Below the pieces are notes generated by a model. That model had not been told where the DNA came from and did no database searches. It saw nothing but the letters and a program-made list of their open reading frames with translations. A DNA stretch of 64,000 nt from Corynebacterium glucuronolyticum (GTDB taxonomy: Bacteria; Actinomycetota; Actinomycetes; Mycobacteriales; Mycobacteriaceae), in assembly GCA_022772305.1 (NCBI GenBank), contig JALFAQ010000061.1, forward strand, positions 1 to 64,000. Reading direction: 5' to 3'. A program made the translations under genes and the position numbers. Shown here in pieces: positions 1 to 64,000 of the stretch (the stretch's first letter is position 1; every line of letters starts with the position of its first letter).

Positions 1-6
1 ACACCC

Positions 7-37
7 GAGCCGATTGCGCAGAAAGCACAATCGGCTC
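7..37. terminator. Hairpin at window edge, probably terminator of an upstream gene
   Basis: A perfect 10-bp inverted repeat (GAGCCGATTG at 7-16 pairing with 28-37) encloses an 11-nt loop. No T-run follows on the plus strand, so it is either a weak terminator of a gene left of the window or a structure read from the minus strand. Confidence 0.45.
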
Positions 38-433
38 ATCAGCATGCCCTCGAAAAACAACATCAACACGACGACGCAGACAACCAATGCACCCCCATCA
101 ACCGCACCCGCCGAGTTGACAAACTATATAGGAACACCCCCCGATTTTGCGTTTGGATTTTATTATTCGCTTTTACGTCTTTACCCGCTCTTCAAGCTTT
201 GGACGTCATTTTCGTTAGCCATGTCAGGTGTTTACTGCGCACCCATCTCTTCCGCCACATGAGTACCTACTCATAGAGTTCGTGCATGTAGATGCCCCTC
301 CGGTAGGATACGTATCGAGACCGAAACTGTTTAAACGATTTAACGGTCAGACGAAGCAACAACTGCCGGCCGAATAACCCCGGGGATAACCCCAGGAAGA
401 CCCGGCCGGTTTAAGATAAGGAGGCTCAGTCCC
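38..433 (+). promoter_or_regulatory. Non-coding leader/promoter region of the molybdate operon
   Basis: I see no convincing gene here: the only longer frame (14-262) has no ribosome binding site and low-complexity content. The AT-rich block at about 327-350 carries two near-repeats (TTTAAACGA, TTTAACGG) that could be an operator. A -10-like TAGGAT lies near 304. Close to the gene, GGCCG-rich arms around 366-413 flank two copies of ATAACCCC. A RNA fold or ModE-type control is possible but not shown. Confidence 0.35.
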
Positions 434-1213
434 GTGGGGCATGAGGCAACGAAACTAGTAGCAACTACGCTGATGGCGGCGCTTGCCGTGGCAGGCTGCT
501 CACAGAGTGCCGAGACCAACTCGGCAACGAGCGGCAGCTCCACCCAGGCTTCTGATAACCAGACCCAGGAGCAGATCCTCATCATGGGTGCTGCTTCCAC
601 TCGCGTGCTGAACGATGCGATCTCCGATGAGTTCCCCGTCGAGTTCAACAACGCCGGGAGTTCTACGCTGATTTCTCAGCTGGAGGAAGGCGCACCTGGC
701 GACCTGCTCATTACTGCTGACCGCAAGGCCATGGATCAGGCTGTGGAGAAGGACCTCGTTGAGGAGCCCACGGTCTTCGCCACGAACGAGCTCGTCCTCG
801 TGACCACCGCTCCGGAAATCACCTCCATCGACGCTCTCGTGGAGAAGGCCAACAACGGTGCCGCAGTCGTCGCATGTGACCCGCAGGTTCCCTGCGGCCG
901 TGTCACCGAGGCTCTCGTCGGCGACAAGAAGATTCCGTTCGCTTCCCTCGAGCACTCCGTGACGGACACGCTGGGCAAGGTCACCTCTGGCGAGGCTGAC
1001 GCCGGCTTCGTCTACTCCACAGATGCCATCTCGGCCGCCGACGCAGTGATCACCGTTCCGATCCCTGGCGCTGAGAACGAGAAGAACGAGTACCCCGTTG
1101 CCGTGACCAAGAGCGCGGAGCACCCGGAGCAGGCAGCGAAGGTCAAGGAGTTCCTGCTCTCCGATAAGTTCGCTGAGGTTCTGGAACAGTATGGGTTCAG
1201 CCCGGTTCGTTAA
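434..1213 (+). CDS. modA: Molybdate ABC transporter, substrate-binding lipoprotein ModA
   Basis: 259 aa. It captures molybdate (possibly tungstate) outside the membrane and hands it to the permease encoded next. The N-terminus is a lipoprotein signal with lipobox AVAGC, so Cys22 would be acylated. The mature part shows the ModA pattern: the AASTRVLNDAI stretch after the first strand, a NNAGSS segment and GDLLITADRKAMD in the first lobe, then VVACDPQVPCGR and GEADAGFVYSTDA in the second lobe. The start is GTG at 434, ten bases after AAGGAG at 418-423; no ATG in frame leaves an intact signal peptide. The 3' end overlaps modBC by 23 bp, which implies translational coupling. Length fits the family. 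Confidence 0.9.
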   Translation: MGHEATKLVATTLMAALAVAGCSQSAETNSATSGSSTQASDNQTQEQILIMGAASTRVLNDAISDEFPVEFNNAGSSTLISQLEEGAPGDLLITADRKAMDQAVEKDLVEEPTVFATNELVLVTTAPEITSIDALVEKANNGAAVVACDPQVPCGRVTEALVGDKKIPFASLEHSVTDTLGKVTSGEADAGFVYSTDAISAADAVITVPIPGAENEKNEYPVAVTKSAEHPEQAAKVKEFLLSDKFAEVLEQYGFSPVR

Positions 1214-2933
1214 GCCATTAGCGTGGGTGGGCCTGATCATTTTGATCGGGCCCATTGTTGCGTTAGCTATCCGTGTCCCCTGGCTTCGATTCCCCGAGAT
1301 CGTCAGCCGGCCAGAGACGCTGGAGATGGTGTCCATCACCTTTTCTTCAGCCGCCTGGTCCACTGTCATCACCACGCTTCTCGGCATCCCGATCGCATTG
1401 ATGCTGCGAGGAAAGAAGCTCATCCGTATTTTCGTGCTGCTGCCCCTGGCCATGCCACCGGTCGTCGGTGGTCTTGCACTGACCGCCCTAATTGGCCGGC
1501 GCGGTATTACCTCTCCGCTGCTGGATGCGCTCGGCTTACAGTTCGCTTTCGCCTACCCGGGCGTTGTCGCCTCGCACATCTTCGTGTCCCTGCCATTCGT
1601 TGTTGTCGCCGTTGACGGCGCGCTGCGCACGATGGACCAGGAGATTGAGCGTTCCGCCCTGGGGCTAGGGATGAGCAAGTCGACGGTCTTGAATAAGATC
1701 ACGCTGCCCGCCATCGCCGCGCCTTTGGCAACCGGGGCTGGCCTGGCTTTTGCTCGTTCACTCGGCGAGTTCGGTACGACCATCACGTTCGCCGGATCGC
1801 TGCCGGGACGCACACGCACGTTGCCACTGGGCATCTATCTGGAGCGAGAAATCGATCAGGATGGTGCCCTTGTTATGGCTGCTCTCCTCATCGGCATTGC
1901 ACTCGTCGTGCTGCTCCTGGCCACCGTACCCACGCTCCTCCAGCAGTCGTACAAGCCTACGGTGCGCACGATTGGCACCATCGATGTCGATCGCGTGCGG
2001 GAGCTTTCCGCACCGAAGGACACCACCCACGCCGGAGAATTCATCGCAGTTATCGGACCGAATGGTGCCGGCAAGACGACGTACATGCGGACGCTCGACG
2101 GTGTCCTGCTCACCCAAAACCCGGGTCTGCCTCGAACCTGCACGGTGAAGAAGGCGTTGGCGATGGTGACACCCGATGCGGACGAGTGGATTGCTGCCGC
2201 GGGTTTGTCGGATCTGTCCGATGTTCCTGTCCCTGCTCTTTCCGGTGGGCAGGCAGCCCATGTCGCCCTGGTTCGTGCGCTCGCCACCCGGCCGGCGCGG
2301 TTGCTTCTCGACGAGCCCCTGGCAGCCATCGATGTCTCTCGCGCGTCGGCGTGGCGTACGGTTCTCCATGCTGTGAGCAAGGATCGCCAAACGATGCTCG
2401 TAACGCACAACCCCACGGACATTTGCGCTCTTGCTACCTCCGTCATTGTCATTGAGAATGGCGAGGTTGCAGCCCACGCACCTGTGGAAGATACTCTCCG
2501 TGTACCGCCGACGCAGTTCGTCGCCGATTTGACCGGCCTTAACCGGATCACGGGAACGATTACCTACGCCAGGGACGGTGTCGTCGCCCTCAGTGAGGTG
2601 TCCGGTGTTCCGGGCGAAAATGTCTCCTGGGATGAACTTCGACCAGGTTCTGCAGCCGTGGCTGTGTTCCCTCCCGAGTCGACGATACTGCGGCTGTACT
2701 ACGAGAATCAGCAGCCGGGGCAACCTCCCGAATCAGCACGAAACCACTGGCCCGGCGTGGTCTGCGGAATCGCGCACTCTGGTGGAAAGATCAATGTCAC
2801 GGTCACGATCGCCGGAGAAAACGAGGTCACCGTACCGATTACACCCGCCAGTTTCGCGGAGCTCCCACTCGACTACGGCACACGCGTCATCGTCGTGGCA
2901 AAGGCTCTAGCAGTGAGCGTGTACCCGCGGTAG
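1191..2933 (+). CDS. modBC: Fused molybdate ABC permease-ATPase (ModB-ModC)
   Basis: 580 aa. Residues 1-255 are a ModB-type permease with about five or six membrane helices and the EAA coupling segment (EIERSALGLGMS, about 150-162). The rest is an ABC ATPase: Walker A GPNGAGKTT at 289-297, Q-loop Gln309 in LLTQNPG, signature LSGGQ 350-354, Walker B LLLDE 371-375, switch His406 and a single TOBE-like domain at the C-terminus (about 450-580). Permease and ATPase are usually separate proteins; here one chain carries both, so the transporter would be a homodimer. The ATPase is unusually compact: Walker A Lys295 and Q-loop Gln309 are only 14 residues apart, so most of the antiparallel beta subdomain is absent, and no clear A-loop aromatic precedes Walker A. 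All catalytic motifs are kept, which argues for function. ATG at 1191 lies inside modA. Confidence 0.85.
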   Translation: MGSARFVKPLAWVGLIILIGPIVALAIRVPWLRFPEIVSRPETLEMVSITFSSAAWSTVITTLLGIPIALMLRGKKLIRIFVLLPLAMPPVVGGLALTALIGRRGITSPLLDALGLQFAFAYPGVVASHIFVSLPFVVVAVDGALRTMDQEIERSALGLGMSKSTVLNKITLPAIAAPLATGAGLAFARSLGEFGTTITFAGSLPGRTRTLPLGIYLEREIDQDGALVMAALLIGIALVVLLLATVPTLLQQSYKPTVRTIGTIDVDRVRELSAPKDTTHAGEFIAVIGPNGAGKTTYMRTLDGVLLTQNPGLPRTCTVKKALAMVTPDADEWIAAAGLSDLSDVPVPALSGGQAAHVALVRALATRPARLLLDEPLAAIDVSRASAWRTVLHAVSKDRQTMLVTHNPTDICALATSVIVIENGEVAAHAPVEDTLRVPPTQFVADLTGLNRITGTITYARDGVVALSEVSGVPGENVSWDELRPGSAAVAVFPPESTILRLYYENQQPGQPPESARNHWPGVVCGIAHSGGKINVTVTIAGENEVTVPITPASFAELPLDYGTRVIVVAKALAVSVYPR

Positions 2934-3011
2934 GAGCCTACAAAGGCACGGGGCACGCCACAGCGGGCATACCGCTCTACGGTGTCCACGCACCACTAAC
3001 TGCATAACAGT

Positions 3012-3041
3012 CGGCCGGTAACCCGCTGGGGTTACCGGCCG
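3012..3041 (+). terminator. Terminator-like hairpin after modBC
   Basis: A perfect 13-bp stem (3012-3024 with 3029-3041) closes a GCTG tetraloop 80 bp after the modBC stop. There is no clear T-tract, so termination may be Rho-assisted. Confidence 0.6.
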
Positions 3042-3102
3042 TTGCGATTCCCGAAAAGAATTCCCCCATTTCCCGTTTCCGCTTGTGATAATGACAAACG
3101 TT

Positions 3103-3141
3103 GAGGCTGGTTTGGTGATCTGTCATCACCGAACCAGCCTC
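3103..3141 (-). terminator. Terminator of the hom-thrB operon
   Basis: A 17-bp stem (3103-3119 with 3125-3141, one G-U pair) with a 5-nt loop lies about 70 bp past the thrB stop on the minus strand. The stem is strong; only short T runs follow on the minus strand. Confidence 0.6.
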
Positions 3142-3213
3142 AGCAATATAAAAGCGGGTGGCTACTTTTGCTAGGACTAAGTCAGAACCTAGTTCACACC
3201 CTAGTTCTAGCTC

Positions 3214-4140
3214 CTAGGCTACAACTGTCGTTTCCACGGGACCAGCTATGTGCAAAGCCTCAACGCGCAGGCCGTCCTCGCGCGCGGCGGAGATAATCGC
3301 ATCCGCAATCGGCTCCGTGTGTAGCACCATGACAGTGGGGCCTGCACCCGACAGGTAGGCGGCGTACCCGCGGTTGCGGAGACGGTTTACCCACTCGGCA
3401 GTGACGGGGAGGACATCGGCGCGGTATGGCTGATGCAACCTGTCACGCGTCGCTTCCCACAAGTACTCCGGATGGCTTTGCAGGGCAACGGTTAGAAGCG
3501 ACGCACGGGAGACGTTGAAACGCGCATCCTGGTGCGTGACATCGCTTGGGAGCACCTTTCGCACAGCATCTGTTGATGCATGGAAGCTCGGGATGAACGC
3601 CGTCGCGTCGATGGATTCGTGCGCGTGGATGCCTACCGCGTGGAATTGGGGCAGCGTCTGGCCGTCGACAGGCACATCGGTCCAGCTCACCACCGCATCA
3701 CCGAGAACGGATGCAGAGGCGTTATCCGGGTGCCCCTCAAAAGCACTCGACAGCTGGACAACCTGCTCTTCTGTCAGGGAGTGACCGACAAGGCCGTTTG
3801 CGGCGGCGACACCGCCAACCGCAGCAGCAGCAGAAGAACCAAGCCCACGCGCCTGCGGGATCGTGTTGTAACACGTCACCTTCAAACCGGGCGCGGTCGC
3901 ATCCGCAGCCTTCAGCCCTGCTCGAATGGTGCGCACAACAAGGTGGGAGCCGTCACGCGGGAGAGTCTCTGCACCTTCACCATGAATCTCAATCTCGAGT
4001 CCCGATGGAATTACTTCCACATCGATCTCGTCGTACATGGACAATGCGATGCCGAGCGTATCGAAACCGGGTCCAAGGTTTGCCGACGATGCGGGAACAC
4101 GCACATGGACTTTCGTCCCCTGCGGAATTTCTACAGCCAC
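3214..4140 (-). CDS. thrB: Homoserine kinase ThrB
   Basis: 308 aa. It phosphorylates homoserine with ATP to O-phosphohomoserine, the penultimate step to threonine, in the cytoplasm. It is a GHMP-family kinase: an N-terminal [15 protein letters not shown] segment (about residues 13-27), the ATP-binding loop [13 protein letters not shown] (about 94-106), and the C-terminal GHMP motif [10 protein letters not shown] (about 263-272). Length is normal for actinobacterial ThrB. It begins 3 nt after the hom stop codon, so hom and thrB form one translationally coupled operon read on the minus strand. ATG start at 4140. The gene should share the McbR-type control found upstream of hom. Confidence 0.95.
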
Positions 4141-4142
4141 TA

Positions 4143-5486
4143 CTACTCCTCCAAGCGGATGACAGACTCAATACCACGCACAGCATCCAGCCCCTTAAGC
4201 TCGTTTACCACTTCTTCCAGATCCTCTTCGCGCGCGGTGTGCGTAACCAGGATGAGGCGGGCGTGGTCTTCGCCCTGGTGCTGACGCACTGTACGAAGCG
4301 AGATGCCGTGTTTGGTAAAGATCTTAGCGATGTCGGCGAGAACACCGATCCGGTCCTCCACCTCCATATCTACGTGGTAGCGGGTGTAGACATCGCCAAA
4401 GTCCGCAATGGGAAGGTTGGCGTACGTGGACTGGCCCGGGGCACGACCGCCGTGCACCTTGTTGCGGGCTGCACCGACGATGTCACCGAGGACAGCGGAG
4501 GCAGTCGGGTTGCCGCCTGCACCGTTGCCGTAGAACATGAGGCGGCCAGCTGCCTCTGCTTCAACGAAAATTGCGTTGAACGACTTGCTCACACTAGCCA
4601 GCGGGTGGCTGCGCGGCACGAGTGTGGGGTGAACGCGTGCGGAAACCACTTCTTTTCCTTCCTTGTTCTTAAATCGCTCGCAGATGGCGAGCAGCTTGAT
4701 GACATAGCCTGCGGCTTGCGCGGCCTTGATGTCGTCTGGGCTGATGTTGGTAATACCCTCGCGGTGTACATCCTTGGCGTACACGGGGGTGTGAAATGCG
4801 ATCGAGGCCAAGATCGCAGCCTTGCTGGCAGCATCGTAGCCCTCAACGTCGGCGGTGGGATCAGCTTCGGCGTAACCGAGGCGGGTGGCTTCAGCCAGCA
4901 TCTCATCGTAGTCGGCGCCGGTGGAATCCATACCATCAAGGATGTAGTTCGTCGTGCCGTTGACGATGCCCATCACGGACTTGATGCGGTCACCGGCAAG
5001 GGAACGGCGGAGGGGGCCGACCACGGGGATGGCTGCCGCGACGGCTGCCTCGTAGTACAGGTCAACATTGGACTCGTCAGATGCGTCCCCAAGTTCCTGG
5101 TAATGAGCAGCGACAAGTGCCTTATTCGCCGTGACAACAGATTTCCCGGCCTTGAGCGCTGCAAGCACGAGCTCACGCGGGTAGTCGATACCACCGATAA
5201 CCTCGACGACGATATCGACATCGTCGCGTTCAATCAGGCTGTAGGCATCATCCGTGAGGAGGTCAGCGGGAACCGAGTCGCGGTGCTTTTCCATATTTCG
5301 AACTGCGACACCCTTCACTTCCAGGGGGCCACCAATGCGGTGCTCGAGCTCGTCTGCGCACTCGTCCATCAAACGCAACACCTGAGCTCCGACGGTTCCA
5401 TGTCCCAACAGGGCAATTCCTACCGGGGACCCCTCCCCCTTGCCGGGGTTGTACTGAGGTGAAGCAGAACGGACGTTAGCAGTCAT
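4143..5486 (-). CDS. hom: Homoserine dehydrogenase
   Basis: 447 aa from the ATG at 5486, chosen because the protein then begins like C. glutamicum Hom (a short tail followed by [16 protein letters not shown]). An upstream TTG at 5531 would add 15 residues but lacks a Shine-Dalgarno and partly covers the promoter region. It reduces aspartate semialdehyde to homoserine at the branch to methionine, threonine and isoleucine. Seen in order: NAD(P)-binding [13 protein letters not shown], catalytic-domain segments [12 protein letters not shown] and [16 protein letters not shown], and a C-terminal ACT domain (about 370-447, from [19 protein letters not shown]) that in relatives mediates threonine inhibition. 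It is the first gene of hom-thrB. Confidence 0.95.
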
Positions 5487-5534
5487 GCTGATCTCAACTT
5501 TCTCGTGTCTTAAACGTGTTGTTTCAACCAACTA

Positions 5535-5550
5535 TAGACCAAGCGGTCTA
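5535..5550 (-). promoter_or_regulatory. McbR operator upstream of hom
   Basis: TAGAC-CAAGCG-GTCTA is a perfect match to TAGAC-N6-GTCTA, the operator of the TetR-type methionine/cysteine repressor McbR of C. glutamicum, which is known to control hom there. It sits 49-64 bp upstream of the hom ATG, where it would overlap the promoter or first transcribed bases. No other copy was noticed in the window. Confidence 0.8.
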
Positions 5551-5614
5551 ACATTGCGACCGTTATCCACCCCTTACACATCCCAGCTGCGCACGACCGC
5601 TTAAGCCCTCAACA

Positions 5615-5637
5615 CCCACCACCCCTTACCCACCCCC
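5615..5637 (-). other. Canonical G-quadruplex motif upstream of hom
   Basis: On the minus strand four G-runs of 5, 3, 4 and 3 are separated by loops of 1, 3 and 4 bases, fitting the G3+N1-7 quadruplex rule. The surrounding 5565-5690 is strikingly poor in G on the plus strand. It lies about 130-150 bp upstream of the hom start. Confidence 0.6.
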
Positions 5638-5713
5638 ACACACCACGGCCCCACAATCACACCACAATCACGTAACACAAACCCCGGACAAAAAGGTGCA
5701 ATTCTGACAATTT

Positions 5714-5752
5714 CCTGTATGTACCTGTATGCTTTACACGTAAACTTTACAC
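5714..5752 (+). promoter_or_regulatory. Phased direct repeats in the divergent hom/secreted-protein promoter region
   Basis: CCTGTATG occurs at 5714-5721 and 5724-5731, a 10-bp period. TTTACAC occurs at 5733-5739 and 5746-5752, a 13-bp period. Direct repeats one helical turn apart are typical of response-regulator binding sites. The array is about 105-145 bp upstream of the gene at 5859. Confidence 0.45.
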
Positions 5753-5858
5753 AGGGAAACAAAGTGTCAGATACACCTTTGCGCGGTTGTTATGCTGTTT
5801 TGTTTATGTGTGCTAGTTTCTACTCTGTTTATTCCAACCTACTTCCATAGGAGTTCAC

Positions 5859-6374
5859 GTGAACCGTAAGGTAACCAGGACCCTCGTCGCCGGCGCCACC
5901 GCCGTCGCCGTCGCCTTCTCCGCCTCCCCCGCCGCATCTGCCGATACCTTCACCGACCCGGTGACTGAAGGACTGGCCGACAAGCTGAAATCTAAGTCCG
6001 AGAACGAAAAGGTCAAGGACATTATGGGCCTGCTCAGCTCCGACGGCAAGGATCCGGTAGAGGGCTCCAACCGCCCGGTTGAAGGCCAGCTCCTCGACCT
6101 GCTGAGCTCCGAGACCGAAGCCGAAAAGGCCGAGAAGGACAAGAAGAAGAAGGAACAGGACGAACTACTCAAGGGCGCATCCTCCTCCGAGAAGATCGCA
6201 TACAGCATCTTCGGCAAGGGCTTCTCCAACACCACCGACGACGCAGCAAAGACCATCGCCATCGTCCTCGACGCAGGCCTTGCAGTCGGCATCGTCGTTC
6301 TCGTGCTTGCCGTCCTCAACGCCGCAGCTTCCATGGTGACCATTGGCCAGGCACTCCCAAACTTCGGTCTCTAA
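5859..6374 (+). CDS. Secreted protein with charged stalk and C-terminal hydrophobic helix
   Basis: 171 aa, no family recognised. A Sec signal peptide (about 1-29, cleavage near ASA|DTF) leads to a charged, helix-prone middle rich in Glu and Lys (about 70-110, including a run EKAEKDKKKKEQDE) that may form a coiled coil. A strong hydrophobic helix follows (about 127-155), ending in a short tail GQALPNFGL. This tail resembles the last residues of the two small genes downstream, so the three look like a family. GTG start at 5859 with AGGAG at 5849-5853. A good terminator follows, so it is transcribed separately from the next two. It is likely a cell-envelope protein; attachment by the C-terminal helix to the inner or mycolate membrane is inference. 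It sits between hom and lysA on the opposite strand. Confidence 0.8.
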   Translation: MNRKVTRTLVAGATAVAVAFSASPAASADTFTDPVTEGLADKLKSKSENEKVKDIMGLLSSDGKDPVEGSNRPVEGQLLDLLSSETEAEKAEKDKKKKEQDELLKGASSSEKIAYSIFGKGFSNTTDDAAKTIAIVLDAGLAVGIVVLVLAVLNAAASMVTIGQALPNFGL

Positions 6375-6463
6375 ATTCACCTGACATTCGGAATCCGGTT
6401 CTCTTTAGCACCGAATCTTTCCGACATACGCTGAATCTTTCTAATCCAGCGGTAAAACATCTC

Positions 6464-6516
6464 TAGAAAAGCGCTCCAGAGCAGTTCTGTTTGAATTGCT
6501 CCGGAGCGCTTTTCTA
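6464..6516 (+). terminator. Terminator of the secreted-protein gene at 5859
   Basis: A 20-bp stem with one mismatch (6464-6483 with 6497-6516) and a 13-nt loop. Its right arm ends in CGCTTTTCTA, giving a T-rich end on the plus strand, and the A-rich left arm gives the same on the minus strand. The rest of 6517-6875 holds no gene that I can support; it is the promoter region of the next gene. Confidence 0.8.
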
Positions 6517-6875
6517 TACACGAAAACCCATCAAACAAAATGCAGGCCCCACTCAATCCACAATCATTGAAGCTTCCCATTATCCTTAGGCACAGTTATT
6601 AACACCCCACTTCTCCGCCGAGAAGCCACAGCGCACAGCTAGATCCACCATCAGCTTCACCCCCAAACGGTGCCTATAAATCTTACCCCTGTAGTTTTAT
6701 GACAAATTTCACAATTCACACTGCGCGCACTTTTGCGCAGGCAAGGAACTTCCTCTAAGCATTTTCTTATGCTTAGCTGCTAGTTGTCTGCCTGTTGGCT
6801 ATTTACGTACTACAAATAGGTATTTGGTTTCGTAAACTGCAAGCTGTAACAAATCAACGATGGAAAGGAACTCTT

Positions 6876-7166
6876 ATGAGCCTGAAACGATCAGCAATTG
6901 CTTCAGCAATGAGCGCTGCACTCGTGCTGAGTGCCGTTCCCGCTACTGCAGATGAACTTCCCGCGGCGGACACCTCCTACCGCCAGGCAGCTGGCTCTCA
7001 GACAGGTAACGCTATCGGCTACAGTGCCCTAAACGCGATCTACACCGGTGTGTTTATTTTCGTCGGTGCACTGAGCGCTGGTGGCTTCTGGGGCATCATC
7101 TACAACGCCCTCGTCAGCCGTGGCATCATCCCTGGTCAGATCGAGCCGAACCTCCCGGTTCTGTAA
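6876..7166 (+). CDS. Small secreted single-helix protein, paralogue A
   Basis: 96 aa from ATG 6876, chosen because GGAAAGGAA at 6862-6870 precedes it and a clean signal peptide begins there; an upstream frame start at 6795 has neither. Signal peptide about 1-25 (cleavage near TATA|DEL), mature N-terminus DELPAAD, one hydrophobic glycine-rich helix (about 47-75), then RGIIPGQIEPNLPVL. The mature start and the Pro-Asn tail match the next gene (DEVPAAS; IQGNLIPNFP), so the two are tandem paralogues. No family recognised. About 60-70 mature residues with one amphipathic/hydrophobic helix is the size class of corynebacterial pore-forming or mycolate-membrane peptides, but that function is speculation. 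Confidence 0.8.
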   Translation: MSLKRSAIASAMSAALVLSAVPATADELPAADTSYRQAAGSQTGNAIGYSALNAIYTGVFIFVGALSAGGFWGIIYNALVSRGIIPGQIEPNLPVL

Positions 7167-7190
7167 CGGCTATACGAAAGGAAAAAACTC

Positions 7191-7493
7191 ATGCGCTCTG
7201 CACTTTCTCGCAGCTTCCTTGCAGCCGCTACGGCATGCGCGGTTGCAGTTTCCGGCACAACGGTTGCCGTTGCAGACGAAGTTCCTGCAGCTTCTGTGAC
7301 CACTGCTCGCCAGACTGCCGATGGTTCCGCCGCACAATCGGTCTACGAAATTGTCGGCTGGACTCTAACCGCCGTGGGCCTTGCAGCATGGATTGCTGAA
7401 ATCGCCTACGTGTACAACTTCCTCGTTCGCCATGGGACGATCCAGGGCAACCTGATCCCGAACTTCCCGTCCGCATCCTCTGACTTTATGTAG
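7191..7493 (+). CDS. Small secreted single-helix protein, paralogue B
   Basis: 100 aa. ATG 7191 with AAAGGAAAA a few bases upstream; only 24 bp after the previous gene, so the two are one transcript ending at the hairpin 7581-7620. Signal peptide about 1-28 (cleavage near VAVA|DEV), mature start DEVPAAS, one hydrophobic helix (about 52-75, VGWTLTAVGLAAWIAEIAYVY), and a tail NLIPNFPSASSDFM. Shared layout with the genes at 5859 and 6876: export signal, short linker, a single hydrophobic helix, and a Pro-Asn-Phe/Leu tail of about 10-15 residues. Function unknown; likely cell-surface. No cysteines are present in the mature part, so disulfide-based folding is excluded. Confidence 0.8.
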   Translation: MRSALSRSFLAAATACAVAVSGTTVAVADEVPAASVTTARQTADGSAAQSVYEIVGWTLTAVGLAAWIAEIAYVYNFLVRHGTIQGNLIPNFPSASSDFM

Positions 7494-7580
7494 GATTCTC
7501 ACCTGCTCTTCTAAGTCGATCGAGCAAGGCTCATACCTCGCTCATTGGAGCTTTTCGATGATCAGGTGACGAACGAAAAC

Positions 7581-7625
7581 GACCGGTCTACCACCTCGCT
7601 GGTGGTAGACCGGTCTTTTATCTTT
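7581..7625 (+). terminator. Bidirectional terminator between secreted-protein genes and lysA
   Basis: A perfect 15-bp stem (7581-7595 with 7601-7615), 5-nt loop and TTTTATCTTT tail. The A-rich 5' flank gives a T-run on the minus strand too, so it can also end the argS-lysA transcript. Confidence 0.9.
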
Positions 7626-7728
7626 CTCTAGGCGAGCTTTGGTGACTTTGCCTTCGAAGCTCCCCCAGAGCGCTGAACCTCAGAACACTGGCTTTGGACT
7701 GCCAGAACCAGCACACACTTCTAGAGCT

Positions 7729-9120
7729 CTAGAGCTGGTTACTGAGCACATCCTCGATGGTTTCGCGCTTCACCATGAGGAAAGCTTTGCCATCTTTGAC
7801 GGTGACAACGGCAGGGCGCAGCATCATGTTGTAGCGGGAGCTCATGGCATAGCAGTAGGCACCCGTGGCAGCAGTTGCGACGAGGTCACCGGTGGCAATG
7901 TCATCCGGGTAGGCTTCGTTGGTGATCAGAATGTCGCCGGACTCGCAGTGGGATCCCACCACGCGGGTCGGGATCGGCGTACCGGTGGCCTTTCTATTCA
8001 CTAGACGGAGGTCATATTCAGCTTGGTAAAGCGCTGGACGTAGGTTATCGCTCATGCCACCATCCACGGCGATGTAGCGACGTGTCTGCCGATCCGTCAC
8101 GTGCACGTCCTTCACCTGTCCCACCTCGTACACGGTGACCGTGGTGGGGCCGGCAATGGAACGACCCGGCTCAACCATGATGCGAGGAACATCAAGACCA
8201 AGCTTCTCGCAGCGACGTTCCACACGGGCAATAAGGTCTTGGGCAACATCGTCGACGTTCAGGGGATGGGAGTGAGCGGTGTAGGCAATGCCAAAGCCAC
8301 CGCCCAGATCTAGCATGGTCAGTGTCACGTTGCGCTTCTCGTGGAGCTCGACGAACAGAGACAAAACGCGTTCTGCAGCTTGGGAGAAGCCTTCCGCATC
8401 AAACACCTGGCTGCCCACGTGGCAGTGCAGGCCGACGAGGTCGAGATGCTCTGCGTCGAGGGCCTTTTCACACGCTGCATACGCGGAATCAGAGGCAAGG
8501 GAGAAGCCGAACTTCTGATCCTCGTGTGCCGTGGCAATCATTTCGTGTGTGTGCGCCTCGATGCCTGGTTTTACTCGGACCATGACCTTCTGTGTCACGC
8601 CTGCGCGGGCGGCGCATTCGTCAAGGAGACCGATTTCTCCCGGCGCGTCGAGGACAACAGTGCCCACTCCTGTGGTGACGATCTTGTCCAGGTAGGAAAC
8701 GGTCTTGTTGTTCCCGTGCGCGGTGATGCGCGCAGCCGGGAAGCCTGTGGCCAATGCGACCTGGAGCTCACCAAGGCTGGCCACATCCAGGTGCAGGCCT
8801 TCATCATTGACCCAGCGGGCAATCGCCTTGGTTAGGAAGGCCTTGGCCGCATAGTGCACATTTTCCGCGCCGAAGGCTGCTGCCATTGCCTGGCAGCGGG
8901 AGCGGAAATCGTCCTCGTCGACGACGAATAGCGGGGTGCCGTATTCGCGTGCAAGATCAGTCAGGCTCACTCCCGCAATGCTGACGGAGCCGTCGCTTTC
9001 ACGGTGAGCATTCTTCGGCCACACATGCGCGGGGAGGTCGTTGAACTCCTCAAGACTGCATGGAGCCGGCTGAGTAAAGCCACGCTCATAAGTCTCAGGA
9101 ATGAGACGTGAGTCGACCAC
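7729..9120 (-). CDS. lysA: Diaminopimelate decarboxylase LysA
   Basis: 463 aa. It decarboxylates meso-diaminopimelate to lysine using pyridoxal phosphate, the last lysine step. Fold-type III PLP enzyme: the PLP lysine is in [13 protein letters not shown] (about 88-100), LHCHVGSQ and LDLGGGFGI (about 280) hold the phosphate-binding part, and the C-terminal domain has [10 protein letters not shown] with the active-site Cys and [12 protein letters not shown] near the end. It starts with GTG at 9120, only 3 nt past the argS stop, so it is translationally coupled to argS as in other corynebacteria. In C. glutamicum argS-lysA is a known operon; nothing here indicates a separate promoter. Confidence 0.95.
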
Positions 9121-9123
9121 GTG

Positions 9124-10773
9124 CTACATCCTCTCCGGAGCGGTGACACCGACGAGGCCGAGCGCGTTGGCCAGCGTCTGGCGCGTAGCCATGGCAAGCG
9201 CGAAGCGGGCGACGTGAATCGGCTGGACATCCTCATCCTGGCCGGGCAGGACGTGGCAGGTGTCGTAGAAGCGGTGGAAGGTCGCAGCCAGCTGCTCCGC
9301 GTAGCGGGCAATGCGGTGGGGCTCACGCAGTTCCGCTGCCGATGCCACCACTGCGGGGAATTCGCCCAAGGTGCGGATGAGGTCGCCCTCGCGCTCATGC
9401 GTGAGAAGCGAGAGATCAGCTGCGAATGTATCGGTCACGCCACCGCCGACGTTTTCGGCCTTTCGTGCCAGCGAGCACAGGCGTGCATGGCCATACTGCA
9501 CGTAGTACACCGGGTTATCAGAGGACTGTGCTTCCCACAGGTCTAGATCAATGTCGAGAGTGGAATCCACGCTCGAGCGAATGAGGGAGTACCGGGCAGC
9601 ATCAACGCCAATAGCCTCGACGAGATCATCGAGGGTGATAACCGTGCCGGCACGCTTGCTCATCTTCACGGCCTTGCCGTTGCGCAGCAGGTTCACCATC
9701 TGACCGATCATGACCTCGACACGGTCGGCATCGTAGCCAAGCGCTGCCGCTGCCGCCTTCAAGCGGGCGATGTACCCGTGGTGGTCGGCACCCAGCATGT
9801 AGATAGCAAGATCATGGCCACGGTCGAACTTATTGGCCACGTAGGCGATGTCACCGGCGATGTAGGCGGCGTTGCCGTCGGACTTGATCACCACGCGGTC
9901 CTTATCGTCACCGTAATCCGTGGACTTAAGCCACCAGGCACCGTCCGCCTCGTACAGCTCGCCACTGTTCTTCAGCTTCTCGACGGCCTTGTCAACCGCA
10001 CCCGATTCAAACAGGGAGTTTTCGTGGAAGTACACGTCGAAGTGCGTACCGAACTCCGCGAGGGACTTCTTAATGTGGTCGAACATCATCTCCACGCCGT
10101 GTGCGCGGAAGGTTTCCTGCACCTCTTCGTCCGTACCTTCCAGTGCGGACGGGACTTCCTTCAGCACAGCTTCGGCGATGTCCTTGATGTATGCTCCGCC
10201 GTAGCCGTCCTCCGGGGTAGGTTCGCCCTTAGCTGCAGCGACGAGAGAACGCGCGAAGCGGTTAATCTGTCCGCCGTGATCGTTGAAGTAGTATTCACGG
10301 GTCACGTCCGCACCGGAGAACTCGAGGACGCGACCGAGGCTGTCGCCCACGGCCGCCCAGCGGGTGCCACCGAGGTGAATGGGGCCGGTGGGGTTAGCGG
10401 AGACAAACTCGAGGTTGATCTTCGTGCCAGCCAGAGCGTCTGAAGAGCCGAAGCGCTCCCCCAGCTCGAGCACTCGCGCAACAATTTCGCCCTGAGCGGC
10501 CGAGTTGAGACGAAGGTTAATGAAGCCTGGACCAGCGATCTCGGCGGACTCAATCGCCGGGTCGGCCGACAGGGCGTCGGCAAGCTTCTGCCCCAGTTCG
10601 CGCGGGTTCATCCCGGCATTCTTAGCCACCTGAAGGGCGACGTTCGTGGCGTAGTCGCCGTGCTCGGGGTTGCGGGGGCGCTCAACAGTCACCTTCGAGG
10701 GCAGGATGCTGGGATCCGGGAGGATCGATTCTGCGGTTTTCTTTACCAAAGTAGCAAGATCAACTGGAGTCAT
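9124..10773 (-). CDS. argS: Arginyl-tRNA synthetase
   Basis: 549 aa from ATG 10773. The longer in-frame extension to 10866 adds 31 unlike residues and covers the promoter, whereas starting with [15 protein letters not shown] matches other corynebacterial ArgS. It charges tRNA-Arg with arginine. Class I features: the HIGH-like HLGG within [15 protein letters not shown] (about 130-145), the KMSKS-type motif VKMSKRAGT (about 370-378), and the alpha-helical anticodon-binding C-terminal domain (after about 430). The first gene of argS-lysA. The window also carries a tRNA-Arg gene (18027), but not linked to it. Confidence 0.95.
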
Positions 10774-10872
10774 GGTCTGTGATCTTACCGCGTAGCTGGA
10801 GATATGACGATTTGGGTGGCAGCACCTACCGCGCGTGTTTCCTCGCCCACACAAACCCGACATCAAACCGAT

Positions 10873-10901
10873 AAAAAAGTGCCCACCCGAAGGTGAGGCA
10901 C
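10873..10901 (-). terminator. Rho-independent terminator of lldP
   Basis: On the minus strand GTGCC..ACC-TTCG-GGT..GGCAC forms a stem with a small internal mismatch, followed by TTTTTTAT. It lies 40-70 bp past the lldP stop and just upstream of the argS promoter region. Confidence 0.8.
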
Positions 10902-10940
10902 GTGTGACCAGCTACGTGGCCAGAAAACTAACCGCTGGCT

Positions 10941-12620
10941 TTATGCCAGGGAGAACAGGAAGACAACGATGCAGATGTAGGCCAGGAGACCCATGGAGTA
11001 CGGGAACACCTTGCGCATAATCTTGGACTCGCCATTTTCCATGTTGACGGCCGTTGCTGCGATGGTAAGCGTCTGCGGGGAGAACATCTTGCCGATGACA
11101 GCACCACCGGAGTTGGCTGCCGTGAGCAGAACCGGGTCGGCACCGATTTCGCCGGCGGCCGTTGCTTGCATCTTGGCGAACAGTGCGTTGGAGCTCGTTG
11201 CGGAGCCGGTGACCGCAGTACCAACCCAACCAAGGATCGGGGAGATGAGTGGGAAGACCGTACCCGCGGTAGCAAGAGCCGCGCCGATCGCTGCGGTCTG
11301 ACCGGAGTAGTTCATGACGTAGGCAAGACCCATAACGGAGGCAATGGTGAGGGCACTGAAGCGCATCTTGTAGGCGCCCTTGCCCAGATCACCGAAGCCC
11401 TGGCCGAAGCTCATGGGGAACGCCTTGGAAGTGTATGCCGAGTACACGGCAACCGTGATGAGCCCACAGATGAACAGGAGCGTGCCGGGGTTGGACAGCC
11501 AGTTGAAGTTGTACAGCGTACCCGTGACCTCGGAGCCGTCCGGGTTCATGAGGTTGCCACCGATGACCGGCCACTGGAACTTGATGTCCGTGGAGGCGAG
11601 GGTCTTCGGGATGTTGATGCCCAGGGTCCACAGCTTGGCGATCGCGAAGACAACGACGACGAGCAGGTACGGGAACAGGGCGAGGAAAGTACGCTTGCCG
11701 TCCATCTCGTGGGCACGGGAGGTGTCCACCTGGCTGGTCTGATCCTCAGGGGTGGTGGGCTTCCACACACGGAGGAAGCCGATGCCGATTGCGAGGGAGA
11801 GCAAGCAGGCGACAACGTCGGTGAGCTCGTAGGAGAAGTAGTTACTTGCCAGGTACTGGCCACCACCGAAGCTGATGCCCAGGACGAGGGCCATCGGCCA
11901 GACCTGCTTGAAGCCACGCACGCCGTCCATGATGAAGGTCAGGATGAAGGGGACGATGATTGCAATGGTGGCCATGAGCAGACCCGTCATGCCGGCGACT
12001 TCACGCTGATCCAGTCCGGTCAGCAACGCTGCCGTGGTCACCGGAATTGCCATCGCACCGAAGGCGACGGGGGCGGTGTTGGCAACGAGGGTCGTAATGA
12101 TAGCCTTCATCGGCTTCATGCCCAGCGACAGGAGCATGGCGGCGACAATCGCCACCGGTGCGCCGAAGCCGGCGAGGGCCTCAAGGAGGCCACCGAAGGA
12201 GAAGCCAATGAGCATGGCCTGCACGCGCATATCGCCACGGCCGATCTTAGAGAAGATCAGACGAAGGTCCTCAAACCTGTTGGAGGACACGGTGAGGTCG
12301 TACAACCAGACGGCCATCCAAATAATGAAGACCACTGGGAAGAGACCGAACGCCACGCCCTGCCCGAGCGAGGCAATCGTGTAGGACACTGGCATGCCGA
12401 AGACGAAGATGGCCAGAACCAGCGAAACGATGACGGCGCCGATGGCCGAGGTATGTGCCTTCCACTTCAGCGTCATGAGGAAGATAAAGAAGGCAACGAG
12501 TGGCAATGTGCCAACCAACGCGGTAATCCACGTGTTGTTCGCCACGGACAGCGTATCGGCCTGGAAGGTCTGCGCCAGGTGGGCTACAGAGTCCCCCGCT
12601 GCGAAGAGGGTGTGTTGCAT
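10941..12620 (-). CDS. lldP: L-lactate permease LldP
   Basis: 559 aa, inner-membrane proton-lactate symporter of the LctP/LldP family. About 12-14 hydrophobic segments are visible. Family segments seen: GFSFGGLLEALAGFGAPVAI (about 138-157), NTAPVAFGA (about 179), and near the C-terminus ILGWVGTAVTGSATSSNALF and a MFSPQTLTIAATAV stretch. ATG start at 12620 with GGAGC before it (minus strand). It is divergent from lutABC across a 500-bp intergenic region, so uptake and oxidation of lactate lie back to back and probably answer to a shared regulator. Length fits the family. Glycolate may also be a substrate in relatives. Confidence 0.93.
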   Translation of the reverse strand: MQHTLFAAGDSVAHLAQTFQADTLSVANNTWITALVGTLPLVAFFIFLMTLKWKAHTSAIGAVIVSLVLAIFVFGMPVSYTIASLGQGVAFGLFPVVFIIWMAVWLYDLTVSSNRFEDLRLIFSKIGRGDMRVQAMLIGFSFGGLLEALAGFGAPVAIVAAMLLSLGMKPMKAIITTLVANTAPVAFGAMAIPVTTAALLTGLDQREVAGMTGLLMATIAIIVPFILTFIMDGVRGFKQVWPMALVLGISFGGGQYLASNYFSYELTDVVACLLSLAIGIGFLRVWKPTTPEDQTSQVDTSRAHEMDGKRTFLALFPYLLVVVVFAIAKLWTLGINIPKTLASTDIKFQWPVIGGNLMNPDGSEVTGTLYNFNWLSNPGTLLFICGLITVAVYSAYTSKAFPMSFGQGFGDLGKGAYKMRFSALTIASVMGLAYVMNYSGQTAAIGAALATAGTVFPLISPILGWVGTAVTGSATSSNALFAKMQATAAGEIGADPVLLTAANSGGAVIGKMFSPQTLTIAATAVNMENGESKIMRKVFPYSMGLLAYICIVVFLFSLA

Positions 12621-12644
12621 TTCACGCTCCTTAAATAAAAGATC

Positions 12645-12680
12645 AACGGGTGTACATATTCAAACGGGTGTACATATTCA
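12645..12680. repeat. 18-bp perfect tandem repeat in the lldP leader
   Basis: AACGGGTGTACATATTCA occurs at 12645-12662 and again directly at 12663-12680. It is followed by two copies of CAATAGCGT spaced 11 bp apart (12680-12699). The repeat lies 25-60 bp upstream of the lldP start and could be a duplicated regulator site, since each unit contains the palindromic core TGTACA. Confidence 0.7.
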
Positions 12681-12750
12681 ATAGCGTTTCAATAGCGTCC
12701 AACCTGGTTGGCAGGACCGGATGACGCAAATTTAGGGGTAAGAAGTAAAC

Positions 12751-12876
12751 ATCAGACCATTTCATAGTCCGACATTTTTCGCACTTTTCCTTACCCCCTA
12801 TTAAACATCACACCAATGTAAGGTGAAAATTTTCCGGCCTAAAATGAGAGATTTTTCACACTTTGGTCTGATCAAA
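12751..12876. promoter_or_regulatory. Operator-like palindrome and half-site between lldP and lutABC
   Basis: TTTGGTCTGATCAAA (12862-12876) is an imperfect palindrome; its CTTTG/CAAAG arms are extended by further TTTCAC/GTGAAA-like flanks. The core TGGTCTGATCA deviates at one base from TNGTNNNACNA, the motif reported for the GntR-type lactate regulator LldR of C. glutamicum. A second TGGTCTGAT occurs inverted at 12751-12759. Assignment to an LldR/LutR-like regulator is inference; no such regulator gene is in the window. Confidence 0.55.
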
Positions 12877-13129
12877 GTGAAAATGGACTGACCTCAGACA
12901 CCAACAAACAAGCCGACAACCTGCAGAGGAACTATTTACGCAACGCATTAGTTTCTTAATTACTGCAGGTGAAACGGTATATTGAGATGATTTTTTGCCC
13001 TATTCCACACTAGAATCGACTGTGACATTCACTGCACTCTAGATGTCTGACGTACCTCACACGGTCGGGCTTCGGAGAGGCCACAACATCCGGAGGAGCA
13101 GTTTCGCCAGCAAGAGTAAGGAGCTGCAA

Positions 13130-13915
13130 TTGCGCGTCGCTCTATTTAACACGTGCATCGGGGACGCTATGTTCCCCGATGTGTTGAAAGCTACGGCGGT
13201 CATCCTCTCCCGTCTCGGCTACGAAGTAGTCGTTCCAGAAGAGCAGACCTGCTGCGGGCAGATGCACTACAACACCGGTTACCGCAAGGAAGTCGTCCCC
13301 ATGGTGGAAAACTATGTCGACGCCTTCAGTGATCCATCCATCGATTACGTCGTCGCCCCCAGTGGTTCTTGCATCCACTCGGTGCGTTCCCAGCACCCGC
13401 AGGTTGCTGAGCAGTACGGCACTGCAGCCCTGCGCGACGGTGTAAGCAAGGTGACTAAGAAGAGCCTGGATCTGAGCGAGTTCCTCATCGACGTCGCCCA
13501 GACTGAAAACGTGGGTGCTTTCTTCCCCCACCGCGTCACCTACCACCCCAGCTGCCACGGCAAGCGCATGCTTGGCCTTGGCGAGCGCCCCCTGCAGCTC
13601 CTCCGCAACGTGGAAGCTATCGACCTCGTCGAGCTCCCCAACGCTGAAGAGTGCTGTGGCTTCGGTGGCACTTTCTCCATTAAGGCTCCGGAAGTTTCTG
13701 CGGCAATGGTGAACGACAAGACCCGCCACATCCGTGAAACCGGCGCAGAGTACGTCACCGGTGGCGACCAAAGCTGCCTGTGGAACATCGGCGGCACTCT
13801 TTCCCGCCAGCACGCTGGCATCCGCGCCGTCCATATGGCCGAGATCCTCGCTTCTACCAAGGAGCACCCGTGGACCCCGACCTCCGCTGTGTACGACAAG
13901 GAGAAAATGCTGTGA
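13130..13915 (+). CDS. lutA: Lactate utilization protein LutA (cysteine-rich (Fe-S) oxidoreductase subunit)
   Basis: 261 aa from TTG 13130, chosen because AAGGAG lies at 13118-13123 and the protein then begins like LutA (LRVALFNTCIGDAMFP). An ATG at 13043 would add 29 residues unlike the family. Subunit of the LutABC L-lactate oxidizing complex, which makes pyruvate and passes electrons on. Two CCG motifs typical of the heterodisulfide-reductase-like cysteine-rich domain are seen: EEQTCCGQMHYNTGY (about 41-55) and EECCGFGGTFSIK (about 197-209). The stop overlaps the lutB start by 4 bp. Regulation is probably through the palindromes at 12751-12876. Confidence 0.9.
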   Translation: MRVALFNTCIGDAMFPDVLKATAVILSRLGYEVVVPEEQTCCGQMHYNTGYRKEVVPMVENYVDAFSDPSIDYVVAPSGSCIHSVRSQHPQVAEQYGTAALRDGVSKVTKKSLDLSEFLIDVAQTENVGAFFPHRVTYHPSCHGKRMLGLGERPLQLLRNVEAIDLVELPNAEECCGFGGTFSIKAPEVSAAMVNDKTRHIRETGAEYVTGGDQSCLWNIGGTLSRQHAGIRAVHMAEILASTKEHPWTPTSAVYDKEKML

Positions 13916-15435
13916 CCACTTTCCTTGGCAAGCCCAAGATGCCCCCGTTCGCACCCGATAAGAACGGTGCGCTGCGCGGCGAGCACAACTTCCTCGAAAA
14001 CGCCCACGTGGACCTGTACAAAGTCACTCAGCGTCGCAACCTGCACAACGCCACCACGACTATCCGCAACAAGCGCCAGCGCGTTGTCGATGAGCTCGAT
14101 GACTGGCAGCTGCTCCGCGATGCCGGCTCTGCTATCAAGCGTGACGTGGGAGCCCGGATGGCCGAGCTGCTGGAGCAGTTCGAGGCATCTGTCACCGCCA
14201 ACGGCGGACACGTCCACTGGGCCCGCAACGCCGACGAAGCCAACGAGATCATTACCGGCCTGGTGAAGGACACCGGTGCCAAGAAGGTAGTGAAAATCAA
14301 GTCCATGGCCACCATGGAAATTGGCATGAACGACGCCCTAAAGAAGGCCGGCATCTCCGCTCGTGAGACCGACCTCGCAGAGCTCATCGTTCAGCTCGGC
14401 CACGACAAGCCCTCCCACATCGTGGTTCCGGCTATCCACCGCAACCGCGCAGAGATTCGCGACATTTTCGTTCGCGAAATGCCGACCACGGACGAGTCCT
14501 TGTCCTCCGATCCGCCGGAGCTCGCCGAGGCTAGCCGCCTGTTCCTGCGCAAGCAGTTCATGGAGGCGGAGGTCGCCATCTCAGGCGCCAACTTCGGTGT
14601 CGCAGAGACCGGCCACGTCACCATCGTGGAGTCCGAGGGTAACGGCCGTATGTGCCTGACCCTCCCCAAGACGCTCATCTCCGTCATGGGTATTGAGAAG
14701 CTTCTCCCCTCCTTCCAAGATCTCGAAGTCTTCCTCCAGCTGCTGCCGCGTAGCTCTACCGGTGAGCGCATGAACCCCTACACCTCTCTGTGGACCGGTG
14801 TAACCGAGGGCGATGGCCCGGAGAACTTCCACATCGTGCTCATCGACAACGGCCGTACCGCTGTTCTGTCCAATGAGACCGGTCGCGAGGCTCTCAAGTG
14901 CATCCGCTGCTCTGCCTGCCTCAACGTGTGCCCGGTGTACGAGCGCATCGGCGGTCACGCCTACGGCTCCATTTACCCGGGTCCCATCGGCGCGATCCTG
15001 TCCCCGCAGTTGACAGGCATCAAGGACCACAACGACCCGAACTCGTACCTCCCGTACGCATCCAGCCTCTGTGGCCGATGCAACGAGGTCTGCCCTGTTC
15101 GTATCCCGATCGTGGAAACCCTCCTCGACCTCCGCAACAAGAAGGTGGAAAAGGACGCACCGCCGATCGAGAACGCGCTCATGCAGGCAATGAAGCTCGT
15201 CTGGGGCAAGCCACAGCTGTGGAACGCCATCACCGGCGTTGTCTCCTTCGGCCGTATCCTCGGTGGCTTCGACGGCAAGATCAAGCACCTACCGAGCTTC
15301 CTGTCCGGTTGGACGGATATGCGCGACAGCGCAGTTCCGCCGAAGAAGTCGTTCCGCGAATGGTTCAACACCGAGGAAGCACAGGAACTGCTCCGCTCCG
15401 AGCGTGAGCACAGCTCAAAGGAGGAGTCCAAGTAA
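13912..15435 (+). CDS. lutB: Lactate utilization iron-sulfur protein LutB
   Basis: 507 aa from GTG 13912, which overlaps the lutA stop by 4 bp (GTGA) and has AAGGAG 8 nt upstream. An in-frame start upstream at 13780 would overlap lutA by 135 bp and is unlikely. N-terminal LUD domain (about 60-290), then two ferredoxin-like [4Fe-4S] clusters: [12 protein letters not shown] (from Cys330) and CGRCNEVCP (from Cys387), then a LutB C-terminal domain. Length is typical. It is the electron-transfer core of LutABC. The stop overlaps the next start by one base. Confidence 0.93.
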
Positions 15436-16094
15436 TGCAACGCCATCTTGATGCCGCCAAGAACCAAGAGGCCAAGAAGGAAATTCTTAGCCGTATCCAC
15501 AATGCAAACAAGCTTGCCGGCAAGGCGGAGGAGGCCTGCCCGATCCCGCGCGATTACCACCGCAAGTGGGACAAGCCCGCAGAGGAACTGCGCGAGATTC
15601 TCGTCGGTCGCCTGGACGATTACAAGGCAATCGTCCATGAGGTCAGCGAAGCTGATCTTGCTTCTGAGATTTGCTCCGTGCTGAATGAGCGCGGTGCCAA
15701 GGATGTTCGCTACGCACCGGGCTTGGATGCTTCTCTCTTTGAGAAGTTTGACGGCTCTGCTACCCCGGACAGTAATGACACGGATCCGCGCCTCCTCAAC
15801 GAGGTCGATGCCGTAGTCACCGATTCCAAGGTATCTGCTGCTCAGACAGGCACGATCTGCCTCGAGTCCGGCGACGTGTGCGGCCGTCGCGCGCTGACCC
15901 TGGTGCCCGACGTTCACCTGTGCATCGTCCGCCCTGACTCGGTTGTGTACTCGGTGCCGGAGATGATCGATCGTCTCGATCACCGCACCCCGATCACCAT
16001 GGTGTCCGGCCCATCGGCCACCAGCGATATTGAGCTCTCCCGCGTGGAGGGCGTGCACGGTCCGCGCACGCTGATCGTGTTCGTGGTGAAGTAA
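15435..16094 (+). CDS. lutC: Lactate utilization protein LutC (LUD domain)
   Basis: 219 aa. ATG at 15435 shares one base with the lutB stop (TAATG), with GGAG upstream inside lutB. It is a single LUD-domain protein; family segments [19 protein letters not shown] (about 133-151) and [10 protein letters not shown] (about 156-165), and the C-terminal [20 protein letters not shown] stretch are clear. Third and last gene of lutABC, followed by a strong terminator. Together the three substitute for the flavin L-lactate dehydrogenase LldD used by C. glutamicum; no lldD is in this window. Confidence 0.92.
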
Positions 16095-16116
16095 CACTTC
16101 TCTTCTCTTGCTCTCT

Positions 16117-16152
16117 AGCCCCCGCTCAGCTTGAACTGAGCGGGGGCTTTTG
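16117..16152 (+). terminator. Rho-independent terminator of lutABC
   Basis: A perfect 13-bp GC-rich stem (16117-16129 with 16136-16148), 6-nt loop, then TTTGCT. It starts 23 bp after the lutC stop. Confidence 0.88.
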
Positions 16153-16284
16153 CTACCCCTAGATTCCCTATCCGCTGCGCTTCCCCGATGCTTTCTACTT
16201 TCTGATTGATTGCTTGAAATTCGCATGTGTTTCCCTTTCAGTACAATGAGTTGAAGCCCCTCAACCGAGAAGAAAGGACATCTC

Positions 16285-17856
16285 GTGCTCCGTCGACTGG
16301 TAGCAAGCCTTGCCAGCGCCACTACAGCTTTTGCGCTCGCAGTTCCCGCCGCCACCGTCGCTTCCGCCTCACCTGTGACCTGGGAGGACTGCCCAGAGAC
16401 AGTCATCCGAGAGGATGCTACCTGTGGCCGAACCGACGCACCTCTTCACCGTGAATCCCCGGATGGCGAGCGAATCTCCATCGGCTTCATCAAGCTCCCC
16501 GCCACAGGAGCGAAGAAGGGCACGATTTTCTACAACCCCGGTGGTCCCGGCGGATCAAACTACGCCACCCTGGGCGGCCCCGTCTTTCAATTCCCCGCAG
16601 AAATCCGCCGTGATTATGACATCGTCGGAGTGGAACCGCGCGGACTAGCCGGCTCGACACCCGTCGAATGCGATATGGAAGGCGCAGCAGCGGTGCCGAT
16701 TACAGAGCAGCTAAGCTCCGGTGGCGCGATTTCTCGTAACTACTGCAACGCCGGTTACGCCACCTCCCTCACCACGGACAACAACGCGTCAGACTGGGAG
16801 GCCGTCCGCGCAGCGCTAGGAATCAATCGCATCGATATCATCGGGCTCAGCTACGGCACCGTTCTTGGCAGCCGTTATGCCACCCTGTATCCGGAGCACA
16901 CAGGAAAGGTCGTCCTCGATTCCGGTCTTCCCCCGGAAACGTTCTGGGGCGACATCCTCCTCGCCCAGTCTCCGCTGTACTTAGATAACCTGTACACCTT
17001 CTTCGGTTGGGTAGCCGATAACGACGAGATGTACCACCTCGGGGATACTCCCCTCAAGGTCTATAACGCCTGGGCTAAGAAGGTTTTCGAAGAGTCAGGC
17101 ACGACACCGTCGGTTGCACCACCAGCGGCACAGCCAGGAGATATGGATCCGGCATTCATCCCTGTCAACAACGCTATTGCACCCCACAAGGCGGTTGCCG
17201 ACAACTTCTTCAATCAGCTCATTAACGGTGGCAACCAGTCCATCTCCCCGACACTCGGCCTGTCCCGCATTCTTATGCCACAGTCCTGGGCCTGGGGATA
17301 CCTTGCATCCATGATTGGTGGGTTCACTCCCGCACCAACGATGGAGGATGTGCAGGGACCGGAAGAGGCTCAGGAACTCGCTATGCAATCCCAGATCATG
17401 CAGGGACTCATGATCTGTAACGAAAACCTCTCCGGAGCAAATCCGACTCTTCTCCCCGCAGCACTGTGGACGTCATTTGTCATTGGCGACATCTTCTGGC
17501 TTGCCGCAAACTCTGTAGCCTCGGGCATGAGCTGCAATGGTACTGCTCCTGTTGTGACGGGGATTCCGCTCGACGGCTTCGGATTGGTTGAGCGCCCACT
17601 GCAGATCCAGGGAACGCACGACCCCCAGACTCCCTACAGTCTCTATGGCTCTCTTGCTGACCGCATGAACAGCCAGGTCGTTACCGTTGAGGGATACAAC
17701 CACGGCTGGCTCGGCTTCAACCACCCAGACGTAGACAAGGTCGTCGTTGATTACTTCGCCACGGGCAGGGCATCCACCGAGTACGTCACCGTTGGCCTAC
17801 CCACCCCCGTGATTGCAAATAACACGATCGAATCTCTCAAGGCACAGCAGCGCTAA
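16285..17856 (+). CDS. Secreted alpha/beta-hydrolase, tripeptidyl aminopeptidase-like
   Basis: 523 aa. GTG start at 16285 with AGAAAGGA upstream; a signal peptide (about 1-29, ASA|SP) exports it. The body is an alpha/beta hydrolase of the Streptomyces Tap / actinobacterial SCO7095-type group. The oxyanion-hole region is YNPGGPGGSN (about 82-91), the nucleophile elbow GLSYG is near residue 190, and the C-terminal TAP-like domain holds the acid (GTHDPQTPYS) and histidine (YNHGWLGFN) of the triad. Cysteines at about 36, 47, 133 and 156 may form disulfides outside the cell. It probably trims peptides from extracellular proteins; substrate is not predictable. A promoter must lie in 16150-16280, after the lutC terminator, so it is monocistronic. 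Confidence 0.85.
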   Translation: MLRRLVASLASATTAFALAVPAATVASASPVTWEDCPETVIREDATCGRTDAPLHRESPDGERISIGFIKLPATGAKKGTIFYNPGGPGGSNYATLGGPVFQFPAEIRRDYDIVGVEPRGLAGSTPVECDMEGAAAVPITEQLSSGGAISRNYCNAGYATSLTTDNNASDWEAVRAALGINRIDIIGLSYGTVLGSRYATLYPEHTGKVVLDSGLPPETFWGDILLAQSPLYLDNLYTFFGWVADNDEMYHLGDTPLKVYNAWAKKVFEESGTTPSVAPPAAQPGDMDPAFIPVNNAIAPHKAVADNFFNQLINGGNQSISPTLGLSRILMPQSWAWGYLASMIGGFTPAPTMEDVQGPEEAQELAMQSQIMQGLMICNENLSGANPTLLPAALWTSFVIGDIFWLAANSVASGMSCNGTAPVVTGIPLDGFGLVERPLQIQGTHDPQTPYSLYGSLADRMNSQVVTVEGYNHGWLGFNHPDVDKVVVDYFATGRASTEYVTVGLPTPVIANNTIESLKAQQR

Positions 17857-18026
17857 GCAGAAAAGGCGCTACTGTTCTCCCAGGGGCTGGCCACGACGGC
17901 CAGTCCCTATTCGTTTGTGGCAATCCCCTCCTACACGCCTACTGTCATCACTGGTACATGTCCCTCCCCCGTGGTAGCCACGGGATTTTGTTGGCTCGTT
18001 GACGGCGACTACACTTTTATAGCGTT

Positions 18027-18099
18027 GCCCTCGTAGCTCAGGGGATAGAGCGTCGGTTTCCGGTACCGAAGGTCGCACGTTCGATTCGTGTCGGGGGCA
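18027..18099 (+). tRNA. tRNA-Arg (anticodon CCG)
   Basis: 73 nt without CCA. The acceptor stem GCCCTCG pairs with CGGGGGC (one G-U), discriminator A. D arm GCTC-AGGGGATA-GAGC, anticodon arm TCGGT-TTCCGGT-ACCGA with anticodon CCG reading CGG, variable loop AGGTC, T arm GCACG-TTCGATT-CGTGT. All stems pair. Confidence 0.97.
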
Positions 18100-18104
18100 C
18101 AACG

Positions 18105-18135
18105 AAAAATGCACCGCGTCACGCGGTGCATTTTT
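18105..18135 (+). terminator. Terminator of tRNA-Arg
   Basis: A perfect 14-bp stem (18105-18118 with 18122-18135), 3-nt loop; the arms begin in A5 and end in T5, so it works in both directions. It starts six bases after the tRNA. Confidence 0.9.
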
Positions 18136-18237
18136 GTTATTCACTCCCCCCATTGCTTTTCCCGTAGTCTTTCCGCCTGCCTTTCCCACCGGCGCGTGAG
18201 CGTGCTACGACCAGGTTCTCCTGCAGATAAACAGCTT

Positions 18238-18696
18238 CTAGTCCCGCTTGTAGGAATCGCGTACTCGGGTGAAAAAGCGCGTCAGTACTTCCACATCGTC
18301 GTCATCGATGTTGTTAAAGATGACTCGGCGAACGCTTTCCACGTGATCGGGTGCAGCCGCCTTCAGGCGTTTCATTCCGTCGTCCGTGAGCTTCACCAGC
18401 ACGCCGCGAGCATCGCCTTCGCACTTACACTTCTCAATCAGCCCGCGACGTTCCATGCGGGTGACTTGGTGCGATGTACGACTGCGATCCCAGCGCAGCT
18501 GGCAGCACAAATCCCTAAGGCGCAGTTTTCCTTTCTCCGCCTCTGAAAGTGCCACGAGTACGGAGAATTCCGGCGCAGTGATCTGATGACCGGACTGGAG
18601 GGTTTCTTCAATGCAGCGGTTCGCTGCACGCTCGGCATCCAGGAGAAGACGCCACAGGTGCTGCTCATCGTCTGTAAGCCAGTGGGGTTCAGTCAT
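18238..18696 (-). CDS. MarR-family transcriptional regulator
   Basis: 152 aa from ATG 18696. A longer frame to 18771 would run across the promoter of the divergent gene and starts with unrelated residues. Winged helix-turn-helix of MarR type: the recognition region RLRDLCCQLRWDRSRTSHQVTRMERRGLI (described here by its ends, about 61-89) and the wing with ARGVLVKLTDDG (about 98-109). Two adjacent cysteines in the first HTH helix (LCCQL) and two more before the wing (KCKCEGD) make redox sensing conceivable but unproven. It is divergent from the yceI-type gene, so it probably represses it or itself. No ligand can be deduced. Confidence 0.88.
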   Translation of the reverse strand: MTEPHWLTDDEQHLWRLLLDAERAANRCIEETLQSGHQITAPEFSVLVALSEAEKGKLRLRDLCCQLRWDRSRTSHQVTRMERRGLIEKCKCEGDARGVLVKLTDDGMKRLKAAAPDHVESVRRVIFNNIDDDDVEVLTRFFTRVRDSYKRD

Positions 18697-18759
18697 ACCC
18701 CACACCTTAAGGTCACACGACACAAAAGCAAAAATCAGGCGCACCGAAGAAAGCTTTTG

Positions 18760-18787
18760 TTGACACGTCACTATATTTGTGTATACT
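18760..18787 (+). promoter_or_regulatory. Consensus sigma-A promoter of the yceI-like gene
   Basis: TTGACA at 18760-18765 and TATACT at 18782-18787 are spaced by 16 bp. The -35 overlaps the short inverted repeat TGAC-AC-GTCA (18761-18770), a plausible site for the divergent MarR regulator. A small stem ACACCG-GAAA-CGGTGT follows in the leader. Confidence 0.75.
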
Positions 18788-18903
18788 GAGCATCACCGCA
18801 CAGGGAAACACCGGAAACGGTGTGGTTGCACAACCTTTCCTTCCCGCGGATAAAAGAACACCAAACACATATCAGACACATCAAGCGAAGGAGAGTTTTT
18901 CTC

Positions 18904-19434
18904 ATGTCCCACCTGAACGGTTCCTACACCATTGACCCCGTCCACTCCACCGTTGGCTTCACCGTCCGTCACGCGATGGTTACCAAGGTACACGGCGCGT
19001 TCAACGATTTCGAGTCCACCTTCTCCGTGAACGATAGCGCCGTTGAGGGTTCCGCTTCCATCAAGGCTGCGTCCGTCGACACCGCTAACGAGCAGCGCGA
19101 CGAGCACGTGAAGAGCGCTGACTTCTTCGATGTTGAGAACCACCCGGAGCTCACCTTCACCATCACCAGTGCCGAGGTTGGCGACGGCAGCGAGGGTACC
19201 GTTACCGGCGACCTCACCATCAAGGGCGTTACCAAGCCGGTTACCCTCGACGTAGAGGTTCTCGGTGTTCAGGAGGATCAGAACGGCGACAACCGTCTCG
19301 GCTTCGAGGCTTCCACGAAGATTAACCGCAAGGACTTCGGTATTGACTTCCAGGCTCCGCTGAACGGTGGCGGCATGCTCGTTGGCGAGAAGATCGACAT
19401 CGTCATCGAGGGCTCTGCAATCAAGAACTCCTAA
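18904..19434 (+). CDS. YceI-family protein
   Basis: 176 aa from ATG 18904 with GAAGGAGAG upstream; a longer frame from 18820 would run through the leader. YceI-type lipocalin-like beta barrel that in relatives binds isoprenoid-like ligands. Typical segments: YTIDPVHSTVGFTVRHAM (about 8-25), GSASIKAASVDT (about 52-63), the ENHPELTFTIT strand, LTIKGVTKPVTLDVE, and the end segment RKDFGIDF. No signal peptide, so it is cytoplasmic, unlike E. coli YceI. It is driven by the consensus promoter and followed by a strong terminator, hence monocistronic and probably well expressed. Control by the adjacent MarR protein is likely. Confidence 0.9.
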   Translation: MSHLNGSYTIDPVHSTVGFTVRHAMVTKVHGAFNDFESTFSVNDSAVEGSASIKAASVDTANEQRDEHVKSADFFDVENHPELTFTITSAEVGDGSEGTVTGDLTIKGVTKPVTLDVEVLGVQEDQNGDNRLGFEASTKINRKDFGIDFQAPLNGGGMLVGEKIDIVIEGSAIKNS

Positions 19435-19475
19435 TAAGAGAGTGGAAGAGTCCTAGCGCCGCTGGGACGCATGAC

Positions 19476-19508
19476 GGGTGGCCTGCTTTTGCAGCAGGCC
19501 ACCCTTTT
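19476..19508 (+). terminator. Terminator of the yceI-like gene
   Basis: A perfect 11-bp stem (19476-19486 with 19494-19504), 7-nt loop, tail TTTTGTTGTTTTC. It separates yceI from the convergent minus-strand gene ending at 19575. Confidence 0.9.
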
Positions 19509-19574
19509 GTTGTTTTCTTTTTGCCTCTCTGTGCCTTCTGTGCTATTCGACTCTCGGGCTATTCTCCAGTGGCG

Positions 19575-22265
19575 TTAGAAGGTTATTTCCGGCGAATGCC
19601 CAGTGAGCTCATCAATAGACACCGTACGAGCGTTGCGCACTCCGCTAAACCGGGAGGGGAAACACGTGAAAATAAAAATCTGGTGACGAGAGGAGATGCG
19701 GTTGATGAGTGCCGCCATGTCATCCAACCTCCGCTGGTCCGAATGACCGAGGAAATCATCGATAAAGATCGGCACCTGTTCACCGTTTCTCGCGGCGACT
19801 TCGGCGAGCGCGAGACGCACAATAAGCGTCAGCTGTTCCCTCGCACCTCCTGATAGCTGATCGACGCCAATGGCAATTCCGTTTTCTACACGCTGAGCAA
19901 GCTTCATGTCCTCGTCCAGGGTAAACCGCGTGTCCGGGCCGAAGATCACCATCGCCAAATCGTTGATCGCCTTTGTCAGTGGCTCGGCGTAGGCATCATA
20001 TGCCTCTTTCTTGTGCCGCTCCAATACAGTAAGCAACCGATCGTAGACCTCTGCTCGGAACAATAGCCGCGAGCTCTTTTCTTCGGCAACGCGCGCTTCT
20101 GCATCTGCCTCGTCGACATCCTCAGCTAAGCCACGAGCGCTTTCCACCTCGCTTGTTTTAGCCGCCAACTGGATTTCCGCCTGCTGGCAGTTCGACACGG
20201 CGTTTTCGACCTTAGAGCGGGCGACGTCGAGGCGACCGTCGATGAGCTCAGGTTGAGCGTCGGCAAGCTCAGCCTCCTTTACCTGAGCAAACTGCTCCGC
20301 CTCGTAGGCCTCCGACGCAGCGGTAGAAGACGCCTCCACCAACTCTTCGAGAGGCTGCTTCTCCTCTTCCTTCGCCACCCGTTCAGCGATGCGCGCGTAC
20401 TCCGCCTCAGAGCGCTCCACAGCTTTCTTGTGCACGGCATAATCCACTGGTGCGGTGGCATTTTGTAATGCAGCAAGGGCGCTTTCTGCGATCTCCACCT
20501 GGCGATCAGCATCATCAGCCTGTTCTCGCAACGCCTCAATATCGGTGTCGGCTGTAGCATCAGCCGAATCATCATCGGCACCCGCTGGTTCTTCCGTCTC
20601 AGATGCAGCGTCCCCCGCGTCCGAGGAGTCGCGTTCTTGTTCGGACAACGTGCGATTAATCTGGTTCAGCGTGTCCTGCTGCGATTCGAGCGAAGTATCG
20701 CCGGCGATTTCCTGGCGACGCAACTCTAGTTTTTCAATCTCCCGGTGTGTAGCTTCGTCACGGTCATGAATCGCCCGAGCTTCCTCGACAGAGGTACACC
20801 CGACAGCTTCCAAGAGGTCGGCGAGCTTTTCCTCTGCTTTTTCCACCTTTTCGTTGAGGTTATCGGCACCACGCGCAGGCTGAATGCTCGCGCGAAGCCC
20901 CTGGTAGCGCACCACTCGTGTGGATGCCACGGGGATTGAGGAATCCACCGCGCCCAGCGTACGTTCCTCGTCATCGATCCGGATAATCAGTGGGTCATCT
21001 GTTTCATTGTGCAGGATGACTGTAGCCACCGCTGCCTCGCGCGTAGCTCGAGCGACCTCCACATCGGACTCCGCCTTTTCTAATGCGCGCAGGTGGGCCG
21101 TGCTGATGCTTACAGCAGCTAGGGTCTCCTTCTTCTCACCAATAGCGGTCTTGAGCTCCAGTGTTTTCTCCACAATGCGGGCCAGCCGATCCCGCTCCGC
21201 CACCATCCACTGTTTTTCAATCGCACGCTCGGCTGCTCGCACAGCGGCTCGCGCCTTTTTCGCTGCTTCCTGGACGCGGGTTTTCTTTTCCTGCGCCTCG
21301 GCGATTTTTTCGGCGATGCCTTTCGCCTTTTGCTCCAGCTCGGCTAGCTGTTCGGTGTCCTGGGCGAGGGTGCGCTTCCGCTCAGTAGCTTCTTCAATTA
21401 CTTTTCGACGCTGCTCATACGCATTCTTCACACTGTCTGAGCGGTGGCGTGCTTGGGCAGCTGCGGAGGTCGCCTGTCCGACAGCCTTTTCCAATTCCGC
21501 AAGGGACTTCTTCTTCTCTTCCCACTCCTGCACATCTTTACGCAGTGCGGGAAGGGAATCGTGATGGCCAGCGATCGTCCGTCGCAGACGAGTGATGCTC
21601 TCGACGGTGTCCTCCATCGCACGAGCCTGTTTCTTCAGCTCGGTGTGCCGCGCCCGCGCAGCTGTGGCATCTTTTTCCGCATCTTTAATAAACTTTTTCA
21701 GCGCGCGGGTACCTGTAAGGTACTCCTTTGCTTCCTCCCACACGGAGGCGACAAGGTCTGCATCGCCGGATGCCGGATGATCTGCTCCACTATCCAGAGC
21801 CTTTTGTACGGAGGAAAACGCCAGCGCATCCACCTGCGTGTCAATGGTTCCCTGCTCAATAAAAAGCTCGTGGGCGAGATCGAGGTCCACGTTTTCCTGG
21901 AGGAGCTTCTCCAGCTCGCCGTGCACATCCGCGCCGGTCACCGTCGGACGTGTCGAGCCGGGAAACTGCAACACTGCTTTGGCACCGCCCTGCAACCTCT
22001 TCTTGACTATGGCATCCACACCGTCGATGTTCATGCCGAGCTGAATGCGAATCGCTTCTCCCGCTCCGGCAGTTGCAAGAGCTTTGATCCATCCCTTTGA
22101 CGAGGTGTGCTTTTCCGTCAGCGCGATCTTCACAGCCTGCATAATGGAGGACTTACCTTTCTCGTTGTCACCATGGATGATGGTGACACCGGTCGGGTTG
22201 ATGTCCTTCAGCTCAAAAGACGTCAGCGGACCGAGGTATTCAGCCGCAAGTGATGTGATGTACAT
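19575..22265 (-). CDS. SbcC/YhaN-like SMC-type ATPase
   Basis: 896 aa. SMC-type ATP-binding head split by a long coiled coil. Walker A GDNEKGKSS at 32-40, Q-loop region FIEQGTIDTQ (about 135-144), signature LSGGAREQ at 804-811, Walker B PIFIDDFLGHSD (about 831-842, with Asp-Asp where SMC proteins usually have Asp-Glu), and a C-terminal switch segment FIFTCF. The coiled coil (about 180-800) has no CxxC zinc hook; instead a compact beta-rich stretch (about 415-467, ILHNETDDPLIIRID onward) sits mid-way, followed by an acidic disordered insert (about 545-580). With the preceding metallophosphatase gene (6 nt gap, minus strand) it forms an SbcCD/Mre11-Rad50-like pair, expected to process DNA ends. 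It is not a typical SbcC; YhaN is the nearest comparison. Confidence 0.85.
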   Translation of the reverse strand: MYITSLAAEYLGPLTSFELKDINPTGVTIIHGDNEKGKSSIMQAVKIALTEKHTSSKGWIKALATAGAGEAIRIQLGMNIDGVDAIVKKRLQGGAKAVLQFPGSTRPTVTGADVHGELEKLLQENVDLDLAHELFIEQGTIDTQVDALAFSSVQKALDSGADHPASGDADLVASVWEEAKEYLTGTRALKKFIKDAEKDATAARARHTELKKQARAMEDTVESITRLRRTIAGHHDSLPALRKDVQEWEEKKKSLAELEKAVGQATSAAAQARHRSDSVKNAYEQRRKVIEEATERKRTLAQDTEQLAELEQKAKGIAEKIAEAQEKKTRVQEAAKKARAAVRAAERAIEKQWMVAERDRLARIVEKTLELKTAIGEKKETLAAVSISTAHLRALEKAESDVEVARATREAAVATVILHNETDDPLIIRIDDEERTLGAVDSSIPVASTRVVRYQGLRASIQPARGADNLNEKVEKAEEKLADLLEAVGCTSVEEARAIHDRDEATHREIEKLELRRQEIAGDTSLESQQDTLNQINRTLSEQERDSSDAGDAASETEEPAGADDDSADATADTDIEALREQADDADRQVEIAESALAALQNATAPVDYAVHKKAVERSEAEYARIAERVAKEEEKQPLEELVEASSTAASEAYEAEQFAQVKEAELADAQPELIDGRLDVARSKVENAVSNCQQAEIQLAAKTSEVESARGLAEDVDEADAEARVAEEKSSRLLFRAEVYDRLLTVLERHKKEAYDAYAEPLTKAINDLAMVIFGPDTRFTLDEDMKLAQRVENGIAIGVDQLSGGAREQLTLIVRLALAEVAARNGEQVPIFIDDFLGHSDQRRLDDMAALINRISSRHQIFIFTCFPSRFSGVRNARTVSIDELTGHSPEITF

Positions 22266-22271
22266 GTTTTC

Positions 22272-23477
22272 CTACCCCGCGTTCGTCATCCTGTACAGAA
22301 TTTTCAATGCCTGCGCGTCTACAGCATCGCCCTCGCTCGCACCGTCGCGCAGCTCGTCGAAGGCTCCCCGCGCATAGCCCTTGAGCTCGACGGAATCTAA
22401 GTCCTCCTCGGTGGGCTCCACCGCCAGGTTGTGTGTCCGCACCCGCTCGTACAACGCTGCGAACTGTGGTTGCAGCCGTTCCAATGCCGTTGCTAGATAG
22501 TCATGATCCGTCAGGGAGGCCGCTCCATTGAGAGCATATTTGATGACGGTATGTGGCTTATCCGGATAGGCCTCGAGCTCCTGGACGAAGTGTTTTACGT
22601 CATCCGTCCCGTCAACGTGACGGGTAATCGCCTCAAAGCGCCACACGCCAAGGGGCACGGCCTCCACCTCGACGGTCACTGCATCCGCAGCCACTGAATC
22701 GGTTACTGACTCTGGGTGATCGGGCACTTCCACCGTAACGAGGAGGACATTACCCGACGCGTTTTCTCCTCCCCCACCGGGGATCTCCCGAAAATCAGTG
22801 GGCTCCGGCGAGCCACTGAACCACACGCGACCGCGCTCATCAAGCTGCATGGTCGAGTGTGTATCACCAAACGCGACGTAGTCAGCGACGCGTTTGCTGA
22901 TCGCTGCGTTGACCGAATCTAGGCTAATGAGCGCTAGTTCTTCCTCATTGCTGCGCGATTCCACCTGCCCATGGGCAAGCAGCACACGCGACAGACAGTC
23001 GCTCCCCTCGCTGCCGATCGGCTCCAGGGCGGCACACGCCTCAGCGACGAGATCGGAAGCGGGGGCTTTGGACTTCAGCGGCGCGCCGACGACCTCCACC
23101 CCAGGGATAACCTCGACTGGTTCGGCTGTATCAAGGACAATCACAGACTGCTTAGCTGCTGAAGAGTCTTCTAAAAGCCTGGACAAAATAGAATCCGGCG
23201 AGGCCGGATCGTGGTTGCCAGGGAGCAACACCAACGGTACTCCGAGGTGAGCGAAAACAGCCTCCGCACGCCGAAAGGTGATGTCTGAAACCATGTTGGA
23301 TTCGAAGTTGTCACCGGCGGCGACGATAAAACCGCAGCCCCTCTCATGGGCTACCCGCCCCATCTTTTCGATGACATCGATCCGGGCTTGGCTGTAACGT
23401 GCCTGTCCTTCCTCACCCAGAAACCACCGTCGCATACCCAGCTGCCAATCTGAGGTATGGATAAATGAATACTTCAC
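22272..23477 (-). CDS. SbcD/YhaO-like metallophosphatase (nuclease)
   Basis: 401 aa from GTG 23477, which has AAAGGAGAGG just upstream; a longer frame to 23537 has none. Calcineurin-like phosphatase core of the Mre11/SbcD group, with altered metal ligands: motif I is SDWQLG (Gln12 where Mre11 has His), motif II GDNFES (55-60, where GDxxD is usual), motif III GNHD 97-100, motif IV LLAHGQ (His179) and the last motif GDTH 214-217 in place of GHxH. The C-terminal half is a capping region. It is the first gene of the pair with the SMC-like ATPase 6 nt downstream, so it is its nuclease partner. Whether the changed ligands alter the activity or are normal for this lineage cannot be told here. Confidence 0.85.
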   Translation of the reverse strand: MKYSFIHTSDWQLGMRRWFLGEEGQARYSQARIDVIEKMGRVAHERGCGFIVAAGDNFESNMVSDITFRRAEAVFAHLGVPLVLLPGNHDPASPDSILSRLLEDSSAAKQSVIVLDTAEPVEVIPGVEVVGAPLKSKAPASDLVAEACAALEPIGSEGSDCLSRVLLAHGQVESRSNEEELALISLDSVNAAISKRVADYVAFGDTHSTMQLDERGRVWFSGSPEPTDFREIPGGGGENASGNVLLVTVEVPDHPESVTDSVAADAVTVEVEAVPLGVWRFEAITRHVDGTDDVKHFVQELEAYPDKPHTVIKYALNGAASLTDHDYLATALERLQPQFAALYERVRTHNLAVEPTEEDLDSVELKGYARGAFDELRDGASEGDAVDAQALKILYRMTNAG

Positions 23478-23879
23478 TGACCTCTCCTTTCTCCAGCAGC
23501 CCGACACCTGGGACTGACGGATATCCCTGCAGTCCACGTGCCTTTACCAGCTAGTGTTTCGTGTAATTTCACTCGTAATTTTGTATGTGTGCTTCTACCC
23601 TACGCACGGCATCCACACGGCTGCTCGATTTTTCGAACGCGCTTTTCGTTTGTGTGCTTATTCGTTGCTCCGCCGGCTGCCGACGCGCCGCTATCGAATT
23701 GTGAATCCGAGGCAGATGGCATATTTCACGGTCGGCGCGGACATAATGTCAAGGCCCTAGCTTTCTCCTCACGCGGCCGGCGCGATTCAAACACGGGAAG
23801 ACCGTTGTCCCACTGCTTTCTGCTTAGGTGAGCCCAAATCCCCGGCGCGCCGGCTACTGCTGAAGGCAGGGAGGGAAGC
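23478..23879. other. Intergenic region between the SbcCD-like and SNF2/SWIM pairs
   Basis: No supported gene. It should contain the promoter for the metallophosphatase gene and the end of the SWIM transcript. A CCGGCGCGCCGG palindrome lies at 23840-23851. A short stretch around 23785-23840 resembles part of a minus-strand tRNA (T-loop-like GATTCAAAC) but does not fold. Confidence 0.5.
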
Positions 23880-24758
23880 CTAGTAGTCGTCCTCGATAAG
23901 GGCGTAGTACAAATCCTCCAAATCGCTGACCGCACGCATCTCATCGATGGTGGAGTAGGAAATCTCCCTGAACGCCTGGTGCAAGAACTTGTCGTCACCG
24001 TCCTCAATGGCCAGGGCGGTGCGCGGTCGCGGAAGATCCGGGATTGTGCCGCCCTCCCAGAAGATCTCCGAGCTTTCCACTGCTCTGCGCTCGGAGAGTT
24101 TGACTACTGAGGAGGAAACCGACTGCTCAAGCTCGCGGATATCGATGCCCCGAATATCAAACACTTTCCGCGGATCTTCTTCGAGGATCAGCGCGAGCTG
24201 GTGTGATACGGCAACGATGTGCTTGCATACATAGGCCGGGTCAGGGCATGTACACCGGTAGGAAAATCCTTCATCCGGTTTTGCTGCGACGATGTCGAGC
24301 ACTTCTCCGTCAATTACCCCTTCGTCGAGCAGCAGCGGATCCGCCGCAAGGATCTCAGTCAGACGCGCAATCTCATCTGGAGAACGGCGCGGGAAAACGA
24401 TCTTCACCTCGAATGGATCGTTTTGGGAACCGGAGACGTAGGCCAGAACCTCGTCGGAATCAAAATGGATATTAGGCAGAACGTGGTCGTTAATGGAATA
24501 GATAATTCCACGCTTTACACGCCCAGAATCTGCAAGACGCTGCACGGAGTCCATCACGAATTTGGCGACAGGCTGATGAAACTCATCCTTCGGTGTGTGC
24601 GTCCGCTCCGCCCTCAGCTTGTCCAGGAGGGAAGTTGCGTCGTTATGTTCCTGATTGCCTCGGAAATTGGCATAGATAACGTTGCCCCGCGACGGCCGTG
24701 CCTTCTTTTTGCCCGGCACGTTTCCAGGAAACCTCGGGCCACTAGAATCGTTTGACAT
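23880..24758 (-). CDS. SWIM zinc-finger protein, partner of the SNF2 helicase
   Basis: 292 aa. One SWIM zinc finger is clear: CTCPDPAYVCKH with ligands Cys169, Cys171, Cys178 and His180. The N-terminus is basic and probably disordered (KKKARPSRG, about 17-25); the last 40 residues are acidic. The reading frame starts inside the 3' end of the helicase gene (17-bp overlap), so the two are translationally coupled. In other Actinobacteria a SWIM protein accompanies the HelZ-type SNF2 helicase, so it is presumably a DNA- or protein-binding subunit of that helicase. Enzymatic activity is not apparent. Confidence 0.85.
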   Translation of the reverse strand: MSNDSSGPRFPGNVPGKKKARPSRGNVIYANFRGNQEHNDATSLLDKLRAERTHTPKDEFHQPVAKFVMDSVQRLADSGRVKRGIIYSINDHVLPNIHFDSDEVLAYVSGSQNDPFEVKIVFPRRSPDEIARLTEILAADPLLLDEGVIDGEVLDIVAAKPDEGFSYRCTCPDPAYVCKHIVAVSHQLALILEEDPRKVFDIRGIDIRELEQSVSSSVVKLSERRAVESSEIFWEGGTIPDLPRPRTALAIEDGDDKFLHQAFREISYSTIDEMRAVSDLEDLYYALIEDDY

Positions 24759-27700
24759 CCTGCGCGGTCCTTTTTGCCTCTGAACGGTATGCCATCAGCT
24801 CGCTGAGTTGTTGGGGGTTGAGCTCGGTAATCCAGCCCTCACCTGTGCCGACAACGGAGCCAGCCAGCTTGGTCTTATCCTCCAGCACCTTCTGGATTTT
24901 CTCCTCCAGCGTACCGGCGGCCACCATCTTGTACACGTGCACGTCACTATTTTGGCCGATCCTGTACGCGCGATCCGTCGCCTGGTTTTCCACCGCGGGG
25001 TTCCACCAGCGATCCATATGCACGACTTCTGTTGCAGCTGTGAGATTGAGGCCAGTGCCACCTGCTTTGAGGGACAGAATGAAAATTGGCGGGCCGCCTT
25101 CCGCCTGGAACTCCGCGACCATCTCTGTCCGCTTCTTTTGCGGTACCCCACCGTGCAGAAATGGGATTTCCACTCCTGTACGTTCGGCCAGGTATTTTTG
25201 CAGCATGGTGCCGAAGGCGCGGTATTGGGTAAAAATGAGGACCCTGCGGTTGGAGAGCATCGCTGCATCGACGATCTCCATCAGCTTCTCCACCTTGCCA
25301 GAGCGGTGCTTACCGCGGTGCGTCATTTCTGACCCGTCATCAAGGAAGTGCGCAGGGTGATTGCAGATCTGTTTGATGCGCGTCAAGGATGCCAGGACTA
25401 TGCCCCGGTATTGGATTCCGCCCATTTTCTGTTCTTCCAGTTTCCGCTGTACGTCGTTGACGTAGCTCTGATACAGCGCGGCTTGTTCGGGTGTCATCTT
25501 CACCGTGACGATTTGCTCGTACTTATCCGGAAGCTCGTTAATAACAGCCGGGTCGGTCTTCAACCGGCGAAGAATAAACGGTGCTGTGAGAGCACGGAAC
25601 CTATCGGCGAGATCAGAGTCCTCCTCGCGCTCGATTGGCTTAGCAAAGTGATTCCTAAAAAAGGTCGCTGAGCCGAGGATTCCTGGATTGCAGAAGTCCA
25701 AGATTGCACGCATCTCTGAGAGACGGTTTTCCACCGGCGTTCCTGTTAGTGCTATACGCTGACGAGCATGGACAGAGCGGACGGCTCTGTTCGTGGCTGT
25801 CGCTGTGTTCTTGATGGCCTGCGCCTCGTCAACGATGACATGATCCCATTCGCACTTCTGCAGTTCCAGGAAATCCCGCACCACCGTTCCGTAGGACGTC
25901 ACCAACACGTCGAGCCTATTCACCTGGTTTACAAGGTCCTCCCCCGTCTTACGAGAGGCACCGTGGTGCAATGCCACTGTGAGACTGGGGACGAAGCGCT
26001 TCGCTTCTGCCTTCCAGTTGCTGATGACACTCGTCGGCGCGATGACAAGCGTCGGTGGCCTGTTCGGATCCTGAGCTAGCTCATAGGCGATAAGACTCAG
26101 TACCTGAAGGGTCTTCCCTAGCCCCATGTCGTCGGCAAGCACCGCACCCAAGTTCATGGAGGACATCCACGCCAACCAGTCAACTCCTCGCTGCTGGTAG
26201 GGGCGCAAGGTGGCAGTCACAGTGTCCGGAACTTCGACGGGCTCCGGCACGATATTTACACCAGACCCTACTAAGGCGGCAGTCCAGGAATTGCCCGTAA
26301 ATTCCAGGTCCTGATTATCGGCTTGTGCCAAAGCGAGCGCACGGATGCGTTCAATTGAGCTTTCGCCCTGCACGTTATCCGCGGTGAGCAGTCGATCGAG
26401 CTCGTGTTCTGCCGTTGCTAGCTTCTCGACGAGTTCATCAAACTCTTCCTTAGTATCTGGAGTATCTGGCTGCTTATCTGCGCCTGACCGCTCCATCTCG
26501 GCGATGCGCGATTGAAGCTTTTCGATTTTGTCTTGCAGGCCGTCGATATCCAGACCGGCGATCTCTGCCATGTACTCCCGCACTTTGCGCAGGGAGGTGC
26601 CATCGACATGTACCCACGAGCCGCGGATTTTCACCAAATCAGAGCTGGAATGGATGAGGTCTCTCATCTCCATGTCCGTAAGCTCCGTGTCTCCTACGGA
26701 AAGATGCCAGTCATAGGCGACGATATTGCTCAGACCGAATTTGGCCTGTCCAGTAACGCGCGCTGCATCAGCCCCCTGTGTGCGCAATTTTGCGGTCACG
26801 GAAGCGCTCGTCCAGGAACGCGGGAAGAGTACCTCGAAACCGGCTCCTTTCAGCCTGTCAACGTCATCGTTAACAAAGGAGAGGATCTCCTCCGTGGTCA
26901 GGCCCACATCCCAATCACCATCATCGAGGTTCGTCGCCCGGCCACGGCCATGTACTGCTGGATCTAGCAGGGAAGTGATCGAACAGGCCTTGTCATGTAA
27001 GACGTTGACTTTGCGCTTTATGGCCGTGTCGAACTGGCTCGTGCGGATAGGCAAGAGTGGTGCGGTTCCCTCTCGTACCTTCGCACGAATAATCCACGGT
27101 TCGTCGTGGGGGTCTTCTTCTGGAGCCTCCTCCACCAAAAACACGAGGGATACGGCCGTGGTGGACAGGCTGTTCTTCCACTCATTGAGTGCTGTCACCA
27201 GCTTCGGAGAAAAGCGAGCAAGTGGTCTACTTTGCAACAGGGCTTGGAGGAACGGATGCAAGTTGTATGGTCGCGGTTTGTCGGCTTCACATTCCAACGC
27301 CGTGTTAGCAATCCAGTGCACCCAGTGGCGCGCGATGTTCTCCGCCAAATCCGGAGGGCCATTTCGGATCACGATTCCAGGGGCAGATGCCTGCATCGCA
27401 GCCAGCCAAGAGCGGGCTTCAACGGAACGGACGAGTTCCCACTCGGGCCACCAGGCGTCGTCGTGCCAGGAACAGCGGACGACGATCCTACCGGCATAGA
27501 CAAACCTTCTCAGCCCGACGACCATGACAGCAAGCCACCATAGATCTGGGGCAAGCGAGTCCTTTTGATCGTGTGTGATTCCCCTACTGACACCAGCAGA
27601 ATAGACCTCTTCGAGGAAGTAGATCGCCTCACGTGGTGCCAGTGCAGCAGTCGGGATGGGCAGCGTGACCTGGTTTTCCCTCGGGGTAAGCAGGGCCGTA

Positions 27701-27942
27701 TTGTGCCTTCGCTTGAAAGAATGCCGAGCCACGAGGTTTTCGATCGCGGGTGGAAACGTATCCATCGGGACATCTTTTGGTTGCACTACCTTGTGTCCAT
27801 TTACCCGTTCAACCCATAGACAAAGCCCCCCAGAGGGCTCGTAGAGTCCGTGCAATTTGTAGGCGACCATAGTGTCATTCTTACCAGGTACCCACCACAC
27901 ACCCAGTATTGCCAAAACGGGCTGGTCTAGAAGTCGTCCCAT
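24742..27942 (-). CDS. SNF2-family DEAD/DEAH helicase (HelZ type)
   Basis: 1066 aa. C-terminal SNF2 motor: motif I LADDMGLGKTLQ (near residue 605), Ia APTSVISNWKAEA, II DEAQAIKN (near 700), III ALTGTPVENRL, then the second RecA domain with VLIFTQYR, SLKAGGTGLNLT, MDRWWNP and the motif VI region ATDRAYRIGQ (near 1010). The N-terminal 480 residues are the bacterial SNF2-associated domain; a charged helix (about 480-545) separates it from the motor. The protein resembles M. tuberculosis HelZ (Rv2101). It overlaps the SWIM gene, forming a two-gene unit. ATG 27942 is taken as start, but the homology begins near residue 24 (ATG in frame), so a start there is possible. Likely role: ATP-driven DNA translocation in repair or genome defence. 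Confidence 0.88.
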   Translation of the reverse strand: MGRLLDQPVLAILGVWWVPGKNDTMVAYKLHGLYEPSGGLCLWVERVNGHKVVQPKDVPMDTFPPAIENLVARHSFKRRHNTALLTPRENQVTLPIPTAALAPREAIYFLEEVYSAGVSRGITHDQKDSLAPDLWWLAVMVVGLRRFVYAGRIVVRCSWHDDAWWPEWELVRSVEARSWLAAMQASAPGIVIRNGPPDLAENIARHWVHWIANTALECEADKPRPYNLHPFLQALLQSRPLARFSPKLVTALNEWKNSLSTTAVSLVFLVEEAPEEDPHDEPWIIRAKVREGTAPLLPIRTSQFDTAIKRKVNVLHDKACSITSLLDPAVHGRGRATNLDDGDWDVGLTTEEILSFVNDDVDRLKGAGFEVLFPRSWTSASVTAKLRTQGADAARVTGQAKFGLSNIVAYDWHLSVGDTELTDMEMRDLIHSSSDLVKIRGSWVHVDGTSLRKVREYMAEIAGLDIDGLQDKIEKLQSRIAEMERSGADKQPDTPDTKEEFDELVEKLATAEHELDRLLTADNVQGESSIERIRALALAQADNQDLEFTGNSWTAALVGSGVNIVPEPVEVPDTVTATLRPYQQRGVDWLAWMSSMNLGAVLADDMGLGKTLQVLSLIAYELAQDPNRPPTLVIAPTSVISNWKAEAKRFVPSLTVALHHGASRKTGEDLVNQVNRLDVLVTSYGTVVRDFLELQKCEWDHVIVDEAQAIKNTATATNRAVRSVHARQRIALTGTPVENRLSEMRAILDFCNPGILGSATFFRNHFAKPIEREEDSDLADRFRALTAPFILRRLKTDPAVINELPDKYEQIVTVKMTPEQAALYQSYVNDVQRKLEEQKMGGIQYRGIVLASLTRIKQICNHPAHFLDDGSEMTHRGKHRSGKVEKLMEIVDAAMLSNRRVLIFTQYRAFGTMLQKYLAERTGVEIPFLHGGVPQKKRTEMVAEFQAEGGPPIFILSLKAGGTGLNLTAATEVVHMDRWWNPAVENQATDRAYRIGQNSDVHVYKMVAAGTLEEKIQKVLEDKTKLAGSVVGTGEGWITELNPQQLSELMAYRSEAKRTAQDVKRF

Positions 27943-28306
27943 GGTTCAGTAACCCCATACACGTATGCCCCCCCCCTAAAACGCAGGTTAATCAACAGCC
28001 AGTTGCCCGTTCGCTACTTCTAGACCGTGACCATTACATGCCACTCCGCTTGAAAAACAAGACATGGACAGCCGATCCGTGGCATGCACCCACGATGATT
28101 CGGGGGTAAAAAACGTCTCTAATATACACACTTTTCCCAGGTCGAAAAATATGACTTTGCCCCCACTGGATTTTTTTAAGGAAAATTTTCGAAAAATCAC
28201 GGTGCGCTTCGTCACACATCTTTATAGTGGTGCGTATCACTTAGCCCGCATAAGTTATAACCACTCTATGCGGGCACTCATCTATTACCCTTGCAAAGGA
28301 GTGATC
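27943..28306. promoter_or_regulatory. Divergent promoter region with poly-C tract and inverted repeat before putA
   Basis: A run of nine C (27968-27976) lies 26 bp upstream of the helicase start. Close to putA a perfect 9-bp inverted repeat GCCCGCATA/TATGCGGGC (28244-28252 and 28267-28275, 14-nt spacer) ends 31 bp before the ATG; it could be a regulator site or a leader hairpin. AT-rich stretches around 28130-28200 may hold promoters. Confidence 0.5.
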
Positions 28307-31300
28307 ATGACCACCGCCGACGACAATCGCGCTTGGGATCCTGCTCAGCTGCGGCCAGAACGCTCAACTGATGTAGATACCCTTGTCGATGCTGCTGTTT
28401 CCCGCGCCCACCAATGGTTGCATGAAACCGCAGAGGTAGATGCCCAAGACGAAGGAACACAGCAACTTGCTGCTCTGCTCCAAGATAAGAAGGGTGTCGA
28501 ATTCACCATGGACTTCGTCGACAGGGTCATGCGACCTGAAGACGATGCCGTGGCAGCCAAGGCTTTGCGTACCACCGCCCGTGGTGTCGATGCTTCTTTT
28601 CTCGGGACTATCAATGCTCTCCTTGTGGGTGCCGGAGCCTTCGTCGGTCCGATCCTCCCCTCCATCGTCATGCCCCTGGCCAGAATGCGACTGCGCCAAC
28701 TCGTAGGCCACCTGGTCCTCGATGCTGATTCCGACTCACTGGACAAACTGCTTGATCGGGCTGCCGAACGTGGCGAACAACTCAACCTCAACTTGCTCGG
28801 CGAAGCGGTTCTGGGCGAGGAGGAAGCTCGCCGCCGTACGGAACTCACCCTCGGTCTCATCAATAACCCCAAAGTCACCTACGTTTCAGTGAAGGCTTCG
28901 TCGATGGTGGCACAGCTGAATCCGTGGGATATCCCGGGTTCTGTGGAACGGCTCAAAGAGCGCTTGCGTCCGCTCTACCACGCAGCCCGCAACCGCAACC
29001 CGCGTGTGTTTATCAACATGGACATGGAGGAGTACCACGACCTCCACCTGACTATCAAGCTGTTTACTGAGCTTCTCAATGAACCTGAACTGCGCGATCT
29101 GGAAGCTGGCATCGTTCTCCAGGCATATCTTCCTGATACCCTGCACGCGCTCGAGCAGCTGGCGCGCTTCGCTACAGAGCGCGTTGCCGCAGGTGGCGCG
29201 AAAATTAAGATTCGCCTGGTGAAGGGCGCAAACCTATCGATGGAAAAGGTGCAAGCCGAGGTGCACTCCTGGCATCAGGCCCCGTACCTCTCCAAATCTG
29301 ACGTGGATGCCAACTACTACCGACTACTCGATTACATTCTGCAGCCAGAATTCGCCCATGCGGTGAGGATCGGTGTCGCCAGCCACAATCTTTTCACTGT
29401 CGCCTTGGCCTGGGAGCTCGCTCACTCTCGCGGAGTGACAGACATGGTCGATTCGGAAATGCTACAGGGGATGGCCCCTGGTCAGCAGGCCGCCGTGCGA
29501 AAGGTTTTCGGAGATCAGATCCTCTACACTCCTGTTGTGCACAAGGATGACTTCGATGTTGCCGTGTCCTATCTCGTTCGTCGTCTCGAAGAAAATGCGG
29601 CCGAGCAAAACTTCCTGCACGCCCTCTTCGCGCCGAAGACCCCGGGCGATGACCCTATCGACAAGCAAGAGGATGTTTTCCGCACCTCCGTTGCCAAACG
29701 GTGGGATGTGTTCGCCGGAGCGCATCGCATCGCCGATGGCCACCAATGGCGCCCCACTCACCGTGCTGGCTTCCATAACGAGCCGGATACCGATCCAGCG
29801 CTCGAACTGAATCGGACCTGGGTAGACGATGCTTTGGAGCAAAAACCACAGACGAAGGAAGTCTTCAAGGTAACGGACAGCGCGTCTGTGGATTCTTATG
29901 TTGAAACCGCAGTCATCCACGGCAAGAAGTGGGCCGAAGTCCCGGCATCTCGACGCGCCGAGTTGTTGGCAGCAGTCGCCGAGGAGTTGCGAGCCCGCCG
30001 TCCAGAATTCATTTCTGTCATGGCACATGAGGCGAACAAGACGGTGACCCAATCAGATCCTGAGGTATCTGAGGCTATCGACTTCGCCGAGTACTACGGG
30101 CAGAGTGCTCTCACCGTGGATGCGCACCAGGCTGAATTCACGCCGAATACCGTCACCGTCGTCGCTCCACCATGGAACTTCCCCGTCGCTATCCCCACTG
30201 GTGGCGTAACCTCCGCCCTCGCTGCTGGATCAGCGGTCATTCTTAAACCCGCCCCGCAGGTGGTGCAGTGTGCAACTCGAATCGTCGAAGCTATCCACGC
30301 AGCCCTTGACCGTCAGGGGCTCCCCCAAGAGCTCGTTCAGCTGGTGGCAACTGACGAGGCCGATGCAGGCAAGCGCCTCATTTCTCACCCTGATGTGGAT
30401 GCAGTCATTCTCACTGGTGCATCTCAGACTGCGGAGCTCTTCCGCAGCTGGAATCCGCACATGACGCTCATGGCTGAAACCTCCGGCAAAAATGCTCTCA
30501 TCATCACCCCTTCCGCTGACCCGGATCTAGCCGTTGCGGATCTTTATAATTCCGCCTTTGGTCACTCGGGTCAGAAATGCTCCGCTGCATCGCTCGTCAT
30601 TTTGGTGGGCGCTGCGGGAGAATCTGAGCGCATCCGCCAGCAGCTTATCGACGCCACCTCCACCCTCATTCCTGGTCCCGGCACCGATATCCGCACAACG
30701 ATGAACGGACTCATCGAAGAGCCCGGTGAAAAGCTCCTGCGTGGGCTCACCACACTGGAGCCGGGCGAAACCTGGCTATTGAAACCAGAGAAGCTGAACG
30801 AGGAGGGCACGCTGTGGTCACCGGGCATCCGGGATAATGTGCGTCCAGGTAGCTGGTACCACACCCACGAGTGCTTCGGCCCCGTCCTCGGAATCATGCA
30901 CGCCTCCACGCTGGAGGAGGCCATTGAATGGCAAAACAGCACTGGCTACGGCCTCACTGGTGGTATCCATAGCCTTGACGACGAGGAGATCCGTTACTGG
31001 ATTGACCACGTTGAGGTGGGTAACGCTTACGTCAACCGCGGAATAACGGGTGCTGTTGTTCAACGCCAGCCGTTCGGCGGCTGGAAGGAGTCCGTTGTCG
31101 GTCCCGGCGCGAAGGCTGGCGGGCCAAACTACGTAACACAGATGGGCACGTGGACGGACCCGGACGAGCTCACCCCGGTGGAGTCTGGAAGTGTGCTGCC
31201 GGAGGTAAATGCAGTCCTGCAAGCCTCCGAGAAGCTTCTCGACGATGCTAACTTCGCCTGGCTTCGTCAGGCAGCGCACCTGGATCAGCGGGCGTGGGAC

Positions 31301-31774
31301 ACCGAGTTTGGCCGCACCCACGACCATGCGGGGCTGAACAGCGAGGCGAATATTTTCCGCTATCTCCCCTTTGAGCCCGGCATTACCGTACTTGCCGGGG
31401 ACGGGTTCCAGCCGCGAGAGGTGCTTCGCGAACTGATTGCAAGCCTGCGTGCCGGAACGAAGGTCACGTGGGTTGCTGAGGGCGCACTCGCGGCTTTCGT
31501 ACAGGAGCTGCTTAACCTCGCAGGAGTTGATGCAACAGTGCATGACGGTACACCAAAGCTTGCCCGCGGCTCGCGTGTTCGTACCCTGGGCAGCGTCTCC
31601 GAAGCCTGGTATGAAAAGGCTGCCGAAACCGGTTCTGTCATTCTCGATGGCCCCGTGATTGCGGAGGGACGTCGCGAGTTGCTTCCGTACCTGCACGAAC
31701 AGGCAATTTCTGTAACGATGCACCGTTTCGGTATCCCCCGCGATACTGCTGGCCTGCGCAGCGAAGGCCTGTAG
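28307..31774 (+). CDS. putA: Bifunctional proline dehydrogenase / 1-pyrroline-5-carboxylate dehydrogenase PutA
   Basis: 1155 aa from ATG 28307, which has AAAGGAG upstream; the open frame continues further 5' but has no better start. Oxidizes proline to glutamate in two steps. The N-terminal FAD proline dehydrogenase barrel (about 60-440) shows KVTYVSVKASSM and RLVKGANLSMEK (near 300). The aldehyde dehydrogenase part (about 490-1000) has APPWNFPVAIPTGG, catalytic Glu724 in ETSGKN and Cys758 in HSGQKCSA. A C-terminal extension of about 150 residues follows. There is no ribbon-helix-helix DNA-binding domain as in E. coli PutA, so it is not its own repressor. The proline permease gene lies downstream after a 550-bp gap. 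Confidence 0.93.
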   Translation: MTTADDNRAWDPAQLRPERSTDVDTLVDAAVSRAHQWLHETAEVDAQDEGTQQLAALLQDKKGVEFTMDFVDRVMRPEDDAVAAKALRTTARGVDASFLGTINALLVGAGAFVGPILPSIVMPLARMRLRQLVGHLVLDADSDSLDKLLDRAAERGEQLNLNLLGEAVLGEEEARRRTELTLGLINNPKVTYVSVKASSMVAQLNPWDIPGSVERLKERLRPLYHAARNRNPRVFINMDMEEYHDLHLTIKLFTELLNEPELRDLEAGIVLQAYLPDTLHALEQLARFATERVAAGGAKIKIRLVKGANLSMEKVQAEVHSWHQAPYLSKSDVDANYYRLLDYILQPEFAHAVRIGVASHNLFTVALAWELAHSRGVTDMVDSEMLQGMAPGQQAAVRKVFGDQILYTPVVHKDDFDVAVSYLVRRLEENAAEQNFLHALFAPKTPGDDPIDKQEDVFRTSVAKRWDVFAGAHRIADGHQWRPTHRAGFHNEPDTDPALELNRTWVDDALEQKPQTKEVFKVTDSASVDSYVETAVIHGKKWAEVPASRRAELLAAVAEELRARRPEFISVMAHEANKTVTQSDPEVSEAIDFAEYYGQSALTVDAHQAEFTPNTVTVVAPPWNFPVAIPTGGVTSALAAGSAVILKPAPQVVQCATRIVEAIHAALDRQGLPQELVQLVATDEADAGKRLISHPDVDAVILTGASQTAELFRSWNPHMTLMAETSGKNALIITPSADPDLAVADLYNSAFGHSGQKCSAASLVILVGAAGESERIRQQLIDATSTLIPGPGTDIRTTMNGLIEEPGEKLLRGLTTLEPGETWLLKPEKLNEEGTLWSPGIRDNVRPGSWYHTHECFGPVLGIMHASTLEEAIEWQNSTGYGLTGGIHSLDDEEIRYWIDHVEVGNAYVNRGITGAVVQRQPFGGWKESVVGPGAKAGGPNYVTQMGTWTDPDELTPVESGSVLPEVNAVLQASEKLLDDANFAWLRQAAHLDQRAWDTEFGRTHDHAGLNSEANIFRYLPFEPGITVLAGDGFQPREVLRELIASLRAGTKVTWVAEGALAAFVQELLNLAGVDATVHDGTPKLARGSRVRTLGSVSEAWYEKAAETGSVILDGPVIAEGRRELLPYLHEQAISVTMHRFGIPRDTAGLRSEGL

Positions 31775-32325
31775 TCACACAGGACACCTGGTCACGGCGT
31801 TACAAGAGTAACAACGAGGGCGTCAATTTCCGTCTCACGGCATCCTGCGCCCTACCGTCACCACGATGCCTGCCTGAGGCAGTTGCAACAGACCAGCAGC
31901 GCTGAGATTGGACCGCAGGCCACGCACAAGCCGTGCCGTACACCCCACGTCCGATGCTCAGGCTAACCCCAATCGAGCTATAGCGACTTCGCACATGCTC
32001 TACAATTATCCTCTACCCACACGTGGTACCACGGACTCCACCCGCCGTCCACTCATCTGAGACTCGGCAGTACCTCTACCCTGTGTACGCCCTCGTCTTG
32101 CATACGGAACCAGGTCAATACACACAACTACATAGGGACACTGTTTTTCCACTGATCCCAAAATTTCGCTTATTTATGACAGCGACGGGTGTAGAACCGT
32201 ACTTTTTTGGACCTATCATTTCACTTAATAAAACTTTCGTGGTTAGTTAGAGTCCAAGGATTCACACACATCTCCAACCAGTTTCGGATGAACATGTGCA
32301 CCGTCGCGGAAAGGTTTTGAACCCA
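31775..32325. other. Intergenic region putA-putP
   Basis: About 550 bases with no supported gene; short frames here lack ribosome binding sites and similarity to anything I know. No strong hairpin follows putA, so some read-through to putP is possible. The A/T-rich segment at 32205-32250 is the best candidate for a putP promoter. Confidence 0.5.
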
Positions 32326-33861
32326 ATGAATGTCACGATTACCGACCAAACATGGTTCATCGTCGCCATCATCTTATATATGCTCCTCATGCTTGCCATC
32401 GGTTATTGGAGCTACCGGCAGACTGATCGTTACGATGAATACATGCTGGCTGGCCGCTCGCTCGGCCCTGTTGTTGCCGCCCTTTCCGCCGGCGCGGCAG
32501 ATATGAGTGGTTGGCTGCTCATGGGACTTCCCGGCGCGCTATTTGTCACTGGGCTTTCCGAGATTTGGATTGCCGTCGGCTTGTGTATCGGCGCCGCGAT
32601 TAACTGGATTATGGTTGCGCCACGGCTGCGGGCATATACAGAGGTCGCTGGAAACTCCATCACCATCCCCAGCTTCTTGGAGAACCGGCTCCATGATTCC
32701 TCGCATATTCTCCGCATCGTTGCGTCACTCGTTATCCTCGTATTCTTCACGTTCTATGTTTCCAGTGGCATGGTCTCGGGAGGAAAGTACTTCGAATCGA
32801 CATTCGGCGGTTCGTACATTGACGGCATGCTCATCATCGCCTTCGTCACGGTGGCGTATACCTTTATCGGTGGCTTCCTGGCGGTGAGCTATACGGATGC
32901 AGTGCAGGGCATGATTATGTTCGGTGCGCTGGTCATTGTCCCAATCGGTGCCTACATCATGATCGGCGGGGATTACGACATTTTCAGCTACGCCACGTCC
33001 AACCCCTACGGCCCGCACCCCGACGGAAACCCCTCGTATTTCTCCTTATTCACCGGAGTATCTGCAGCAGCAATCATCGGCAATTTAGCCTGGGGGCTCG
33101 GGTATTTCGGGCAGCCGCATATCATCGTTCGCTTCATGGCACTGCGTTCCCCCAAGGAAGCACGTTCCGGCATGTTCGTGACGGTGTTCTGGATGGTTAT
33201 CTGCGCGCTCGGGGCTGCCGGCACTGCGCTTGTGGGAACGGTGTTCTTCGGCGCATACCCGGAGCGCTCCATCACAGACCAGACCTCCTACGAAACGATC
33301 TTCCTCGACATGGGTCGGTTACTATTCCACCCGCTCATCGGCGGACTAATCCTCACGGCAGTCCTGGCCGCCATCATGTCAACCATGGCATCGCAGCTGC
33401 TCGTGGTCTCCTCGGCGCTCATTGAGGATCTGTACAAGATCACGACCAAGCGCACGCTTTCCGACGGCTTTCTCATGAACTTGTCTCGAACGGCCGTCGT
33501 TGCTGTGGCGATCATCGCCGCTCTGCTCGCCATTAACCCGAGTGATTCGATCCTTAGTCTGGTGGGCTTTGCATGGGCCGGCTTCGGATCGGCCTTCGGC
33601 CCGGTCATTCTGGCTTCGCTGTTCTGGAAGCGGCTCACTGCCCCCGGCGCGATCGCTGGCATGATCACGGGAACGATTATTGTCTTCGCCTGGGGCAATT
33701 CCGCCCTCGGTGACTGGCTTTACGAGATTGTCCCCGGCTTCCTCGGCGCTGGCCTCGTGCTCGTCATCGTTTCGCTGCTTACTGCTGCACCAACAGCTCG
33801 CACTCTGGATGAGTTCGAAAAGGCACAGGAGCTCGCCGTAACCGGTGGCTACGAAAAATAA
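32326..33861 (+). CDS. putP: Sodium/proline symporter PutP
   Basis: 511 aa from ATG 32326 (GGAAAGG 8-10 nt upstream); a start at 32296 would add ten residues that PutP lacks. Sodium:solute symporter family with about 13 membrane helices. PutP hallmarks are visible: GRSLGPVVAALSAGAADMSGWLL (given by its ends, about 43-65) containing the conserved SAGASDMSGW-type sodium-site segment, GLGYFGQPHIIVRFMA (about 258-273), and AAIMSTMASQLLVVSSA (about 346-362). It imports proline for PutA. A terminator hairpin follows at 33884. Confidence 0.94.
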   Translation: MNVTITDQTWFIVAIILYMLLMLAIGYWSYRQTDRYDEYMLAGRSLGPVVAALSAGAADMSGWLLMGLPGALFVTGLSEIWIAVGLCIGAAINWIMVAPRLRAYTEVAGNSITIPSFLENRLHDSSHILRIVASLVILVFFTFYVSSGMVSGGKYFESTFGGSYIDGMLIIAFVTVAYTFIGGFLAVSYTDAVQGMIMFGALVIVPIGAYIMIGGDYDIFSYATSNPYGPHPDGNPSYFSLFTGVSAAAIIGNLAWGLGYFGQPHIIVRFMALRSPKEARSGMFVTVFWMVICALGAAGTALVGTVFFGAYPERSITDQTSYETIFLDMGRLLFHPLIGGLILTAVLAAIMSTMASQLLVVSSALIEDLYKITTKRTLSDGFLMNLSRTAVVAVAIIAALLAINPSDSILSLVGFAWAGFGSAFGPVILASLFWKRLTAPGAIAGMITGTIIVFAWGNSALGDWLYEIVPGFLGAGLVLVIVSLLTAAPTARTLDEFEKAQELAVTGGYEK

Positions 33862-33883
33862 CGAGGTAGCTCGAGAAATATAG

Positions 33884-33919
33884 CCGAGGTGGTTGCGCGG
33901 GAACGCGGAGCCACCTCGG
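33884..33919 (+). terminator. Terminator of putP
   Basis: Nine-bp stem CCGAGGTGG/CCACCTCGG (33884-33892 with 33911-33919) with a second small GCG stem in the loop, followed by TTCCGTCT. It ends 16 bp before the next start codon. Confidence 0.7.
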
Positions 33920-33935
33920 TTCCGTCTAACGGGGT

Positions 33936-34637
33936 GTGACGACTTTTCTCCGGATCCTGCTTGCCCTCACCTGCGTACTCTCGGTGATCTCATTGATTCC
34001 GACGGCGGTGGTGTACACACCGCGTTTTGATGACTCTTCCATGGCGCTGCTCGCCACAACAGAACAACAACAGCGGTTTACCCTCACACGGCATCCTCCT
34101 CCCGCTGGGGCGACGTTGCGCTCAGTCGGTACTGCTCCGCCCCGCATGCACGTCCTTGGTTACTCACGCGACGAATTCGGTAAAGACTGGGCGAAAGCCC
34201 AGGCCTGCACGACACGTGAGCTCATCGCCACGGTGTCTCTCCCCGGCGCGACGCTGGACAAAAAGGACTGTTCACTCGACGGCGGGAGCGGGATCGACCC
34301 CTATTCAGGTGATCGCATCGACTCTCACACTGACCTCGAGTTAGACCACATTATCCCTCTTTCCGCCGCCTGGGATCTGGGAGCCTTTGCTTGGAGTGAG
34401 GAAAAAAGAGTGGCCTTTGCAAATGACCCGCTCAACCTCGTTATCGTGGAGAAAGAACAGAACCAGGCCAAGTCGGATCTCCTCCCTCACCAGTGGCTTC
34501 CACCCAACAGGCGGGCACGATGCTGGTACGCGCGCCGAGTAGCCGCAGTTGCGTCTTCCTACGGTCTTTCACTCCCCAAAACTGATAGGAACACTCTTAA
34601 GCATCAGTGTATTATTCGAGATTTCCTACAGATATAG
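33936..34637 (+). CDS. Exported HNH nuclease (GmrSD/DUF1524-like)
   Basis: 233 aa. GTG start at 33936, without a strong Shine-Dalgarno. An N-terminal hydrophobic segment (about 5-28) acts as signal or anchor, so the nuclease domain is outside the membrane. The HNH-type core is LELDHIIPLSAAWDLGA (about 131-147) followed by ANDPLNLVIVEKEQNQAKSD (about 162-181), the ordered His/Asn/Lys pattern of DUF1524/GmrSD-C nucleases. Cysteines near 93, 107 and 199 could pair outside the cell. Such secreted single-domain versions are common in Actinobacteria and may degrade external DNA; the intracellular GmrSD restriction partner domain (DUF262) is missing. Confidence 0.8.
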   Translation: MTTFLRILLALTCVLSVISLIPTAVVYTPRFDDSSMALLATTEQQQRFTLTRHPPPAGATLRSVGTAPPRMHVLGYSRDEFGKDWAKAQACTTRELIATVSLPGATLDKKDCSLDGGSGIDPYSGDRIDSHTDLELDHIIPLSAAWDLGAFAWSEEKRVAFANDPLNLVIVEKEQNQAKSDLLPHQWLPPNRRARCWYARRVAAVASSYGLSLPKTDRNTLKHQCIIRDFLQI

Positions 34638-34742
34638 CTAGAGTAGTGGGGCACAAACCTCCGCCTTCGGGCAGAGATAAGGTAAACTGGGTGGGAAAAC
34701 AGTCGCCCGGGGTTAACGAATACGAATGAAAGGTATCTACGC

Positions 34743-35213
34743 GTGACCACGCTTTTTACTGTCCTGCACGTCCTTGCTGCAATCCTGTTTTTGGGTCCGG
34801 TAACTATCGCTGTTTCTACTTTCCACAAGTACGCTCTCGAGGCTGACAACGGTAAGGATCGAGCCAAGGGAACCGCCAGCCTTCTACACCGCATTACGCG
34901 GGTATACGGTATTGGTTCACTGCTGGTGCCACTCCTTGGTGCCGGCGTGATGATTAGCGATTGGGCAACCTACAAGTCCCAGTACACGATTCACACGGGA
35001 ATTTTGCTCTCCATCATCGCATGGGCAATCTTGTTCTTCCTGATTCTCCCCCTCCAGAACAAGTGCATCCACCAGCTGGGTCTTGCTGAGGCCGGAACTG
35101 ATCCTGTGGATCTCTCGGGCTTCCACCTCACCAAGGCTGCAAAAAAGCTCCCCATGTACGGTGGCATCTTCTCTGCACTGTGGCTCATCACGGCCATCCT
35201 TATGTTCTTCTGA
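34743..35213 (+). CDS. Four-helix integral membrane protein (DUF2269-like)
   Basis: 156 aa, GTG start at 34743 with AAAGG 10 nt upstream. Four hydrophobic segments (about 5-25, 52-72, 82-104, 137-156) are seen; the first carries a conserved His in LHVLAAILFLGP, and the second follows HRITRVYGIGS. The pattern is like DUF2269 membrane proteins, some of which resemble heme-copper-linked membrane subunits, but no function is established. Monocistronic: own leader upstream and a terminator at 35234 downstream. Confidence 0.7.
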   Translation: MTTLFTVLHVLAAILFLGPVTIAVSTFHKYALEADNGKDRAKGTASLLHRITRVYGIGSLLVPLLGAGVMISDWATYKSQYTIHTGILLSIIAWAILFFLILPLQNKCIHQLGLAEAGTDPVDLSGFHLTKAAKKLPMYGGIFSALWLITAILMFF

Positions 35214-35233
35214 TCCCAACCACTTTCTCATCG

Positions 35234-35261
35234 GCGACACGTTACCCACGTGTCGCTTTTC
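35234..35261 (+). terminator. Terminator after the four-helix membrane protein
   Basis: Nine-bp stem GCGACACGT/ACGTGTCGC (35234-35242 with 35248-35256), 5-nt loop, TTTTCT tail, 20 bp past the stop codon. Confidence 0.85.
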
Positions 35262-35489
35262 TATTTGGCCCATCCCCCACGTGCATGCTCATTATCTAGT
35301 TCTCCCCCTCATGCATCACTTTGTGATGTATCAGCGCGCAGGAATATTAGGTAGTCTGAAATGACAACATCGCAGGCTCTCATGACATCAAGACCCCACC
35401 TGGGTCATCGGCTTTAGTAACAAGGAGATGATCCACATCGGAGTCCGGTCGTGCACTACGACTGGCACACTCTATTAGAAAGGATCGCT

Positions 35490-36290
35490 GTGGCTTTTCG
35501 TCTTGTCGCTCTCGACATGGATGGCACCCTTCTCACCCCGGAAGGTAATATTCCCCCTGAGTTCCCAGAACTGGCTCATGAGCTTATCGGTAAAGGGGTG
35601 CAGATCGTTCCGGCATCCGGGCGCCAGCTTGCCACGCTCAAAGCACAGTTCGAGGGCATCACAGATTCCTTCATCGCAGAAAACGGTGCCGTCGTCGCAG
35701 CAGGTGGCCGTATCATCGCCACCCACACCATCCCTGTGGAGTCCACGAAGCGGCTTCTGAAAGCCGTGGAGGACATCGACAATCCAAACTTTGGACTTGT
35801 TCTGTGCCACCCTTCCACCGCCTACGTCACGCGCAGCGACGAGGAATTTCTCGCAGAATGCTCCAAGTACTACCGCTCCCTCGAACTCGCGCCCGAGCTT
35901 ACTAGGTACGCGACCGACGAAGTCATCAAGATCGCTGTGTACGACTTCGAATCGGCGGAAAACAACACCACTCCCCTCATGTCCGAAATCTTGCCGGAAC
36001 TGACTGTCGTCACGTCCGGGCAGCACTGGACAGACATCATGACACCAGGTGTGCACAAAGGCATCGCCGTCGCCGACTTGTGCGATGCACTGGGACTCGC
36101 CAAGGAGCAGGTACTTGCCTTCGGCGATTACCTAAACGATTACGAGCTTTTGGCTGCGGCGGGTACTTCCTATGCCATGGAGAATGCCCACCCCGAGGTC
36201 AAAGAAATTGCAACAAATATCGCCCCCTCGAATGCCGATAACGGTGTGGTCACGGTACTGAGGAAGCTCCTGGAAGAAGGGAAACTGTGA
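35490..36290 (+). CDS. Cof-type HAD-IIB hydrolase (first of a coupled pair)
   Basis: 266 aa from GTG 35490 (GAAAGGATC just upstream); a GTG at 35451 would add 13 residues before the conserved start. Class IIB HAD phosphatase of the Cof/YidA group: motif I LDMDGTLLTPEG (about 7-18) with nucleophile Asp, motif II VPASGR (about 48-53), Lys in motif III within VHKGIA (about 190) and motif IV FGDYLNDYELL (about 212-222). Substrates are small phosphorylated metabolites, typically sugar phosphates or flavin/PLP precursors; not predictable here. Stop overlaps the next start by 4 bp. Confidence 0.88.
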   Translation: MAFRLVALDMDGTLLTPEGNIPPEFPELAHELIGKGVQIVPASGRQLATLKAQFEGITDSFIAENGAVVAAGGRIIATHTIPVESTKRLLKAVEDIDNPNFGLVLCHPSTAYVTRSDEEFLAECSKYYRSLELAPELTRYATDEVIKIAVYDFESAENNTTPLMSEILPELTVVTSGQHWTDIMTPGVHKGIAVADLCDALGLAKEQVLAFGDYLNDYELLAAAGTSYAMENAHPEVKEIATNIAPSNADNGVVTVLRKLLEEGKL

Positions 36291-37114
36291 AGCTACTAGC
36301 GTGTGACATGGACGGAACCCTCCTCACCCCGTCTGGCACGTTTCCTCCTGGCTTTTGGGAGCTGATGAAAGACATTGAGGATGTGAACAAGAGCCGAAGT
36401 CCAGAGGATGCCATCGTGTTTCTTCCAGCTTCCGGCCGATCACTACCTACTCTTCGTGGCCTTTTCACACCGAACGACGAGGAGCCAGCATTGGACTACT
36501 TCCTTGCTGGAAACGGCTGCGTTCTCTCTTCCCACGGAGAGGTAGAAACTGTTGCCCGCGTCGAACCGGAGGTTGCCACTGCCGTCTTGCACGAGGCAGA
36601 ACGCTATCCCCAAAAGCTCTGGGTCATTATCCATTTCCCTGAGCGCACCGTTGCCCCGCGTGACCCAGAGTTTCTCGAGTTTCTCACGCACTACACCACA
36701 CACCTGGATGTTGTTGAATCCCTCCACGATGTTGTGGGAGAAGACATCGTTAACATGTCTGTCTACCAGCCGGTTGAACCCGAAAATGGGCCCTGGAACT
36801 ACTTCCGGGAGAAGTTCCCGCAACTAGAGGTTCTCGAATCGTCCGGGAATTGGTGCGACATCATGCCACCCAAGGTGAATAAGGGAACTGGTCTCGAGTT
36901 CATCAAGCGCAAGCTGAATGTCGCTACCAAGGACACGTGTTGCTTCGTCGATTACTTCAATGATGTCGGCTTAATTGCGCCATCCGGCACGTCATTTGCC
37001 ATGTCCAATGCGCACCCCGACGTGAAAGCGATGTGCACCAACGTCATTGGTTCCAACGCCGAGGGCGCGGTTGTCACAACGATCCGAGACGGTCTAGAAA
37101 ACGGGTGGCTGTAA
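36287..37114 (+). CDS. Cof-type HAD-IIB hydrolase (second of a coupled pair)
   Basis: 275 aa; GTG at 36287 overlaps the preceding stop (GTGA), so translation is coupled. Same family: motif I CDMDGTLLTPSG (about 6-17), motif II LPASGR (about 47-52), motif III VNKGTGLE (about 200-207), motif IV region CFVDYFNDVGLI (about 223-234). Compared with its neighbour the FGD of motif IV has become FVD, though both Mg-binding aspartates remain. The pair arose by tandem duplication or serves paired substrates; the two proteins share layout but are well diverged. No terminator is evident behind it; its end lies opposite the decayed yihY gene. Confidence 0.88.
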   Translation: MKLLACDMDGTLLTPSGTFPPGFWELMKDIEDVNKSRSPEDAIVFLPASGRSLPTLRGLFTPNDEEPALDYFLAGNGCVLSSHGEVETVARVEPEVATAVLHEAERYPQKLWVIIHFPERTVAPRDPEFLEFLTHYTTHLDVVESLHDVVGEDIVNMSVYQPVEPENGPWNYFREKFPQLEVLESSGNWCDIMPPKVNKGTGLEFIKRKLNVATKDTCCFVDYFNDVGLIAPSGTSFAMSNAHPDVKAMCTNVIGSNAEGAVVTTIRDGLENGWL

Positions 37115-38291
37115 GACTGAAAACAGCGGGGATGGCCCTCCATGTGGTTTTTCCCCGTTAACTGTCTTTTCTTCCTCGTGCTGCTTCTGTGCATTGTCCT
37201 TAATGTCTCGCGCAGTTTTCTCCAGCTTCGTCTGCACCTCCGCATACCTCTGCGCGGCGGTGCTTGCCCAAGGGAGGAGCCTGGATCATGCGCTCAGAGT
37301 CGTATCCCATCTGTAGCTCTTTCGCTCGCAGAACTTCTGCATCCAGCTTGATTCCCACGAGAAGCAGAATATTCAATATCCAGCAGGCGAAGATGACGGC
37401 AATGATCGCGCCGATCACGACGTAGGCACTCGAACCGGCAAAGTACTGCAGGTACAGGCCGAGAAGCCACCACGTAATGCCAATTGTGACCACTGAGACC
37501 GCTGACCCCAGTGTCAACCAGCGGAAATGCTGAGGCCGAACACTGGGAGCAAAGTAGTACAACACGGCAACCAGCGTCAACGCAATGAGTGCGATGACGG
37601 GAAGACGAATCCTCGCCCAGATAGGTAGGAAGATGCGGGTGAGGAAGTCGATTTCTTCCACTAAACCGAGGGGTTCCGCGATCGGTTCAAAAACGGCAAG
37701 GACAACAGACTGTCTGAGAAGCAGCGCACCAACGATGACGGCGGCACCGATCACCATGAGAACAGTGATTCCCCACATCGTCAGCCATGTTGGCACCACT
37801 GTTCTTCCCTCTACCCTGCCGTAGATGAAGTTTGAGCTCCGGGCAAACGCCCGCACCCACACGGAGGAGGAAAAGAGGGCAATGATAACGGCGAGTACCA
37901 GTGCTCATGTGCCTTCTGCAGCTGACCCCACGATCACTTCTACCACGGCCTTTACCTGCTCTGCGATTTCCGCTGGCACGTACTAGGCGATTGCCTCCTG
38001 TGTCAGGTCAGTTACCCGCCGTTCGTTTCTTGCGAAGATGAGGGTTGCTATGGAGTAGGCAGCGAGGACGGTGGGGGCCGCGGTGAGGAACATGAAGAAG
38101 GCTAAGACTGCCGCCCAATCGATAAGCGCATCGAGGATGAAAACGTTCCAGGCGCGTCGAATGACGAGTTTCCAACTGTCTTTTTTGAGACGATTACCTC
38201 TACTCAGCGGGTTGCGATCCGCGCACTGGTGGGGTATCGGTTCCACCACCTGGCCAGCCATGGGGACGAGAAACTCGAGCCGATGTGCCAC
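37094..38291 (-). pseudogene. Disrupted YihY/BrkB-family membrane protein
   Basis: Read on the minus strand from about 38291, the frame continues as a YihY-type protein but is broken by an in-frame TAG (37983-37985) and TGA (37905-37907). Between and after them the sequence is still good (YVPAEIAEQVKAVVE, then ALVLAVIIALFSSS and RAFARSSNFIYGRVEG). Near 37245-37265 one extra base shifts the frame: the continuation in the next frame reads AEVQTKLEKTARDIKDN, a sensible charged C-terminal tail, ending at 37094. About six hydrophobic helices remain. Three independent lesions make a sequencing error unlikely. No start codon follows the good Shine-Dalgarno-like AGGGAGG near 38365 in frame, so the start may be lost too. 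A GTG at 37862 could still give the C-terminal part. Confidence 0.8.
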
Positions 38292-38443
38292 GCCATCACT
38301 GGTGTTTCCAGGATCACTCGGGGTACCAGATTCTCCTGGTGCTCCTGGTTTTCTGTCCTCCCTTTGTCATAAATGTTTATTCTTGTGGAAACCGCGCTCA
38401 CCGGGGAAACTAAGGTTTCGACGCTCGTTAGCGAGCATGAAAA

Positions 38444-38484
38444 AGCCACGGAGAAAGGTAATCCATACCGATGTCTCCGTGGCT
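38444..38484 (-). terminator. Terminator of the DEAD-box helicase gene
   Basis: On the minus strand an 11-bp stem (38484-38474 with 38454-38444, AGCCACGGAGA/TCTCCGTGGCT) is followed directly by TTTTC, 19 bp past the stop at 38503. Loop 19 nt. Confidence 0.8.
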
Positions 38485-38502
38485 GACAGAGTATGTAGTT
38501 AT

Positions 38503-40662
38503 TTAGTAGCTATCGCGTCCGCGGCTACCGCCACGGCGATCTTTGCGGTCGCGCCAATTGCCACGAGCGTTGCGCCGATCACCGCGCCCATAGCCACCGC
38601 GATCTCCACGATCACGGTCACGTCCGCGGCCAAAGCCGCCACCGTGGCCGCCATGTCCGCCGTGGCCACGGTTGCCGCGACCACCGCCTCGGTTACCACG
38701 GGAGATGTAGCCGTCGGGATCGCGACGAATCTCGATGTTGCGACCACCGATCTGGGTATCAACCAAGCGGTCCAGGACATCGTCGCTTAGCCCCTTGGGG
38801 AGCTCAACGAGAGAGAAGCTCTGCTGGATGTCGATGCGACCGAAGTCACGGTTGGACAGGCCACCCTCGTTGGCAATAGCACCAACGATTGCGCCCGGGC
38901 GGACGTGATCACGGCGACCAACCTGGAGACGGTAGATCTCGAAATCGCTATCCGGACGTGCAGGGCCATTGTCACGCTGACGACAGCCATCATCGCGGTC
39001 GCGACGCTCACGACGCTTGTCCTTCGGGGACTCCTTCATGAGGAACTCCTCGTTGGACTGTGCCTGAGCAGCCAGTGCAGCAGCAATGTCCTCGAGTGGC
39101 ACATCATGCGCATCCGAGTACTGCTTCACGAGACTCCGGAATAGGCTGAGCTGGGGATCTTCCAGCGCCTCGGTGATGGAATCAGCGAACTTCTCCTTGC
39201 GGGACTCGTTTACCTCGTCAACCGTCGGCAGCTGCATCTCCTCAAGAGTTGCGTTGGTGACGCGCTCAATGGAGCGAAGCATCCGACGCTCACGGGGAGT
39301 GACGAAGAGGATAGCCTCGCCACTACGTCCAGCGCGGCCGGTGCGACCGATGCGGTGGATGTAGCTCTCCGTGTCATGCGGAATGTCGTAGTTGAAAACG
39401 TGCGAAATACGGTCAACATCCAAGCCACGAGCGGCGACGTCCGTGGCAACGAGGATGTCGAGGCGTCCGTCGCGAAGCTGATCCACGGTGCGCTCACGCT
39501 GCTGCTGAGCAATGTCACCGTTGATCGCCTGAGCGGAGAACCCGCGGGCACGAAGCTTCTCGGCGAGCTCCTCCGTCTCATACTTGGTACGCACGAAAAT
39601 GATCATCGACTCAAACTCGGTGACCTCCAAAATACGGGTCAGCGCATCGAGCTTGTTGCGGTGGGCAACGTTCAAGAACCTCTGGGTGATGTTCGTGTTC
39701 GTACGGGTTTGAGCCTTGACGGTGACCTCGTACGGATCATCCAGGTACTGCTGAGACAGACGACGAATCGCCTTCGGCATAGTTGCCGAGAACAGGGCTA
39801 CCTGCTTCTCATCCGGAGTGTCCTCGAGGATGCGCTCAACATCCTCCTGGAAGCCCATGTTCAGCATCTCGTCAGCCTCATCCAGCACCAGGTAATCAAG
39901 GTGCGAGATGTCCAGCGATCCCTTCTTCAGGTGATCGATGACACGACCCGGAGTACCAACGATGATGTGGGCACCACGACGAAGACCAGAAAGCTGAATG
40001 CCATAGGCCTGGCCACCGTAAATCGGCAGCACATTGATTCCGCCGACGTGATCGGCAAACTCCTGGAAAGCATCCGCCACCTGGAGTGCGAGCTCACGCG
40101 TCGGTGCCAACACGAGCGCCTGCGGCGACCTGTTGGACTTGTTAATACGGGAAAGGATCGGCAGCGCGAAAGCTGCGGTCTTACCTGTACCGGTTTGTGC
40201 TAGGCCCACAACATCGCGCCCCTCCAGCAGTGCGGGGATAGTCCGCGCCTGGATGGGTGACGGTGTTTCGAAGCCAACCTTCTTCACGGCTTCGAGGATG
40301 TCTGAAGGCAGACCCAGCTTGTCAAAGGATAGGTCAGTGGAGTCGGTGCCCTCAGAAGTTTCCGCAGCCCTGGCATCTTCATCATCTGCAGATTGTGCGG
40401 AGGACGCAGCATCATCGGCGGTTGCCGATTCCTTAGATGCCTGATCCTCAGCATGCCGCGTGTCTTCTTGCTCCTCGACGTGACCGGAGGTCGGAGTCTC
40501 GTCCACAGACGCATCTGTGGAAGGTACTTCTGTCTCGGTGTTGTCGGTGTGAGAGATGATTGCGGTGTCTTCTGCGACGCCATGCGAAGTTTCCTGAGTG
40601 TCCGACGAAATTACGTTGTCCGGCTCGTTTACGCCGCCGGAGGCGTTTTCGGGATTACTCAT
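38503..40662 (-). CDS. deaD: DEAD-box RNA helicase (DeaD/CsdA type)
   Basis: 719 aa. Acidic, low-complexity N-terminal extension (about 1-110), then the helicase core: Q motif FDKLGLPSDI...PSPIQ, motif I AQTGTGKT (about 155-162), PTRELA, DEAD box VLDEADEML (about 256-264), SAT, and motif VI YIHRIGRTGRAGRSG (about 425-439). After a dimerization-like region comes a DbpA-type RNA-binding domain (about 575-655, EGGLSNRDFGRIDIQQSFSLVEL). The last 60 residues are an RGG/Arg-Gly-Asp-rich tail with GHGGHGGHGGG repeats. It unwinds structured RNA in ribosome assembly, mRNA decay and cold adaptation. ATG start at 40662. The 300-bp region upstream probably contains a long leader as in other cold-responsive genes. 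Confidence 0.93.
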   Translation of the reverse strand: MSNPENASGGVNEPDNVISSDTQETSHGVAEDTAIISHTDNTETEVPSTDASVDETPTSGHVEEQEDTRHAEDQASKESATADDAASSAQSADDEDARAAETSEGTDSTDLSFDKLGLPSDILEAVKKVGFETPSPIQARTIPALLEGRDVVGLAQTGTGKTAAFALPILSRINKSNRSPQALVLAPTRELALQVADAFQEFADHVGGINVLPIYGGQAYGIQLSGLRRGAHIIVGTPGRVIDHLKKGSLDISHLDYLVLDEADEMLNMGFQEDVERILEDTPDEKQVALFSATMPKAIRRLSQQYLDDPYEVTVKAQTRTNTNITQRFLNVAHRNKLDALTRILEVTEFESMIIFVRTKYETEELAEKLRARGFSAQAINGDIAQQQRERTVDQLRDGRLDILVATDVAARGLDVDRISHVFNYDIPHDTESYIHRIGRTGRAGRSGEAILFVTPRERRMLRSIERVTNATLEEMQLPTVDEVNESRKEKFADSITEALEDPQLSLFRSLVKQYSDAHDVPLEDIAAALAAQAQSNEEFLMKESPKDKRRERRDRDDGCRQRDNGPARPDSDFEIYRLQVGRRDHVRPGAIVGAIANEGGLSNRDFGRIDIQQSFSLVELPKGLSDDVLDRLVDTQIGGRNIEIRRDPDGYISRGNRGGGRGNRGHGGHGGHGGGFGRGRDRDRGDRGGYGRGDRRNARGNWRDRKDRRGGSRGRDSY

Positions 40663-40968
40663 TGCCCGTCCACTTTAGCCGTTTGCAGGAAAAAATGAAA
40701 GTACGAAAGGACTTCTGTCACTTTTCCGCTTTGGAGACCCCGCTGTGATTCCCGGCACCATCAACGTGGCGCGTTTCACTTTCTACCCCTGGAGCAGTTA
40801 AGATAATCTTCACGTTTAGGAGTTAACAAAAACTTAACTCACGGTTTTTGCCCGTCATACAGGCTCGCGCTTTCATATGCAGACGAGATTGTAAGAAGTA
40901 ATTTTCCGCAACTACAAACGCACGACAGCCAAGAAATTGGAAACCACTACGAGCAAGAAGGTGCTTAT
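40663..40968. promoter_or_regulatory. Divergent promoter region deaD / amino-acid permease
   Basis: 306 bases, no supported gene. AT-rich parts (40790-40860) probably hold promoters for both directions. A near-direct repeat GAGTTAAC/AACTTAACTC occurs at about 40819-40842. No clear riboswitch was recognised. Confidence 0.4.
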
Positions 40969-42378
40969 ATGAACCGCCAGGATTCGTCCTCAGTCGGCAC
41001 ATCTCGCAGGATCAAACCTGCGACATCAATCACACGTGGATTGAATGCTCGTCATATCCATTTCATCGCCTTGGGTTCCGCAATCGGCACGGGACTCTTT
41101 TATGGCTCCGCAGGAGCCATCCAGGCGGCTGGCCCTTCCGTCCTTCTTGTTTATCTCCTGGGTGGCGTCGTGGTGTACTTCATGCTGCGCGCGCTCGGCG
41201 AGATGGCCGTAGCACTCCCTGTATCTGGCTCCTTTGCCGAATATGCCATGAAGTACCTCGGAGGTTGGGCAGGTTATATCACAGGGTGGATGTACGCCTT
41301 CGAAATGATCATCGTGTGTCTGGCCGACCTCACGGCAATCGGCGCATATATGAAGTTCTGGTTCCCACAATCAGATGCCTGGGTGTGGGTGGCCGTCACG
41401 CTCCTCATTGTCGGTGCCGCTAACCTTGCCAGCTCTCGTTGGTTCGGTGAACTCGAGTTCGGCTTCACCATCATTAAAGTCACCGCCGTGGTGGCCATGA
41501 TTATTGGTGGTGCCCTCATCCTCATTTTTGGTCTGGGAAACGGGGCCCACAATGTCGGCATCGATAACCTCTGGAACGATGGGGGCTTCTTCCCCAACGG
41601 CGTAGGTGGCATGGTCAGTGCCTTTATCCTCGTGCTCTTCGCCTTCGGCGGTACCGAGATCATCGGTGTAACCGCTGGCGATGCCGAACACCCAGAGAAG
41701 CACATCCCGCAGGCGGTTGACACTGTCCCCGTGCGCATTCTCCTCTTCTACGTCCTCACGATCTTCGTCATCGTGACCATCAACCCCTGGCGCACCATCA
41801 CAGGCGAGGAAAGCCCGTTTGTACAGATTTTCTCTTCACTCGGCGTTAACTGGGCGGCAGCACTACTCAACGTAGTCGTCATCACCGCAGCTCTGTCCGC
41901 CATCAACTCCGACCTGTTCGGAGCGGGCAGGGTGATGACTGGCATGGCCAAGCAGGGTCTTGCCCCGAGCTTCATGGCGAAGGAAAGTCGCGGTGTCCCC
42001 GTGGCGACGGTCGGTACCCTCATCGCCGTTCTTATCATCGGCGTTGCATTGAATTACTTTGTCCCTGAATCGCTGTTCTCCAAGATTGCAGCCCTCGCAA
42101 CCTTCGCCACCATTTTTGTGTGGCTCATGATTCTTCTCGCTCACGTCGCTTCCCGCAGGAAGATGAGTGCAGCAGATGTAAAGGCTTTGTCCTTCCGCGT
42201 ACCGTTTTGGCCCTACGGACAATACTTCTCCATCGCTTTCATCCTGTTCACCTTCGGGATTATGGCCTGGGAGCCCGAGTTCTGGAGCGCTCTCGGCGCA
42301 GGTGCCGGATTCATTGTCATTATGACGGTGCTGTACTTCGTCACCCGGCACAAGCACGACACGGCAGAAGCTAACTAG
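40969..42378 (+). CDS. Amino-acid permease, APC/AAT family
   Basis: 469 aa with 12 predicted membrane helices. The N-terminal segment TRGLNARHIHFIALGSAIGTGLFYG (given by its ends, about 22-46) is the amino-acid transporter (AAT) signature, with the unwound GSAIGTGL substrate loop; ALPVSGSFAEYA and the EIIGVTAGDAEHPEK segment (about 226-240) also fit. Closest to AroP/ProY/GabP-type proton symporters, so the substrate is a proline, aromatic or similar amino acid, not resolvable by eye. ATG 40969; GAAGG 9 nt upstream. A terminator at 42432 makes it monocistronic. Confidence 0.88.
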   Translation: MNRQDSSSVGTSRRIKPATSITRGLNARHIHFIALGSAIGTGLFYGSAGAIQAAGPSVLLVYLLGGVVVYFMLRALGEMAVALPVSGSFAEYAMKYLGGWAGYITGWMYAFEMIIVCLADLTAIGAYMKFWFPQSDAWVWVAVTLLIVGAANLASSRWFGELEFGFTIIKVTAVVAMIIGGALILIFGLGNGAHNVGIDNLWNDGGFFPNGVGGMVSAFILVLFAFGGTEIIGVTAGDAEHPEKHIPQAVDTVPVRILLFYVLTIFVIVTINPWRTITGEESPFVQIFSSLGVNWAAALLNVVVITAALSAINSDLFGAGRVMTGMAKQGLAPSFMAKESRGVPVATVGTLIAVLIIGVALNYFVPESLFSKIAALATFATIFVWLMILLAHVASRRKMSAADVKALSFRVPFWPYGQYFSIAFILFTFGIMAWEPEFWSALGAGAGFIVIMTVLYFVTRHKHDTAEAN

Positions 42379-42431
42379 ACCTACTTCTCTCGCCAGAACT
42401 ACGTGGCCGGGGAGAAACCCGAAACGGTCAG

Positions 42432-42473
42432 CACCCCGCGCACGAAAGCAGGAAAACTTTCATCCGCGGGGTG
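42432..42473 (+). terminator. Terminator of the amino-acid permease gene
   Basis: Nine-bp outer stem CACCCCGCG/CGCGGGGTG (42432-42440 with 42465-42473) enclosing a second GAAAG/CTTTC stem, followed by TTGCTCCTCTC. Confidence 0.7.
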
Positions 42474-42600
42474 TTGCTCCTCTCCCACCCCTACACCACG
42501 CGGAAAAGTCTAGTGTTGAACGTAGATATGACTGCGGAACAGCACCGGTATGGGACCGAGCTCCACCCTGGTCGCACAGGCTCAGAAAGGTGAATTTTCG

Positions 42601-43017
42601 ATGAAGCACACGTCTCCCCTCGCCGTCGTGGGAGGGGCCATCCTGCGTGAAGATGATGGCATCGTCGAGGTGCTCGCCGCCAAAAGAGGACCCGGCCGAG
42701 CGATGAGCGGCTACTGGGAGTTCCCCGGAGGCAAAGTAGAAGACGGCGAAACGGAAGAGGAAGCTCTGTCTCGGGAGTTGCTGGAAGAACTCGATATCAG
42801 CGTTTCTGTGAAGAGCCACATCGATACCTCTGTGCACTCCTACGACTTCGGGGACATTTCCCTCTCTGTGTATGCCTGCATCATCGCTACTGGCAAGCCA
42901 ACGGCATCAGAGCATCAGTCCCTGGAGTGGGTGCCCATATCCGAGCTTGCAGATCTCACCTGGGCACCAGCAGATATTCCCGCAATGGAAAAGCTTCGGT
43001 CTTCCCTGTTGGATTAG
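42601..43017 (+). CDS. Nudix hydrolase, MutT-like
   Basis: 138 aa from ATG 42601 (AAAGGTG upstream). The Nudix box GX5EX7REUXEEXGU is present as GKVEDGE...RELLEELDI (about 42-64), with Asp in place of the last Gly. GYWEFPGG directly precedes it, as in MutT. Family role: sanitation of oxidized nucleotides such as 8-oxo-dGTP by hydrolysis to the monophosphate; close relatives also act on other NDP derivatives. Its 3' end overlaps that of the convergent MFS gene by 4 bp. Confidence 0.88.
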   Translation: MKHTSPLAVVGGAILREDDGIVEVLAAKRGPGRAMSGYWEFPGGKVEDGETEEEALSRELLEELDISVSVKSHIDTSVHSYDFGDISLSVYACIIATGKPTASEHQSLEWVPISELADLTWAPADIPAMEKLRSSLLD

Positions 43018-44276
43018 TGGTCGATATGCCAATGGAACAGGTAGTGGCTGCCTGCCCTCTTCCCTTTCTGTTTGGTGGCGAGTGTTTCCTCGCCCCACAT
43101 CCACCCGACCGTCGCTAGAGCGCCGACAATCGCACAGGACATAAACGCTGCCCTGTAGCCACTGATGTCCACGAGGGTGCCGGCGAAAACCGGCCCGATA
43201 ATCGATCCCAGATCCTGCGACATCTGAAAATCGGCCAAAACCTTTCCGCCAGAACGCTTATTGCCAATCACATCTGCAATAACGGCCTGCTGCGAGGGAT
43301 TGAGCATTCCAGCGCCCACACCGGCGAGAAGCGAGAAGAGGAGCACCTCCCAGGAGGCGGTGGACCATCCCAAAAGCCCCGTAAATGCGAGGTTGACGAG
43401 CAGACCTGAGATAATTAACGGTCGCCGGCCGATACGATCGGCACCGCGCCCTGCAAATTGCTGCGCTGTAGCGTTGCCTAGGGCAAAGGCAGCAAGAGCA
43501 ATGCCGGAGACGGCAGCGCCACGCTCAAACAAGCTCGCAGCAAACAGAGGAAGAATGGCCACGCGACAGCCGATGTTGATCCAGCCGTTGGCGAACCCAG
43601 ATACCAAAGATGCCCGGTAGGCGGAGCTCTTCACCGCCTCGTGGAAGCTCATGGGTGGGTAATCGTTGGCGTGCTCAATCGCAGAAATCTTGTTGGGGTC
43701 CAGGAACCGCCACACGATCGCGGCAGCAATGAGCGCGCCCGTCCCATACAGGAAGAACGGTGCACGCATTCCGATGGCAGATGCCGCTGCGCCGATAACC
43801 GGACCGAGGACGTTCCCCAACAGGAACGCCGTCGCGTACAAAGAACTTGCTCGCCCTCTCTTCGACGGAGGTGCGAGACGCACGATGAGGCCCATCGCAG
43901 ACACGGTAAACATGGTCGACCCAAACCCACCCAACGCACGACAGAGTAGTATATGCCAATAATCCTGCGCAAAGGCAATGGCACCAGTGGTCACGCCAAC
44001 GATGACGAGACCTGTGAGGTAGACCTTTCGAGAGCCGAAGCGGTCAATTATCCCACCCGTCGCCGGTGCGAAGATGAGTCGCGACAACGCAAACACACTA
44101 ATAATGGCACTGGCCGCAGCCATGGACACGTCAAAAGACCGAGCAAATTCGGGGATAATCGGCGCGATGAGACCGAACCCCAAAGCGATGATGAAGGCAG
44201 CAACTACAAGGATCCAAATTTCCTTGGGAATGTCACCTGAACTCTTCTTCACCTTCGCATCACCCACATCCCCCAA
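43014..44276 (-). CDS. MFS drug/metabolite exporter
   Basis: 420 aa, 12 membrane helices. MFS motif A appears after helix 2 as GGIIDRFGSRKVYLTG (about 74-89) and in the second half as GRGADRIGRRPLIISG (about 253-268); motif C-like GNVLGPVIGAAAS (about 152-164) is typical of proton-driven exporters (DHA1 type). The start is uncertain: TTG at 44276 gives the full frame but no Shine-Dalgarno; GTG at 44267 or 44252 are alternatives. Two abutting perfect palindromes 46-65 bp upstream (44322-44341) suggest repressor control by a drug-responsive TetR- or MarR-like protein encoded elsewhere. Convergent with the Nudix gene. Confidence 0.87.
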   Translation of the reverse strand: MGDVGDAKVKKSSGDIPKEIWILVVAAFIIALGFGLIAPIIPEFARSFDVSMAAASAIISVFALSRLIFAPATGGIIDRFGSRKVYLTGLVIVGVTTGAIAFAQDYWHILLCRALGGFGSTMFTVSAMGLIVRLAPPSKRGRASSLYATAFLLGNVLGPVIGAAASAIGMRAPFFLYGTGALIAAAIVWRFLDPNKISAIEHANDYPPMSFHEAVKSSAYRASLVSGFANGWINIGCRVAILPLFAASLFERGAAVSGIALAAFALGNATAQQFAGRGADRIGRRPLIISGLLVNLAFTGLLGWSTASWEVLLFSLLAGVGAGMLNPSQQAVIADVIGNKRSGGKVLADFQMSQDLGSIIGPVFAGTLVDISGYRAAFMSCAIVGALATVGWMWGEETLATKQKGKRAGSHYLFHWHIDH

Positions 44277-44321
44277 GGATATCTAAGTACGGGATAAAGC
44301 CCAAACCGAGCGTTTGCTCTA

Positions 44322-44341
44322 CTTGTACAAGCACTGCAGTG
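44322..44341 (-). promoter_or_regulatory. Two abutting 10-bp palindromes upstream of the MFS gene
   Basis: CTTGTACAAG (44322-44331) and CACTGCAGTG (44332-44341) are each perfect palindromes, and CAGTG repeats once more after them. Position fits an operator for the minus-strand MFS gene. Confidence 0.6.
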
Positions 44342-44491
44342 CAGTGCGCAGTGACTCTTCACCACACCACAGGCCCGCCAGAGAATCGCGGAGCCAACGA
44401 CAAGGCAGCGCTTGTCTCTTCCGGGGGCTCGGGACACGACCGACTAGACCAGCAAACACACAGCACCTCGATTCGGCCTCGACCAGCAAAT

Positions 44492-44507
44492 TAGAATATA
44501 TGTTCTA
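44492..44507 (+). promoter_or_regulatory. LexA-like palindrome before the orphan gene
   Basis: TAGAATATATGTTCTA has 5-bp perfect arms (TAGAA/TTCTA). Compared with the C. glutamicum LexA motif TcGAA(c/a)AnnTGTtCGA it keeps GAA, A and TGTTC and differs at three positions. It ends 54 bp upstream of ATG 44562. Confidence 0.4.
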
Positions 44508-44561
44508 TATTTCGATGTGCTTTCGATCTTCGCGTGGATCCCTTCATTTACAGTGAGCACC

Positions 44562-45281
44562 ATGTTCAGTAACACACAACCGAAATCGCAATCTACTCAC
44601 GCAACGAGAACGGAAAACAACCAATCAAAGCATGTGCTCTTCGGACTTTTTGATCTAGTACGAAACACCAGCGAGAACAAGTCTGTCAATCAGTCCGCTA
44701 CCGCCGGAGGAAGCTCTCCCCACCGGCTTCGCCGACAGGTTATACCGCCAGCACGAGGCGAAACGCCAACAACCTCTGCAAAGAATCACACGAAAGATTC
44801 CCCCTTCGGCACACGCGCCTCTTGGAGTGAGCCACGAGGCGATTCAATGAGCGACGATATGCGTGAGGCGCTGGCGGCTGTACATGGAACGATTCATCAT
44901 CCGCGCTCACTTGCGCGCGCCATGGCCACGTGGCGTCCGCCTCACGTTCGGTTGCCGCTAACGGCCGATTCACCTGAGTTTGCCGTCACGATTGTGCGCC
45001 ACCGTGCCGGTGGCCGCGTTCGCGACTTCGTCCAGGCTTTTGGCGAAGATCGTATACCCGCTTACCTTGTGACAGTTCGCTTTTCGGATCCGACTGGTCG
45101 GCCCGTTCCCACACGCCAAGCCGATGAGTGGGTACAGAGGTTTACTCCCGGAGCCCCGGAAAGCTGTGTTCACGAGCTGCGCGGAGAAACTGCCCCGACG
45201 TATTGCTGGCTTGTCGACGGCTCATACGCACCCCTCGCCTCGCCGTCGTCGCTCTTCAAAGAGCGGGGCTACGCAGCCTGA
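44562..45281 (+). CDS. Hypothetical protein with low-complexity N-terminus
   Basis: 239 aa from ATG 44562; GTG 44517 and ATG 44847 (GAGGCG upstream, giving 144 aa) are alternative starts, the last covering the compact part only. Not recognised. The first 95 residues are polar and Ser/Thr/Asn-rich and look disordered. From about residue 97 (MSDDMREALAAVHG) the sequence is folded-looking, with RSLARAMATWRPPHVRLPL, a beta-rich FAVTIVRHRAGGRVRDF and a Cys in PTYCWLVDGSYAPLA near the end. No signal peptide or membrane helix. A LexA-like palindrome lies upstream. It stands alone between divergent/convergent neighbours, tail-to-tail with the YbjN-like gene 22 bp away. Confidence 0.6.
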   Translation: MFSNTQPKSQSTHATRTENNQSKHVLFGLFDLVRNTSENKSVNQSATAGGSSPHRLRRQVIPPARGETPTTSAKNHTKDSPFGTRASWSEPRGDSMSDDMREALAAVHGTIHHPRSLARAMATWRPPHVRLPLTADSPEFAVTIVRHRAGGRVRDFVQAFGEDRIPAYLVTVRFSDPTGRPVPTRQADEWVQRFTPGAPESCVHELRGETAPTYCWLVDGSYAPLASPSSLFKERGYAA

Positions 45282-45302
45282 TAGCACCTGTGGGCTGACC
45301 TG

Positions 45303-45983
45303 TCAGTGCTCGTCCGTATCGTCGTGGTAATCGCCCTCGTCGTCTCCAGCGACATCGAAGTCCTGGTAGTCATCGAAATCCTCATCGTCGAAGGTGAGCA
45401 GCTGGGATTCCCAGTCCTCTGCCTGGTCCGCTGCAAGGGACAGGGCATCAAAAAGCCGATCAAAGTCGGTGAACTTGCCCAGTTCGAGCACCTCAGCGTC
45501 ATCATCGATTTCGTCATCGCTACCGATGGGCGAGGCGACAAAAAAGACCTCTGCGACGGGGATAACGTCATCTTCTGCTTCCACTTCGACGCGAATGACC
45601 GAGTCCTGCCCGACAGGGGTGGTGACGACATACGGATTGCTGTAGCTCTGCTCAAAGTCGAGATCGGCAATCCGTTCATCGGTGCCACCAATGAGGTCAC
45701 GGAGGATGGTGACGATCTGGTCGGTGGCCATGTGCCTGCCGACGGCCTTGACGGCATCCTCCACGGAGAAGACGACGCTGACGAGCACAGCATCAAAGGA
45801 GCTGTCCTCATCATCCACAGCCGAATCAGCGATGTACACATTTGCTGCCGGCAGAAGCGGGTCGATTTCCACGAACTGGATCTCCAGCTCCGAGGTGATC
45901 GGTACGAAGAGGGTATCCCCATCTCCGCGGGACTCAATCCCCTCCGCATCCAGCGCTACGGCCAAATCCTCAAAGAACGCCAT
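45303..45983 (-). CDS. YbjN-like acidic protein
   Basis: 226 aa from ATG 45983 (GGAAAGGA upstream); a frame reaching 46094 has a poorer start. The N-terminal 80 residues and the following 80 each look like a YbjN/type III chaperone-like alpha-beta domain (LAVALDAEGIESRGDGDTLFV; RVEVEAEDDVIPVAEVFFVAS), and the last 45 residues are nearly all Asp/Glu (EDFDDYQDFDVAGDDEG). Actinobacterial YbjN-domain proteins are soluble and of unknown role. Tail-to-tail with the orphan at 44562 across a short inverted repeat; downstream of the FhuF-like gene on the same strand but 190 bp apart, so probably separate. Confidence 0.7.
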   Translation of the reverse strand: MAFFEDLAVALDAEGIESRGDGDTLFVPITSELEIQFVEIDPLLPAANVYIADSAVDDEDSSFDAVLVSVVFSVEDAVKAVGRHMATDQIVTILRDLIGGTDERIADLDFEQSYSNPYVVTTPVGQDSVIRVEVEAEDDVIPVAEVFFVASPIGSDDEIDDDAEVLELGKFTDFDRLFDALSLAADQAEDWESQLLTFDDEDFDDYQDFDVAGDDEGDYHDDTDEH

Positions 45984-46172
45984 GCCCATTCCTTTCCCAG
46001 CCGACATCTGTTCCGGCTTCGGGTTGGTTTTGTGGTTTTGGACGCGGGTAATTCCCGCGTCTTCATCGATGGTAGACGAAAACGAGTTACGCAAAAGTAG
46101 ATTGTGACATCTCTGTCACGAACAGCGCGCAAAGAGGAGCCTCTCCCCAGACTCAAACCAATGGTTATGGGC

Positions 46173-46931
46173 TCAGTATTGGGCGCGAATGAGGGCTTCC
46201 CTTTGACGATCCTTTTCGTCGCGACGCGGACAGTCGGAGCAGATCTCCGCGTCGGGTGAGCGGAAAATCTTGCAGCAGGAGCAGCGGTGATAGAGGAGGA
46301 ACGCATCGTCATCGTCCTCACTCACCTCTTCATCCACCCAGGCACCGTCACGGAGCACCTCTACGGTAGGGACAGGCAAACGCTGCCCCGAGGCGTCGAC
46401 AAGCGAAGAATGAAAAGCGCGAGCCAGCGCATAGCCTTCACCGGACGCAAAGTCATGCATACCGTAGCGGATGAGACCAAAAACGGGTGAGTCCATGGCC
46501 AACGCCCACAGCGGAGCCGGGCGGGTGCCCGTCGTCTCGGTGAGCACATCGATGACGCGCTGAACTGTAGTGGCGTAGGTGCGTGCACTGTCCTCCACCG
46601 TCTCTACGGTGTTCTGCGGTTCAATCGTGTACCACAGCGGATCCATCCACGTGATTGTGCAGGAGTCCAAACTGAGATCAGCGCACATCTCCTCCTCCAC
46701 CATCGCCGCACACGCTGGAAGCGACAACGCACCCACGAAGCGGTAGAACCACACCTGTGCCGAATCATAGGAGTTTTCCATATGTAGGCTGTCCCCGGTG
46801 GCTTTCACAGCGGATGCCAGCCGGTCAGGTTGGCAGAATTCCTCCGGAGTAAGAACTTCGCCACTGATGGGAGCCGTGACATAGCCTGCAAGTTCGGGAT
46901 GTGCCCCCACCACACTTGAGAGAAAAGACAT
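46173..46931 (-). CDS. FhuF-like [2Fe-2S] ferric-siderophore reductase
   Basis: 252 aa. The C-terminus carries CCKIFRSPDAEICSDC, the Cys-Cys-x10-Cys-x2-Cys pattern that binds the [2Fe-2S] cluster of FhuF (about 218-233). The upstream part is FhuF-like in length, including the WFYRFVGALSLPACAAM region (about 62-78) and SCTITWMDPLWYTI. FhuF reduces ferric siderophores in the cytoplasm and releases iron. No siderophore transporter or DtxR box is seen nearby, so it is a stand-alone gene. ATG 46931; divergent from the shikimate-dehydrogenase-like gene. A short GTGAC/GTCAC hairpin (46104-46119) lies downstream. Confidence 0.8.
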   Translation of the reverse strand: MSFLSSVVGAHPELAGYVTAPISGEVLTPEEFCQPDRLASAVKATGDSLHMENSYDSAQVWFYRFVGALSLPACAAMVEEEMCADLSLDSCTITWMDPLWYTIEPQNTVETVEDSARTYATTVQRVIDVLTETTGTRPAPLWALAMDSPVFGLIRYGMHDFASGEGYALARAFHSSLVDASGQRLPVPTVEVLRDGAWVDEEVSEDDDDAFLLYHRCSCCKIFRSPDAEICSDCPRRDEKDRQREALIRAQY

Positions 46932-47121
46932 CAGTCTCGGCGCTCCTTTCTACTGGCGGATCCAGCACAGTGATCGTGTCCTTACATTCCAGCTTAACGA
47001 GCAACCGAACGCGCGGTGGCCAAAATGATAGAACGCGACATCTCCACTGACTGGGTACTTCGTAGGGCATGACCGCAGCGAATGCGCGAGAGCCTTAGGC
47101 ATATCTACAGTAGAAGGCACT

Positions 47122-47961
47122 ATGAGCTCATTGCAACGACCGATCGCCATTGTTGATAACGAAACTACCCTGTGCATTTCTCTCGCCGCCCGCCCATCCA
47201 ACCACGGCGTGCGCTTCCACAACTACCTGTACGCCAAGTACCGGCTCAACTTCCTGTACAAAGCCGTGGCTCCCGAGCGTATCGAGGATGCCGTCGCTGG
47301 AATCAGGGGGCTGGCGATTCGTGGTGCGGGGGTGTCCATGCCCTACAAGCAGGCTGTCATTCCGCTGTTGGATTCCGTCGATGAGTCGGCCTCCCGCATC
47401 GAAGCAGTCAACACCATCGTCAACGATCACGGCCATCTCACGGGCTACAACACGGATTACATTGCCGTCGCCACGCTGCTCAAGGAAAGGGGAATCGCCC
47501 CGACATCTGCCGTCGCTCTGCGTGGTAGCGGTGGCATGGCCAACGCCGTCGTTGCGGCACTCACGGACAGTGGTTTTACCGGAACGATTGTCGCGCGGAA
47601 CAAGGAAACCGGTCCGAAGCTTGCCGAACGCTACGGCTGGGAGTACTCCACTGCAGTACCTTCCAACGCCGAAATGCTCGTCAACGTCACGCCCCTCGGG
47701 ATGAAGGGGGCCAACGAAAGCGACATGTCTTTCACACCCGAGGAAATCGCGGTGGCCGATGTCGTCTTTGATTGCGTTGCCTACCCAGTCGAGACTCTCC
47801 TTGTCACACATGCCACCAACGCTGGGAAGACCGTTCTCAACGGTGGTGAGATCATCGCGCTGCAGGCAGCCGAGCAGTTTGAGAAGTACACGGGTGTTCG
47901 TCCCTCAACTACCGACGTGGAAGAAGCGGAAGCCTACACGCGAAACCCACAGCTGCCCTAA
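47122..47961 (+). CDS. Shikimate dehydrogenase-like protein
   Basis: 279 aa. Shikimate/quinate dehydrogenase fold: N-terminal catalytic domain with AGVSMPYKQAVIPLLD (about 69-84, Lys in the family position), EAVNTIVNDHG (about 94-104) and YNTDYIAV (about 110-117), then an NAD(P) domain with a degenerate glycine loop GSGGMANAVVAAL (about 136-148) and VARNKET. The usual N-terminal SxSP substrate segment is replaced by CISLAARPSNHGVRFHN, so this is one of the AroE paralogues rather than the biosynthetic enzyme. In C. glutamicum an aroE-like gene occupies this place near odhA. ATG 47122 with GAAGG upstream. Confidence 0.85.
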   Translation: MSSLQRPIAIVDNETTLCISLAARPSNHGVRFHNYLYAKYRLNFLYKAVAPERIEDAVAGIRGLAIRGAGVSMPYKQAVIPLLDSVDESASRIEAVNTIVNDHGHLTGYNTDYIAVATLLKERGIAPTSAVALRGSGGMANAVVAALTDSGFTGTIVARNKETGPKLAERYGWEYSTAVPSNAEMLVNVTPLGMKGANESDMSFTPEEIAVADVVFDCVAYPVETLLVTHATNAGKTVLNGGEIIALQAAEQFEKYTGVRPSTTDVEEAEAYTRNPQLP

Positions 47962-48326
47962 GATTGGGCGGGCGCGAAGCAGCGCGGCGGACGCAAGAAT
48001 TATGCGCAGGAATGATGTCGACCTTCCCTACTGTTGTACAGGTGCGGATCGTCCACGATCTGTCGCGCGCTGCGGGCTACGCTCCCGCTTTTCGACGATG
48101 ACGATGCACGGCTTCAATGCTTCGCGCGCGGCGGAGCGCATGAAGGGCGACCGACTGAGCGGGAAAGCTGCAAGAAGCAAGGAAACGCAGCCCCGTTGCA
48201 GGCAACGGGGTCCTGACGTGAGGTCACGGGTGTGTGTAGACGGCCAACAAATTGAGGGAACCGAAGAATCCTGCACAAACGTAATAAACTAACTATAGCC
48301 AATAACGACAGTAAGGATACGAAAAC
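47962..48326. other. Intergenic region with stable hairpin
   Basis: 365 bases without a supported gene. A perfect 9-bp stem CCCCGTTGC/GCAACGGGG with 2-nt gap lies at 48191-48210, and the whole stretch 47960-48240 is GC-rich and may be structured. I tested it by eye against RNase P RNA, tmRNA and common riboswitch cores and found none. Confidence 0.5.
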
Positions 48327-49178
48327 ATGGGCAAAAAAGATGCAGTGAGCAATTTCTTTTCCAAGGACGACAAGGTCAAGGCAAAGGATGGCTCGCGCAC
48401 AAACGAAGACCTCACGCATGCACCCTCGGATCCTGCTGTCCTCGAAGAGCGCGCCGGTGTCGTCGGACGCGTCGTTATTACCGCTTTGGACAAAGCTGTA
48501 AAAATTCAAAGTGGTGCCATTGAGCAGTACGTCTCTTGGTTGCGGAAGAAGAATCCGGAAGCCACCCCGGAGGAGTTGCAGGAGCTCCTGGATAAGCACT
48601 TCAAGCGTGTCGCGACAGCCACCGGCGCAGGCTCAGGTGCCGCCGCGAGTATTCCAGGCATTGGAATGATCTACGGCGCTGTCGCTGTCGGTGCGGATTC
48701 CCTCGCTTTCCTCGATGCCGCCGCTGTGTACACCATGGCCAGCGCACTCATCCGTGGCGCGGATATTAGCGATCCTGAGCAGCGTCGCAGCCTCATCCTC
48801 ATGGTTCTGGCGGGTTCCTCAGGAACGGCGATCGTCGATACCCTCCTCGGGGATCTCGCCGATGAGAACAGCGTCTCCACGGCGGCGCTGCTTACGCGTT
48901 TCTCCGCTCCTAAGCTCAGCGAGGTAAATGAGCGGCTCATGAAGTCGGCGCTGAAGTCGATGAATAAGCGTCTCCGTCGTGCCTGGTTGGGCAAGCTTAT
49001 GCCACTCGGTATTGGTGCCGTTTTGGGATCTGTGGCCAACCGCAAGCTCGCCGATAACGTGGTGGAAAATGCGCATGCCTCCCTTGGCGCTCTCCCCCGC
49101 GATTTCGCTGACATCTCCCCCATCATCGACGGCGAAGTACTCTCCGAGACCGTCGTGGAAAGCTCCGACCAGGAGTAG
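48327..49178 (+). CDS. EcsC-like protein
   Basis: 283 aa, ATG 48327 (GTAAGGATA upstream). Charged N-terminus (about 1-40), then EcsC-like features: a glycine/alanine-rich, weakly hydrophobic centre (GAGSGAAASIPGIGMIYGAVA, given by its ends, about 97-117, and ALIRGADISDPEQRR about 136-150) and a helical C-terminal half with KLMPLGIGAVLGSVANRKLA (about 225-244). EcsC proteins are of unknown function, often membrane-associated. The position between the AroE-like gene and the ABC exporter is also found in C. glutamicum. Own promoter likely in the preceding gap. Confidence 0.6.
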   Translation: MGKKDAVSNFFSKDDKVKAKDGSRTNEDLTHAPSDPAVLEERAGVVGRVVITALDKAVKIQSGAIEQYVSWLRKKNPEATPEELQELLDKHFKRVATATGAGSGAAASIPGIGMIYGAVAVGADSLAFLDAAAVYTMASALIRGADISDPEQRRSLILMVLAGSSGTAIVDTLLGDLADENSVSTAALLTRFSAPKLSEVNERLMKSALKSMNKRLRRAWLGKLMPLGIGAVLGSVANRKLADNVVENAHASLGALPRDFADISPIIDGEVLSETVVESSDQE

Positions 49179-49501
49179 CCATCCGGGTACGCGCACAGCA
49201 ACCGTAGGACGAGCAGCACCCGACCCGCTAGCGCCTACGGGTGTCGTGCGTGAATGCTTGGGCGTGTCAATTGCGATGAACGGTTGAGTATCACTTCCGC
49301 CCGGCACGCGTGTAACTTTGTTTTTCCTTCTATTCCCGCCCACCTTTCTCCGCGCAAAGCGTTTGCTTCGGGGACTGCGCCACAGCCCGCAAGACCTCTC
49401 GCCGTTGGAAGTTTTCCCCTGGTTACCTGCGGGGAAAGCATCGCGTGTAGACGTTCGCGTAGCGTTGGGAGATAAGGCCCGTCAAGAAAGGTACGTAAGA
49501 C
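49179..49501. other. Leader region of the ABC exporter with two competing hairpins
   Basis: 323 bases, no supported gene. CCGTAGG (49202-49208) can pair with CCTACGG (49234-49240), and CACCCG (about 49217-49222) can pair with CGGGTG (49238-49243); the two structures exclude each other. Otherwise it holds the promoter of the exporter gene. Confidence 0.4.
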
Positions 49502-52500
49502 TTGGCAGAAGAAACCCACCAGCAATCCGGCAGAATCTCACAACTGTTTGCCACCATGTGGCAGCGCCCTGTTGTGGCATTCCTGGCGTTTGCGGCCGCG
49601 GTGGTGACGGTGGCGATTGAGACTGTCATCCCCCTTTTCACCCGCGATGCCGTCGACGTTGCCACCGGCCAACGAACAGACGCAATCGCCACGGAGTTGC
49701 TTCCCAATCTCCGGCCGATCACGGCGATTATCGTGCTGCTCTTGGCATGTGCAGCCATCCGCTTCTTCTTCCAGGGCGGGCGACGCCTCGCCGCCGGTTT
49801 TCTTGCCCACGACACCCAGCACAGAATGCGCGTATCCGTATTGGATACGCTTCAGCAGCTGGATGGAAGAAAACAAGACTCCATTCGTACCGGCCAGGTC
49901 GTATCCCGCACCATCTCTGATCTGACGATGGTGCAAGCACTCCTCGCCATGTTCCCGATGGCCTTTGGCAATGTGGCAAAGCTTATCTTCACCCTCATCG
50001 TGATGGTCTTTATCTCCCCACTGCTGACGGTTATCGCCCTCATCAGCGTGCCGGTGCTCGTGTGGATCACGATGCATTCTCGTTCCGCCGTGTTCGCTGC
50101 GACATGGTCAGCGCAGCAAAAGGCTGCCGATCTTGCCGAACACGTAGAGGAAACGGTGACAGGTGTGCGCGTGGTGAAGGCTTTCGCCGGTGAAGAACGC
50201 GAAACGGACGAGCTTGAGCGACGTGGCAAGGCGCTCTACGCACACCGGATGCGCAATGCGGCCGTCAGTGCCCGGTACATGCCGGCGCTGGAACAGGTGC
50301 CACAAATCGCCCTCGTCCTCAATGTCGTGCTCGGTGGTTTCATGGCGATGACGGGTTCCATCACCATCGGTACCTTCGTGGCGTTTACTGCTTATCTATC
50401 TGCGCTGACGATGCTCACCCGAAGCCTGGCGAACATGGTGCTCCGCTTGTCCATGGGACTCGCCTCCATTGACCGTATTTACGAGGTCATTGATCTCGCA
50501 CCGGAAATGTCTGAACCGGAAGACCCCGCTGCTATTCCTGAGGGTTCTCTAGGGATCCGCGCAACGGATGTCGAATTTTCTAATCCAGATAACGATGTTT
50601 TGAACGGTTTCACCCTCGATGTCCGCCCAGGCGAAAAGGTCGCCCTTGTCGGGCCGCCCGGCGCGGGTAAGACGATGTTTGTCCAATTGGCATCGAAGTT
50701 CTACGAGCCCAAGTCAGGTTCCATCGCGTTAACCACTCCTATATCTGGGCACGAGAATCCGCGCAACGACGATCCTCACGGCGACGGAACTCTTCTCAGC
50801 TCCGTGTCGTATGAGAACATCCACTCTCACGCACTCCGCAAGAGGCTCACCACCGTTTTCGACGATCCGTTCCTCTTTTCCACGACGGTTCGCCAGAACA
50901 TTGCGATGGGCGGGGATTACTCTGATGAGGAGATTGAGGCTGCGGCTCGGGCAGCCCAAGCCCACGACTTCATCATGAAGCTCGACGACGGCTACGACGA
51001 GGTTGTCGGCGAACGTGGTCTCACGTTGTCCGGTGGTCAGCGCCAGCGCATCGCGCTCGCCCGCGCGCTGCTGTCCCGGCCGTCTATTTTGCTTCTCGAC
51101 GATGCGACTTCCGCTATCGACGCAACAACCGAGGAAGAGATCTACTCGGCGCTCGACGCGATGGGTAGCGTAACGATCATCGCAGTTGCGCACCGCACCT
51201 CTACTATTCAGCTAGCCGACCGCGTCGCGCTCGTCGAAGACGGACGTGTCACGGCAATCGGTACGCCCGACGAGATGGCGCTCAATCCCCGCTATGCGCG
51301 GCTCATGGACCAAGGCTTCACGGAAGAGCCGGAGTCGGAGGATGATCCGCTCTGTGTTGACTGCGACGATGACACCATGCCCACCATGGAAGAATTGTGG
51401 CCCGAAACCAGTGAGACCTCGGCAGAGCAGGATGGGAATCTGGATCCCCGTTCCCGCCGACAGGGTACTTCCTCCCCCGGTATGAATGCCATGCGCCGTG
51501 GTGGAGGTATGCGCATGGGACCATCAGGTGGCATGGCGGCACTTGCACCCCCATCGAAGAAGCTGCTCGCTGATGTCACGGCCCTGCCACCTGCCAAGGA
51601 AGAGCCAAAGGTGGATTCCGCTGCAGCGCGTGCTGAGCAAAATGGGTTCCGCCTTGCCCCGCTGTTCGCATCTGCTCGTGGGCTCATCATTGCTGTTATT
51701 TTTCTGCTCTTGGTATCGGTGGCGGCGGACCTCGTGTTCCCGCACCTTGTCCGCGTCGCTATCGACGACGGTATCGTGGGAAACAATGCGACCAAGCTGT
51801 ACGCCGTCGCCGGTGTGGGACTTGTCATTATCGCTGTGGCCTGGGTAGCGGGCTATCTCCGCCAGATCTTCACCGCGCGTACGGGTGAAAGACTTCTCTA
51901 CACTCTGCGTCTGCGCAGCTACGCTCACCTGCAAAGACTCTCCATGGACTTCTTCGAGCGGACGCTGTCGGGCAAAATCATGACGCGCATGACCACCGAT
52001 ATCGATGCGCTCAGTTCCTTCCTGCAGACCGGTGTCGCGCAGGGCATCGTTGCCCTAGCCACGCTCTTCGGCATCATCGGTATGCTCGTCGCCACGGATC
52101 CATCGCTTTCGCTTCTCATGCTCGCGGTTATTCCCATCATCGTCATCGCGACCCTCATCTTCCGTTCGATCTCCTCTCGTCTCTACGGGATAGCTCGAAA
52201 TCAGATCTCCGAGGTCAACGCCGAGTTCCAGGAATCCATCAACGGCCTACGCACGGCACAGGTGCACCGGATGGAGGACTACACGCTAGATTCCTTCACC
52301 GCTGCATCCCGCCAGTACCGGCAGACCCGTATTAAGGCGCAGTTCGCTGTGGCCACCTACTTCCCGGGTATCGGGTTTATCTACGAGGCGACTCAGGCCG
52401 CGGTGCTATATTTCGGTGCCGAGGCCGTCCTTTCCGGCCGGCTGACAGCCGGCGTCCTCGTCGCATTCCTCATGTACATGGGGTTGCTCTTCGGGCCGAT

Positions 52501-53374
52501 CCAGGAACTGTCGATGCTTTTCGACGGCTACCAGCAGGCCAAGGTGAGCTTCGGACGGATCCGTGAGCTACTCACGACGAAGCCGACCGTGCGCGACACA
52601 GGTACGCGTTCGGAGGCGGAGGTCACAGAGGCTGCGCAAGGCGCGATCGAACTCCACGATGTCGACTTCGGCTATTCCGGAACCTCCCAGCTCGTGGCCG
52701 AGGATCTGTCTGTTCGGATTGAACCGGGGACGACAGTTGCCGTGGTCGGCACTACTGGTGCCGGCAAATCGACGCTGGTCAAGCTCCTTGTCCGGTTCTA
52801 CGATCCTGTCTCCGGAACGGTCACCGCCGGCGGGACGGATATCCAAGAACTGCCCATCCGCGTCTGGCGCAGGCACATCGGTTTCGTGCCTCAGGAAGCA
52901 CACCTGTTTTCCGGCACGATTGCGGAGAATATTGCCTACGGCAAGCCCGATGCCAGCCGTGAGGAAATCACGGACACAGCCCGGCGCGTCGGCGCACTGA
53001 CCGCCATCGCCTCGATTCCCGGTGGTTTCACACACCAGATCGGCGAGCGGGGGCTCGGTCTCAGCTCTGGCCAGCGACAGCTCATTGCTCTCGCCCGCGC
53101 CGAGATGCTGCAGCCACAGATCATGCTTCTCGACGAGGCCACCGCCACGCTCGACCCGGCAACCGAGGCGTCCTTCCTCGAGGCCTCCGATCGCGTTACC
53201 AAGGGGCGCACGTCGATCGTCGTCGCACACCGCCTGGCAACTGCAGAACACGCCGACCGCATCCTCGTTGTCGAGGATGGTGCAATCATCGAAGACGGCA
53301 CGCACGAAGAACTGCTCCAACAAGGAGGTCACTACGCGCAGATGTGGAAATCTCAAACACACGTGTCTGCGTAG
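49502..53374 (+). CDS. Double (tandem) ABC exporter with one degenerate ATP site
   Basis: 1290 aa: two complete half-exporters in one chain. TMD1 about 20-300, NBD1 about 345-600, linker about 600-715, TMD2 about 720-1010, NBD2 about 1040-1290. NBD1: Walker A GPPGAGKT (near 382), Q-loop VFDDPFLF with Asp for Gln, signature LSGGQRQR (near 510), Walker B LLLDDATS with Asp for the catalytic Glu. NBD2: Walker A GTTGAGKS (near 1081), normal VPQEAHLF, signature LSSGQRQL (near 1187), Walker B MLLDEATA. So one of the two composite sites (NBD1 motifs plus NBD2 signature) is degenerate, as in asymmetric exporters. The linker has a CVDC pair and a Gly/Met-rich stretch. TTG start at 49502 with GAAAGG upstream. 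Substrate unknown; likely lipids, peptides or drugs. Lies directly upstream of odhA. Confidence 0.9.
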   Translation: MAEETHQQSGRISQLFATMWQRPVVAFLAFAAAVVTVAIETVIPLFTRDAVDVATGQRTDAIATELLPNLRPITAIIVLLLACAAIRFFFQGGRRLAAGFLAHDTQHRMRVSVLDTLQQLDGRKQDSIRTGQVVSRTISDLTMVQALLAMFPMAFGNVAKLIFTLIVMVFISPLLTVIALISVPVLVWITMHSRSAVFAATWSAQQKAADLAEHVEETVTGVRVVKAFAGEERETDELERRGKALYAHRMRNAAVSARYMPALEQVPQIALVLNVVLGGFMAMTGSITIGTFVAFTAYLSALTMLTRSLANMVLRLSMGLASIDRIYEVIDLAPEMSEPEDPAAIPEGSLGIRATDVEFSNPDNDVLNGFTLDVRPGEKVALVGPPGAGKTMFVQLASKFYEPKSGSIALTTPISGHENPRNDDPHGDGTLLSSVSYENIHSHALRKRLTTVFDDPFLFSTTVRQNIAMGGDYSDEEIEAAARAAQAHDFIMKLDDGYDEVVGERGLTLSGGQRQRIALARALLSRPSILLLDDATSAIDATTEEEIYSALDAMGSVTIIAVAHRTSTIQLADRVALVEDGRVTAIGTPDEMALNPRYARLMDQGFTEEPESEDDPLCVDCDDDTMPTMEELWPETSETSAEQDGNLDPRSRRQGTSSPGMNAMRRGGGMRMGPSGGMAALAPPSKKLLADVTALPPAKEEPKVDSAAARAEQNGFRLAPLFASARGLIIAVIFLLLVSVAADLVFPHLVRVAIDDGIVGNNATKLYAVAGVGLVIIAVAWVAGYLRQIFTARTGERLLYTLRLRSYAHLQRLSMDFFERTLSGKIMTRMTTDIDALSSFLQTGVAQGIVALATLFGIIGMLVATDPSLSLLMLAVIPIIVIATLIFRSISSRLYGIARNQISEVNAEFQESINGLRTAQVHRMEDYTLDSFTAASRQYRQTRIKAQFAVATYFPGIGFIYEATQAAVLYFGAEAVLSGRLTAGVLVAFLMYMGLLFGPIQELSMLFDGYQQAKVSFGRIRELLTTKPTVRDTGTRSEAEVTEAAQGAIELHDVDFGYSGTSQLVAEDLSVRIEPGTTVAVVGTTGAGKSTLVKLLVRFYDPVSGTVTAGGTDIQELPIRVWRRHIGFVPQEAHLFSGTIAENIAYGKPDASREEITDTARRVGALTAIASIPGGFTHQIGERGLGLSSGQRQLIALARAEMLQPQIMLLDEATATLDPATEASFLEASDRVTKGRTSIVVAHRLATAEHADRILVVEDGAIIEDGTHEELLQQGGHYAQMWKSQTHVSA

Positions 53375-53385
53375 CGCTCATTTCT

Positions 53386-53413
53386 CGTGCCCTCTTATAC
53401 TACAGAGGGCACG
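53386..53413 (+). terminator. Terminator of the ABC exporter gene
   Basis: Perfect 9-bp stem CGTGCCCTC/GAGGGCACG (53386-53394 with 53405-53413), 10-nt loop, 12 bp after the stop; no T-run. Confidence 0.7.
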
Positions 53414-53952
53414 CGGGCGTTTAGAATCTGGTCCGTTGAGCACCACATCCTGTGGTGTTACAGACGGTGTTTACACTGCTTGTCCGCCCAACTCGACAAG
53501 GCTTAACGGCACAAAATGTGACCCCGGCTACGCCCGGTTGGAAACGAGCGATTGGTCTCTTGTTCGTCTCAAATTCGAGATTTCTGGGACAGAATCGGGC
53601 ACCCCGCAACGTATTGCGCGGCTCTCACTCACCAGCCAATTTTCTAGGAAAAACCACATCAATCCTGGTTGAATGATAGGCACCGGGGGTATATCAGGGG
53701 TGAGAACGACGACCTACCTGCCGGATATAACATCACCCCTCCCAACCAATCTCACCCCTGGTTAACCCCCGTTCGCGGGCATCGGGGAGTTTCAAAAAAA
53801 GGCCGAAACTGACACAATGAAAAATACAGGGATGCGCGTACTGCTTTTCTGGCCCATATAGGCACAGAAACCGGTCCAATGTCATTACACTGGACAGGAA
53901 GTACAACATCACAATTTATCCGCTAGACAAATGAGGCGAGGTTCCTACTGCC
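53414..53952 (+). promoter_or_regulatory. Long odhA upstream region with AGGGGT/ACCCCT motif cluster
   Basis: 539 bases without a supported gene. A hairpin CACCACA-TCC-TGTGGTG sits at 53441-53457. Between 53685 and 53770 five G- or C-runs occur (near CGGGGGT, AGGGGT at 53696-53701, ACCCCT at 53735-53740 and 53754-53759, then AACCCCC), and AGGGGTGAGA/TCTCACCCCT (53696-53705 and 53750-53759) is an inverted repeat. Such tandem motifs resemble RamA sites of C. glutamicum; assignment is inference. Confidence 0.5.
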
Positions 53953-56900
53953 GTGACAACCCAAGACTTCGGTGCAAATCAATGGCTAGTCGATGACATG
54001 TACCAGCAATTCAAGAAGGACCCCACGTCCGTCGATGACGAATGGAAGGCCTACTTCGAAAAGGGTGGCAAGCCCGACACTGGTCTCACTGACTCCCCCT
54101 CCACCCCCTCGAAGACGAGCAAGGCAGAAAAGCCCGCTGCGCCCAAGGCCACCTCCAAGAAGCAGGCTTCTTCACCAGAGAAGGCGAAGGACGGGCTTGG
54201 AATGGAAGAGCAAGAGGAGCACACTCAGGTGGCAGAGCATGCCTTTGACTCTGCCCCCGAAATTAAGCGTCTCAGCGATGCCGAAGAGGCACTGTGGAAG
54301 AAGAAGTTGGAGCGCTCCCCCCTTAGCAAGATCGCGGACAAGCCGGAGCCCGGCAAAGAGGTCATGAAGGGCATCGCCAAGGCCACCGCCAAGAACATGG
54401 ATATCTCCCTCGAGGTTCCTACTGCCACGTCCGTTAAGGACATGCCGGCGAAGCTCATGTTCGAGAACCGCTCCATCATCAACAATCACCTCAAGCGCAC
54501 CCGTGGTGGCAAGATTTCCTTCACCCACATCATTGGGTGGGCCATTGTCAAGGCCGTGCAGATTCACCCGGCAATGAACGTGAGCTACGAGGAAAAGGAC
54601 GGCAAGCGCTACTTCGTCACCCCGGAGCACATTAACCTCGGTCTCGCCGTCGATACCAGGCAGAAGAATGGCGACCGGGCCCTCGTCGTGGCAACAATTA
54701 AGGAGTGCGAGACCCTCAGCTTCCACGAGTTCGTAGACAAGTACGAGGACATCGTGGACCGCTCCCGTACGGGCGAGCTTGGACTCGAAGACTTCCAAGG
54801 TGTCACTATTTCGCTCACCAACCCCGGCGGCATCGGCACACGCCACTCAGTTCCCCGCCTGACTAAGGGCCAGGGCGCTATCATCGGTGTCGGCTCCATG
54901 GACTACCCGGCAGAGTTCCAGGGCGCATCGACCGACCGCCTGGCTGAGCTCGGTGTGGGCAAGCTTGTGACGATTACGTCCACCTACGATCACCGCGTGA
55001 TCCAGGGCGCTGAGTCCGGTGAGTTCCTCACCGACCTGTCCAAGCTGCTCGTAGACGACGCGTTCTGGGATGAAATCTTCCGCGAGATGCGCATCCCCCA
55101 CTCCCCGATGCGTTGGGCCCAGGATGTGCCGAACATCGGCGTTGATAAGAACACGCGCGTTGCACACCTCATTGAGGCGTACCGCTCCCGTGGCCACCTC
55201 ATCGCCGACACCAACCCGCTGCACTACATCCAGCCGGGCGTGTCTGCCCCAGACCACAGCGACCTGGACATCGAGACCCACGGCCTCACCCTGTGGGACC
55301 TGGATCGCACCTTCAACGTCGGTGGCTTCGCTGGCCAGGAACGCATGACGCTGCGCGAGGTTCTGGACAAGCTGTACGCTGCCTACACCCTCAAGGTGGG
55401 CTCCGAGTACATGCACATCCTTGACCACGACGAGCGCACGTGGCTGCAGGATCGCATCGAGGGTGGTCTTGCCCGCCCGACCCACGCCGAGCAGAAGTAC
55501 GTGCTGCAGAAGCTGAACGCTGCAGAAGCTTTCGAGAACTTCCTGCAGACCAAGTACATCGGCCAGAAGCGCTTCTCCTTGGAGGGCGCTGAGTCCCTCA
55601 TCCCGCTCATGGATGCAGTGATTGATACCGCTGCTGGCCAGGGTCTCGATGAGGCTGTCATTGCAATGCCACACCGTGGTCGTTTGAACGTGCTTGCCAA
55701 TATCGTCGGCAAGCCCCTGCGCACCATCTTCAGTGAGTTCGAGGGCAACATGGACCCGGCAGCCCCCGGTGGCTCCGGCGACGTGAAGTACCACCTGGGT
55801 GCGGAGGGCGAGCACATTCAAATGTTCGGCGAGGGAGAGATTAAGGTCACACTGGCAGCTAACCCCTCGCACCTCGAGGCAGTTGACCCCGTTCACGTGG
55901 GCATCGTCCGAGCTAAGCAGGACCTGCTCAACAAGGGTGAGAGCGAGGACGGATTCTCCGTCATCCCGATTCAGCTCCACGGCGACGCGGCCTTTGCCGG
56001 CCTCGGCGTTGTGCAGGAAACCCTCAACCTCGCACAGCTGCGCGGCTACACCGTGGGCGGCACCGTCCACATCGTTGTGAACAACCAGATTGGCTTCACC
56101 ACCACCCCCGATTCCGGCCGTTCCAGCCACTACGCCACCGACCAGGGCAAGGCATACGACTGCCCGGTATTCCACGTCAACGGCGACGATCCGGAAGCTG
56201 TTGTGTGGGTCGGCCAGCTGGCTGCCGAGTACCGTCGTCGCTTTGGCAAGGACGTCTTCATCGACATGATCTGCTACCGTCGCCGTGGCCACAATGAAGC
56301 CGACGACCCGTCGATGACCCAGCCTCGTCTGTACGAACTCATCGATAACCACGAGTCCGTCCGTACGTCCTACACCCGCGACCTCATTGGCCGTGGCGAG
56401 CTCACGGATGACGAGGTGGAGAAGGTCGAACAGGACTTCCACGATCAGATGGAGACCGTGTTCGACGAGGTCAAGGCACAGGGCAAGGAGAAGGCCAAGG
56501 CGCAGGAAGGCATCACCGATTCGCAGAAGCTTGCACACGGTTTGGATACCTCCATTACCAAGGAAGAGCTGCTCGCAATCGGCCAGTCCTATGCCAATGT
56601 TCCTGAAGACTTCGAGATTCACCAGCGTGTGAAGAACCTTGCCAAAAAACGCACCGAGTCCGTCGAAAAGGGAGGCATCGACTGGGCCTGGGGTGAGCTC
56701 CTCGCTCTCGGCTCACTGGCCGGCGAGGGCAAGCTCGTCCGCATCGCTGGTGAGGATACCCGCCGCGGTACGTTCACCCAGCGTCACGCCGTTTTGTTCG
56801 ATCCCAACTCCGGCGATGAGTTCAACCCGATCGACGCCTACGCACGCAGCCAAAACAACGGCGGTAAGTTCCTCGTGTACAACTCCTCCCTGTCCGAGTA

Positions 56901-57738
56901 CGCAGCTATGGGCTTCGAATACGGATACTCCGTTGGTAACCCGGATGCTGTCGTCGCCTGGGAGGGTCAGTTCGGTGACTTCGCCAACGGTGCACAGACC
57001 ATCATTGATGAGTATGTGTCCTCCGGCGAGGCCAAGTGGGGTCAGCTTTCCAAGCTCATCCTCCTCCTCCCGCACGGCTACGAAGGCCAGGGCCCGGACC
57101 ACTCCTCCGCACGTATCGAGCGTTACCTGCAGCTGTGCGCTGAGGGCTCGATGACGCTGGCACAGCCGTCTGAGCCGGCCAACTACTTCCACCTGCTGCG
57201 TCGCCACGCATTGGGTGAGATGAAGCGCCCGCTCGTCGTCTTCACCCCGAAATCGATGCTGCGTAACAAGATGGCAGTGTCCAAGCCTGAGGACTTCACC
57301 GATGTGAAGAAGTTCCGCTCCGTCATCAACGATCCCCGCTTTGTCGATGTCGACGGCAACGTCACCGGCGAGGTGGACAAGATCAAGAAGGTCATCCTCT
57401 GCTCCGGCAAGGTCTACTGGGATCTGGAGAAGGAGCGTCAGAAGAGGGAAATCGAGGACATCGCGATCATCCGCATCGAGATGCTGCACCCGATCCCCTA
57501 CAACCGCATCCGCGAAGCACTCGAGGTATTCCCCAACTACGAGGAGCTGCGTTACGTACAGGACGAGCCCGCCAACCAGGGTGCCTGGCCGTTCATGCAG
57601 CTGCATCTCCCCGAGCTTATCGAGAACCTGCCCCGCATGCGTCGCATCTCCCGCCGCGCCCAGTCATCGACAGCAACCGGTGTGGCCAAGGTGCACCAGT
57701 TCGAGCAGAAGCAGCTCATTGACGAAGCACTGAGCTAA
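53953..57738 (+). CDS. odhA: 2-oxoglutarate dehydrogenase OdhA (E1 with N-terminal E2-type acyltransferase domain)
   Basis: 1261 aa. Oxidative decarboxylation of 2-oxoglutarate to succinyl-CoA in the TCA cycle. Order: short E1 N-terminus (ANQWLVDDMYQQFKKDP), an Ala/Pro/Lys-rich linker (about 45-80), an E2-type acyltransferase domain without lipoyl domain (about 100-365; catalytic region TYDHRVIQGAESGEFL near 338-353), then the thiamine-diphosphate E1 (MPHRGRLNVLANIVGKPL near 571; GDAAFAGLGVVQE, TPD loop, YRRRGHNEADDPSMTQP near 777). The fusion is the actinobacterial OdhA/Kgd arrangement, which works with the pyruvate-dehydrogenase E2 and is inhibited by the FHA protein OdhI. GTG start 53953 with GAGGCGAGG upstream. 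Terminator at 57782. Confidence 0.97.
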   Translation: MTTQDFGANQWLVDDMYQQFKKDPTSVDDEWKAYFEKGGKPDTGLTDSPSTPSKTSKAEKPAAPKATSKKQASSPEKAKDGLGMEEQEEHTQVAEHAFDSAPEIKRLSDAEEALWKKKLERSPLSKIADKPEPGKEVMKGIAKATAKNMDISLEVPTATSVKDMPAKLMFENRSIINNHLKRTRGGKISFTHIIGWAIVKAVQIHPAMNVSYEEKDGKRYFVTPEHINLGLAVDTRQKNGDRALVVATIKECETLSFHEFVDKYEDIVDRSRTGELGLEDFQGVTISLTNPGGIGTRHSVPRLTKGQGAIIGVGSMDYPAEFQGASTDRLAELGVGKLVTITSTYDHRVIQGAESGEFLTDLSKLLVDDAFWDEIFREMRIPHSPMRWAQDVPNIGVDKNTRVAHLIEAYRSRGHLIADTNPLHYIQPGVSAPDHSDLDIETHGLTLWDLDRTFNVGGFAGQERMTLREVLDKLYAAYTLKVGSEYMHILDHDERTWLQDRIEGGLARPTHAEQKYVLQKLNAAEAFENFLQTKYIGQKRFSLEGAESLIPLMDAVIDTAAGQGLDEAVIAMPHRGRLNVLANIVGKPLRTIFSEFEGNMDPAAPGGSGDVKYHLGAEGEHIQMFGEGEIKVTLAANPSHLEAVDPVHVGIVRAKQDLLNKGESEDGFSVIPIQLHGDAAFAGLGVVQETLNLAQLRGYTVGGTVHIVVNNQIGFTTTPDSGRSSHYATDQGKAYDCPVFHVNGDDPEAVVWVGQLAAEYRRRFGKDVFIDMICYRRRGHNEADDPSMTQPRLYELIDNHESVRTSYTRDLIGRGELTDDEVEKVEQDFHDQMETVFDEVKAQGKEKAKAQEGITDSQKLAHGLDTSITKEELLAIGQSYANVPEDFEIHQRVKNLAKKRTESVEKGGIDWAWGELLALGSLAGEGKLVRIAGEDTRRGTFTQRHAVLFDPNSGDEFNPIDAYARSQNNGGKFLVYNSSLSEYAAMGFEYGYSVGNPDAVVAWEGQFGDFANGAQTIIDEYVSSGEAKWGQLSKLILLLPHGYEGQGPDHSSARIERYLQLCAEGSMTLAQPSEPANYFHLLRRHALGEMKRPLVVFTPKSMLRNKMAVSKPEDFTDVKKFRSVINDPRFVDVDGNVTGEVDKIKKVILCSGKVYWDLEKERQKREIEDIAIIRIEMLHPIPYNRIREALEVFPNYEELRYVQDEPANQGAWPFMQLHLPELIENLPRMRRISRRAQSSTATGVAKVHQFEQKQLIDEALS

Positions 57739-57781
57739 TCGGTACGTCGCACGGGCCGGCAGGCCCAACTTGACCGGAAAC

Positions 57782-57810
57782 TCCCCTATCCACTGAGATG
57801 GGGGAATTTT
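57782..57810 (+). terminator. Terminator of odhA
   Basis: Nine-bp stem TCCCCTATC/GATGGGGGA (57782-57790 with 57797-57805, one G-U), 6-nt loop, then ATTTTTGG. Confidence 0.88.
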
Positions 57811-57816
57811 TGGTTC

Positions 57817-57822
57817 TATAGT
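57817..57822 (+). promoter_or_regulatory. -10 element of the proline iminopeptidase gene, probably leaderless
   Basis: TATAGT ends 6 bp before the ATG at 57829, so transcription would start at or next to the A of the ATG. GGAG lies only 2 nt from the ATG, too close to act as Shine-Dalgarno. Confidence 0.55.
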
Positions 57823-57828
57823 TGGAGT

Positions 57829-58833
57829 ATGTACCAAGAATCACTCCCCTACGAAGAGGGACATCTAGACGTTGGCGATGGCCAGCAGATTTACTACGCA
57901 CTTTCCGGCAACCCCAACGGAAAACCCGCCGTCTTTGTTCACGGCGGCCCCGGAGGTGGCGCACCGCTTGCCGATACGTGCTTCTTCAATCCCGAGAAAT
58001 ACAAAATCATTCGCTTTGACCAGCGCGGGTGTGGAAACTCCACGCCTCGAATCAGCGATCCAGATATCGATCTCGAAGCAAATCTCAAGGTCAACACCAC
58101 GCCGCACCTCGTTGCTGACATCGAGAAGCTGCGGGAGCACCTTGGTATCGAACGATGGCTCGTGTTCGGTGGCTCCTGGGGGTCCACGCTGTCCCTCGCC
58201 TACGCAGAGGCCCACCCCGATCACGTAACGGAGCTCGTACTCCGCGGTATCTTCCTCCTTCGCCGTACGGAGTTGGATTTCTACTACAACGGCGGTGCGG
58301 CACATATCTTCCCCGATAAGTGGGAAAGCTACCTGGAGCCGATCCCGGAGGATAAAAAGCCGCCGAAGGGTGATGTTCATGGGCGTACCCACCTGGACGA
58401 TGTTGACCTGATCGCCGAATACCACTCGCTCCTTATGTCCGACGATTACGAGACGGCGCTGCGCGCCGGTATTGCCTGGTCGACGTGGGAGGGTGCAACG
58501 AGTCATCTGCTCGTTCCGGAGGAGCCAGATTATGCTGAACCCGAATTTGCTCTCACCTTTGCGCGAATCGAGAATCACTACTTCTACAACGGTGCCTTCA
58601 TGGAAGACGGTGAGCTGCTGAAGAAGGAGAACATCGACAAGATCCGCGACATCCCTGCAACGATTGTGCAGGGGCGCTACGATGTCGTCTGCCCCGCAAT
58701 CTCCGCCTGGCAGCTGCACCAGGCGTGGCCGGAGGCAGATTTCCACCTCTCGCCTGCTGCAGGACACGCATCCCGCGAGGAGCAGAACCTGGAAGCGCTC
58801 GTCGCAGCCACCGATGCATACGCCACCAGGTAG
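57829..58833 (+). CDS. pip: Proline iminopeptidase
   Basis: 334 aa, alpha/beta-hydrolase of the S33 peptidase family that removes N-terminal proline from peptides in the cytoplasm. HGGPGGG oxyanion segment (about 39-45), FDQRGCGNSTP (about 63-73), nucleophile GGSWGSTLSLAY (about 113-124, Ser115), acid in QGRYDVVCP (about 279-287) and His in AAGHAS (about 310-315). All triad residues are present; length is normal. No signal peptide. It probably has a leaderless transcript (see the -10 element). Monocistronic between two terminators. Together with PutA/PutP it could supply proline, but that link is inference. Confidence 0.93.
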   Translation: MYQESLPYEEGHLDVGDGQQIYYALSGNPNGKPAVFVHGGPGGGAPLADTCFFNPEKYKIIRFDQRGCGNSTPRISDPDIDLEANLKVNTTPHLVADIEKLREHLGIERWLVFGGSWGSTLSLAYAEAHPDHVTELVLRGIFLLRRTELDFYYNGGAAHIFPDKWESYLEPIPEDKKPPKGDVHGRTHLDDVDLIAEYHSLLMSDDYETALRAGIAWSTWEGATSHLLVPEEPDYAEPEFALTFARIENHYFYNGAFMEDGELLKKENIDKIRDIPATIVQGRYDVVCPAISAWQLHQAWPEADFHLSPAAGHASREEQNLEALVAATDAYATR

Positions 58834-58865
58834 CTAATCGACTCCGCTATAACACAGTCCCAGTG

Positions 58866-58912
58866 ACCTGGTGATGCTACGGGCACAGCGCTCTCTGTAT
58901 CACCAGGTTTTA
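58866..58912 (+). terminator. Terminator of pip
   Basis: Perfect 10-bp stem ACCTGGTGAT/ATCACCAGGT (58866-58875 with 58899-58908), loop with further pairing, tail TTTTA. Confidence 0.8.
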
Positions 58913-58983
58913 CGCCTCTAGAAGACCATTTTTCTGGTTCGGGGTGGCCGGGATGTTCCGGTTTTGGTCTAGGCTTATCAAGT

Positions 58984-59553
58984 ATGAGCGCTACCTTCCT
59001 AGTTGTTGGTCTGGGTAACCCCGGCCCCACATACGAGATCACTCGCCACAACATCGGCTTCCTTACCGCAGATGAGGTTGCAGAGTCACTCGCGCCGGCC
59101 TACGTGGGCGGACCGCAGTGGAAGGTAGAATCCAAAATGCGCGCGATGGTCGCCGAGGAGACGTTCCGGGGAGCAAAGGTGATCGTCGCAAAGCCTCAAA
59201 CCATGATGAATCTTTCAGGCGAAGCCGTGAGCCTCATAACCCGGTTCTACTCCATCCCCGCCAGCAATGTCATAGTCATTCACGATGAGCTTGACCGTGA
59301 CTTCTCCACTGTCGAAACAAAGATCGGTGGCGGCTTCGGTGGTCACAACGGGCTAAAATCCATCGCACAGCACCTGAAGACTCCTGATTTCGCACGTGTG
59401 CGTGTCGGGATCGGTCGTCCTCCGGAACGGATGCGCCCGGCGGATTTTGTCCTGCAAAAATTCTCCGCAAAGGAACGCGATGAGTTGCCATTCATCTGCG
59501 CCGATGCCGAAAGAGAAGTGACTCGGTGGCTGGCATCACAGCATAAAGGCTAA
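58984..59553 (+). CDS. pth: Peptidyl-tRNA hydrolase
   Basis: 189 aa. It recycles peptidyl-tRNA dropped by ribosomes. VVGLGNPGPTYEITRHNIGF (given within 7-26) has the catalytic His22 and Asn12; KPQTMMNLSGE (about 63-73) and VIHDELD (about 98-104) with the conserved Asp; GGFGGHNGLKSI (about 114-125). Length is typical. ATG 58984 stands 9 bp after a TAGGCT -10-like element (58970-58975), so the transcript may be nearly leaderless. The plus-strand neighbour pip is separated by a terminator. Confidence 0.95.
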   Translation: MSATFLVVGLGNPGPTYEITRHNIGFLTADEVAESLAPAYVGGPQWKVESKMRAMVAEETFRGAKVIVAKPQTMMNLSGEAVSLITRFYSIPASNVIVIHDELDRDFSTVETKIGGGFGGHNGLKSIAQHLKTPDFARVRVGIGRPPERMRPADFVLQKFSAKERDELPFICADAEREVTRWLASQHKG

Positions 59554-59652
59554 ACCCATGTCGTCTCTGGCTCTGTGGTGCCGATTCCCGTTGAAGCTGT
59601 CAGCAACAGCTGGACGCACAGGGAGCACTTGCTAGCGCAGACAGCGCGGTGG

Positions 59653-60342
59653 CTAGAGATCGTTCGCGCGGAGGTAATCCTGTACAACCACGGATAGGTT
59701 CAAGTCGCCGTGGGCCTTTTCTGTTAGCTTTTCCACGTCTTTCGTGCTGATTGTGCCGGAAACCTGATTGAGCAGGAGCCTTTCATGGCGATCAAACATC
59801 GATGACCGAAAAACAGGAACAATATTCTGCGGCAGCGGAGGATCATTCACGTCTGCGCATCCAATGGCGCTCGATGGGTTTCCTGCTGTTGCCTTTTCCG
59901 GGAGGTTCGCGACCATCGTCTCATAAACCTTGTCGCGCCACTTGCCGCTATTCTTGTCTACCTTTCCTGTCTCTAGTTCGGCTACGTATTCTTCAGATAG
60001 ACGCACTGCTTCTTTGTAATTCAGCGAAGCCAACAGTTCACCTGTACAGCCGAAGATGAGGTCAGCTTGGTGCTCTGATAGAAGTCGCAACCGGTCAGAG
60101 TTCTCTGCCATCTGTTCTACGTGATACAAGGCGGGGATGTTCGCATTATTCATCGCTCCCTCGTACAGACCACCCAGCATGATCTGCTGCGGACGAGTCT
60201 GATCGACCACCACGGTAACCGGATCTTCTGCGGTGGGATCCTCATATGAATGTGGCTCCTGAGTGCATGCGGTAGCAAGGGTCGCTACTGCCAGAACAGT
60301 CGCACCCCAGGCGAGATTCCGCTGCCGAGAGGTCTGGGCCAC
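59653..60342 (-). CDS. Putative lipoprotein, solute-binding-like
   Basis: 229 aa. GTG start at 60342 with AAAGGAG 10 nt upstream. Lipoprotein signal with lipobox LATAC, so Cys26 would be lipid-anchored. The mature part has alternating beta/alpha pattern (VTVVVDQTRPQQIMLGGLYEGAM, given by its ends, about 42-64; HQADLIFGCTGELLASLN about 91-108) reminiscent of a small periplasmic-binding-protein lobe such as glycine-betaine-type OpuAC, but only one lobe is long enough; function not assigned. Two cysteines (near 99 and 161) could pair. Divergent from corA; probably an envelope protein specific to corynebacteria. Confidence 0.7.
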   Translation of the reverse strand: MAQTSRQRNLAWGATVLAVATLATACTQEPHSYEDPTAEDPVTVVVDQTRPQQIMLGGLYEGAMNNANIPALYHVEQMAENSDRLRLLSEHQADLIFGCTGELLASLNYKEAVRLSEEYVAELETGKVDKNSGKWRDKVYETMVANLPEKATAGNPSSAIGCADVNDPPLPQNIVPVFRSSMFDRHERLLLNQVSGTISTKDVEKLTEKAHGDLNLSVVVQDYLRANDL

Positions 60343-60499
60343 TGGCCGTCAACTCCTTTCCATCCGCATGGCGGTATGCGTTCACATCTTTGTCCTATCC
60401 TACAGCGCATACAAACCGCTCTTAAGTTTCGCAGAACAGTGGGACGGGGTACCTTTAGACTTCGGACGAAAAACCTTTAGGACTAGAAGGGGAGGCCTC

Positions 60500-61534
60500 A
60501 TGACCGAACCAGCCAGCAAAATCCATGTCCCCGTGGAGCGCGCCATCGAACGATGCACCGTGTACAAGAATGGTCGCCCGGTCCGTGGCAGATTCAACCA
60601 CAAGGAAGCCCTAGAAGAGGTCCGCTCCAGCGGCGAGGGCTATGTGTGGGTCTCCCTCAATGCCCCAGACCAGCAACAAATGGTTTCCCTTTCCGAGACA
60701 TTTGGAGTCCACGAGCTAATCGTTGAAGATGCAGTCTACGCACGTCAGAGGCCAAAAGTAGAGCGGTACGAAGATCAACTGTTCATGGTCATTCGCAGTA
60801 TTGCCTACCAGGATATTGACGAAGTCGTCGATACGAGGGAAGTCATCTCCACCGGTGAGATCCAGATGATCATGGGCTCGGACTTCATCATCACCATCCG
60901 CCACGCAGCAGCCAACGTGGTCAAGGATCTCCGCCGGAAGGTCGAGGAGGATCCCGAGCTTAATGCCTTAGGCCCCGCCTACATCGCCTGGCTGGTCTCC
61001 GATATCCTCGTGGATTCTTACTTGTCCATTTCCCACGAGCTTTCGACGGAAGTGGACGAGCTTGAGGAGACGGTATTCACTCCGAACAACGACTTCGACA
61101 TCGAGGATATTTACACCCTCAAACGTGAGATTCTTGAGATGCGGCACGCCATCGACCCGTTGGCCCCCGCCCTCAAGTCCCTCATCCACCGGCAGAAGGA
61201 TCTCCTGCCAGAGGAACTCCGCTCCTACTACCGCGATGTCATGGACCATGAACTTGTAGCAATGGACCTTACCTCGCAATATGATGAGCGACTCAGCTCC
61301 CTCATCAACGCTGCTGTGGCAAAAGTACAAATCCAGCAGAACTCGGATATGCGTAAGATTTCGGCCGTGTTCGGTTTGTTGGCCATCCCCACGGCTATTG
61401 CCGGAATCTACGGAATGAACTTCGATGTCATGCCAGAGTTGCATTACGAATACGGGTACCCCGCCGTACTCGTCGTCATGTTGATCACGATTGTCGTCGT
61501 CTACATCTACCTGCGCCGTAACAAGTGGCTGTAG
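60500..61534 (+). CDS. corA: Magnesium/cobalt transporter CorA
   Basis: 344 aa from ATG 60500 (GGGGAGG upstream). A start at 60263 would place 79 unrelated residues in front and overlap the divergent lipoprotein gene. CorA family: large cytoplasmic N-terminal domain (about 1-275), then two membrane helices near the C-terminus (about 282-303 and 315-338) with the selectivity loop YGMNFDVMPE (about 303-312). Charged end RRNKWL is typical. Uptake of Mg2+, also Co2+. Terminator 61573. The MgtE-domain gene lies nearby, so two Mg-related genes occur in this region. Confidence 0.95.
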   Translation: MTEPASKIHVPVERAIERCTVYKNGRPVRGRFNHKEALEEVRSSGEGYVWVSLNAPDQQQMVSLSETFGVHELIVEDAVYARQRPKVERYEDQLFMVIRSIAYQDIDEVVDTREVISTGEIQMIMGSDFIITIRHAAANVVKDLRRKVEEDPELNALGPAYIAWLVSDILVDSYLSISHELSTEVDELEETVFTPNNDFDIEDIYTLKREILEMRHAIDPLAPALKSLIHRQKDLLPEELRSYYRDVMDHELVAMDLTSQYDERLSSLINAAVAKVQIQQNSDMRKISAVFGLLAIPTAIAGIYGMNFDVMPELHYEYGYPAVLVVMLITIVVVYIYLRRNKWL

Positions 61535-61572
61535 GAGACGAAAGCCCTCTTCCACGGGAGCAGTTAAAAAGA

Positions 61573-61607
61573 AACAGCCACGCCCTGGTGTGAAGGGCGT
61601 GGCTGTT
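61573..61607. terminator. Bidirectional terminator between corA and the stress-protein gene
   Basis: Perfect 13-bp stem AACAGCCACGCCC (61573-61585) with 61595-61607, 9-nt loop. A-rich left and T-rich right flanks suit both strands. Confidence 0.85.
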
Positions 61608-61627
61608 ATCGTTTTCAAATCGTGTAA

Positions 61628-62338
61628 TTAGGAAAGCCGCGAGCTACCGGAGTCGTTAACGTCACCGGTTGCTGTGTTGTTTGAGGCATCATTCGTTGGT
61701 GCGGTTCGTGGCGCGTCGCCTTCTACACGGGGCTCCGCCGGTGTGTTCTCTACGCCATCGGAAGCAGCGAGGCCTTCTCCCCCTGCCGCACCATCAGCGG
61801 GGCGCTCCTCGACGCCGGACGGCTTGTTTGATTCAGGGAGCTTACCTGCGGTGGTGCGGGGACGGATCTTGCTGTATGTCTCCGCGATGAGATCCCTTGC
61901 ACGTGGCGCGTCCCTCTCACTGCACAGGACGTCATAGCGTGTCGCGACAATAGAAGTGGTAGACGTGAAATCACGCTTTCCACTGGACGTGCCATATGCA
62001 ATGGCAGCAAAAATAACGCCAAAGATAGCGCCGATGACCAGGCCAGAAAGCAGCGGGGCGAGGAAGGTCGCGGAGAAGATTCCCATCAGCAGGCCGAAGA
62101 ACAGACCCATCCATGCGCCTGATGCGGCTCCGGCACCGATGACTTTGCCCCATGTGAGCTTGCCGTGGACGTTTTCCACCTGCATAAGGTCAACGCCGAC
62201 GATGGTGATCTCCTGGACGGGGAAATCCTTGTCTGAAAGCATATCCACCGCAGCCTGAGCCTCTGCATATGTCTTGAAGCTTCCGACTGGCCAGCCTGTC
62301 GGCGGTCCTGGTGCGATCATCCGTTGTGTTCCTGGCAT
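61628..62338 (-). CDS. General-stress-protein-17M-like membrane-associated protein
   Basis: 236 aa, ATG 62338 with AAAGGAAA upstream. The N-terminal 60 residues (GWPVGSFKTYAEAQAAVDML, DFPVQEITIVGVDL) match the small domain of B. subtilis general stress protein 17M, a ferredoxin-like alpha/beta unit. A glycine/alanine-rich pair of hydrophobic helices follows (about 66-118, WGKVIGAGAASGAWMGLFFG onward). The last 80 residues are a disordered Glu/Pro/Ala/Ser-rich tail. Conserved in Actinobacteria next to corA/mgtE genes as I recall; role unknown, perhaps stress-related membrane protection. Confidence 0.8.
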   Translation of the reverse strand: MPGTQRMIAPGPPTGWPVGSFKTYAEAQAAVDMLSDKDFPVQEITIVGVDLMQVENVHGKLTWGKVIGAGAASGAWMGLFFGLLMGIFSATFLAPLLSGLVIGAIFGVIFAAIAYGTSSGKRDFTSTTSIVATRYDVLCSERDAPRARDLIAETYSKIRPRTTAGKLPESNKPSGVEERPADGAAGGEGLAASDGVENTPAEPRVEGDAPRTAPTNDASNNTATGDVNDSGSSRLS

Positions 62339-62659
62339 TAAAAATTTCCTTTCAGTACTAGCGTGTAATAGCTTTACCTACCAAAACAAGTAGCCGGGGT
62401 TTTTTATTCCCTGCGCTACTTTCCAGGCAAAGCCTCCCGCTTCATCTCCCCTCCTTCGCGGCTGTCAGGCAGTGGCTGTGTGCCGGTCGAAACACAATCA
62501 ACCACGCGTGCTGTAGAGCTTACAAACAGCGAGCAATCGGCAACCAGATTATGGAGGATGCCCCACACAGTATGTGTATGGGAAGTTTTCACGGGCGTAT
62601 ATAGTAAACGACTCAGCTTTGCTTTTAGTTTCCTTCGCGGGAGCCGTAAACTTGGCACC
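62339..62659. other. Divergent promoter region before the MgtE-domain gene
   Basis: 321 bases, no supported gene. No M-box riboswitch or other RNA leader was recognised. The A/T-rich part at 62570-62640 is the likely promoter for the plus-strand gene. Confidence 0.4.
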
Positions 62660-64000
62660 ATGACTTCTTCAACCCGGGTTTACGCTGGCAGACTGTCTGG
62701 CATGGTCGTGCGCGACCCAGATGCAGACAGCGTCGGCCGCGTCCGCGACGTTGTCCTCATGATTCGCCCAGATGGCCAGGATTCCAGGGCCTTGGGTCTC
62801 GTGGTGGAGATGGTTAACAAACGCCGAATCTTCGTCCCCATGCTGCGCATCGGCGAAATCACCCCGCAGGACATCATCCTCGTGACGGGCTCTGTATCCA
62901 TTCGCGCGTACAAGTCGCGTGCTGGTGAAATTACCGTATGGGACGATCTCATCGGGTCCAAAATTTCTGTTGATGACCCCGACTACCCCGATCTCCACGG
63001 CAAACCGGTGGAAATCGCCGACGTGGAACTCGAACGCACACGCACGAGGGACTGGATTGTGTCCTCAGTCGCGGTGTTCTCCAAGCGTCCCAAGTTTGGC
63101 CGCCGCCCAACGCTGAGAACAATTCCGTGGATGTATGTCCATGGCGTGTCCGCCAGTGGCGTTGGCCCCCGAGACGAAACGGCTGAACACATCGCAGAAC
63201 TTGATGATTTGCGCCCCGCTGATGCTGCGCAGATGTTTAGCGATCTCCCTGTTGCCGAACAGCGAGACGTAGCCGATGCGCTCAACGATGAGCGACTAGC
63301 CGATATCCTCCAGGAGCTGTCAGAAGATCACCAGGCCGAACTCATTGAGGCTCTGGATCTCGAGCGCGCCGCGGATGTTCTGGAAGAAATGGATCCGGAT
63401 GATGCCGCAGACCTCCTCGCCGAGTTGGACGATAACACCGCTGATGTGCTCCTTGAACTCATGGATCCGTCCGAATCGGCTCCCGTGCGTCGATTGATGA
63501 CGTTCTCCCCGGACACCGTAGGTGCTTTGATGACACCGGAGCCGCTCGTCGTCACTCCCCAGACGAGCGTGGCAGAAGCCTTAGCCATGGCTCGTAACCC
63601 TGATTTGGCCACCAGCTTGTCGTCGTTGTTGTTTGTTGTACGCCCGCCAACTGCCACACCGACGGGTACATACCTCGGTTGCGTCCATCTGCAAAAGCTC
63701 CTGCGGGAGGCACCCGGCGCGCTAGTCGCGGGGATCCTCGATCCAGATTTGCCTCCCCTGTACGCCAACGACTCGCAGGAGACTGCCGCCCGCTACTTTG
63801 CCCTGTATAACTTGGTCTGTGGTCCGGTTCTAGACGAGGCGGGCCACTTGCTCGGTGCCGTGGCCGTGGATGACCTGCTGGATCACCTCCTTCCGGAAGA
63901 CTGGCGCGAAGGAGGGATCCGCCCGGAACCCCCGCAATCGGCGAAGCCACAAGTGGGCAAACTGATTACAGAACGAGCCCGCGAGCTTCTACACTCAAAG
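62660..64000 (+). CDS. MgtE-N/CBS-domain protein (partial, runs off the window)
   Basis: 447 residues visible from ATG 62660; continues beyond the right edge. N-terminal PRC-barrel-like domain (about 1-110, YAGRLSGMVVRDPDADSVGRV given by its ends), then the MgtE N-terminal superhelical repeats (about 165-285, DLRPADAAQMFSDLPVAEQ; DLERAADVLEEMDPDDAADL; DNTADVLLELMDPSE), then a CBS pair (about 287-415, TFSPDTVGALMTPEPLVVTPQ). The acidic repeats are the Mg-sensing part of MgtE channels. No membrane helix is seen up to the edge; homologues of this type in mycobacteria lack the channel domain, so it is probably a soluble sensor rather than a transporter. GGGAG lies upstream (62639-62643). Confidence 0.85.
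   Translation, partial: MTSSTRVYAGRLSGMVVRDPDADSVGRVRDVVLMIRPDGQDSRALGLVVEMVNKRRIFVPMLRIGEITPQDIILVTGSVSIRAYKSRAGEITVWDDLIGSKISVDDPDYPDLHGKPVEIADVELERTRTRDWIVSSVAVFSKRPKFGRRPTLRTIPWMYVHGVSASGVGPRDETAEHIAELDDLRPADAAQMFSDLPVAEQRDVADALNDERLADILQELSEDHQAELIEALDLERAADVLEEMDPDDAADLLAELDDNTADVLLELMDPSESAPVRRLMTFSPDTVGALMTPEPLVVTPQTSVAEALAMARNPDLATSLSSLLFVVRPPTATPTGTYLGCVHLQKLLREAPGALVAGILDPDLPPLYANDSQETAARYFALYNLVCGPVLDEAGHLLGAVAVDDLLDHLLPEDWREGGIRPEPPQSAKPQVGKLITERARELLHSK

Follow-up and report, generated by a model that had tools for sequence, protein, structure and literature searches.

What are the three short ORFs, here called A, B and C, that lie between lysA and hom in a 64,000-nucleotide stretch of Corynebacterium glucuronolyticum DNA (the window), and in which layer of the cell envelope do their products reside? 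Both flanking genes are on the strand opposite to the three ORFs (Table 1). As the original prediction had noticed, each ORF codes for a Sec-type signal peptide, recognized by eye, and for one further hydrophobic helix. Their dN/dS values relative to genome G063 (0.29 for A, 0.22 for B and 0.17 for C) reveal purifying selection and thus real genes. The distance between lysA and hom is ≤450 bp in 62/77 loci with both genes found (5 of them Rhodococcus); the insertion, described earlier as splitting two amino-acid operons, is therefore real yet not unique.

Hairpins follow A and C, in agreement with the earlier statement that these genes have their own repeats and terminators. Hairpin I1 probably separates A from B and C; a second listing has this repeat only in part, on the minus strand. 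Hairpin I2 is common to C and lysA because T-runs flank it on both sides. B and C are probably expressed as one transcript. The mechanical ORF for B begins at a TTG at position 6795, upstream of the ATG chosen here.

Table 1. Features of the lysA-hom interval, with positions in the window.
Feature	Position	Strand	Description
ORF A	5859-6374	+	171 aa, GTG start; signal peptide 1-28 (by reading), then a stalk rich in Lys/Glu with serines in LSSE/GASSSE, a C-terminal helix and the tail NAAASMVTIGQALPNFGL
Inverted repeat I1	6464-6516	.	terminator-like, between A and B; 24-nt arms, 92% complementary
ORF B	6876-7166	+	96 aa from ATG behind AAGGA site; signal peptide 1-25 (by reading), then a short stretch with Gly/Ser, the helix and FWGIIYNALVSRGIIPGQIEPNLPVL
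A5 segment of B	7026-7130	+	E 1.1e-6; B is a row of A5
B-C gap	7167-7190	+	24 nt from B stop to C start; ribosome-binding-site-like AAAGGA
ORF C	7191-7493	+	100 aa; signal peptide 1-28 (by reading), then the stretch DGSAAQS, a long helix and YNFLVRHGTIQGNLIPNFPSASSDFM
A5 segment of C	7341-7442	+	E 3.9e-11; leave-out score 21.0 bits, best shuffle 5.7
Hairpin I2	7577-7619	.	bidirectional terminator-like; serves C (+) and lysA (-)

Mature B and C are polypeptides of about 71-72 residues. A profile built from 16 family members outside the window, compared with 500 shuffles of each ORF, gives 28.2 bits to B (best shuffle 7.9) and 40.2 bits to C (best shuffle 8.9), whereas A obtains 1.9 bits and lies within its shuffles (best 3.0). 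By this measure of sequence B and C are paralogues in one Corynebacterium family, and the proposal of three paralogues stands for these two but not for A. The profile of the mature parts of 18 members (A3), in which an Asn and a Pro are invariant, matches B (E 1.4e-16) and C (E 3.3e-20), both being rows of it, and is found at E < 1e-6 in 21 of 242 Corynebacterium genomes, 15 of which supplied rows. Profile A2, with signal peptides included, was rejected for counting: it hits 168/242 genomes, many via the signal peptide alone, and A3 was used instead together with the segment profile A5 described below.

The layout of the family is a hydrophobic helix, then N-x2-V-x2-[GH]-x-[IV] and then a Pro-containing tail. 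Across species it is the helix end, this motif and the tail Pro that recur, instead of the Pro-Asn tail initially proposed. C terminates in LIPNFPSASSDFM and not in LIPNFPS as first read, while the DE(L/V)PAA start taken as a feature shared by the two mature proteins is not conserved in orthologues such as P0009 (DEIIVAD) and P0016 (DEAAPAP). The AlphaFold model of C, of low to moderate confidence, has one long helix at residues 47-80. Of 41 members, 23 have a Ser motif before the helix; shuffles average 14.4 and reach 23 at most. Adjacent pairs of family genes are found again in genomes G063, G165 and G011 and in contig C78 of the same genome as the window. Curated libraries (Pfam, NCBIfam) and solved structures (PDB) gave no match above cut-off for A, B, C or the family; the earlier statement that no family was recognized holds for the curated libraries, but an own family can be built. 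The suggestion of toxin-like peptides is unsupported, no family match pointing to it.

A has 5 relatives with 68-94% identity and a helix predicted at residues 127-164 in a structure model of low confidence. When A is compared with the B/C family, the profile-profile alignment is in register at the Asn but reaches only E 0.036 and a probability of 1.4%, and BLASTP gives E 0.20. The layout of A matches that of B and C while kinship by sequence is unproven; A is probably anchored in the envelope as well, as a third protein whose stalk is longer.

The helix and Asn motif of the small proteins are also carried by large ones. Profile A5 covers this segment alone; 4 of 27 cut segments were dropped before building it, two because they are short and two from L044, one of these with Tyr for Ile/Val at +8. 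C stands well above its shuffles when left out of A5, and B without its row scores 6.3 bits, within shuffles. The general segment profile thus does not recognize B, whose link goes via the small-protein family. Strong A5 matches end large surface proteins of other genomes, namely a 5'-nucleotidase (L243) and Rib-repeat proteins (L238-L242), several of them A5 rows, and weak ones are found in Rib-repeat proteins L250 and L252 and in an ExeM/NucH nuclease (L249). One Rib-repeat surface protein of the own genome also ends in the segment, by reading. In Excalibur proteins L155, L202 and L255 the segment is internal, followed by a Pro-rich linker and the Excalibur domain; L197 has the same layout with Tyr replacing Asn. 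Excalibur domains are typically extracytoplasmic, so the tail of the segment is probably exported. The Asn motif occurs in 1 of 12 5'-nucleotidases of Pks13-bearing genomes and weakly in 1 of 10 nucleases, the remaining ones sharing only a mostly Ser-containing stretch, the helix and a mostly non-basic tail.

The search for the C-terminal motif across corynebacterial genomes, suggested with the original prediction, identified the segment (A5, E ≤ 0.05) in 98 of 242 Corynebacterium genomes, 144 being without it. Among near-complete genomes it is present in 94 of 223 that bear Pks13 and in 0 of 12 that lack it (Fisher p 0.002, ignoring kinship, the 12 being of few lineages: 11 are placed, in 2 clades, and the hom tree leaves out G123). 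The segment does occur in two incomplete genomes that have no Pks13 match (G189, 53%; G236, 77%). Matches outside Corynebacterium were treated as chance: 301 genomes sampled from the family, Corynebacterium among them, give 23 that match A5 at E ≤ 0.05, 9 of them Corynebacterium, the best of the 14 non-Corynebacterium genomes reaches E 0.0025, and 3 fetched loci look by eye like ordinary membrane proteins. In G123, the sole Pks13-lacking genome with relatives of both surface enzymes and thus the one genome where a swap to sortase signals is observed, the 5'-nucleotidase ends LASTG-helix-RRQQEA and the nuclease LAATG-helix-RRRDS. The 12 intact 5'-nucleotidases and 10 intact nucleases of Pks13-bearing genomes have no sortase-type motif before the helix, counts that leave out the 5'-nucleotidase of G113, which is split (L276, L278), and L310, an incomplete nuclease frame of the own genome. 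Nuclease L306 has LAVTG, but behind the hydrophobic stretch, and nuclease L309 ends differently.

We favour, with moderate confidence, the reading that B and C belong to a family of little more than the helix-and-tail segment, whose members would insert in the mycomembrane, the waxy outer membrane, and assemble in pairs. The earlier idea of envelope-anchored structural peptides fits with a segment that ends surface proteins, is absent from Pks13-lacking near-complete genomes and is similar to the PS2 anchor as published, and with the sortase-type signal that two surface enzymes of G123 have in place of such a helix end. B and C are predicted from their sequence to be exported by Sec and cleaved by signal peptidase. 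The Ser/Gly/Ala-rich stretch before the helix would then be a likely O-mycoloylation site for Cmt1/MytC, by analogy with the Ser/Gly/Ala-rich sites described in PMC11066868, which reports no strict consensus. Modelled in C as 34 residues, the long helix could cross or deeply enter the mycomembrane with N-x2-V-x2-[GH]-x-[IV] at its end, and the Pro-containing tail would emerge on an exported side, as suggested by the Excalibur fusions of relatives. B and C probably hetero-oligomerise, like PorA with PorH, because they are 24 nt apart and such pairs recur. A broader scheme, which we put forward tentatively and with some doubt, is that the segment could be a C-terminal mycomembrane sorting domain exchanged for sortase signals upon mycolate loss, B/C-like pairs being channels or scaffolds that dock segment-bearing proteins. 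If true, this domain would be composed of a Ser-rich stretch, a long helix and an N-x2-V-x2-[GH]-x-[IV] cap, would be common to surface enzymes, adhesin-like repeat proteins and Excalibur proteins, and the channels or scaffolds of paired stand-alone copies would be hetero-oligomeric.

The motif bears on how proteins are sorted to the mycomembrane and retained in it. A role of terminal residues in sorting is a speculation of PMC12021427, and the accessible text of a 2022 survey of C. glutamicum anchor proteins (PMC8854784) does not contain the word mycomembrane. A short fixed-register motif found on large surface proteins and on stand-alone ones makes sorting accessible to point mutation and to fractionation of tagged proteins in C. 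glutamicum. Pairs of the stand-alone proteins are candidates for unrecognized small outer-membrane proteins, unnamed in the curated libraries searched.

Type I inner-membrane proteins also combine a signal peptide with a C-terminal hydrophobic helix. B and C could be of this kind, with an exported N-terminus, a stop-transfer helix and a cytoplasmic tail, perhaps as small complex subunits. The helices are hydrophobic enough to span a membrane (Kyte-Doolittle maxima over 19 residues outside the signal peptide of 2.86 in A, 1.75 in B and 1.63 in C), Arg or Arg-His directly follows them in B and C, and the net charge of 25 hand-collected tails averages +0.8, with 0 in B and C. We find this topology rather unlikely, however, since the same segment precedes Excalibur domains, the tails are near neutral and often Pro-rich, G123 has a sortase-type signal on its two surface enzymes, and the 12 Pks13-lacking genomes without the segment have an inner membrane too.

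Mycomembrane insertion could also take the form of a hetero-oligomeric channel, B and C being a Sec-exported counterpart of PorA/PorH. Their neighbouring, co-oriented genes, the recurrence of adjacent pairs and the long predicted helix of C are compatible with the pore-forming role considered in the original prediction, and PMC12632848 and PMC5310785 describe pairs of small helical proteins as established or presumed corynebacterial pores. It is nevertheless an unlikely assignment by analogy, PorA and PorH having no signal peptides and the B/C family no solved-structure match by sequence.

That the segment undergoes processing as a sorting signal, as LPXTG or PEP-CTERM segments do, with an unknown enzyme leaving released or covalently attached B/C peptides, we hold to be very improbable. 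Its modular C-terminal position on unrelated ectodomains, its replacement by LAxTG signals in a mycolate-free genome and the likely cell-wall linkage of PorH and ProtX reported in PMC12632848 would be accounted for, but the motif lies behind the helix and not before it, Excalibur proteins have the segment in an internal position, the helix of PS2 is reported to be retained as its membrane anchor, and cleavage before the helix would leave little of B and C. Chance resemblance of unrelated small exported proteins through common composition is hardly credible: A, similar by eye, does no better than shuffles and B is within them on the segment profile alone, but B and C both far exceed theirs with the mature-family profile, C does so also with the segment profile, and the genes are under purifying selection.

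The preferred reading, mycomembrane anchoring, can be set against the known envelope systems. PorA/PorH and ProtX, which are O-mycoloylated mycomembrane proteins, are like B and C very small proteins of the Corynebacterium envelope, and PorA/PorH are co-transcribed pairs predicted to be helical; B and C are likewise encoded as a pair on the same strand. Compared by description, PorA and PorH have 45 and 57 residues and no signal peptide, whereas B and C are longer and combine a Sec-type signal peptide with a single hydrophobic helix and a tail that contains Pro. PorB/PorC are closer to B and C in having, as published, a Sec-type signal peptide, co-transcription as a pair, Ser-rich ends and mycoloylation. 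They are, however, 126 and 123 residues long and PorB has a compact four-helix domain, while B and C have a single helix. A two-Cys exported protein from the same gap of another species, considered as a PorB relative, was rejected as it has no solved-structure match; this protein and two like it have no Pfam match above cut-off. LPXTG-type sortase signals share with the B/C segment a modular C-terminal hydrophobic helix on unrelated surface proteins. A, B and C have no LPXTG-like motif before the helix, by reading, and the segment differs also by its near-neutral tail and the conserved motif behind the helix.

The likeness to PS2 (CspB), judged from published descriptions, extends over the signal peptide, a C-terminal hydrophobic helix (about 25 residues) that follows a flexible stretch, and a short distal part, all found in B and C. 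Searches of the solved structures with profiles A3 and A4 and with one nuclease tail found no PS2 chain. The ectodomain of PS2 is large and forms a lattice, whereas that of B and C is almost absent. PS2 invariably terminates in Phe; the last residue is Leu in A and B and Met in C, so that none of the three ends in Phe, Pro or Lys. Among 19 representative tails (21 minus L166, cut by the locus end, and L224, cut by a stop), 4 end in Phe and 1 in Pro. Published work (PMC12337289, PMC12021427) describes the PS2 anchor as well as anchors like it on a metallophosphoesterase and on an ExeM/NucH nuclease, two carrier families that bear such helices here too. In our best reading of the sequences, B and C would be closest to PS2 S-layer-type mycomembrane anchors, as stand-alone forms of them.

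The interval between lysA and hom holds three ORFs, A, B and C, whose dN/dS values against the nearest relative G063 (0.29, 0.22 and 0.17) indicate that all are protein genes under selection. B and C, separated by 24 nt that include a ribosome-binding-site-like stretch, probably form one transcript. Signal peptides of A, B and C were identified by eye; outside them the 19-residue hydropathy maxima are 2.86, 1.75 and 1.63, respectively. The sequence comes from a Corynebacterium near C. glucuronolyticum: the C. glucuronolyticum protein P0009 is 84% identical to B and P0016, from the same species, is an orthologue of C; hom of G063 shares 96% identity with hom of the window. Elsewhere in the window, a 580-aa ORF adjoining a binding-protein gene looks, from its sequence, like a fusion of a molybdate-type permease with its ATPase (ModB-ModC).

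Features of the window and of the loci compared with it
Feature	Position	Strand	Context
binding-protein gene	434-1213	plus	window
ModB-ModC-like ORF	1191-2933	plus	window
hom	4143-5483	minus	one flank of gap
A	5859-6374	plus	between hom and lysA
hairpin, 24-nt arms	6464-6516		3' of A
B	6876-7166	plus	between hom and lysA
C	7191-7493	plus	between hom and lysA
terminator-like bidirectional hairpin	7577-7619		3' of C, common to C and lysA
lysA	7729-9120	minus	other flank of gap
exported-looking gap proteins	L115 5815-6663 and 6918-7622	minus	other species
exported-looking gap protein	L124 6824-7531	minus	other species
exported-looking gap protein	L122 3487-4173	plus	other species
repeat protein	L034 5100-5696, L118 6103-6699	minus	C. 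marambiense
relative of repeat protein	L117 2608-3054		G113
second small-protein pair	L254 984-1370 and 1413-1796	minus	own genome, contig C78
ORF with inner Met	L196 1324-1626	plus	G051
5'-nucleotidase, LASTG	L269 820-3168	minus	G123
ExeM/NucH nuclease, LAATG	L307 79-3852	plus	G123

Small exported proteins from other species can be aligned with B and C. A profile of 16 mature members, with both window sequences excluded, gives 28.2 bits to B and 40.2 bits to C, against best scores of 7.9 and 8.9 among 500 composition shuffles of each. The original prediction had made A their paralogue; A scores 1.9 bits, below its best shuffle (3.0), and is therefore a candidate member only. Profile-profile comparison places its Asn in register, but only at E 0.036 and a probability of 1.4%. 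Of 242 genomes of the genus scanned with the mature family profile, A3, 54 match at E <= 0.01 and 21 below 1e-6, 15 of the latter having contributed profile rows. Pfam, NCBIfam and solved structures gave nothing above cut-off for A, B, C or the family. A search of 5.8 billion proteins, with scoring limited to the 7997 candidates with most words in common, returned 17 proteins, the five named ones being from Corynebacterium. A family-like protein of C. marambiense carries about four near-identical 26-residue repeats (GSSVNDVTAKIKD.LGSSKDN...) ahead of its anchor, and its G113 relative has fewer.

By coordinates, a family member lies just upstream of hom on the opposite strand in 9/242 genomes (G000, G063, G165, G011, G112, G102, G139, G113 and G041), with lysA seen on the far side in their loci or those of their named twins; further members sit elsewhere in their own genomes. 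One MAG (L044) has, by reading, six or seven small exported-looking ORFs in the gap. Among 80 loci surveyed (five from Rhodococcus, the rest from Corynebacterium or close relatives), lysA and hom were both located in 77 and are separated by at most 450 bp in 62 of these. The gap of other species holds different exported genes, among them some for exported-looking proteins of about 230-280 residues that have Cys and Ser-rich ends (such as GSSFGSS or FLSS). Pfam gave no match above cut-off for those of L124, L115 (6918-7622) and L122, and solved structures no convincing match for that of L124.

The conserved part of the family is a hydrophobic helix followed by the motif N-x2-V-x2-[GH]-x-[IV] and a Pro-containing tail. 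Of 27 such segments cut in register at one Asn, 23 were kept in the 35-column alignment A5, one row having a one-residue gap ahead of the helix. The Asn is present in 23/23 by construction and is invariant also in A3, whose construction did not require it; V follows at +3 in 16/23, G or H at +6 in 22/23 and I or V at +8 in 22/23. A5 matches 98/242 Corynebacterium genomes at E <= 0.05, some of which contributed rows. Outside the genus, 14 non-Corynebacterium genomes match in a sample of 301 genomes of the taxonomic family, none convincingly. The matches in the window's own genome are B, C and two proteins of contig C78 (E 6.6e-9 and 7.9e-5), themselves included in A5. This pair consists of adjacent small exported proteins whose segments read VNYGLNEGFIKF and YNYLKYNGII, and its counterpart is also adjacent in G063 (L251). 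In G051, starting the L196 ORF at an inner Met would give a leaderless 41-residue polypeptide, MALLSSIASFVVFWAIVGVIYNSAVHRGYLRLPPIPNYPAL, with the segment, no signal peptide and a PorA-like size.

The segment also ends proteins with large ectodomains. A5 strongly matches a 5'-nucleotidase (L243) and RibLong/YPDG repeat proteins (L238-L242), some of which are A5 rows; L249, an ExeM/NucH nuclease that has a lamin-tail domain, is a weak match (E 0.018). On contig C8 of the window's own genome, the last residues of a 793-residue RibLong protein, GGYNWAHSQGLI, fall in register by eye but score only E 1.7 with A5. With B and C removed from A5, C scores 21.0 bits against 5.7 for its best shuffle; B scores 6.3 bits, inside the range of its shuffles, and its tie to the large proteins thus goes via the small-protein family. 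L155, L202 and L255 carry the segment internally, ahead of a Pro-rich linker and an Excalibur domain, and L197 is built alike but with Tyr replacing the Asn. As domains of this kind are typically found outside the cytoplasm, export of the tail is probable in L155, L202 and L255. These fusions argue against a cytoplasmic tail, and may do so for B and C by extension from their relatives.

Distribution of the segment was compared with that of Pks13 (NF040607), taken as marker of mycolate synthesis and scored absent when no match reached E <= 1e-50. It is absent from 14/242 genomes, 12 near-complete and two incomplete (G189, 53%; G236, 77%). Both incomplete genomes match A5. Among the 235 genomes with completeness >= 90% and contamination <= 5%, A5 matches 94/223 Pks13-bearing genomes versus 0/12 Pks13-lacking ones (Fisher p 0.002, ignoring kinship). 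A hom tree, which leaves out G123, splits the other 11 of these 12 into two clades; C. amycolatum and C. lactis belong to the first, the kroppenstedtii group to the second; two or three events are therefore counted.

All evidence for an anchor swap comes from one Pks13-lacking genome, G123, in which two surface enzymes carry a sortase-type signal in place of such a helix end. The 5'-nucleotidase relative occurs in 13/31 genomes searched and, among the Pks13-lacking ones, in 1/12, G123, where it ends in LASTG, a helix and RRQQEA. No LPxTG-like motif occurs within the final 60 residues of the 12 intact 5'-nucleotidases of 11 Pks13-bearing genomes, whose C-termini consist of a mostly Ser/Gly-containing stretch, a helix and a short tail; the G113 gene, in two frames (L276, L278), was excluded from the counts. 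The ExeM/NucH nuclease matches in 12/28 genomes. That of G123 ends in LAATG, a helix and RRRDS, and an LPxTG-like motif is absent from 9/10 intact nucleases of Pks13-bearing genomes; L306 has LAVTG, located behind the hydrophobic stretch. The C-terminus of L309, also among these ten, consists of two hydrophobic stretches and TESK. Since the Asn motif is found in 1/12 of the Pks13-bearing 5'-nucleotidases and weakly in 1/10 of the nucleases, the wider class is a Ser-rich stretch, a helix and a mostly non-basic tail, the Asn motif being one form of it.

Of the 41 members whose helix is preceded by 12 or more residues, close relatives included, 23 carry GS[SATG] or [GAS]SS there; when these stretches were shuffled 1000 times, the count averaged 14.4 and reached 23 at most. 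O-mycoloylation sites, in the accessible part of PMC11066868, are Ser, less often Thr, amid Ser/Gly/Ala with no strict consensus. AlphaFold2 models C (15 sequences) as a single long helix, residues 47-80, that ends four residues past the Asn (pLDDT 66-74 for residues 51-80, mean 54.7), and gives A a low-confidence helix at 127-164 (mean 45.6). These are helix predictions, not folds.

The data show the genes, the family of B and C, the presence of its segment on large proteins and the spread of that segment over the genomes searched. We favor the hypothesis that B and C are exported by Sec, inserted in the mycomembrane and mycoloylated, and that B pairs with C. The concept of anchoring proteins in the mycomembrane by their C-terminus has been published; the Asn motif, stand-alone anchors and the sortase swap were not found described in the literature searched, supplementary figures outside. 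In the available portions of these sources, a C-terminal hydrophobic helix holds the S-layer protein PS2 in the mycomembrane (PMC12337289), and PS2-like anchors are reported for two enzymes, a metallophosphoesterase and a nuclease of the ExeM/NucH type, with the speculation that their last residues aid anchoring or sorting (PMC12021427). B and C resemble such anchors without cargo. Corynebacterial porins are thought, in what is accessible of PMC12632848, PMC5310785 and PMC11927696, to be built from small co-encoded helical pairs, and B and C are likewise such a pair. On the PS2 and porin precedents, their location in the mycomembrane is likely, pairing is plausible and a pore possible only.
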